Shown: positions 1 to 33,091 of the stretch, one piece after another
How positions within the stretch are numbered: position 1 is the stretch's first letter
Layout: every line of letters starts with the position of its first letter
Source: Nitrosospira sp.
GTDB lineage: Bacteria; Pseudomonadota; Gammaproteobacteria; Burkholderiales; Nitrosomonadaceae
Assembly (NCBI GenBank): GCA_013450215.1
Contig: JACDSH010000028.1
Coordinates: forward strand, 1-33,091
Length of the DNA stretch: 33,091 nt
Direction: 5' to 3'
The notes under the pieces: model-generated
Told to the model about the DNA's origin: nothing
Databases searched by the model: none
What the model saw: the letters and a program-made list of their open reading frames with translations, nothing else
Made by a program: the position numbers and the translations under genes

Positions 1-1409
1 AGTATCACCTCGATCCCCTTCTTACGGAAAATCTCGAGATGTGGACTACTTCTGGCGGACTTGAGACTATCAGCAGTCACATAGTAAATCTTCTCCTGAC
101 CCACCTTCATCCGCCCGATATAGTCATTCAATGAAACGCTCTGATCATCTCCATCGGTATGAGTTGAAACAAAGCGCAGCAGCTTGGCAATACGCTCGCG
201 ATTGGCATAGTCTTCACCCACACCCTCCTTCAAGACCTGACCGAACTCCTTCCAGAAGGTTTTGAATTTCTCCTGATCACTCCCCTCCTCACCCTGAGCC
301 AGATCCTCTATCAGGGAGAGCACCTTCTTCACTGCCCCCGCACGGATCGACTCGATATCTTTCGATTCTTGCAGAATTTCACGCGAGACATTCAGCGGCA
401 GATCATTCGAATCGATCACACCGCGTACAAAACGCAGGTAGTTAGGAAGCAACTGTTCCGCATCATCCATGATGAATACCCGTCTCACATAGAGCTTGAT
501 GCCGTGTCGGTGCTCACGATCGAATAGGTCGAACGGCGCTTTTGAGGGGATATAGAGTAGCTGAGTATATTCCTGCTTACCCTCTACCTTGGCATGAACA
601 TAAGCCAGCGGCGGCTCGAAATCATGTGCCACATGCTTATAAAATTCATGGTATTGATCCTGGGTGATATCGATCTTAGGCCTAGCCCATAATGCGCTCG
701 CCTGGTTGACGGTCTCATCCTCATCTGTGATCTCATTTGCACTCTTCTCCTTGGACCATTCCTCCTTCTTCATCAGAATCGGCAGTGTGATATGGTCTGA
801 ATACTTACGTATGATGGTACGTATCTGCCATCCACTCAGGAGGCTGTCCTCATCCTCCCTTAAGTGGAGGATGACTTCTGTTCCACGGCCTGTCTTCTCT
901 ACCGTCTCCAGCGTATAATCACCCTCACCCGCGGACTCCCAGCGAACACCATGCTCAGCAGTTAATCCGGCTCGACGTGTTATCAGGGTCACCTTGTCGG
1001 CAACGATGAATGCGGAATAGAAGCCGACTCCAAACTGGCCGATCAGGTTTGCATCCTTAGCTTGGTCGCCGGTCAAAGCGCTGAAGAATTCACGTGTACC
1101 TGACTTGGCAATGGTACCAATATGGTCAATCACCTCCTGCCGTGACATGCCGATTCCATTGTCTGCGATGGTCAGGGTACGATCTGAAGGGTTGTAACTC
1201 ACGCGGATTTTTAGGTCTGGATCGGTCTCGAACAAGGAGCCATCAGCCAGACCCTCGAATCGCAGCTTATCGGCAGCATCAGATGCATTTGAGATCAGTT
1301 CGCGTAGAAATATTTCCTTGTTACTATACAAGGAATGAATCATCAGCTTGAGTAGTTGCTTGACCTCGGTCTGGAAGCTTAGGTGTTCTTTGGGGGCAGT
1401 GCTTTGCAT
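1..1409 (-). CDS. htpG: Molecular chaperone HtpG (Hsp90), 3' end outside the window
   Basis: ATP-dependent cytosolic chaperone of the Hsp90 family. About 469 codons are present of a family length near 620-640, so the C-terminal dimerisation region lies beyond the left edge. The reverse-strand translation starts [20 protein letters not shown] and carries the GHKL ATPase signatures: [17 protein letters not shown] near residue 35, the DNGIGM box near 85 and [11 protein letters not shown] near 120. The middle-domain signature [19 protein letters not shown] is also present. The ATG at 1409 has GGAG about 7 nt upstream. It is divergent from the PQQ dehydrogenase gene and preceded by a sigma32-like promoter, so heat-shock control is expected. 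The frame is intact throughout. Confidence 0.97.
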
Positions 1410-1440
1410 GGTCCTCTCCGTGAAATTAGGCATTATGATT

Positions 1441-1466
1441 ATGAGGGCAAATTGAAGATTTTCAAG
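1441..1466 (-). promoter_or_regulatory. Sigma32-like heat-shock promoter of htpG
   Basis: On the reverse strand a perfect CTTGAA (1461-1466) is followed after 14 nt by CCTCAT (1441-1446). This matches the sigma32 pattern CTTGAA-N13-17-CCCCAT with one mismatch. It would place the transcript start about 25 nt before the htpG ATG, which fits the chaperone's usual regulation. Seen in the sequence; activity is inferred. Confidence 0.6.
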
Positions 1467-1505
1467 CTGCCTATAGATCAAATTTACATTTAAATTCTAC
1501 TAACC

Positions 1506-2606
1506 ATGACAATCTTTATTCGTCTTTCAATTATTCTTCTGTTCTATTGCGCACTCCCCGCCTCTGCCCAGGACCGCGTCTTACCACTAGAGAAAATAAA
1601 ATTACCGCCCGGTTTCTCAATCAGTCTATGGGCGGAAGTCCCTAATGCACGTGGCCTTGCACTGGGCAAGAATGGCACGGTATTCGCAGGATCCATGACG
1701 GAGGGTAAGGTTTATGCCATTACCGAGAGTGCTGGATCACGTCAAGTCAGAGTCATTGCCAATAGTCTCAACCTACCCATGGGTGTCGCCTTCCGTGATG
1801 GGTCTCTGTATATCTCATCGGTAGACCGTATCCTTCGACTGGATAATATTGAGCAGACTATCGCTCAGCCCGCAAAGCCTGTGGTTGTGATCGACACCCT
1901 TCCCAATGAGAAGCACCATGCAGGAAGGTTTATCGCCTTCGGACCGGATGGCCTTCTTTATATATCGGTAGGCGCTCCATGCAATAGCTGCGAGCCTGAC
2001 CCTGCAGTCTATGCACAGATCTCGAGGATTAAAGCTGATGGAAAGGGTTACGAAATCTATTCACAAGGCGTCAGAAATTCGCTTGGATTTGACTGGCACC
2101 CAGATACGAAAGAGTTATGGTTTACCGATACTGGGCACGACTGGTTGGGTGAGAATATTCCTCCCGATGAGCTCAACCATGCACCCAGAAAGGGTATGCA
2201 TTTTGGCTTTCCCTATTGCCATGCCGGCGATATCCACGATATCAAGTATGGAGCTAAACGCGCCTGCAGCAAGCTCACTGCGCCCGCGGCTAAACTGGAT
2301 GCTCATTCAGTCCCGATGGGGATTCGATTCTATACAGGGAAAATGTTTCCTGCCGAATATCGTAACCATATTATCGTTGCTGAGAATGGATCGTGGAACC
2401 GTCGCGAAAAGATCGGCTACCGACTCAAGCTAATACAAATAAAGAATAACAAGGTGGTGAAACAAGAGGTATTTGCTGAGGGCTGGTTACAAGAAGAAAA
2501 ATCATGGGGAAAGCCGGCTGATATTTTAGTGATGCCGGACGGGGCAATACTGGTCTCAGATGACCATTCCGGTGCAATCTACCGGATCAGCTACCAGAAG
2601 CCATAA
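1506..2606 (+). CDS. Periplasmic PQQ-type sugar/sorbosone dehydrogenase family protein
   Basis: A 366-residue protein with a signal peptide (hydrophobic residues 4-18, likely cleavage after ASA near residue 21), so it is probably periplasmic. The rest is a six-bladed beta-propeller of the soluble glucose/sorbosone dehydrogenase family. Visible marks are LPNEKHHAGRFIAFGPDGLLY (residues 131-151, containing the likely catalytic histidine), SQGVRNSLGFDWHP and FTDTGHDWLGENIPPDELN, with several DG-L-YIS blade motifs. Members oxidise aldoses or related aldehydes with PQQ; the substrate cannot be read from sequence. There is no clear Shine-Dalgarno sequence before the ATG. No PQQ biosynthesis gene is in view. 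It is convergent with nuoN, with only 5 bp between the stops. Confidence 0.85.
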   Translation: MTIFIRLSIILLFYCALPASAQDRVLPLEKIKLPPGFSISLWAEVPNARGLALGKNGTVFAGSMTEGKVYAITESAGSRQVRVIANSLNLPMGVAFRDGSLYISSVDRILRLDNIEQTIAQPAKPVVVIDTLPNEKHHAGRFIAFGPDGLLYISVGAPCNSCEPDPAVYAQISRIKADGKGYEIYSQGVRNSLGFDWHPDTKELWFTDTGHDWLGENIPPDELNHAPRKGMHFGFPYCHAGDIHDIKYGAKRACSKLTAPAAKLDAHSVPMGIRFYTGKMFPAEYRNHIIVAENGSWNRREKIGYRLKLIQIKNNKVVKQEVFAEGWLQEEKSWGKPADILVMPDGAILVSDDHSGAIYRISYQKP

Positions 2607-2611
2607 AATAA

Positions 2612-4072
2612 TTACATCGATTGCTGGATCGCATAAGCGCACATCGCCATCAGAGACTGAGGAAAGAGTCCGAACGCCAGAACCGCCAGTCCATTTGCGC
2701 TTATCAGAAGCTTAATATCACCCGGTGGCACAATGGGGGCGTCGGTCTCAGGCTCGTCAAAGTACATCAACTTGATGATCCGCAGGTAGTAGAAGGCACC
2801 TATCAACGAGAATAAGACCGCCACCACAGCCAGCCACACATAACCAGCATTCAGCACCGCCTGCAACACCGATAGCTTCGCATAAAAGCCTACCAACGGC
2901 GGGACTCCTGCCAGTGAGAACATCAGCAGCAGTGTGATGAATGCATACCATGGGTTACGCCGGTTCAGCCCCTTGAAATCATCAATCCTTTCAGCCTCGA
3001 ATCCTTCCCGTGACAGAAGCATGATCATCCCGAAGATACCCAGCGTCATCAGTACATAGATCACTATATAGAACATGGATGAGCTATATCCATTGCCATC
3101 TGCACTTACAATTCCAAGCAGCATGAATCCCATATGTGAGATGGTGGAATAAGCCAGCATCCTCTTGATATTGGTCTGCGCAATTGCTGCGAGATTGCCA
3201 ATCATCATCGACATCACCGCCAGGATCATGAGCATCCCCTGCCAGTCGGCCACCATCGCTCCCATACCTTCAACCAGCAATCGCATAACAAAACCAAATG
3301 CTGCTAGTTTTGGGGCTGATCCAATAAATAGTACCACCGCTGTGGGGGCACCCTGATAAACGTCTGGCGCCCACATATGAAATGGTGCAGCACTTAACTT
3401 AAAGCTGATACCGGCCACGATAAAGACCAGCCCCACCACCAGCACCGCATAATCATCAATATCCCCACCCTGAATCACGTTCCTTATGACCTCTGTCACC
3501 TTCCCAATATTGAGCTCACCGGTTGCGCCATAAACCATGGACATCCCATACAGCAAGAATCCAGAAGCCAACGCACCCAGTACAAAGTATTTCATTGCAG
3601 CCTCAGTGGCCTCTACCGAATCGCGACGTAATGCGACCATGGCATAGAGTGACAGAGACAGGAGTTCGAGACCCAGGTAGAGAGTTAGGAAGTGGCTGGC
3701 AGAAATCATGACCATCATTCCCAAGGTGGCAAACAAGGTTAGGCTGAAGAACTCTCCGTTAAGCATTCCCCTCACTGCGATGTAACTTCTTGAGTACACC
3801 AACACCATCGCGACCGTGACATAGGTTAATAACTTCAAGGTATCTGCCATGGCATCGTCGACAAACATACCTGAGAATGTATAACTCACATCGCTCGTAG
3901 AGGTACCAAGGGTAATCAACGCGCAACCGAATAGCGCACCCTGGGCCAGCATATACGCCAGGTAGGGTCTCTTCGCACCCGCCACAAGATCAGCCAGCAA
4001 TACCACGCATACCATCACCAGAAGAAATATCTCCGGGTAGGCGGGGGCAAGGTCAGGTGGCAGAAAATTCAT
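2612..4072 (-). CDS. nuoN: NADH-quinone oxidoreductase subunit N
   Basis: Last gene of the nuo operon. It encodes a 486-residue antiporter-like proton-pumping subunit of the complex I membrane arm. The protein is hydrophobic throughout. The Mrp/ND2 core is visible as [19 protein letters not shown], the [20 protein letters not shown] loop (around residues 223-242) and [17 protein letters not shown]. The lysines and histidine in these segments belong to the central proton path known for the family. The ATG at 4072 has AAGGA 6 nt upstream, and nuoM ends 39 bp earlier. Length is normal. No hairpin terminator is visible in the 5 bp before the convergent dehydrogenase gene. Confidence 0.97.
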
Positions 4073-4111
4073 TTAGAATCCTTGAGTAGAGCAACTCGTA
4101 TTTCATTCTGA

Positions 4112-5596
4112 CTACAACTTACCGCGGGCAACATGTGCGAGGAGATCATCGACGGTGGTATGCATCACCTCGGTGAATGGCATCGGGTATACACCCATCC
4201 ACAGAACTGCCGCGGCCAGTATCGTTAGGATAAAAATCTCACGATGGTTAATATCCTTAAGGGATTCCACAGCGGGGTTCGCAACTGCCCCGAATACAAC
4301 TCGCTTGTACATCCAGAGTGTATATGCCGCACCAAAAATAAGTGTCGTGGCAGCGAGAAATGCATACCAAAAGTTCACCTTTATGGCGGCCATGATGACC
4401 ATGAACTCTCCGACAAAGCCACTGGTTCCCGGCAATCCAGCATTAGCCATTGCAAAGAGCATGAAGAATGCAGCGAATACTGGCATCTTGTTAGCTACTC
4501 CGCCGTAGTCGGCGATCTGGCGTGAGTGAAGACGGTCATACATCACCCCCACGCACAGGAACATTGCAGCGGATATAAAACCGTGTGAGATCATCTGCAC
4601 CATCGCCCCTTCAATCCCGTAGGCATTGAACAGGAAGAATCCGAGTGTGACAAAGCCCATATGAGATACCGATGAGTATGCAATGAGCTTCTTCATGTCA
4701 GCCTGCATCAGTGCCACCAGTCCGATATACACCACTCCGATCAACGATAAAGTAATCATCATTCCGGAGAGATACTGACTCGCATCCGGTACGATCGGTA
4801 GTGAGAATCTAAGAAAACCGTATCCACCCAACTTCAATAGAATTGCAGCCAGTACCACCGATCCACCGGTCGGGGCCTCAACGTGTGCATCAGGCAACCA
4901 GGTATGGACCGGCCACATTGGCACCTTCACAGCAAACGCCAATAGGAATGCAATAAATATCAGAATCTGTGGTGCCAGTGGTAGCGGTAACTTGTGATAA
5001 TCCTGAATCGAAAAACTGCCGCCGGAAGCTCTGTATAGGTAGATGAATGCCACCAGCATGAGTAAGGATCCGAGCAGTGTGTAGAGAAAGAATTTAATCG
5101 CGGCATAGACCCGGTTTGGGCCTCCCCAGATACCGATGATGAGGAACATCGGTATCAGCGAAGCCTCCCAGAATGCATAAAACAGAATTGCATCCAGAGA
5201 GGAGAAGACCCCATTAACGATACCGGACATAATCAGAAGTGCGCCCATATACTGAGACACACGGTTACTGATGACTTGCCACCCAGCGATAACCACCAAT
5301 GGGGTGGTAAAGCAGTTGAGCAAGATCAGTGGCATTGCGATTCCATCCACCCCTAAGTGATAGTGGATATTAAAATGTTCGATCCATGGGTGATACTCGA
5401 CAAACTGCATATCCCCCATCAGCACATCAAACCCGCTATAAAGCGGAAACGCCACCAACAGGCCCGCTATTGAACCTGCCAGTGCCAACCATCTTGCCAT
5501 TGAAGCATTACGGTCACCACCCGTGGCGAGTACCGCTATACCCGCAATGATGGGCAGCCAGATGATCAGACTTAACAAGGGAAAACCAGACGACAT
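4112..5596 (-). CDS. nuoM: NADH-quinone oxidoreductase subunit M
   Basis: A 494-residue antiporter-like subunit of the complex I membrane arm (family length about 490-510). Family signatures are FYAFWEASLIPMFLIIGIWGG (about residue 140, with the conserved membrane glutamate), the PVHTWLPDAHVEAPTGGSVV loop (about 230-250) and KKLIAYSSVSHMGFVTLG. Many predicted membrane helices and no breaks. It lies between nuoL (91 bp gap) and nuoN. The ATG at 5596 has only a weak ribosome site (CGGAA). Confidence 0.97.
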   Translation of the reverse strand: MSSGFPLLSLIIWLPIIAGIAVLATGGDRNASMARWLALAGSIAGLLVAFPLYSGFDVLMGDMQFVEYHPWIEHFNIHYHLGVDGIAMPLILLNCFTTPLVVIAGWQVISNRVSQYMGALLIMSGIVNGVFSSLDAILFYAFWEASLIPMFLIIGIWGGPNRVYAAIKFFLYTLLGSLLMLVAFIYLYRASGGSFSIQDYHKLPLPLAPQILIFIAFLLAFAVKVPMWPVHTWLPDAHVEAPTGGSVVLAAILLKLGGYGFLRFSLPIVPDASQYLSGMMITLSLIGVVYIGLVALMQADMKKLIAYSSVSHMGFVTLGFFLFNAYGIEGAMVQMISHGFISAAMFLCVGVMYDRLHSRQIADYGGVANKMPVFAAFFMLFAMANAGLPGTSGFVGEFMVIMAAIKVNFWYAFLAATTLIFGAAYTLWMYKRVVFGAVANPAVESLKDINHREIFILTILAAAVLWMGVYPMPFTEVMHTTVDDLLAHVARGKL

Positions 5597-5687
5597 GTTT
5601 ATTCCGTTATTTTTATTTGGAAGTGCACAATCTGCCGATCAAATGAGGAGAGTTCTAACCCTTGATAGAACATTGGCTTGATCATGA

Positions 5688-7634
5688 CTAGGACCATAAG
5701 CTGATTAATACGAATACCCCAACGATCATGGTGAATGCATAATGATAGATATAACCAGACTGGAACCGACGTACCAATACAGCAGTCAGTCCAACCATCC
5801 GAGCAGTACCATTCACAACGAATCCATCGATCACCTTCACATCCCCGATCTTCCACAGACCAGCACCCAGTGCACGAGCACCACCCGCAAATAGCCACGA
5901 GTAGAATTCATCAATAAAATATTTTCGATCGAGCAATATGAAGAGTGGGCCGGCAGCTTGTTTTATCTTCGCGGGCAAATCAGTTCTCACCATATACAGA
6001 TACCATGCGGTAAAGATTCCCCCTATCGAGAGCCAGAATGGTGCTGTACTGAGTGAGTGGGTCATCATTCCCACCACTCCATGGAATTCTGCTGCCATTT
6101 GTGCAACGGCTCCATGTTGCGGGGAAAAATATATCGCCTCTCCGAAATAGCCTCCAAACAACATTGGTCCGATCAACCACCCTGCACAGATGGTGGGGAT
6201 TGCGAGAATAGTCAGTGGCAATGTCACCACCCAGGGAGATTCATGCAGATGCTCCTCGGTATGATGATCCATCCGAGGCTTTCCATGGAAGGTCATGAAT
6301 ACCAGTCGGAAGGTATAAAGGGCCGTGATGAATACGGTCGACAGAACGCAGAAATACGCAAAACCAGAACCCGGAATATCAGCAAAATGGACCGCTTCTA
6401 TGATCGCATCCTTGGAAAAGAATCCAGAAAACCCGGGGACCCCTGAACTGGCCAGTGCGGCCATGAACATGGTCCAGTATGTTATCGGCATGTACTTCTT
6501 GAGGCCACCCATCTTCCGCATATCTTGCTCGTGATGCATTGCGATGATGACTGATCCTGCTCCCAAGAATAGAACCGCCTTGAAAAATGCGTGGGTCATT
6601 AGATGGAATACCGCAACCGAGTAGGCTGAAGCACCGAGCGCCACCGTCATGTAGCCTAGCTGCGATAGAGTGGAATACGCGACCACGCGCTTGATATCAT
6701 TCTGCACAATCGCAACCAATGCCATGGACAGGGTTGTAATGCCACCGATCACCAGTATCACTGACAACGCAGTATCCGATAACTCAAACAGGGGGGACAT
6801 CCGTGCCACCATGAAGATGCCTGCCGTCACCATGGTCGCGGCATGGATCAGTGCCGATATCGGTGTCGGTCCCTCCATTGAATCGGGTAACCACACATGC
6901 AGTGGGAACTGTGCTGACTTGCCCATTGCACCCACGAATAGCAGGATACAGGTCACCGATAGCAGCATCCAAGGTGACCCCGGGATAATTTCGATTGTTT
7001 GATGTGCGAGCTGAGGTGCCTGGGAAAATACTGATGCATAATCCAGTGTGCCAAAATACATGAGCACCAATCCAATCCCAAGGAGAAATCCGAAGTCACC
7101 AACTCGGTTAACTAGGAAGGCCTTCATATTGGCATAGACCGCTGTCGGACGCGTAAACCAAAATCCGATCAATAGATACGAGACCAGACCCACTGCCTCC
7201 CATCCAAAGAAGAGTTGAAGGAAGTTATTGGCCATTACCAACATCAGCATTGAAAATGTGAATAGTGATATATAGCTAAAGAAGCGCTGGTATCCAGGGT
7301 CGTTATGCATATATCCGATGGTATAGATATGCACCATCAGAGACACAAAACTCACCACCACCATCATCGTGGCTGATAGCTGATCGATCAGGAAGCCAAT
7401 TTCAAAACGGGCATCCCCGGTAATCATCCAGGTGTAGACCGTGCCGTTGTAGGTATTTCCCTGCAAGACATCCATGAAGACGGTCACTGACGCGACCACA
7501 CAAACGATCATCAATCCAATGGTCGCTCGATGGCTCCAGGTCGGCCCAATCACACGGCCTAATAGACCTGCGATCAGCGCCCCTACCAGGGGTGCAAGCG
7601 GCACCAGTAAATATAGTGACTGCATCTCTTTCAT
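5688..7634 (-). CDS. nuoL: NADH-quinone oxidoreductase subunit L
   Basis: The largest antiporter-like subunit, at the distal end of the complex I membrane arm. In other complexes its C-terminal lateral helix runs along the arm. Marks are FFGWEAVGLVSYLLIGFW, the HVWLPDSMEGPTPISALIHA loop and IKRVVAYSTLSQLGYM. I place the start at ATG 7634, which has GGA 4 nt upstream. An in-frame TTG lies 9 nt further upstream (7643), and another ATG at 7625 gives the more usual beginning MQSLYLLVPLAPL, so the exact start is uncertain. Predicted length is 648 residues, within the family range. nuoK ends 58 bp upstream. Confidence 0.96.
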   Translation of the reverse strand: MKEMQSLYLLVPLAPLVGALIAGLLGRVIGPTWSHRATIGLMIVCVVASVTVFMDVLQGNTYNGTVYTWMITGDARFEIGFLIDQLSATMMVVVSFVSLMVHIYTIGYMHNDPGYQRFFSYISLFTFSMLMLVMANNFLQLFFGWEAVGLVSYLLIGFWFTRPTAVYANMKAFLVNRVGDFGFLLGIGLVLMYFGTLDYASVFSQAPQLAHQTIEIIPGSPWMLLSVTCILLFVGAMGKSAQFPLHVWLPDSMEGPTPISALIHAATMVTAGIFMVARMSPLFELSDTALSVILVIGGITTLSMALVAIVQNDIKRVVAYSTLSQLGYMTVALGASAYSVAVFHLMTHAFFKAVLFLGAGSVIIAMHHEQDMRKMGGLKKYMPITYWTMFMAALASSGVPGFSGFFSKDAIIEAVHFADIPGSGFAYFCVLSTVFITALYTFRLVFMTFHGKPRMDHHTEEHLHESPWVVTLPLTILAIPTICAGWLIGPMLFGGYFGEAIYFSPQHGAVAQMAAEFHGVVGMMTHSLSTAPFWLSIGGIFTAWYLYMVRTDLPAKIKQAAGPLFILLDRKYFIDEFYSWLFAGGARALGAGLWKIGDVKVIDGFVVNGTARMVGLTAVLVRRFQSGYIYHYAFTMIVGVFVLISLWS

Positions 7635-7692
7635 TAAATCCAATTATTAGGGTCAGACTATCAAGGTGACGAATACCATGTAATCTCTGAAA

Positions 7693-7998
7693 CTATCCCT
7701 TGAGTTGATTCAGGTCGTCCACATTGATGGTGCGTAAGTTACGGAATAGAACGACCAGTATCGCCAGACCAATGGCCGATTCAGCTGCGGCTACGGTCAG
7801 TATAAAAAATACAAAAATCTGTCCTGATACATCCTGCAGGTAATGCGAGAATGCAATAAAATTCATATTGACCGCTAACAGCATCAACTCGATCGCCATC
7901 AAGAGAATGATCACATTCTTCCGGTTGAGGAAGATGCCCACAATGCCAATCGCAAATAAGATGGCACCGAGCACGAGATAATGGGATAACGAGACCAC
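7693..7998 (-). CDS. nuoK: NADH-quinone oxidoreductase subunit K
   Basis: Small three-helix membrane subunit of complex I, 101 residues, the standard length. The sequence has the conserved glutamates in the second and third helices: [16 protein letters not shown] (about residues 32-47) and [18 protein letters not shown] (about 64-81). It starts at GTG, with a GAGGGGG ribosome site about 9 nt upstream; no ATG is available in frame. It lies between nuoJ and nuoL. Confidence 0.97.
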
Positions 7999-8040
7999 GT
8001 TAATCGCCCCCTCTCAAGATAGCGCTCAATAGAATCATCA

Positions 8041-8646
8041 TCACTCCTTCTTCTCAGACGGCATCGATACCATCCTCACCCGGTCTGATCGTTTTACCTT
8101 TACCTGCTCTGATGGCTCCATAAAACGGGGGCCGACACGACGGCGCAGTGTCAGCGCGATCGCGGCAACGATCGCCACCAGCAGAATCACGGCTGCCAGC
8201 TCAAATGCGTATACATACTCGGTATAAATTAGACGCCCTAACTCCTTGGTATTGCTGTAATCAGCTGCTCGTAATGGTGGGGTAGGTATCTGATCGGCGC
8301 TGAACTTGCGTCCCATCAGAACCATCGAGATCTCGGCCAGCATCACCAATGCCAGTAGCGCTCCGAATGGGAACCACTTCCAGAATCCCTCACGCATGCG
8401 GTCGAGATTGATGTCCAGCATCATCACCACGAACAGGAATAACACCATCACCGCTCCCACATATACCAACACCAACGTGATCGCAAGAAACTCTGCCTGA
8501 AGCAGCAACCACAGACCGGCACAGGTAAAGAATGCCAGTACCAGCAATAACGCAGCATGGACCGGATTACGGGCGGTGATGACGCCCAGAGCCGACGCCA
8601 CCAGCACGGTTGCAAAGAAATAAAAGGTTATGCTCTGAAAGTCCAT
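8041..8646 (-). CDS. nuoJ: NADH-quinone oxidoreductase subunit J
   Basis: Membrane subunit of complex I, 201 residues with about five predicted helices and a basic, charged C-terminal tail (after residue 165). The family signature is the glycine-rich third helix LVLVYVGAVMVLFLFVVMML (about residues 57-76), which contains the pi-bulge region in known structures. It follows nuoI by only 6 bp. The start is ATG 8646. The purine-rich AGGA upstream is rather distant (about 15 nt), so coupling to nuoI translation is likely. Confidence 0.96.
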   Translation of the reverse strand: MDFQSITFYFFATVLVASALGVITARNPVHAALLLVLAFFTCAGLWLLLQAEFLAITLVLVYVGAVMVLFLFVVMMLDINLDRMREGFWKWFPFGALLALVMLAEISMVLMGRKFSADQIPTPPLRAADYSNTKELGRLIYTEYVYAFELAAVILLVAIVAAIALTLRRRVGPRFMEPSEQVKVKRSDRVRMVSMPSEKKE

Positions 8647-8652
8647 AGATAC

Positions 8653-9141
8653 TTATCGATATCCTGAATCGGCTTCTCTATCTTTTGCAATCTGATCCTC
8701 ATGACGATCACCCACCGCCAAAAGCATCTGCTTGGTATAAATGAGGTCTCCACGCTTTTCTCCGTGATACTCTAGGATACGAGTCTCAACAATCGAATCG
8801 ACCGGGCAGGACTCCTCACAGAATCCACAGAATATGCACTTGGTTAGATCGATATCGTACCGAGTCGTACGACGAGTCCCGTCATCACGCTGCTCTGACT
8901 CGATCGTGATCGCCAGTGCTGGACATACCGCCTCACACAACTTACAGGCGATACACCGCTCCTCTCCATTGGGGTAGCGGCGTAATGCATGCAACCCACG
9001 AAAGCGAGGAGATTGTGGCGTTTTTTCTTCTGGGAAGTGGACCGTGATCTTACGCGCGAACATGTAGCGACCCGTAAGCATCATCCCCTTAACTAGTTCA
9101 AATAGGAGGAAGGTCCGAAAGAAATCCTTGATACGGCTCAT
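8653..9141 (-). CDS. nuoI: NADH-quinone oxidoreductase subunit I, 2x[4Fe-4S]
   Basis: Ferredoxin-like subunit of the peripheral arm, carrying clusters N6a and N6b on the path from NADH to quinone. Both binding motifs are intact: [12 protein letters not shown] and [12 protein letters not shown], about 40 residues apart. The start at ATG 9141 gives 162 residues, the usual length, and has a strong GGAGGAG 6 nt upstream. A longer reading from 9168 would overlap the nuoH stop and adds nothing conserved. The ribosome site overlaps the nuoH stop codon, suggesting coupled translation. Confidence 0.96.
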
Positions 9142-9155
9142 GATCTTCTCCTCCC

Positions 9156-10256
9156 CTAGTGAAACCACAAGTTAAGTGGGAATGAACCTAAAACCGATGC
9201 CGGCAATTGCATCACCGATCCCAGCAGAACGATCCATACCAACGTCATTGGGATGAATACCTTCCATCCTAACCGCATAATCTGGTCATAACGGTAACGT
9301 GGGAACGTCGCTCGGAACCAGAGAAAAAAGAACAGCAAGAATGCGATCTTCAGAAGTAGCCAGATAAATCCGGGGATCATTGTGAATGGAGCGATATCGA
9401 ATGGGGGCAGCCATCCTCCTAAAAATATAAGACTGGCAAGTGTTGCCACCAGTATCATATTGGAGTATTCCGCTAGGAAGAATACTGTGAAAGCCATCCC
9501 GGAATATTCCACATGAAAGCCCGCAACAATTTCTGACTCACCTTCAGCGACATCAAATGGAGCACGGTTGGTCTCGGCCACACCGGAAATGAAGTAGACC
9601 AGAAACATGGGGAATAGTGGAATCAAGTACCAATTAACAAAACTCCCCCCCTCCTGGCCCTTGACGATATCACCCAGATTTAGACTGTGAGACATCATCA
9701 ATACACAGACCAGTGCAAATCCCATCGCCAGCTCATACGAAACTACTTGTGCTGCGCACCGCATCGCGCCTATAAATGCATACTTCGAGTTAGATGCCCA
9801 ACCTGCAATGATGACCCCATAAACACCCATAGAGGTCATTGCCAGGATATATAACAGGCCCGCATTAATGTCTGCCAGCACCACCTCTGGGGAGAATGGA
9901 ACGACTGCCCATGCCGCCAGTGCAGGTGCAATGGTTAAGATTGGAGCCATGATGAATAGGAACTTATTGGCGCCATTCGGGATGATGATCTCCTTCATCA
10001 ACGCCTTGACAGCGTCGGCCATGGGCTGCCCCCAGCCTGCCAGCCACGGAATGCCGAAGAGTGTCACCCGGTTTGGGCCAACGCGGATCTGCATGAACGC
10101 GATAATCTTGCGCTCTGCCAGAGTGAGATAGGCCACACTGAGCAGCAGCGGCAGCACGATGGCCAAGATCAGCACCAGATTCTTCGTCAGACTGAACAGA
10201 GCCGAACCCCAATCAGCACCAAAAAACTGTCCAAATAATTGTTGCGCGTATTCCAT
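9156..10256 (-). CDS. nuoH: NADH-quinone oxidoreductase subunit H
   Basis: Membrane subunit forming the quinone-chamber floor and the joint between the two arms of complex I; 366 residues with about eight helices. The signatures are [20 protein letters not shown] (about residues 46-65), [24 protein letters not shown] (about 152-175) and [20 protein letters not shown] (about 228-247), rich in the conserved acidic and arginine residues. The ATG at 10256 has AGGAT about 8 nt upstream. It begins 22 bp after nuoG and ends just before nuoI. Confidence 0.97.
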
Positions 10257-10278
10257 TAATAAATCCTAGATCTCACTG

Positions 10279-12681
10279 TCAGAGTCTCTCCACCATGATC
10301 TCACCAAACATTCCACCCAGTGCTGCTGTCAGAGGATGAGCAGATGCCACTCGAACGCAGTTGTTGGGCAACTTATCGTCACGAGCAGCAGTGATCTGCA
10401 CCTCTCCATCACCCTGCTTAACTCTGACCGTGTCCCCAGCCGTCACACCGAGTTTGTCCAGTAATATCCCAGACATCCATGCCGATGGCGCTGCCGCATC
10501 ATGAGTCCGCTGCAGGGACTCTGCACGGCGCACAATGGGGTCAGCTTGGTATATTGGGACTTCACCAATACGTTGGAGTCCAGAACTGGCCAACGCAGGC
10601 TCACCGATGGCAAGGTTATCCAGACTGTTATTCAGATGCGAAGTGATGTCTCTGTCGGTAGGAAAGATTTCGGCCCGTACCTGTTCTGGGGTCTCATAAT
10701 CGAAACCACTGAGCTGCATTAGATTTCCCAGCACCCGAAGAACCTTCCAGGCTGGACGTGCCTCACCCAACGGTGCAACAACCCCATTGAAGCTTTGCGC
10801 ACGTCCCTCGGTATTGATGAATGTGCCTGAAGTCTCAGTGAATGGCGCAATCGGTAGCAGCACATCAGCATAGTCGATACTGGTTGCATTCTTTTTATAG
10901 GCACTCATCATTACCACCAGATCCGCCCCCTGCAGTGCCTTCATCGCTTGCTGAGGGTTATAACTGTCTAACTCTGGCTCCAGATTCATCAATAGGTAGG
11001 AGCGACATTGATCAGCAGCAGGGGTATCACTCAACCCCAGCATTTGAGAAGCATTTCTGCCACCCATCCCGACCTTATGTGACCCATTAATCAGTCCTAC
11101 GGTATCAATTCCAGGCACTGCCCCAACAAGGTATGCCCCCACGCTATTGGCAGCCTCACCCAGCACGCCAAAACTTGCCTCTGTGATTCGTGCAATATGC
11201 TGTGCCAGTAGATGAATGTCAGCATATTGGGGTTGATGCTGAGCCAGATTGCCGAGAAAGATTGCAGCCGGCTTGTTATCAATGAGACTGACAGCGATAG
11301 CTCGCGCAGTATCCGTCACAACAGTCTTCTTGACCGTATCCGGAATCTCCACATCTTTCAATTCAGCTGCCGATCGCAGAACCTGTGCCAGTATCGTGGC
11401 TATTGCGTCAGGAGCCACGACTGCATGATTAGCGACTTCTGTAAGCAGATCATCACCAAATGGATTGATCAGATTGAGTTCCCCCCCTTGCTTTACCGCC
11501 TGGCGCAACCGTTGCGCGATTAAAGGGTGGTCCTTGCGAAGCGTACTTCCGATGACTAGAGCCGACTTCAATTGAGAGATCTCTGCAATCTTCATTCCCA
11601 GCCATGGTGCACCTTGCAACTGCCCATCAGCACGGAAATCAGATTGACGCAGCCGGTGATCTACATTCCCGCTACCCATCGCCCGTACCATTTTTTGCAG
11701 CAGGTAAAGCTCTTCCAGAGTGCTGTGAGGAGAGGCTAATGCGCCTATGCTCTGTGCACCATGATTTTCTTTAGTCGCTTTTAATCCGGTAGCAACAAAC
11801 TCCAGCGCAGTCTGCCAATCACACTCTTGCCACTTGCCATCTCGCTTTATCATCGGTGTGGTCAGACGTTCTTCAGAATTAAGACCCTCGTAGGAGAAAC
11901 GGTCCTTGTCCGAGATCCAGCACTCGTTGATCTCTTCACTCTCTCGCGGTAGTACACGCATCACTCGGTTCTGTTTTATCTGTACCACCAGATTGGACCC
12001 AAGACCACAATGCGGGCTGATGGACCTTCTGCGAGATAGCTCCCAGGTACGGGCAGAGTATCGGAAGGGTTTACTGACCAGAGCACCGACCGGACATAGG
12101 TCTATCATGTTGCCGGAGAGTTCCGAATCAACCGAATTACCGACGAATGTCAGGATCTCAGCATGCTCACCACGACCCGCCATCCCCAACTCCATAATCC
12201 CAGCAATTTCCTGTCCGAAACGTACGCAACGGGTGCAGAGAATGCACCGTGTCATGTCGGTCGAGATCAGCGGCCCCAGATTCTTATTTGCCACCACCCG
12301 CTTAGGTTCGGTATAGCGTGATGAACTTGCACCATACCCTACCGATAAATCCTGCAACTGGCACTCACCGCCCTGATCGCAGATGGGGCAATCGAGCGGA
12401 TGATTGATGAGAAGGAACTCCATCTGACCCTTCTGCGAAGCGATGGCCATCGCGGAATGGGTTGAGACCTTCATACCCTCTACCGCAGGGGTAGAACATG
12501 CGGGCATGGGTTTGGGTGCTTTTTCTATCTGTACCAGACACATGCGGCAATTAGCCGCAATCGATAACTTCTTGTGGTAGCAAAAATAGGGAATGTAGAT
12601 ACCCAGCTGTGTGGCAGCATCCATAAGGGTAGCGCCTGGTGCCACAGACACTTGCTTGCCATCAATCTCAATATTAGTCAT
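10279..12681 (-). CDS. nuoG: NADH-quinone oxidoreductase subunit G
   Basis: An 800-residue peripheral-arm subunit carrying iron-sulfur clusters N1b, N5 and N4, with a molybdopterin-oxidoreductase-like C-terminal region that has no catalytic role in complex I. Ligands visible: C34, C45, C48 and C62 (N1b); H94, C98, C101 and C107 (N5); C146, C149, C152 and C196 (N4). The optional N7 cluster appears lost: in the region that aligns with its CxxCxxxC site the protein reads SPHCGLGS, and only C225 and C254 remain. The long C-terminal half fits the betaproteobacterial form. It begins 67 bp after nuoF. Confidence 0.96.
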   Translation of the reverse strand: MTNIEIDGKQVSVAPGATLMDAATQLGIYIPYFCYHKKLSIAANCRMCLVQIEKAPKPMPACSTPAVEGMKVSTHSAMAIASQKGQMEFLLINHPLDCPICDQGGECQLQDLSVGYGASSSRYTEPKRVVANKNLGPLISTDMTRCILCTRCVRFGQEIAGIMELGMAGRGEHAEILTFVGNSVDSELSGNMIDLCPVGALVSKPFRYSARTWELSRRRSISPHCGLGSNLVVQIKQNRVMRVLPRESEEINECWISDKDRFSYEGLNSEERLTTPMIKRDGKWQECDWQTALEFVATGLKATKENHGAQSIGALASPHSTLEELYLLQKMVRAMGSGNVDHRLRQSDFRADGQLQGAPWLGMKIAEISQLKSALVIGSTLRKDHPLIAQRLRQAVKQGGELNLINPFGDDLLTEVANHAVVAPDAIATILAQVLRSAAELKDVEIPDTVKKTVVTDTARAIAVSLIDNKPAAIFLGNLAQHQPQYADIHLLAQHIARITEASFGVLGEAANSVGAYLVGAVPGIDTVGLINGSHKVGMGGRNASQMLGLSDTPAADQCRSYLLMNLEPELDSYNPQQAMKALQGADLVVMMSAYKKNATSIDYADVLLPIAPFTETSGTFINTEGRAQSFNGVVAPLGEARPAWKVLRVLGNLMQLSGFDYETPEQVRAEIFPTDRDITSHLNNSLDNLAIGEPALASSGLQRIGEVPIYQADPIVRRAESLQRTHDAAAPSAWMSGILLDKLGVTAGDTVRVKQGDGEVQITAARDDKLPNNCVRVASAHPLTAALGGMFGEIMVERL

Positions 12682-12748
12682 TGGATATAAGCTCTTGGAT
12701 TAATCACAAGTGGGGAGGCGCGGTCTACTTTACCAATGAAGATCTGGA

Positions 12749-14026
12749 CTAGACCAAGCATTTCTTATGCTCTATGTGGTAAATGAACTCATCACGAAAG
12801 TGCTGAATCATGGCACGAACCGGCATCGCTGCAGCATCTCCGAGTGCGCAAATGGTGCGTCCCTGGATGTTGTCTGCCACGTTATCAAGCAGATCCAGGT
12901 CCTCCATCACGCCCCTGCCGGTCTCAATCCGGTGGACCACACGGTAGAGCCAACCGGTTCCCTCTCGACAAGGGGTACACTGCCCGCAAGACTCCTCATA
13001 ATAAAAATAGGATAGCCGCTCCAATGCCCTGACCATGCAGGTAGTGTCATCCATAATGATGACGGCACCGGAACCAAGGAATGAGCCTGCCTTGGCAATT
13101 GAGTCATAGTCCATATCGGTCTCCATCATGATATCGCCTGGCAGTACCGGCATGGATGATCCTCCAGGAATACATCCCTTCAGCTTCCTTCCTCCTCGCA
13201 TCCCTCCGGCCATTTCCAGCAATTTCGCAAAGGGGGTGCCCATCGGCACCTCGTAGTTTCCAGGCTTATTGACATGACCTGATACTGAGAAGATCTTAGT
13301 TCCTCCATTATTAGGCTTGCCGATCTGAAGGAACTGCTCTCCTCCATTGAGAATAATCCAGGGAACCGAGGCGAGTGTTTCGGTATTGTTTATGGTGGTG
13401 GGCTTTCCATAAAGACCAAAACTTGCAGGGAATGGTGGCTTAAAGCGTGGCTGACCCTTTTTACCCTCGAGGGATTCTAATAAAGCGGTCTCCTCTCCGC
13501 AGATATATGCTCCGTATCCGTGGTGGTTATATAACTGAAAACTAAAATCCGAACCGAGTATATTGTCTCCCAGAAGACCGGCCGCACGCGCCTCATCGAC
13601 CGCCTCTTCCATGCGCTCGTAGGTATCCCAAATCTCTCCATGGATGTAGTTATATCCGGTCTTGATGCCCATCGCATAAGCACCGATCGCCATCCCCTCG
13701 ATCAGACTATGCGGGTTATAACGCATGATGTCTCGATCCTTGAAAGTGCCTGGCTCTCCCTCATCAGAGTTGCATACCAGATACTTATCACCTTCATACT
13801 GCTTGGGCATGAAGCTCCACTTAAGTCCGGTCGGGAAGCCTGCGCCACCACGACCGCGAAGTGCAGACTTCTTCACTTCCTCAATAACCTTTGCCTGAGG
13901 AATATTTTCACTCAGGATTTTTCGAAGCGCAGCATATCCATCACGCTTCACATAATTCTTGAGGCGCCAGTCATCTGGATCAGACGGGTTCAATCCCGCC
14001 AAGAGTATCTGGGTGACTTGTGTCAC
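12749..14026 (-). CDS. nuoF: NADH-quinone oxidoreductase subunit F (FMN, NADH site)
   Basis: A 425-residue subunit holding FMN, the NADH site and cluster N3; the entry point for electrons (exit point in reverse electron flow). Motifs are [14 protein letters not shown] (about residues 57-70, flavin/NAD loop), [13 protein letters not shown] (about 175-187) and the N3 ligands [13 protein letters not shown] plus the cysteine of RTICALGD (about 350-400). It starts at GTG 14026, which overlaps the nuoE stop as GTGA, so translation is coupled. Length is typical. Confidence 0.97.
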
Positions 14027-14499
14027 TTGCTTAAATCCTCCAGCAGTTGATCAATCTTGTCATTGGACATGAAGCTGCACATGCGCTTGTTATTAACCAA
14101 CATCACAGGCGCGTCACCACAAGCACCTAAGCACTCACCCTCTTTCAAGGTGAAACTTCCATCCGGGGTGGTCTGGTTAAAACCGATACCAAGCTTCTGC
14201 TTTAGATGGGCGGCAGCATCATTACCTCCTGACAGAGCGCATGGCAAGTTGGTGCAAACGGTCACCTTGTATTTGCCAACGGGCTTCAGATCATACATAT
14301 TGTAGAAGGTCGCCACCTCATACACTGCAATCGGCGGCATACCTAAATAATGAGCGATAAAGTCCATCGTCTCATTGGCTAACCAGCCCTTCTCATCCTG
14401 AGCAATGGCAAGCGCCGACATCACCGCAGACCGCTTCTGTTCGGCAGGGTACTTTGCGACCTCGTGTTCAATTTTTTTAAGAGATTCTGCGGTTAGCAT
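14023..14499 (-). CDS. nuoE: NADH-quinone oxidoreductase subunit E, [2Fe-2S]
   Basis: Thioredoxin-like peripheral subunit binding the [2Fe-2S] cluster N1a; 158 residues. The four ligands are seen in VCTNLPCAL (C-x4-C, about residues 82-87) and [11 protein letters not shown] (about 122-127). The helical N-terminal part, including [20 protein letters not shown], is typical. The start is ATG 14499; the stop overlaps the nuoF start. Confidence 0.96.
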
Positions 14500-14530
14500 C
14501 TTTAAATTACTGTTTATATTGGTAACGTCA

Positions 14531-15784
14531 TTACCGATCTATCTCACCAAACACAATATCCTGAGTGCCGATGATGGTCACAACGTCTGCGATCATATGG
14601 CCACGGGCCATCTCATCCATTGCCGCCAGATGAGCAAATCCGGGTGCCCGGATCTTCAGTCTGTATGGCTTATTGGCTCCATCTGATATCAAGTAAATAC
14701 CAAATTCACCCTTTGGATGCTCAACTGCGGAATAAACTTCACCCGCCGGCACGTGGATTCCCTCGGTAAATAGCTTGAAGTGATGGATCAACTCTTCCAT
14801 ATTCTGCTTCATCCCAAGACGAGCGGGCGGTGCGACCTTGTGATTACTGGTTATCACGGGCCCTGGATTCTTCCGTAACCACTCGACACACTGCTTGATG
14901 ATGCGGTTGGACTGACGGAACTCTTCCATACGTACCAGATATCGGTCATAGCAATCTCCATTGACCCCTACCGGTATGTCAAAATCAATCTGGTCGTAAA
15001 CTTCATAGGGCTGCTTCTTACGAAGGTCCCACTCCACACCCGACCCTCTCAACATTGGACCAGTAAAGCCCAGTGCCTTGGCCCGGTCAGGAGAGACCAC
15101 CCCGATACCAACCAGACGCTGTTTCCAGATACGGTTATCGGTCAATAGAGTTTCGTACTCATCCACATACGTAGGAAAGCGATTAGTGAAATCCTCAATA
15201 AAATCGAGGAGTGAGCCTCGGCGGTTCTCGTTAAGTATCTTGGTATCTTTCTCGTTGTGGATTCTCGAGGCCTGGTATTGCGGCATTGAATTCGGCAAAT
15301 CCCGGTAGACACCACCGGGGCGGTAGTAAGCAGCGTGCAATCTAGCTCCTGATACCGCTTCATAGCAATCCATCAAGTCTTCACGCTCACGGAATGCATA
15401 GAGGAACATGGTCATTGCACCGACATCCAGCGCATGGGCCCCAATCCAGAGTAGGTGGTTGAGGATGCGCGTGATTTCATCAAACATCACTCGGATGTAC
15501 TGTGCTCTCAAAGGGACTTCAATCTGCAACAGCTTCTCGATAGCCATTACATAGGCATGCTCATTGACCATCATCGAAACATAGTCCAGTCGGTCCATAT
15601 AGGGGACAGATTGGATGTAGGTCTTATCCTCGGCCAACTTCTCAGTGGCTCGGTGCAGCAGCCCAATATGCGGGTCAGCGCGCTGGATCACCTCTCCATC
15701 TAACTCCAGCACCAGTCGCAACACGCCATGTGCTGCTGGGTGCTGTGGGCCGAAATTCATGGTGTAGTTTCGGATCTCAGCCAT
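14531..15784 (-). CDS. nuoD: NADH-quinone oxidoreductase subunit D
   Basis: A 417-residue subunit related to the [NiFe]-hydrogenase large subunit; with NuoB it lines the quinone-binding site. The N-terminal [20 protein letters not shown] carries the quinone-site histidines, and the C-terminal [21 protein letters not shown] and DIVFGEIDR are diagnostic. The hydrogenase Ni-binding cysteines are absent, as expected. I chose ATG 15784 because GGGAGG lies 9 nt before it; the in-frame GTG at 15793 directly abuts that ribosome site and is unlikely. Confidence 0.97.
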
Positions 15785-15811
15785 GACTGACACCCTCCCA
15801 GCAAGACATTC

Positions 15812-16429
15812 TCATTCACTATCCCCGTAATGCTGTTCACGGATCACTCGTGGGGTAATTTCACGAGGCTCGATGCTGACCGGCTGGTAAATTACCCGTT
15901 GCTGGTCCTGGTCATAACGCATCTCCACATTGCCGGTTAATGGAAAATCCTTGCGGAAGGGGTTCCCGATAAAACCATAATCAGTGAGAATGCGTCGGAG
16001 ATCGGGATGGCCCGTAAAAACAATGCCAAAGAGATCGAACGCCTCACGTTCAAACCAGTTGGCAACCGGCCAAATTCCCACCACCGAGTCCAGCACCGGG
16101 AAATCGTCTTCATCAGCAAAGACTTTGACACGTAGTCTGCAATTATGTTGGATCGAGAGGAGATGATAGACAGCAGCGAATCGCTTCCCTTGCCAATTCG
16201 CGTCGGCAGGAGACTCGGCGCCATAAGTTGAGTAATCAACCCCACACACATCGATGAGCGTATCAAAATTTAACTCTGGATGATCACGCAGAATCTCCAT
16301 GACTGATAGCGTATGGACAGACTGCAGTACGATCGTCATCTCGCCCAGATGCTCATTCGTACTGACAAGTCTGTCAACGAGAACGGTCTGTAGGGAAAGG
16401 GAGAGCTTTTCCAAGCGAGGGGAAGTCAT
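15812..16429 (-). CDS. nuoC: NADH-quinone oxidoreductase subunit C
   Basis: A 205-residue peripheral-arm subunit, a separate NuoC not fused to NuoD, as in betaproteobacteria. The family signature [20 protein letters not shown] is followed by [17 protein letters not shown] near the C-terminus. The start at ATG 16429 is 7 bp after the nuoB stop. A longer open frame to 16558 exists but would run deep into nuoB and has no conserved content. The ribosome site is weak, suggesting coupling to nuoB. Confidence 0.95.
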
Positions 16430-16436
16430 ATATGAC

Positions 16437-16913
16437 TCAGCGGGCGATGGTATTGGTGCGTTGAATCTTGTTCTGTAGCTGAATAAGGCCGTAAAGAAGC
16501 GCTTCCGCTGTCGGTGGACAACCAGGCACATAGATATCCACTGGGACGATGCGGTCACACCCGCGGACTACAGAGTAGGAGTAGTGGTAGTAACCACCAC
16601 CATTGGCGCAGGATCCCATGGAAATCACCCACCTAGGCTCGGCCATCTGGTCATAAACTTTGCGGAGCGCAGGAGCCATCTTGTTGCACAGCGTGCCGGC
16701 AACGATCATCACGTCTGATTGACGAGGACTCGGACGGAAGACAATACCAAAACGGTCGAGATCATATCGTGACGCGCCGGCCTGCATCATTTCCACAGCA
16801 CAGCAGGCCAGACCGAACGTCATCGGCCACATGGATCCAGTTCTCCCCCAGTTGATGACTGAATCTAAACTGGTGGTGACGAATCCCTTCTCCATTACAC
16901 CTTCAATACTCAT
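16437..16913 (-). CDS. nuoB: NADH-quinone oxidoreductase subunit B (cluster N2)
   Basis: A 158-residue subunit that binds N2, the last iron-sulfur cluster before quinone. Ligands are the tandem cysteines in [11 protein letters not shown] (about residues 34-35) and those in [12 protein letters not shown] (about 100) and [14 protein letters not shown] (about 130). The start is ATG 16913, with nuoA ending 4 bp before it, so the two are tightly coupled. Confidence 0.97.
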
Positions 16914-16917
16914 AGGG

Positions 16918-17274
16918 CTAGTCCCACTCTAGAGCACCCTTCATCCACTCGTAGATAAAACCAACGACGAGAATGCCGAGAAAGATCATCATAGCGACAA
17001 AACCGAACGTACCAATCTCGTTCAGCACTACCGCCCAGGGAAACAGGAATGCGATCTCCAGATCAAATAAGATGAAAAGGATAGCAACCAGATAGTAGCG
17101 TACGTCGAACTTCATGCGCGCATCCTCGAACGCCTCGAAACCGCACTCATAGGGAGAGAGCTTCTCACTATCGGGCCGATTAGGCGCCAGCAACCATCCA
17201 CACGCCATAGCCCCACCACCAACGGCTAGACCGACTAGGATAAACAGCAAGATGGGGAAATAATTTTCTAGCAT
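16918..17274 (-). CDS. nuoA: NADH-quinone oxidoreductase subunit A
   Basis: First gene of the nuo operon. It encodes a 118-residue membrane subunit with three predicted helices. The diagnostic loop [23 protein letters not shown] (about residues 41-63, with the cysteine that responds to the active/deactive transition in the family) is followed by [16 protein letters not shown]. The start is ATG 17274. The tRNA-Leu gene lies about 100 bp upstream on the same strand; I could not pick out a convincing sigma70 promoter in the gap. Confidence 0.96.
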
Positions 17275-17377
17275 CGTTGTAACTAGAAACCGAGAATTAA
17301 TGGGTAAGCGTGTCGCAAATGCACAATCTGTAATGCCTACTCTTAACTACTCGCTCCTGATTTTGTTCCCTAAAATT

Positions 17378-17462
17378 TGGTGCCGTCGGCGAGACTCGAA
17401 CTCGCACAGCTTTCGCCACCGCCCCCTCAAGACGGCGTGTCTACCAATTCCACCACGACGGC
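17378..17462 (-). tRNA. tRNA-Leu(GAG)
   Basis: An 85-nt cloverleaf with the long variable arm of a class II tRNA. The acceptor stem GCCGTCG pairs with CGACGGC. The D-loop contains AATTGGTAGA, the anticodon loop reads TTGAGGG (anticodon GAG), and the T-loop is GTTCGAGTC. The 3' CCA is encoded (17378-17380). It sits between secG and nuoA on the same strand, the order usual in betaproteobacteria, and may be processed from a common transcript. Confidence 0.96.
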
Positions 17463-17544
17463 AGCTTAATTTGAATTCTGAGTCTAAAAAACCTTATGTT
17501 GGAACGCTGACTCAAGCAATCGTTCAATCGACTGCTAAATTAGT

Positions 17545-17895
17545 TTATTCGGGTATCTCTCTTGCTTTAGAGGCATCAATACTTGCTGGAATTGATGGGG
17601 AAGAACCCTCTGGCTTAGATGACTGGGCAGGTATCGCCCGATCCATCACCCCCTGAGTCTCAACCTTATTACCTGAGAAGTATGTAAGACCTAGGCTAGT
17701 AATAAAGAACACGGCCGCTAACGCGCCGGTAGTTCTGCTGAGAAAGTTTGCCGATCCGCTGGCCCCGAACAAACTACCCGATGAGCCGCTTCCGAAAGCG
17801 GCCCCCATGTCAGCACCCTTGCCATGTTGCAGCAAGACCAGAACAACTATCGAAATAGCAGTCGACAAATGGACTATCCAAATAACTGTTTCCAT
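17545..17895 (-). CDS. secG: Protein-export membrane protein SecG
   Basis: Small accessory subunit of the SecYEG translocon, 116 residues. It has two transmembrane helices (about residues 3-21 and 57-74) joined by the conserved glycine/serine-rich loop LLQHGKGADMGAAFGSGSSG, with SANFLSRTTG at the start of the second helix. A polar Ser/Pro-rich tail of about 40 residues follows, as often in betaproteobacteria. It lies 16 bp after tpiA and is followed by tRNA-Leu. Confidence 0.95.
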   Translation of the reverse strand: METVIWIVHLSTAISIVVLVLLQHGKGADMGAAFGSGSSGSLFGASGSANFLSRTTGALAAVFFITSLGLTYFSGNKVETQGVMDRAIPAQSSKPEGSSPSIPASIDASKAREIPE

Positions 17896-17911
17896 CGTTT
17901 ACTCCAAAAAA

Positions 17912-18667
17912 TTAACTCTGTGCAGCACGACAGATCGCAATAAATTCATCCGCAATGAGTGAAGCACCACCAATCAATCCTCCATCAATGTCAGGCATGG
18001 AAAATAACTCAGAAGCATTATTCGCTTTGACGCTGCCACCATAAAGAATCTGTAACCCGGCTGCGATTTCAATGTCCTTGTCGGCCACTCTATTACGTAT
18101 GAATGCATGCACATCCTGCGCCTGCTGGGGTGTTGCAGTCTTACCCGTACCGATGGCCCATACCGGTTCGTAGGCAAGAACCGATTTGGCCAACGCACTC
18201 ACTCCCAGCAATCCAATTACCGCATCCAATTGATCCGCGATCACTTGCTCAGTGACATTCGCCTCACGCTGCTCCAGCGTCTCTCCGATACAGAGGATGG
18301 GCAACAATCCGGCAGACTGAGCGGCCTTAAACTTTAACGCTACGGTGAGACTATCCTCACCATACAATGCGCGACGTTCAGAATGGCCAACAATCACATA
18401 CCGACAAGCGAAATCTGTCAGCATTGTCGCTGATACTTCACCGGTGTAGGCACCCTTCTCATGTTGGCTCATGTTCTGAGCACCCCAGAGAATATGAGTA
18501 TCTTGCAGCAATGACTGAACCTGAGACAGGTAAGGGTATGGCACGCACACAGCACAATCTGCCCCATACAAACCTCTTGTCCCACCCACGATCAAGTCGA
18601 GCAGGAGCCTGTTCTGCGCCATTCCACCATGCATCTTCCAGTTGCCCGCAACCAGCTTTGAGCGCAT
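17912..18667 (-). CDS. tpiA: Triosephosphate isomerase
   Basis: Interconverts glyceraldehyde-3-phosphate and dihydroxyacetone phosphate in glycolysis and gluconeogenesis; 251-residue TIM barrel. The catalytic residues are in place: AGNWKMHG (N and K near residues 10-12), VIVGHSERR (catalytic His near 94), AYEPVWAIGTGKTA (catalytic Glu and the flexible loop, near 165-178) and LYGGSVKANN. It is the first gene ahead of secG-tRNA-Leu-nuo. A promoter candidate lies just upstream. Confidence 0.97.
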   Translation of the reverse strand: MRSKLVAGNWKMHGGMAQNRLLLDLIVGGTRGLYGADCAVCVPYPYLSQVQSLLQDTHILWGAQNMSQHEKGAYTGEVSATMLTDFACRYVIVGHSERRALYGEDSLTVALKFKAAQSAGLLPILCIGETLEQREANVTEQVIADQLDAVIGLLGVSALAKSVLAYEPVWAIGTGKTATPQQAQDVHAFIRNRVADKDIEIAAGLQILYGGSVKANNASELFSMPDIDGGLIGGASLIADEFIAICRAAQS

Positions 18668-18694
18668 AGCCGTCTTTGCCCCTAAAGGGTGCGA

Positions 18695-18723
18695 ATGTTA
18701 CTCGTGAAGTGGTATCCGGTCAA
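18695..18723 (-). promoter_or_regulatory. Sigma70-like promoter upstream of tpiA
   Basis: On the reverse strand TTGACC (18718-18723) is followed after 17 nt by TAACAT (18695-18700), about 28 nt before the tpiA ATG. Spacing is ideal; the -35 is 5/6 and the -10 is 4/6 to consensus. It is likely to drive tpiA-secG and possibly the genes beyond. Confidence 0.5.
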
Positions 18724-18930
18724 TCTCAGGAAGCAAATCGGAACAAGAAAATATAACGAACTCAGTGGGCGTTACGCATATGAAATTGAAAATAAAATGG
18801 TGGGATAGGGGTCGACTGCTACGGTGCAAAATACGGGCACCCTGCTGGAGTATTAAATTATCGACGAAAACGAATCTAACTATCTGTAATATATCATAAT
18901 TATAAAATATTAGAGATTACTGCCCCCCCC

Positions 18931-19725
18931 TTAACCAAAACGCCCAGTGATGTAGTCCTCCGTCTGCTTATTCTTAGGCTTAACAAAAATGGTATCGGTG
19001 ACACCAAACTCAATGAGCTCTCCCAGATACATATAGGCGGTAAAGTCCGACACCCGTGCTGCCTGCTGCATATTGTGAGTAACGATGAGAATGGTGACCT
19101 TATCCTTAAGGTCAGTGATGAGCTCCTCGATACTGGCGGTCGCGATCGGATCAAGTGCCGAGGTGGGCTCGTCAAATAATAGGATTTCTGGGTCTGTGGC
19201 AAGTGCACGTGCAATACATAAACGTTGTTGCTGACCACCGGATAGATTGAAGGCCAGCTGATTCAAGCGATCCTTTACTTCGTCCCACAGCGCTGCATCA
19301 CGCAGAGCCTCCTCCACCTTCTCGTCCAGTATGGCACGCTGCCTGACACCACGAACCCTCAGTCCATAGGCGACATTCTCATAGATTGATTTGGGGAAGG
19401 GGTTAGGCTTCTGGAAGACCATACTGACTCGCATCCGTACCTCGATCGGATCGACATCGCTTGCAAGGATATTGACATTGTCTGGGTGCAAAATGATGTC
19501 ACCCACATACCGATTGCCAGGATAGAGATCATGCATCCGGTTAAAACAACGCAGAAAAGTGGACTTGCCGCAGCCAGAGGGGCCTATCAGCGCAGTCACC
19601 TTCTTTTCATGCAATACCATATTGATGCCTTTAAGGGCATTAAAGTCTCCATAATAGAAACTCAAGTCCCTCACTTCTGACTTGTACTGATTCAGTGTAC
19701 CCTTTAAATCAATGCTCTCTTGCAT
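18931..19725 (-). CDS. pstB: Phosphate ABC transporter ATP-binding protein PstB
   Basis: ATPase of the high-affinity phosphate importer, 264 residues. Walker A is GPSGCGKST (about residues 48-56), the ABC signature is [15 protein letters not shown], and Walker B is [13 protein letters not shown], followed by the switch histidine in [15 protein letters not shown] chose ATG 19725 because GAGG lies 5-6 nt upstream within the pstA overlap; an ATG at 19740 is in frame but has no ribosome site. A run of eight C/G pairs (18923-18930) directly follows the stop. No phoU follows. Confidence 0.96.
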
Positions 19726-19733
19726 GCGGTCCT

Positions 19734-20687
19734 CTACCATTTGATTTTTTTACGCATGTGATAACGCAAGTAGATGGCCAGTCCATTCATTGTGAGCGTC
19801 ATTACCACCAACACGAGTCCAGCTGCTGCCGCGTTTAACTGGAATGCCTCTTCCGGCCGAGATACCCAATTAAACATCTGAATCGGCATCACTGTGAATG
19901 GTGATGTTAGCCACTCGAAAGAAAGAAATGGAAATTCGGCCTGGACCAGTGATGGAGGCAGAAAAGCAATAAAGGTCATAGCGCCGATAGTGATAATAGG
20001 CGCAGTCTCACCAATCGCACGAGCTAGGCCGATGATAATGCCGGTCAGAATCCCTGCCGCAGCGTAGGGTATCAGATGATCAGAAACGGTCTGCCACTTT
20101 GTTGCACCGAGAGCATAACAACCCTCACGAATGGCTACAGGGATCGCACGGATGGCCTCACGGGTGGTGACGATCACGACCGGCAGAATGAGCAATGCCA
20201 AAGCTAACCCCGCTGACAGGACACTCTGTCCAAATCCTAGTTGATATACAAACAGGCCCAATGCCAATAGTCCGTAAATGATGGATGGCACCCCGGCAAG
20301 ATTGGTCACATTGACCTCGATAATCTCGGTCACAAGATTCTTCGGCGCGTACTCCTCAAGATAGACGCCGGCACCGATCCCCATTGGCACTGCAGTCGCA
20401 ATCGTCACAAGCATCACTAGGGAGGTACCAACCCAAGCAGATAGGATGCCTGCCGAACCCGGTCGCCGCGAAGGGAAGGAGGTGAAGAAGTCCCAGGACA
20501 GGCGTGGCATCCCATCGATAATCATCTGAGCAAATAGCACCGTGAAGGTAAGCACAGCGATCATCAATGCAAACATACCAACAGCCATGAACATCAGATC
20601 CCAACGCTTGTGCCGTACGATGATGGCACGGATCTCGGTAAGCCTGTCAGATTTACTCATCGATTTCAATCCGAAAAATATACTCAT
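19734..20687 (-). CDS. pstA: Phosphate ABC transporter permease PstA
   Basis: Inner-membrane permease of the phosphate importer, 317 residues with about six membrane helices. Marks are [15 protein letters not shown] (about residues 103-117) and the ATPase-coupling loop [20 protein letters not shown] (the EAA-type loop, about 185-204), followed by [11 protein letters not shown]. The N-terminus is longer than in many PstA proteins: ATG 20660 (MSKSDRL) has a GGA 9 nt upstream and is a reasonable alternative start. The stop overlaps the start region of pstB. Confidence 0.94.
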
Positions 20688-20746
20688 CCGTTTGGCAAAA
20701 AACCAACAGATAAGGAAATGAAGTGTAGTTAGCCACTGACTCGGGC

Positions 20747-21685
20747 CTAATAAATTTCACGATACCGTTTACGTAAAATATGGCCGATAATGTTAAATAT
20801 AAGCGTCATTAGCAGCAGTGTAAGCCCGGCCGCGAAGATGGTCTGGTAACCGATACTGCCGTGAGGCAGGTCACCCAAGCTTACTTGAACGATATAGGCG
20901 GTGATGGTTGCCGCTGGCTCCATCGGGTTCCAAGTCAAATTAGGCTGCATGCCGGCCGCTACTGCCACCACCATGGTCTCACCCACTGCGCGGGAAATAC
21001 CAAGAATATATGCCGCGGCAATGCCAGAATAAGCGGCCGGCATCACAACCCTAATGGCTGTCTGAAACCGCGTGGCACCCATTGCATAAGATCCCTCTCG
21101 CATGCTCATGGGTACTGCCCTCATCGCATCCTCAGATAGGGAGCTTACGTAAGGGATGATCATGATGCCCATCACCAGTCCTGCTGAGAGCAGGCTAAAT
21201 CCTGGTAACTCAGGAAAGATTCTTTGGAGCAATGGGGTGACAAAAAGAAGTGCAAAGTACCCGTATACGATCGTCGGTACGCCACCGAGCAACTCGAGAA
21301 ATGGCTTAGCGATCTCACGCACGGCAAATGGTGCAAATTCGGATAGGTAGATCGCGATTATGGTGCCCAGTGGGATCGCTACCAGCAATGCCACCGTAGA
21401 ACTGACCAAAGTACCGGAGACTAGGGGCAATATGCCGTAGTGTGCATCATCGAAAAGCGGTGTCCACTGCGTATCTGTCAAAAAATCCCAGATAGAGACA
21501 TGCTGGAAAAATGCATATGACTCTTTCACCAGCATCGCCACAATAGCCAGCGTGATTGCAACTGAAGCGAATGCCATCAAAAATAGCACTGCCTCAATGA
21601 AACGCTCTTTCAAGTTACGACGATAGCTGTACCCAAGCCTTCTAGGCCGACCACTTTTAGCGAGAGACTTTGCTGTCACACACAA
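20747..21685 (-). CDS. pstC: Phosphate ABC transporter permease PstC
   Basis: Partner permease of PstA, about 310 residues. It has six helices, the FLELLGGVPTIVYGYFALLF segment and the coupling loop AVPMSMREGSYAMGATRFQT, then ISRAVGETMVVAVAAG. No ATG is suitably placed: the start is either TTG 21685 or GTG 21679 (MTAKSLAKSG), with AAAGG upstream (5 or about 11 nt). It is the first gene of pstCAB and lies 54 bp downstream of a Pho box. Unusually, no pstS precedes it; a tRNA gene on the other strand does. Confidence 0.94.
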   Translation of the reverse strand: MCVTAKSLAKSGRPRRLGYSYRRNLKERFIEAVLFLMAFASVAITLAIVAMLVKESYAFFQHVSIWDFLTDTQWTPLFDDAHYGILPLVSGTLVSSTVALLVAIPLGTIIAIYLSEFAPFAVREIAKPFLELLGGVPTIVYGYFALLFVTPLLQRIFPELPGFSLLSAGLVMGIMIIPYVSSLSEDAMRAVPMSMREGSYAMGATRFQTAIRVVMPAAYSGIAAAYILGISRAVGETMVVAVAAGMQPNLTWNPMEPAATITAYIVQVSLGDLPHGSIGYQTIFAAGLTLLLMTLIFNIIGHILRKRYREIY

Positions 21686-21724
21686 ATACCTTTTGAAAAA
21701 AGAGGAACATATCGGCCAATTTGG

Positions 21725-21758
21725 ATACTACGATAGAAATGTGACAGTTCTGTGACAG
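21725..21758 (-). promoter_or_regulatory. Pho box and -10 element of the pstCAB operon
   Basis: The reverse strand reads CTGTCACAGAACTGTCACA at 21740-21758: two CTGTCA repeats 11 bp apart, very close to the PhoB consensus. A -10-like TAGTAT (21725-21730) follows 9 bp later, the usual arrangement where the Pho box replaces the -35. This predicts PhoB activation under phosphate starvation. Confidence 0.85.
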
Positions 21759-21958
21759 AGCCACCTAAGCTTATGAGAAAGTAATTACTGAAATTTTTCC
21801 AATATCAGAATACCCTATTGATTTAGATATATATATTAGAAGCTTTAATGACTGAACATCGGCCCATGCCGTACACTCAATAACCATTCCATCAGCATTA
21901 TTTCCCGTTTACACGCACCTATAGCCGCACGGGCAGAATCCCGCCTGCCCTAACAAAT

Positions 21959-21988
21959 TTGACCCTAGGAAGTCCGTCTTGTTATAAT
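21959..21988 (+). promoter_or_regulatory. Sigma70 promoter of the tRNA-fMet gene
   Basis: TTGACC (21959-21964), an 18-nt spacer and a perfect TATAAT (21983-21988), ending 13 nt before the mature tRNA 5' end. This is a strong stable-RNA-type promoter. Confidence 0.8.
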
Positions 21989-22001
21989 TCCCCTTCACTG
22001 A

Positions 22002-22078
<77 letters not shown>

Positions 22079-22084
22079 ACACAG

Positions 22085-22116
22085 CCCCTTTAACTCAATG
22101 AGTTAGAGGGGTTTTT
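22085..22116 (+). terminator. Intrinsic terminator of tRNA-fMet
   Basis: A 12-bp stem, CCCCTTTAACTC pairing with GAGTTAGAGGGG (one T-G wobble), with an AAT loop and a TTTTT tail, starting 6 nt after the tRNA. Confidence 0.9.
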
Positions 22117-22133
22117 AGTTTCTAGAATTCGTC

Positions 22134-22165
22134 AAAACCATCAAAGTTTTGACTTTGATGGTTTT
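22134..22165. terminator. Perfect bidirectional terminator hairpin
   Basis: A 14-bp perfect stem, AAAACCATCAAAGT with ACTTTGATGGTTTT, around a TTTG loop. The A and T runs at its ends give a T tail on both strands. It can back up the tRNA terminator on the plus strand and end transcripts of the small membrane-protein genes arriving on the minus strand. Confidence 0.8.
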
Positions 22166-22244
22166 TCAGCAGCTAGATGAATGTTGAGAATGTCGATTGG
22201 GGCATCATTACGGCACCTTTAACTACTACCCCCAGACTTGAACG

Positions 22245-22409
22245 TTACTTTTGGCCAATATACAGATACGAGTATATCAATATGATTCCACACACGACCG
22301 CAATTCCAACAACTTTATTAGTATTCGGGAACAGTCTTCTAAAAAAGTAGTAATTCACATAACCGGCAACGACCAAGAATATTGAATTTAAGAGTATCGA
22401 TGACTCCAT
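22245..22409 (-). CDS. Tiny two-helix membrane protein, function unknown
   Basis: A 54-residue open frame starting MESSILLNSIFLVVAGYV. It has two hydrophobic stretches (about residues 5-23 and 33-52) separated by a short basic turn, RRLFPNTNK. The ATG has a good AAGGTGA ribosome site 8 nt upstream, and that site overlaps the stop of the upstream gene, so the two are probably co-translated. A shared terminator lies about 80 bp downstream. The DNA is AT-rich compared with the neighbouring operons. I recognise no family; a real gene is likely but not certain. Confidence 0.55.
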   Translation of the reverse strand: MESSILLNSIFLVVAGYVNYYFFRRLFPNTNKVVGIAVVCGIILIYSYLYIGQK

Positions 22410-22421
22410 ATCCCATTCACC

Positions 22422-22646
22422 TTAAATTGATTTTGAGTTACGCCAAATTATAATTTTATATACCTTCCAAGCACCAAAAGAACCGATCCCTCCTGCAAGT
22501 GCATATTTCAAGTTTCCGATTCTAAAGTAGAGCGAATCTATGAAAAAAATATTCACAATCAAGAATAAACAAATACCTGATATTTGAATGATCTTTTGAC
22601 GCTTCTCAAGTTTCAGTTCGGGTGAATCTTCTTTTATTTTATTCAT
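22422..22646 (-). CDS. Small membrane protein, function unknown
   Basis: A 74-residue protein with a charged N-terminus (MNKIKEDSPELKLEKRQK), a clear membrane helix (about residues 19-38) and a weaker second one (about 48-67) ending in a basic tail. It is AT-rich and has no strong ribosome site. It is followed 12 bp later by the 54-residue membrane protein gene, forming a two-gene unit. No family is recognised. The region between it and gloB (22647-22954) shows no gene. Confidence 0.5.
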   Translation of the reverse strand: MNKIKEDSPELKLEKRQKIIQISGICLFLIVNIFFIDSLYFRIGNLKYALAGGIGSFGAWKVYKIIIWRNSKSI

Positions 22647-22954
22647 CTGATCTAGCTCGATATAGAGATAGTTATCATGATATCAATTAGTTAAGATTAT
22701 AAATTGGAAATGTCTGGCATTTTCTGATGCAACCAAGTTACTGATCTGAGCCAGACTGAAAATGTTATTGCAATTATGACTGAGATTACTTCCTATAGGG
22801 ATCTTACCTCTGAGTGCAGTCAGCAAATGCTTAATTACTGATATCGCATCACGATTTTATAACTATGATGCATCATGCAGTAGTTGACGCCATCCTTGAG
22901 GGACCGATTCGAATATACTGAAGAGAGGAGAAAACAACGAGCTAGCAGTCTCTA
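22647..22954. other. Intergenic stretch without a detectable gene
   Basis: About 300 bp of AT-rich DNA between the end of gloB and the start of the small membrane-protein pair, both on the reverse strand. It should contain the promoter of the pair, but I could not identify a convincing one. No repeats or RNA structures stand out. Confidence 0.5.
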
Positions 22955-23740
22955 TCACTGCTCTCTTCGAGGGGTTACAAAGTCATTTTTCCAATTACGA
23001 ATTGCAGCAAATATACTCACTGGATCAGTCAATGATGAACCAACATAGCTACCAGCGCTCTGAATGATTTCAAGCTGATTGCAACGTAAAAATGGGTTGG
23101 TGGCATTCTCCCTGATTATTGTAGATGGTAGGGTGGGAATACCCTGCGCGAGAAGGCTTTTCATCTCGGATTCAAGCTTGGATAATGCTGGGTTACCGGG
23201 CTCGACTGCCTTTGCAAAGTGAATATTGGCCAATGTATACTCGTGACCACAATAGACTTGGGTCGCGTCAGGCAGTATGGCTAGCTTCTGTAGTGAAGAG
23301 TACATCTGCTGAGCGGTTCCCTCGAATAGCCGCCCGCAGCCACAGGCAAAAAGGGTGTCGCCACAAAAGAGTAAGTTTGCCCCATAATAAGCGATGTGAC
23401 CTGCGGTATGGCCAGGAATGTCGATCACCTTTAAAGCAAGAGCAAGTTCAACGAGATGTACACTATCCCCCTCACTCAGAGGATGAGTAACAGTCGGAAT
23501 AGACTCCTGCGCGGGCCCATAGACCGGCACCGAAAATTCTTTTAGCAGTGCTGCATTACCGCCGACGTGATCGTTATGATGATGAGTATTGAGAATGGCA
23601 ACGAGCTGAAGATCCTCATGTCGCAAAAAATCCAACACCGGAATGGCATCACCTGGATCGACTACGGCAGCATGGCGGTGGTTGTGAATGATCCAGATAT
23701 AATTATCAGTGAATGCGCGGACCGGTACTATATTTAGCAT
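22955..23740 (-). CDS. gloB: Hydroxyacylglutathione hydrolase (glyoxalase II)
   Basis: Hydrolyses S-lactoylglutathione to lactate and glutathione, completing methylglyoxal detoxification in the cytosol. It is a 261-residue metallo-beta-lactamase fold. The binuclear metal motif THHHNDHVGG (residues 52-61) is intact, with further ligands in DIPGHTAGHIAY, LFCGDTLF (bridging Asp) and VYCGHEYT. The C-terminal substrate domain is present. It is divergent from the methyltransferase-rnhA-dnaQ unit, an order conserved in beta- and gammaproteobacteria. Confidence 0.96.
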   Translation of the reverse strand: MLNIVPVRAFTDNYIWIIHNHRHAAVVDPGDAIPVLDFLRHEDLQLVAILNTHHHNDHVGGNAALLKEFSVPVYGPAQESIPTVTHPLSEGDSVHLVELALALKVIDIPGHTAGHIAYYGANLLFCGDTLFACGCGRLFEGTAQQMYSSLQKLAILPDATQVYCGHEYTLANIHFAKAVEPGNPALSKLESEMKSLLAQGIPTLPSTIIRENATNPFLRCNQLEIIQSAGSYVGSSLTDPVSIFAAIRNWKNDFVTPRREQ

Positions 23741-23855
23741 GTTGTAATTGAGTTTGACTAGGTTAAATTTACTGTGACCAGGATAATTTAGTCAGTTCGC
23801 GATTAAATTATCAATCCTCATAAGTGTACTCTTAGGCACTATTCGGACATTATAT

Positions 23856-24632
23856 ATGCCGATGCAGACTACGCAGCAATGGTTTGAAACCTCTCTCGGT
23901 CAGTATCTACTCGAGCGGGAGCAAGCCTATTTCGATCAGGCGGTCGCAGATATATTCGGCTATAACTCGGTTCAGATAGGATTTCCACAATATGATTTTC
24001 TGCGCACTAATCGCATGCCCTTTCAATTCAGTGCCGGAATTGAAAAGAATGCCGCACTCCGGGCTGCACCCGATTTCTTGCCGATTGCAACGAGCAGCGT
24101 AGATCTAGTACTGCTTCCACATGTACTCGAATTTAACTCGAACCCACACCAGATTCTACGGGAGGTCCAACGCATACTGATACCGGAAGGCCATGTCATT
24201 ATCTCTGGATTCAATCCTCGTAGTCTCTGGGGGATACGACGCTGGTTTGGATCGAGCAAGTACGATTTCCCTTGGCGAGGAAACTTTATCGCCCTCCCCC
24301 GTCTCAAGGATTGGCTGGCATTGTTAGATTTTGAGATGACAGCAGGACGTTTATGCTGCTACGCACCGCCATTCAGTCAAGAGAAGTGGCTGCACCGATT
24401 TAATTTTATGGAGGCCGCCGGTGATCGCTGGTGGCCCATTTCCGGTGGAGTGTATTTCTTGCAAGCGGTTAAGCGTGTCCATGGCATGCGTGTTATCAGG
24501 CCTGAATGGAAAGAGTCTGTCGCTGCCAGGAGAGGAATGGCGCCTATTACTGGTAGATTCAACGGCAATGATATCGGGGAAGAGCCGCGCATAGCCGCCC
24601 GTACTACAATAAACGATCGAGGCGAGGATTGA
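23856..24632 (+). CDS. YafS-like SAM-dependent methyltransferase family protein
   Basis: A 258-residue protein of the methyltransferase-11 (YafS-like) type usually found between gloB and rnhA. The C-terminal half of the Rossmann fold is recognisable: the strand-4 segment [14 protein letters not shown], then [25 protein letters not shown]. The usual glycine-rich SAM motif I (DxGxGxG) is not visible; its place is taken by [16 protein letters not shown], which is also usual for this subfamily. Substrate unknown. Its stop codon overlaps the rnhA start. Confidence 0.8.
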
Positions 24633-25087
24633 AGGAAGAGCGAGTTGGCGTAGTTCAAATATTTACTGATGGCGCCTGCAAGGGCAACCCTGGCATTGGG
24701 GGTTGGGGTGCATTATTGAAGTACGATGGTCGTACGCGCGAGCTATCGGGCGGTGAGATGCTAACAACTAATAACCGCATGGAATTGCTCGCGGTGATAC
24801 GTGCTCTAGAAGCTCTGACTAGAACATGTGAGGTGCATATACATACCGACTCTGAGTATGTACAGAAAGGCATCAGCGAGTGGATACATGCCTGGAAGAA
24901 ACGTAATTGGCATACCTCCGCCAAGAAACCCGTAAAGAATGATGACCTCTGGAAACAACTCGATCACTTAGCTCAACAGCATCAAGTCCAGTGGTTCTGG
25001 GTGCGCGGTCATTCGGGCCACGAGGGAAATGAGCATGCAGACATGCTGGCCAATCGTGGTGTGGAATCAGTTATTAGAGAGGGCTGA
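24629..25087 (+). CDS. rnhA: Ribonuclease HI
   Basis: Cuts the RNA strand of RNA-DNA hybrids; 152 residues, normal length. The catalytic carboxylates are all present: D14 ([11 protein letters not shown]), E52 ([13 protein letters not shown]), D74 ([12 protein letters not shown]) and D138 ([10 protein letters not shown]), with the assisting H128 in RGHSGHEGN. No ATG or GTG is available upstream of the fold. The start is TTG at 24629, overlapping the previous stop as TTGA and preceded by GGCGAGGA, so translation is coupled to the methyltransferase gene. Confidence 0.96.
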
Positions 25088-25217
25088 TATCCATCTCGGA
25101 TGGCTCAAAGATAAACCTTCTGCATTTACTACTGACCGGATAATCATGTTGCGATCTATTTATATTGCGTCTCCTTGTTTTTCCTACCGTTAAATAATTC
25201 CTCTACATAAACACTCC

Positions 25218-25931
25218 ATGCGCCAAATTTTTCTTGATACAGAAACCACAGGACTGGACCCCAAGCTTGGCCATCGTATTGTCGAAATTGCTGCGGTTGA
25301 AATTCTTGATCGCAGGCCAACAGGCCGACGCTTACACCACTACCTAAATCCAGAACGCGAGAGCGAATCGGGTGCATTGCAGGTTCATGGCCTGACTCAA
25401 GAGTTTCTACAGGATAAACAAAAATTCAACGACATCACCAAAGAGCTACTGGAATTTATCGATGGTGCGGAGCTCATCATGCACAACGCCCCTTTTGATA
25501 TGGGCTTCCTTGACCATGAACTGGGTTTGGCTGAGCTACAACCCTTGAATAGCTACTGCCAGCTAATCACCGACACCCTGAAAATGGCCAAGGATCTTCA
25601 CCCAGGAAAGAAAAATAATCTGGATGCACTGTGTGAGCGTTATCAGGTTGATAACTCCCATCGTACCCTGCATGGTGCTCTATTAGATGCGGAGTTACTC
25701 GCAGATGTTTATCTTGCCATGACCCGTGGCCAGGAGAGTCTGATCATGGAGGCCGAGATCCCTCAACCAACGCTCGATGCAGCTATGAGCCCATTCAACT
25801 TGCAATTAACGGTATTGCAGGCAAGTACTGAGGAGCTCGAGGCCCATGGGCAGTATCTCGAGCAGATAGAAAGTCAAAGCAAGGGAACATGCCTTTGGAA
25901 ACGCCTTGAATCTGCTACCACAGTGAGATAA
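25218..25931 (+). CDS. dnaQ: DNA polymerase III epsilon subunit (3'-5' proofreading exonuclease)
   Basis: A 237-residue DEDDh exonuclease that proofreads in the replicative polymerase. ExoI is FLDTETTGLDP (D7, E9), ExoII is ELIMHNAPFDMGFLDHEL (about residue 92), and ExoIII is HRTLHGALLDAELLADVYL, with the catalytic His and Asp. A C-terminal segment for alpha-subunit binding follows. It lies 130 bp after rnhA on the same strand, the classic rnhA-dnaQ pairing. Confidence 0.95.
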   Translation: MRQIFLDTETTGLDPKLGHRIVEIAAVEILDRRPTGRRLHHYLNPERESESGALQVHGLTQEFLQDKQKFNDITKELLEFIDGAELIMHNAPFDMGFLDHELGLAELQPLNSYCQLITDTLKMAKDLHPGKKNNLDALCERYQVDNSHRTLHGALLDAELLADVYLAMTRGQESLIMEAEIPQPTLDAAMSPFNLQLTVLQASTEELEAHGQYLEQIESQSKGTCLWKRLESATTVR

Positions 25932-26149
25932 GGATCAGAAATTCCGATAGCGGTACTGCAATCGAATAGTTTGCGGAAATGATTATTAACATTAGATCTA
26001 ACAATTCATAGAAACAGGAATACCCCCAAATATAACCCCATGCCCATAAGGTGTGAATCGATTGCCTACTAATTCTTTGGGGCGCCTGGCGATAGTCACG
26101 TATCACCCCACGACTGACACAGCTAATTTTCCACTCTGGCACGCGATGA

Positions 26150-26338
26150 GGTCGACTGGCAATAATGGAGTCCAACGGGTTAAGCAGCGGTAATTTTTCA
26201 TAGTATCGCTGCGTGGAAACAACAGGTGACAGGTAGCCGAGGCGTGCCTGTTTCCTCTGTCGGTTGTAGAAAATCTAAATGTACTCGGTGACGTCCTGTA
26301 TGGCCCGATTTCTGGTGCAGTAGCGCCGATTTTCACTT
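26150..26338 (-). pseudogene. IS3-family transposase C-terminal relic
   Basis: The reverse frame reads TRNRAIQDVTEYI, a TAG stop (26275-26277), then IFYNRQRKQARLGYLSPVV. This is the end of an IS3-family OrfB DDE transposase, whose usual form is ..YIE.FYN..R.H..LGY.SP. The glutamate codon of that motif has become TAG, consistent with a GAG-to-TAG change, and the catalytic D,D and N-terminal parts are missing. The frame stays open past the usual C-terminus towards 25930 without recognisable content. It is dead insertion-sequence debris between dnaQ and the cycA/cycB fragment. Confidence 0.75.
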
Positions 26339-26365
26339 CATCCTAAAGTCCGCCGTTTCAAGAAA

Positions 26366-26388
26366 AGTTCAATTTTTAAATTTGAACT
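26366..26388. repeat. Short AT-rich inverted repeat
   Basis: AGTTCAA and TTGAACT flank a 9-nt AT spacer, about 30 bp outside the IS3 transposase relic. It could be a decayed element end or a protein-binding site; the function is not determinable. Confidence 0.3.
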
Positions 26389-26500
26389 AAATCGCCTCAA
26401 TCATTAACAAACGTACAAGGGCCATGACCAGATCGATCAATACTGGATTGGAATAATGGCCTCAACCGTGCAACAGATATGCTCATATAACCGCTGATAG

Positions 26501-26575
26501 CGTGAGCCTGAGTTGATGTTCCACAAGGATTTCCAGGCAACCGCTAAGGTTGGCGTTAAAGGATTGGAGGACTAA
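26501..26575 (+). pseudogene. 3' relic of a cycA-like (cytochrome c554) gene
   Basis: Directly before cycB, the plus frame ending at the TAA 26573-26575 reads EPELMFHKDFQATAK and nine further residues before the stop. From memory of the family, the C-terminus of Nitrosomonas cytochrome c554 (CycA) reads EPKFKFHDEFQASAK in the same place. Just upstream of 26501 the frame meets two adjacent stops (TGA TAG), and no haem motif is left, so only about 24 codons survive. The position, one base before the cycB ATG, matches the cycA-cycB order of ammonia oxidisers. Identification rests on a short match. Confidence 0.6.
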
Positions 26576-26576
26576 A

Positions 26577-27176
26577 ATGACTATAAGTGGGGGTAAAGCA
26601 GGCGGTACGCTCTTAATTGGAGCGTTTCTAGGGGTAGTGATGGTGGCGGTGGTATTTGGCGGGGAAGCTGCCGTCTCCACCGACAAGTTCTGCACCAGCT
26701 GTCACTCGATGACCTATCCGGCGGAGGAATTGAAGAAGTCTTCCCACTACGGGGCGCTGGGTGCGAATCCTGGTTGCAAGGACTGCCATATCCCTCAGGG
26801 CTTTGAGAACTTCCACTTAGCGCTCTATACGCATGCGGTGGATGGTGCACGGGAGCTCTACCTCGAGTTTGCTGAGGACTATTCCACGCTGGAGAAGTTT
26901 AACGAGCGTCGCTTGATCATGGCGCACGATGCGCGGATGAATCTGAAGAAGTGGGATAGCGTTACCTGCCGCGAGTGTCACCGCGATCCACAGCCACCGG
27001 GTGCGGATGCTAAGGCTGCCCACAAGAAGATGGAAACGGAAGGGGCCACTTGTATCGACTGTCACCAGAACCTAGTACACAAGGCGGTAGCGGAGACAGA
27101 TCTGAATGCCAGTCGGACCCAGAAGAAGATGGTCTTAAAAGAGGTCAAGGCCGACTCAGATGAAGATGAGGAGTAA
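26577..27176 (+). CDS. cycB: Tetrahaem NapC/NirT-family quinone-linked cytochrome, CycB (cM552)-like
   Basis: A 199-residue membrane-anchored cytochrome c with one N-terminal helix (about residues 10-28, uncleaved) and four CxxCH haem sites: CTSCH (39-43), CKDCH (67-71), CRECH (131-135) and CIDCH (159-163). The tail is acidic (DSDEDEE). In ammonia oxidisers CycB is proposed to carry electrons from cytochrome c554 to the quinone pool. The stretch FNERRLIMAHDARMNLKKWD matches my recollection of that protein closely. The start at ATG 26577 has GGAGG 6 nt upstream; a longer TTG reading at 26550 lies inside the cycA relic frame region and is rejected. No haoA, haoB or intact cycA is present. Confidence 0.82.
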   Translation: MTISGGKAGGTLLIGAFLGVVMVAVVFGGEAAVSTDKFCTSCHSMTYPAEELKKSSHYGALGANPGCKDCHIPQGFENFHLALYTHAVDGARELYLEFAEDYSTLEKFNERRLIMAHDARMNLKKWDSVTCRECHRDPQPPGADAKAAHKKMETEGATCIDCHQNLVHKAVAETDLNASRTQKKMVLKEVKADSDEDEE

Positions 27177-27198
27177 TACCTCCCCTTTAAACAGAACC

Positions 27199-27223
27199 CC
27201 CACTGCCCTCCCCGGGCAGTGGG
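27199..27223 (+). terminator. GC-rich hairpin after cycB
   Basis: A perfect 10-bp stem, CCCACTGCCC with GGGCAGTGGG, around TCCCC, 22 bp after the cycB stop. It lacks a proper T run, so it may act as a weak terminator or as an RNA-stabilising 3' end. Confidence 0.55.
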
Positions 27224-27280
27224 CTAACTCTTAGGTTCTCTGTCTGTAATAAATCCCAACCCCTTTCTAATTGTATTTCT

Positions 27281-27301
27281 CTCCGATGTGCCCTATCGGA
27301 G
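27281..27301. repeat. Short inverted repeat beside the IS30 relic
   Basis: CTCCGAT and ATCGGAG enclose a 7-nt loop immediately outside the transposase stop codon at 27304. It could belong to the element's end; there is no T run to make it a terminator. Confidence 0.35.
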
Positions 27302-27303
27302 GT

Positions 27304-27660
27304 TCAAATATGAAGTGCAACGCCTGACTTGAAGGCTACCTGATTAGGTGTCTGGTATCCAAGTCTCTTTCTGGGTCGGTTTTTCAATCTCTCCATCGCC
27401 ATATTGATCTCCTGTTGCATAATCGTTGTGAAGTCCCGGTTTTTTGGGAAGTGCTGCCGTATCAATCCATTCGTGTTCTCGTTCGTACCGCGCCCCCATG
27501 ACGAATAGGGGTGAGCAAAGTAGAAGTTAGCCTTCAATTTTTTGGCGATCTCTTCGCGCCCGGCGGATTTCTTGCCGTTGTCCGAAGTGATCGTGCGCAC
27601 CTTCTTTCGGTGTGGTTTAACCAGTCCGATCGCCTGATCACTGTTCGGCTTGAAAATTCG
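27304..27660 (-). pseudogene. IS30-family transposase, 5'-truncated
   Basis: About 118 codons of the C-terminal half of an IS30-family DDE transposase. Recognisable pieces are KPHRKKVRTITSDNGK (second catalytic Asp), YFAHPYSSWGRGTNENTNGL (third catalytic residue, Glu) and RPRKRLGYQTPNQV. The helix-turn-helix region and first Asp are missing. The match begins near 27655 and in-frame stops lie just beyond, only about 20 bp from the start of the DUF3422 gene on the other strand. The element is non-functional. Confidence 0.85.
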
Positions 27661-27715
27661 TCAATTTTAACCGGCAGCGATGCCCATCTGCTCCATACAG
27701 GATAAAATACTCTCG

Positions 27716-29038
27716 ATGAATCAGACCATCCATAACCTAACTCAGGCATTGCCCTCTGACGACTCGCAACGCGCATTGCTGCATAACGAGGTTCACACTC
27801 GTCCGGCGGCACGCATACGCTTGCCTGCACTTGTAGTCTCCATCGCCGTATTAAACGAAGGCATCAGCCGTGAAGAGGAATGTCAACACTTGAACCGCCT
27901 CCCGGGGAAGAGAAAATTAACACCTGCCGATCTGCAAGGAAACTTCCTTCGCCTGCGTTTTTCGAATCACGCATTGAAATGGGAGCGGCATAGCGAATTC
28001 ACCCGTTACTCTTTAGTGCAGGCACTCCCGCCACAGGCATCTCTAGATGCGACTGATCCTGAACTACTCTCCTCGTTATCACTGGAAGCCGAATGGCTAC
28101 GAGCCATTCCTGGCAGAACGATAGCAGCTATCAAGCTCGTCATGCTGGCTGAGAGCTTGGTTGATCCGGTGGCTATGCTAGATCGTGCACGCCGCTGGTT
28201 AGGTGACCATGCGGTGGTTGCATCATTAATGGGTCATGGTCATTCGATTGTCGTCACCGACTTCCGCTTGCGCGACAGTGGTTTCGAACGCATGTTGGTA
28301 TTGGCTCCAGCCGATACTAGCGAGACCCGTGCAGGACGAATCTCGGCACGGTTATTGGAGCTGGAAACATATCGGATGATGGCATTGCGTGGTCTGCCAG
28401 TTGCCAAAGAACTTGGACCGATGCTAGCCGAGTCCGAGGCCGTTTTATCAACCATCACCGCGCGCCTTGAGGGGAAACATGATAGCGATCAAGACCTACT
28501 GGACACGCTAGTGACGTTAGCGGCGCGTGTGGAACGTGCGACTGCTGAACATGTGTACCGCTTCTCTGCCACTCAGGCTTATAACTCACTTGTACTCAAC
28601 CGTATTACTGAGCTGCGTGAAAAACCAATTCCTGGTACGCAGACAGTGGGCGAATTCATGCAGCGCCGATTGTCACCGGCAATCGCTACAGTATCAGCTA
28701 CAGCGCAGCGGCTAGCATCCCTATCGCAACGCATCGAGCGGGCAGGCGGGCTATTACGCACGCGCGTGGACATCGTCACAGAGGTGCAGAACCAACAGTT
28801 GCTGTTTAAGCTGACACGGGGGCAGGAACTGCAGCTACGACTGCAAAGAACGGTGGAAGGACTCTCGATTGCAGCGATCACATACTATGTGATCAGCCTA
28901 GTCTTTTACGCGGGGAAGGCTGCCAATGCGGCTGGTTTACCGATCAATCCAGAAATCGCTGCGGGTGCGATGATCCCAGTGGTATTGGGCGGCGTAGTCT
29001 GGTTGACGCGGCGGATTCGCCGACACTTCCATGCATAA
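27716..29038 (+). CDS. DUF3422 family membrane protein
   Basis: A 440-residue protein matching the DUF3422 family of proteobacteria, function unknown. The N-terminal signature LLHNEVHTRPAARIRLPA is followed by a mixed cytosolic domain and a helical, probably coiled region (about residues 240-360, rich in TQRLASLSQRIERAGG-type heptads). Two C-terminal membrane helices follow (about 380-402 and 412-428), then a basic tail. The start is uncertain: ATG 27716 (MNQTIHNLTQ) or the in-frame ATG 27680. I prefer 27716, since the added residues of the longer form look unrelated and lie next to the IS30 truncation point. The original promoter may have been lost there. Confidence 0.8.
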   Translation: MNQTIHNLTQALPSDDSQRALLHNEVHTRPAARIRLPALVVSIAVLNEGISREEECQHLNRLPGKRKLTPADLQGNFLRLRFSNHALKWERHSEFTRYSLVQALPPQASLDATDPELLSSLSLEAEWLRAIPGRTIAAIKLVMLAESLVDPVAMLDRARRWLGDHAVVASLMGHGHSIVVTDFRLRDSGFERMLVLAPADTSETRAGRISARLLELETYRMMALRGLPVAKELGPMLAESEAVLSTITARLEGKHDSDQDLLDTLVTLAARVERATAEHVYRFSATQAYNSLVLNRITELREKPIPGTQTVGEFMQRRLSPAIATVSATAQRLASLSQRIERAGGLLRTRVDIVTEVQNQQLLFKLTRGQELQLRLQRTVEGLSIAAITYYVISLVFYAGKAANAAGLPINPEIAAGAMIPVVLGGVVWLTRRIRRHFHA

Positions 29039-29197
29039 TGGAATCCGCTTTATATTACCTAGGACAGGACCAACTCTGATATTCAATGAAGTTTATTCCG
29101 GCAATCTGCTGTCGACGCTTGGTTAGGCACCAGATGACGCGCTCCAACTTTGCTTCTGCACTCGTTTAAATATTACAGAATCGCGAGAATACAAATC

Positions 29198-29596
29198 TTA
29201 GATGACCGATCCCTCACGCTGGATAGCAACCCAAGCGGAAATTTTCTTGCCAACTTTGATAGGCAGCACACGCCAATACATGATGAAGGGTGTGCCATCT
29301 TTCTTATAGTTAATCGCCTTGCCTTCAAATTTTCCGCCCGAGTTCAATGCTGCTGAAAGCCTCGCTATGACCTTAGAATCTGTTCCCGTGCCTTGAAGAA
29401 TCCGAGGCGTCTTGCCGATTATTTCGGATGGGTCGTGGCCAGTTAGTTTTTTGAACGACTTGTTGGCGTAGATAATCTTGCCTTCCGCCGATGCATCCGT
29501 GATCAACACAGAGTCGAAACTGTTCTCTGCCAAAACCTGGAGTAGGGCCAACCCACCATCAGCTCCTTTCATCAGTTTCTCAAACGTCTCGGACAT
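29198..29596 (-). CDS. Stand-alone LOV-like PAS domain protein
   Basis: A 132-residue protein made of a single PAS domain (about residues 20-127), with no kinase, GGDEF or DNA-binding part. The sequence SVLITDASAEGKIIYANKSF, LTGHDPSEIIGKTPRILQG and FEGKAINYKKDGTPF follows the LOV subgroup. However, the photoactive cysteine of the LOV motif G(R/K)NCRFLQG is replaced by proline (P64 in GKTPRILQG), so flavin-cysteine photochemistry is not expected. It may sense redox state or a ligand, or act by protein binding. ATG 29596 has AGGGGAA 8 nt upstream, which decides the start over a longer frame to 29656. Confidence 0.75.
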   Translation of the reverse strand: MSETFEKLMKGADGGLALLQVLAENSFDSVLITDASAEGKIIYANKSFKKLTGHDPSEIIGKTPRILQGTGTDSKVIARLSAALNSGGKFEGKAINYKKDGTPFIMYWRVLPIKVGKKISAWVAIQREGSVI

Positions 29597-29711
29597 TCTA
29601 GGTTCCCCTTGGTTAGAAAGCGTCACCGGCAACAAAGCCGTTATCAGAAATGGCAATCGGCATTTTTACTCTGAGCACGGTACAGCCTTTTTACGCAAGA
29701 AACAACCCTCT

Positions 29712-29729
29712 GGATCAGTTGACTGATCC
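29712..29729. repeat. Short inverted repeat upstream of the PAS gene
   Basis: GGATCAG and CTGATCC around TTGA, about 115 bp upstream of the PAS gene start. There is no T tail. It is a possible operator, but unsupported beyond its symmetry. Confidence 0.3.
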
Positions 29730-29840
29730 CCATGTACCGCCTCCAATTGTCTGAACACGCTTTTGTGAATCCGGTCACCATTCGTTCAGTATAAACGAGG
29801 TGAGGTTTGGGGGTCGAAAGTGAATCTTCAAAGATATCTG

Positions 29841-31142
29841 CTATTTCTTTACCAAAACTAGATTAGGTTTCTTCTTCAATTGAGGAATTGATGTTTCCTG
29901 AATAGATGAATCCTCATCGCAATACTTCAGATTTAACTGTTCGATCTTCTCAAATACGGCATCCAAGCTTTTTCGCAGCTTCCTGCTTTTAGTGTGATTT
30001 GCCTCAGCAGCGATGCATCCCCCGAGTTCCTCCAGCTCAGAAAGCGTGAATCGGGCAGAAACAATTTCATCACGACATTTGGAGGAGTAAATTGCTTGCA
30101 TCAGCTCTTCAGGAATATATGTGAGCGACGTAATGAGGCCGCATTCTTCCTCTGTGAGCAGCAGCACCACTTTCTGACCGGGCTTGAGATATTTTCTAAT
30201 GGTTGCCATCAAAGTTTCCTGATTATGAATTTTTTCGGATTCTGGCATGACGTGCTTTGAGCCTTGATGAACGGAAGTTCGTGGTGCGGTAGGGTTTGGT
30301 ATCCGACACATGGTTTTGTCGTTCGCTCTGATCAAGCCTGGAACGCCCAGAATCCAGCCTTCTACCTGCGCCACTGCGCGCTCGGGTGGTGTCAGATCAG
30401 GATTCAGGCATGCGGCAAGACGGTCGTTCCGGTCGGCGCGGGAAAGCCACGAGGCAATGCTGAAGGCGTCATGTTGATCGGGTGTGCGATCTTCTATTGC
30501 GAAATTTCGACTCCAAAGCGCCGGATAGGCTTCGGCGATAGCCGAATGCGCAGCCGGAATGTCCCATCCGTCAAACGGCCAGAAGTGGACACGCTTGCCA
30601 AGTTGGTCACGAATGTAGCGAAGCCAAGGGATGCCAGCGTGGGAGGATTTCGCCACCGAACCATGTACATCGAAATGGAAAACCGACTTCGCACTTCCCG
30701 AACGCTCCTCGGTCAGGCGACGCCAGCGAGAGTTCCCCATCCGGGCCGCGCCGTTTCCCCGTATCCCGTCACGAACGAAATCGACGTAAATGTCCTCGTC
30801 GGTCGGCCAGTGCCGTTGAAAATCATCGAGAAACTCGTGCCAGTCAGGCGACAAATGGTGAACCTCGAAATAGCGCAGCGGAAACGAGAATCCGTGGTCG
30901 ATGCCGACAAGCGTGGCTTTATCCTCGCCCAGCCGCGCCACAAGCCATTCTGCAATCCCGCGCCGGGTCCAGTATTTGCGCGGCGATGCCGGCGGTAATA
31001 CTTCAATCGGCGAGTTATTGCCATCTGCCATATAGACACGCAGGCCTTTTAGGCTGGCCATCGGGGTCTCGGCACCGGAATAGTCTATTCCGATATATCG
31101 GGCGAAGGCGCTCATGTCAGGCCGCTGCCTTGAACCGTTCAT
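29841..31142 (-). CDS. DUF429-like protein (RNase H-like fold) fused to an unknown C-terminal module
   Basis: A 433-residue frame with two unlike parts. Residues 1 to about 285 resemble DUF429 proteins with an RNase H-like fold: GIDYSGAETP (D20), VGIDHGFSFP (D82), AIAEAYPALW (E204) and PDQHDAFSIASW (D225) give the expected set of acidic residues. Residues from about 299 (MPESEKIHNQ) form a separate charged, helical module ending in KKKPNLVLVKK. The C-terminal part is visibly more AT-rich than the GC-rich N-terminal part, pointing to different origins. An internal ATG at 30209 (MATIRKYLKPGQ) has AGGA 8 nt upstream and could give a separate 122-residue protein. The start could also be ATG 31115 (MSAFARYIG). 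Biochemical function unknown. Confidence 0.65.
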   Translation of the reverse strand: MNGSRQRPDMSAFARYIGIDYSGAETPMASLKGLRVYMADGNNSPIEVLPPASPRKYWTRRGIAEWLVARLGEDKATLVGIDHGFSFPLRYFEVHHLSPDWHEFLDDFQRHWPTDEDIYVDFVRDGIRGNGAARMGNSRWRRLTEERSGSAKSVFHFDVHGSVAKSSHAGIPWLRYIRDQLGKRVHFWPFDGWDIPAAHSAIAEAYPALWSRNFAIEDRTPDQHDAFSIASWLSRADRNDRLAACLNPDLTPPERAVAQVEGWILGVPGLIRANDKTMCRIPNPTAPRTSVHQGSKHVMPESEKIHNQETLMATIRKYLKPGQKVVLLLTEEECGLITSLTYIPEELMQAIYSSKCRDEIVSARFTLSELEELGGCIAAEANHTKSRKLRKSLDAVFEKIEQLNLKYCDEDSSIQETSIPQLKKKPNLVLVKK

Positions 31143-31163
31143 AACGCTGCGCTCATGCCTATA

Positions 31164-31244
31164 TCATTTCGATTTCTTAGCTGGAGGCGTTGATCTTCCC
31201 TCAACAAACCAATCAAACATGCGAGCAAAGAACTCCTTCGACAT
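31164..31244 (-). CDS. Possible 26-residue peptide or gene fragment
   Basis: A short frame, MSKEFFARMFDWFVEGRSTP and six more residues, sits between the 172-residue-class unknown gene and the DUF429-like gene. The frame is open a further 10 codons upstream to 31274, overlapping the previous gene's end in another frame. The ribosome site is weak (CTGAG). It may be a small gene, the end of a truncated one, or chance. Confidence 0.25.
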   Translation of the reverse strand: MSKEFFARMFDWFVEGRSTPPAKKSK

Positions 31245-31258
31245 CTCAGGGTCATAGC

Positions 31259-31768
31259 TCAGATAGTTCGGCTGTCATAAGCCCAATGCAAGAGCGCTTG
31301 CCGCTGGCGTGGTCGGCAAAACGGATCACCCTGTTCGCAATTCTTCCTGATCTGCGCCACGTGCCGTGTCATCGCCTTCCATCGTCCGATCTGGCGGGCG
31401 TCCTCCTGTGGAATGCGCCTACCCATCCAATAGCGGCAATACCACTGGAACCACCCGCGCGGGTCGTCCGGATTAATCCAGCCCTTCCGCCGCCATTCCG
31501 ACAGGGGTTGACTGGCGTCCACGCCGAAGTAGTTGAGAGCACAGTCGCGGCGAGAGGGCGACAGCTTCGCCCGCGCGAACCAGCTCGCCGGAAATTCGGC
31601 GCGGCAATCGGTAATATACTTTCCGCAGAAAATGCCGAGTTTGAGCATCTCCTTCGGCGTCAAGTCTGGCCGAAACTCGGGGCTGAAGTCGCGACCAGCC
31701 GGAGCTGCCAGCTCGTAGCGGTAGCCTTGCTGCATCTTGTCGTTGACGATGACTATACGGCGGCGCAT
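31259..31768 (-). CDS. Conserved-looking hypothetical protein
   Basis: A 169-residue basic, tryptophan-rich soluble protein (from ATG 31768, MRRRIVIVNDKMQQGYRYEL; a GTG 9 nt upstream is also possible). It contains PDLTPKEMLKLGIFCGKY, a WFQWYCRYWMGRR cluster and RQRQALLHWAYDSR, with six cysteines. There is no signal peptide or membrane helix. It is GC-rich like the N-terminal part of the neighbouring DUF429-like gene, so the two may have arrived together. I recall similar hypothetical proteins but cannot name a family or function. The long plus-strand frame over it looks like a shadow. Confidence 0.55.
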   Translation of the reverse strand: MRRRIVIVNDKMQQGYRYELAAPAGRDFSPEFRPDLTPKEMLKLGIFCGKYITDCRAEFPASWFARAKLSPSRRDCALNYFGVDASQPLSEWRRKGWINPDDPRGWFQWYCRYWMGRRIPQEDARQIGRWKAMTRHVAQIRKNCEQGDPFCRPRQRQALLHWAYDSRTI

Positions 31769-32010
31769 TTGGCTCACACTTTAACATCAAAAGGCCACTT
31801 AATTATTTCTGCCACCCGATATAACCTTCAACTGCCAACGGGACACCCCTTTTGGTCAAAATATCCATCGTGGCAAGCTCTTTATATTCTTGGGCAAGGG
31901 CTAAAAAATTATGGGAATGCGGTCTATGGCCCAGCTGGCTTAATACTCAGCAGAAAGAAAAACTGGTAGCATGAACCTCACCTCTTGGAAGATGGAAAAC
32001 CGGGGGAACC

Positions 32011-32157
32011 TCACAACAAGTAACGCCGGAAGCTTCGTTCACACATCCCTAATATCCGGGCTGCCTCAAATTGCGTAAGCCGACCTGCGTTCCAACCCTC
32101 ATACGTTTCTTCGAATCTCATCCTTCGGTTCTCCTGTAGCACTTCCGTTCGTCTCAT
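32011..32157 (-). pseudogene. N-terminal helix-turn-helix relic of a transposase (ISNCY-type)
   Basis: A 48-residue frame starting MRRTEVLQENRRMRFEETYE, with the helix-turn-helix stretch LTQFEAARILGMCERSFRRY. This is the N-terminus typical of ISNCY-group transposases, which usually run to several hundred residues. Here a TGA follows directly after RRYLL and nothing recognisable continues, so only the DNA-binding start survives. It is likely insertion-sequence debris. Confidence 0.65.
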
Positions 32158-32421
32158 TTGGCACCCCCTTCGGAGTGCTATGACGACCGGACAGATGTCG
32201 CGCTACAGAACCAGACAGGTCATAAACTCTCAACGACCAAAAAATTCGAACTTGACTTAGAAGAAAAACACTGTTATTTTTTATGTCTTAAGTGCCTATT
32301 CAAATTCATTTCCATCTTTGCAACAAGAACAACGTTTGATTAAGGCACTTTAACCAGAGGATGTTAAAACAATCAAGCCTCGGAAAATTTATTTTTAGCT
32401 AATTCTAAAATGGGAATTAAA
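32158..32421. other. AT-rich intergenic region before the small secreted protein
   Basis: About 260 bp without a convincing gene. A 61-codon frame starting at 32158 has no ribosome site and no protein-like pattern. This region presumably holds the promoter of the gene at 32422, but I found no clear -35/-10 pair. Confidence 0.4.
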
Positions 32422-32646
32422 ATGAACAAACTGTTTGCCGCTAGCATTGCTTCGATATTCGTATTCAGTTCGGCTGCCGCCCTGGCAGATCAGCATAGCA
32501 CAGGAGAAATTGGCTTAACCCATTCACACACCTCTGCTCGGACTAAACTGATCGAAATAGACTGCAAGAATAAAAACCCAGGTGAAGAAATCATGGACCC
32601 CACTGATGCCAGGAAAAAAGTAAAGTGCCATGAACCGACGAAGTGA
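32422..32646 (+). CDS. Small secreted two-cysteine protein, function unknown
   Basis: A 74-residue precursor with a textbook signal peptide: MNKLF, a hydrophobic core and cleavage after ALA near residue 22. The mature part is about 52 residues, hydrophilic, with two cysteines (IDCKNKN and VKCHEP) about 22 residues apart that could form one disulfide. The start at ATG 32422 has GGGA 8 nt upstream; the in-frame ATG at 32410 has none. I recognise no family. The signal peptide argues for a real periplasmic or secreted product. Confidence 0.6.
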   Translation: MNKLFAASIASIFVFSSAAALADQHSTGEIGLTHSHTSARTKLIEIDCKNKNPGEEIMDPTDARKKVKCHEPTK

Positions 32647-32892
32647 GGCGTAATCTGCACTACACTCCCTAGTGCGATACGGGCTAGTGTTTAGTTGCTC
32701 CGGCAATTTAAGCAGTATTAGCGATTCTATCGTTCTCGCTGACCGCATATTGACCCAGGCTGTCGATTAAAGTGGGCCCATGAGTCAAGACAGAAATGCC
32801 CTTAGTTTATAGCTCCTTGCAAAACTAATTTTAAAATAGAGCGTAATGGCATTCGATACTCGAATTTCGGCATCTAAGTGGTTACTTCTGCC

Positions 32893-33090
32893 TTACTTGC
32901 AGCAATCTTTTTGATTTACCGCATTTCCCCGCCCTTGAGGGCGAGTGCCATCACCGGCTAGTTCGGTTTGGGAATTTTTACTTCCCTCTTTCGGACTTAC
33001 GTCATCTAGCTGAGAAGCTGATCTGCTGTCAACGCTAGCACCACAAACATCAGGTGCAATATTACCTTTGCATTTCCCCTGTCCTGCTAT
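32893..33090 (-). CDS. C-terminal 65 codons of an unidentified open frame entering from the right edge
   Basis: A reverse frame with no stop from the right edge to TAA at 32893-32895. The peptide is very polar, rich in Ser, Asp, Gly and Asn, with two Cys near its start (GKCKGNIAPDVCGA) and a Cys pair at the end (QKDCCK). This resembles a secreted or disordered tail more than a folded enzyme. No family is recognised, and a chance open frame of this length is possible. The region 32647-32892 to its left shows no gene. Confidence 0.35.
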   Translation of the reverse strand: MAGQGKCKGNIAPDVCGASVDSRSASQLDDVSPKEGSKNSQTELAGDGTRPQGRGNAVNQKDCCK

Positions 33091-33091
33091 G

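Follow-up and report, generated by a model that had tools for sequence, protein, structure and literature searches.

A probably accidental, lineage-specific reading-frame fusion of a predicted nuclease-fold gene to an unrelated small gene in Nitrosospira sp.

Background

An open reading frame (ORF) of Nitrosospira sp. raises the question of whether it encodes one protein or two genes that have come to share a frame. The ORF occupies 31142-29841 on the minus strand, specifies 433 amino acids and is open throughout. The window analysed here is a stretch of 33,091 nucleotides, which is the entire contig C17 of a 1.6 Mb draft assembly in 59 contigs. A sequence-only reading of the window had proposed either a fusion of a DUF429-like nuclease-fold protein with an AT-rich C-terminal module able to start on its own, or a native two-domain protein, and had raised a possible link to mobile or defence-type genes.

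Here we describe the two parts of the ORF, the DNA that joins them and their relatives in other genomes. We put at about 0.65 the probability that a fragment of a foreign defence operon recombined ahead of an unrelated small gene and that the frame runs through by chance. The fusion is probably accidental and lineage-specific. Judged by its gene neighbours elsewhere, the family of the N-terminal part would be an unrecognised defence accessory, and this is a more interesting result than the fusion itself.

Two parts in one frame

The 433-aa ORF is confirmed to consist of two unrelated parts in one frame. Each half has relatives that stand alone, and the search for another fused case found none, in agreement with the proposed fusion of two genes. 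The GC and GC3 contents are 0.58 and 0.62 for residues 10-277, 0.45 and 0.38 for the linker, and 0.43 and 0.47 for the C-terminal part, which is indeed the AT-richer one as the sequence-only reading had it. The full protein matched no family at E<=1 in Pfam, NCBIfam or PADLOC.

The nuclease-fold part

Homologues and an AF2 model delimit the body of a gene with a predicted RuvC/RNase H-like fold at residues 10-277 (30312-31115, minus strand), called the N-part below. Its family, the N-family, has 426 confirmed relatives in the genome collection, of which the best 80 were used together with further loci from viral contigs. Most of these proteins are free-standing. The N-part is 93% identical to L045 and 89% to L044, and 59-80% identical to the remaining loci kept. 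Relatives with a visible end (genome and viral loci L040-L127) reach their stop 2-35 residues past the EGWILG motif, with the exception of L085, L114, L119 and L108. They thus end near the junction that had been proposed. This places the family boundary in the window protein at about residue 267-281; the division into two parts stands, while the boundary at residue 285 given earlier has to be moved.

Three of the exceptions, L085 (on the same contig as L041/L125), L114 and L119, carry a Zn-ribbon-like C-terminal extension, and zinc-ribbon Pfam matches to N-family members are weak. The fourth, L108 (7992-9488), has a C-terminal tail of 238 residues that looks like a PD-(D/E)XK-type domain. The N-family gene of L108 follows a gene that clusters with one matching UzuA, with no PADLOC match itself. 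A truncated N-family frame was also seen behind a 480-aa ORF resembling a UvrD-type helicase (L006:27-1749).

Alignment A7, with 40 sequences, shows no variation at the acidic residues D20, D82, E204 and D225 or at E145 and E261. The AF2 model of the N-part has a pLDDT of 92.1 and a pTM of 0.90. Foldseek with this model returned MOC1 resolvase, Argonaute and RNase HI, with a best E of 0.043 that is not significant. The top row of VIA-align was RuvC (4ld0) at a Z of 6.4, which is under 8, over 129 residues with an rmsd of 3.7. It was followed by Cas12a, IS110-type recombinases, SPT6, Cas9, a terminase nuclease and IscB, and most of the 50 rows are RNase H-like by title. The model therefore favours a RuvC/RNase H-like fold for the N-part. 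The PDB contained no solved structure related to it by sequence.

The nuclease fold with its acidic residues had been called DUF429-like in the sequence-only reading. The GIDYSGA-type first strand of the N-family presumably resembles DUF429, and the fold is favoured by the model, but DUF429 membership was rejected. The DUF429 model PF04250 matched none of 39 N-family members at E<=1 in a search that did find 14 families. Across 13 genomes, of which 12 had been picked as holders of relatives, it never exceeded its cut-off, in a search in which controls matched in 4 of 14; its one sub-threshold match (E 0.0975) lies on another contig. Since PF04250 is unmatched, the N-family is unnamed in the libraries used.

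Upstream breakpoint and start codon

The locus L045 shows what precedes the nuclease-fold gene elsewhere. There the gene of the homologue starts with an ATG one nucleotide past the stop of an HNH-endonuclease gene (HNH_2, E 1.4e-9; PADLOC HNH, 5.3e-24). By DNA match to L045, the window retains the last 11 codons and the stop of this HNH gene at 31117-31152 on the minus strand, and the similarity to L045 stops at 31152. The homologue in L044 begins at the methionine equivalent to ATG 31115. Because the DNA before ATG 31115 is the 3' end of the HNH gene in L045 and because L044 starts there, the real start of the nuclease-fold gene is probably ATG 31115 and not ATG 31142, the start assumed before. 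The first nine residues read from ATG 31142 would then be the tail of the HNH gene in another frame. The reduction of the HNH gene to 11 codons suggests that the N-part is a displaced piece of a defence operon.

The C-terminal module

The C-module comprises residues 312-433 (122 aa; 29841-30209, minus strand), has its own ATG at 30209, and is defined by free-standing homologues. A candidate ribosome-binding site, AGGA, lies at 30217-30220 on the same strand. It is present as the sequence-only reading described, with a spacer of 7 nt to the ATG rather than 8. An AGGA-like motif precedes 21 of the 294 in-frame internal ATGs in the 25 larger ORFs of the window, so the AGGA is only supporting evidence for a start at 30209. 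The stronger evidence is the free-standing homologues L035 (104 aa, phmmer E 5.5e-19) and L036 (97 aa, 6.9e-14), whose N-termini coincide with ATG 30209. These two proteins supply the free-standing homologues of residues 312-433 that had been sought and agree with the idea that the second gene is able to start alone.

The C-module family is thin, with a handful of divergent members. Identity is 32-43% to L036 and L035 and 23-30% to L032/L033, which belong with L037 and L039 to the weaker relatives. In L032 and L033, 193-aa proteins encoded on Mycobacterium plasmids, the C-module-like part makes up the C-terminal half; L003 and L039 are apparently broken copies. An EANH-type stretch occurs in most members. 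No C-module relatives were found in phages, in viral contigs (with the single sequence or A5), or in plasmids and phages queried with L035.

No Pfam or NCBIfam model exceeded its cut-off for the C-part, and the weak names returned, Allexi_40kDa, Methyltransf_23 and tet_destruct (Pfam/NCBIfam) and TAF4 (E 0.027), were judged to be chance. A model from five sequences has a pLDDT of 78. Fold searches with it pointed to no clear family: the best Foldseek E was 0.35, and the best VIA match was a BIRC6 fragment at a Z of 8.4 (rmsd 3.0, 90 residues).

The linker and the downstream breakpoint

The 34 codons between the two parts (30210-30311, minus strand) show no similarity to N-family relatives. DNA similarity to L044 (91.6%) spans 31125 to 30298 of the window and is then lost altogether. 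Within the linker lies the remnant of a dispersed repeat (30232-30299, minus strand; core 30262-30286), recognised by a match of 68 bp at 79% in G403:C75; the congener G403 has two copies. The 25-bp core occurs with up to three mismatches in three of nine genus genomes, the source genome counted, and it occurs exactly in G994 and G894 among 250 genomes of the order. Longer copies of about 245-464 bp, 85-88% alike, are found in L044 (3456-3932), L160, L161 and L162. The copy in L044 begins about 0.56 kb upstream of the N-family homologue. No integron attC site was seen by eye in the linker repeat.

The linker is probably former intergenic DNA that is now translated, because a dispersed-repeat remnant lies inside it and the similarity to L044 is lost. 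A stretch of 102 nt with the dinucleotide make-up of the linker stays open in a given frame with a chance of 0.37, so the open linker needs no special cause.

Genomic setting

The fused protein was present in its own genome only, among 61 genomes of relatives searched. A DUF3422 gene at 27680-29038 is kept in six congeners at 83-93% DNA identity, and window DNA past this gene was found in none of the five for which more than about 100 nt beyond it was fetched. The sixth, G400, has only about 100 nt left beyond DUF3422 and stands outside this comparison. When 29060-33091 was searched against the genus, only the 68-bp linker piece matched between 29102 and 31934. The stretch with the fused ORF is accessory DNA, as the protein is absent from the searched relatives and the window DNA beyond DUF3422 is missing in congeners.

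Upstream on the same strand is a 172-aa ORF (31259-31777, minus strand) with relatives in 50 plasmid records, mainly from Sinorhizobium and Rhizobium; the identity is 60-80% in 48 of these records. The contig end (31935-33091) is rich in dispersed repeats. The pieces 31935-32018, 32014-32234 and 32808-32960 have several copies in one or more congeners, and 33037-33091 recurs at other places of its own genome, in one instance where a contig begins. On the other side of DUF3422, a 98-aa ORF at 27304-27600 (minus strand) is integrase-core-like (rve_3, E 0.013, below the cut-off) and is a possible transposase remnant.

How the fusion arose

The account that we prefer starts with a fragment made up of the RuvC/RNase H-fold gene and, from the HNH-endonuclease gene that precedes it, the final 11 codons. 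This fragment would have recombined into an accessory region of the genome, ahead of a small gene unrelated to it. The frame of the nuclease-fold gene, which lacks a stop of its own, happens to remain open across about 100 nt of intergenic DNA with a repeat remnant and so continues in frame into the small gene. Most likely, ATG 31115 would give a 424-aa fusion product, and ATG 30209 the 122-aa C-module as a protein by itself. The anatomy in two parts, the separate relatives, the points where DNA similarity ends, the repeat and the neighbourhoods are observed; the order of events, the activity and the coupling in this account are those that we infer. In the window the N-part is an orphan that may be active or heading for decay.

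A decaying remnant, in which both halves are debris and the N-part has gone out of use without its operon and its stop, is a less probable reading that nevertheless retains some weight. Partner genes have been lost, breakpoints are present at both ends, and the contig end is repeat-rich. The dN/dS of the N-part against L044 is 0.26 (268 codons), as compared with 0.09 for the L044-L045 pair. However, the frame has no internal stop, the invariant acids are retained, and against L045, at 93% identity, the dN/dS is 0.11 (233 codons). By these comparisons the N-part is under purifying selection, and the values of 0.11 and 0.26 indicate that the protein stayed functional until recently.

It is improbable that the ORF encodes a functional two-domain protein, in which the nuclease-fold protein acquired the C-module as a domain for targeting or regulation. 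Such a protein would account for an ORF that is open and in frame and for an N-part under selection, and C-terminal additions are known for the N-family in L114, L119, L085 and L108. However, the C-module was found in none of the best 80 of the 426 genome loci of the N-family, and the fetched viral contigs held no second fused case either. A two-part architecture shared by many relatives was accordingly rejected; such an architecture, with even composition, would have spoken against a fusion, and the GC content is uneven. The C-module was beside an N-family homologue in none of 156 loci searched. In addition, the dispersed repeat overlaps the linker, and the C-module retains its own start, aligned with those of its free-standing relatives. 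The native two-domain protein that had been left open is thus disfavoured by the relatives examined. The tblastn extensions past residue 285 in L069 and L093 were discarded as alignments that run through stops.

The contig of L044 ends 95 nt after the gene and that of L045 ends inside it, so that the downstream neighbours are out of sight and a C-module gene may already be adjacent in these two; the contigs of L044, L045, L065, L072, L085 and L115 all stop within about 250 nt of the N-family gene, and rarer fused cases may exist beyond what the 80 loci show. The unseen downstream genes of the two closest relatives slightly lower our confidence in a chance read-through after recombination.

An assembly or consensus artefact, in which a base error erased the stop of the nuclease-fold gene, is very unlikely even for a draft of 59 contigs with the window as one whole contig, as the GC shift, the C-module and the linker fit real neighbouring genes and the similarity to L044 vanishes wholly past 30298 and not at one base.

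Neighbours of the N-family

Grouping the 80 loci at 92% identity left 68 groups, each with one representative. The group closest to the window is represented by L044, which is without Hsd genes and whose neighbours look like tricarboxylate transporter genes rather than defence genes; its other member, L045, has an HsdS-like gene and the HNH gene. Neighbours are mechanical ORFs and not the output of a gene caller, and the Hsd labels are names put on BLAST clusters. The neighbour set (A12) holds 78 of the 176 listed neighbours, described by the 25 commonest families among the matches listed.

HsdS, HsdM or HsdR clusters were present within the fetched flanks in 18 of the 68 groups. Where at least 4 kb upstream was available, Hsd clusters occurred in 15 of 46 groups and the HsdM cluster in 11 of 46. 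All ten HsdM-cluster proteins checked by Pfam matched N6_Mtase at E<=1e-5, and eight matched HsdM_N. As a baseline, HsdM_N is found in 83 of 150 genomes of the phylum (168 copies by summing), which is well under 0.01 per 17-kb stretch if a genome of 3-4 Mb is assumed, with the reservation that the N-family loci come from more phyla.

The genes that directly precede the N-family were also compared with PADLOC, using 29 hand-picked from the upstream ORFs with Hsd clusters left out. Thirteen matched at E<=1e-4 (two weakly, at about 1e-7) and 16 had no match. In one batch six of nine matched (type IV REase, PDC-S18, AbiEii, UzuA, mad2 and a weak PDC-M01B), in a second four of ten (DRT UG5-nitrilase, HEC-05, UvrD/GajB-like and a weak PDC-M28B), and in a third three of ten (Hhe/PDC-S37, AbiD, and a contig-cut gene end matching DISARM/type IIG models). 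Among ten following genes, mostly from loci with defence matches, one had a PADLOC match, which is borderline (E 9.4e-5). The gap to the preceding gene is within 20 nt in 16 of 55 loci, and in 24 of 55 it falls between -120 and 60; the table covers 68 loci (L045 for the closest group), 62 with a recognisable start and 55 with a preceding gene.

The N-family is therefore recurrently adjacent to known defence genes in other genomes, whereas in the window only the HNH remnant points that way. The defence link suggested earlier is carried by these neighbours elsewhere and not by the window itself. Part of the enrichment could reflect the general character of defence islands as accessory regions.

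An alternative reading of these neighbourhoods is that the N-family is a mobile, recombinase-like gene of RuvC fold, inserting behind operons at their 3' ends, and not a defence effector. The upstream partners are many and unrelated, 10 of the 68 groups contain a serine-recombinase cluster, and the IS110-type recombinases 9t56 and 8wt6 are among the best structural rows. The tight gene spacing is more typical of coupled operon genes, and we regard this origin as quite unlikely.

If the N-family is instead an accessory of defence operons, as we prefer, the N-part in its home setting would be a metal-dependent RuvC-like nuclease whose gene closes anti-phage operons of very different kinds, often with little space between it and the gene before. 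A nuclease role is suggested by the fold, the invariant acids and the context. Its role there would be to help process or destroy DNA attacked by the main system, and the diversity of its partners suggests a generic DNA-processing step. Tentatively, and at odds somewhat short of even, we propose that the N-family is an unrecognised RuvC-fold family, not covered by the tested Pfam and PADLOC models, that rides last in unrelated anti-phage systems (type I/IV restriction, AbiE, Uzume, DRT, Hhe and HEC-05). Such a family could serve bacterial immunity as an all-purpose auxiliary nuclease, with a C-terminus that is a recurrent site for added modules such as the Zn-ribbon-like extension, the L108 tail and the small protein here. 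If the N-family is such a shared auxiliary factor, this would suggest that unrelated defence systems draw on one downstream step, the processing of DNA once it has been recognised, which can be added to many of them. The fusion is a clear example of a displaced defence gene joined to a stranger via intergenic DNA.

Comparison with known systems

In the excerpted text of Majorek et al. 2014 (PMC3985635), DUF429 is assigned to clade D of the RNase H-like superfamily, is mostly single-domain, and has fusions to NUDIX or RelA/SpoT. Its context is described there as conserved in related taxa, and it is judged 'unlikely to be mobile' (PMC3985635). Like DUF429 (PF04250; COG2410/COG4328/COG4923), the N-family consists for the most part of single-domain proteins predicted to be RNase H-like nucleases, with strands 1 and 4 carrying conserved residues. 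The N-family differs in failing PF04250 and in sitting beside varied defence genes, in contrast to the DUF429 context conserved in related taxa (PMC3985635, same excerpts).

RuvC-like nucleases, namely T. thermophilus RuvC (4ld0), MOC1 and the RuvC domains of Cas12a, Cas9 and IscB, gave the best fold rows (Z 4.9-6.4 over 111-154 residues). The N-part, known here from its model, differs from them in its length of about 260 residues, in a long helical stretch between strands, and in a sequence identity of 5-19%.

Open-licence PMC papers, the scope of the search (subscription papers lay outside it), yielded no description of the N-family as a defence accessory or in defence operons. Like the accessory genes that associate promiscuously with type I restriction-modification and other defence loci, the N-family occurs with HsdR/M/S and with matches to type IV REase, AbiEii, Uzume, DRT, Hhe, HEC-05 and AbiD. 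The window protein differs from such accessory genes in having no PADLOC model match at E<=1 and in being a copy without an operon. The small-protein family of the C-module (L035, L036, L032 and L033) is the closest counterpart of the second part: the module in the window has the same start as L035 and L036, but here it is fused behind an unrelated gene.
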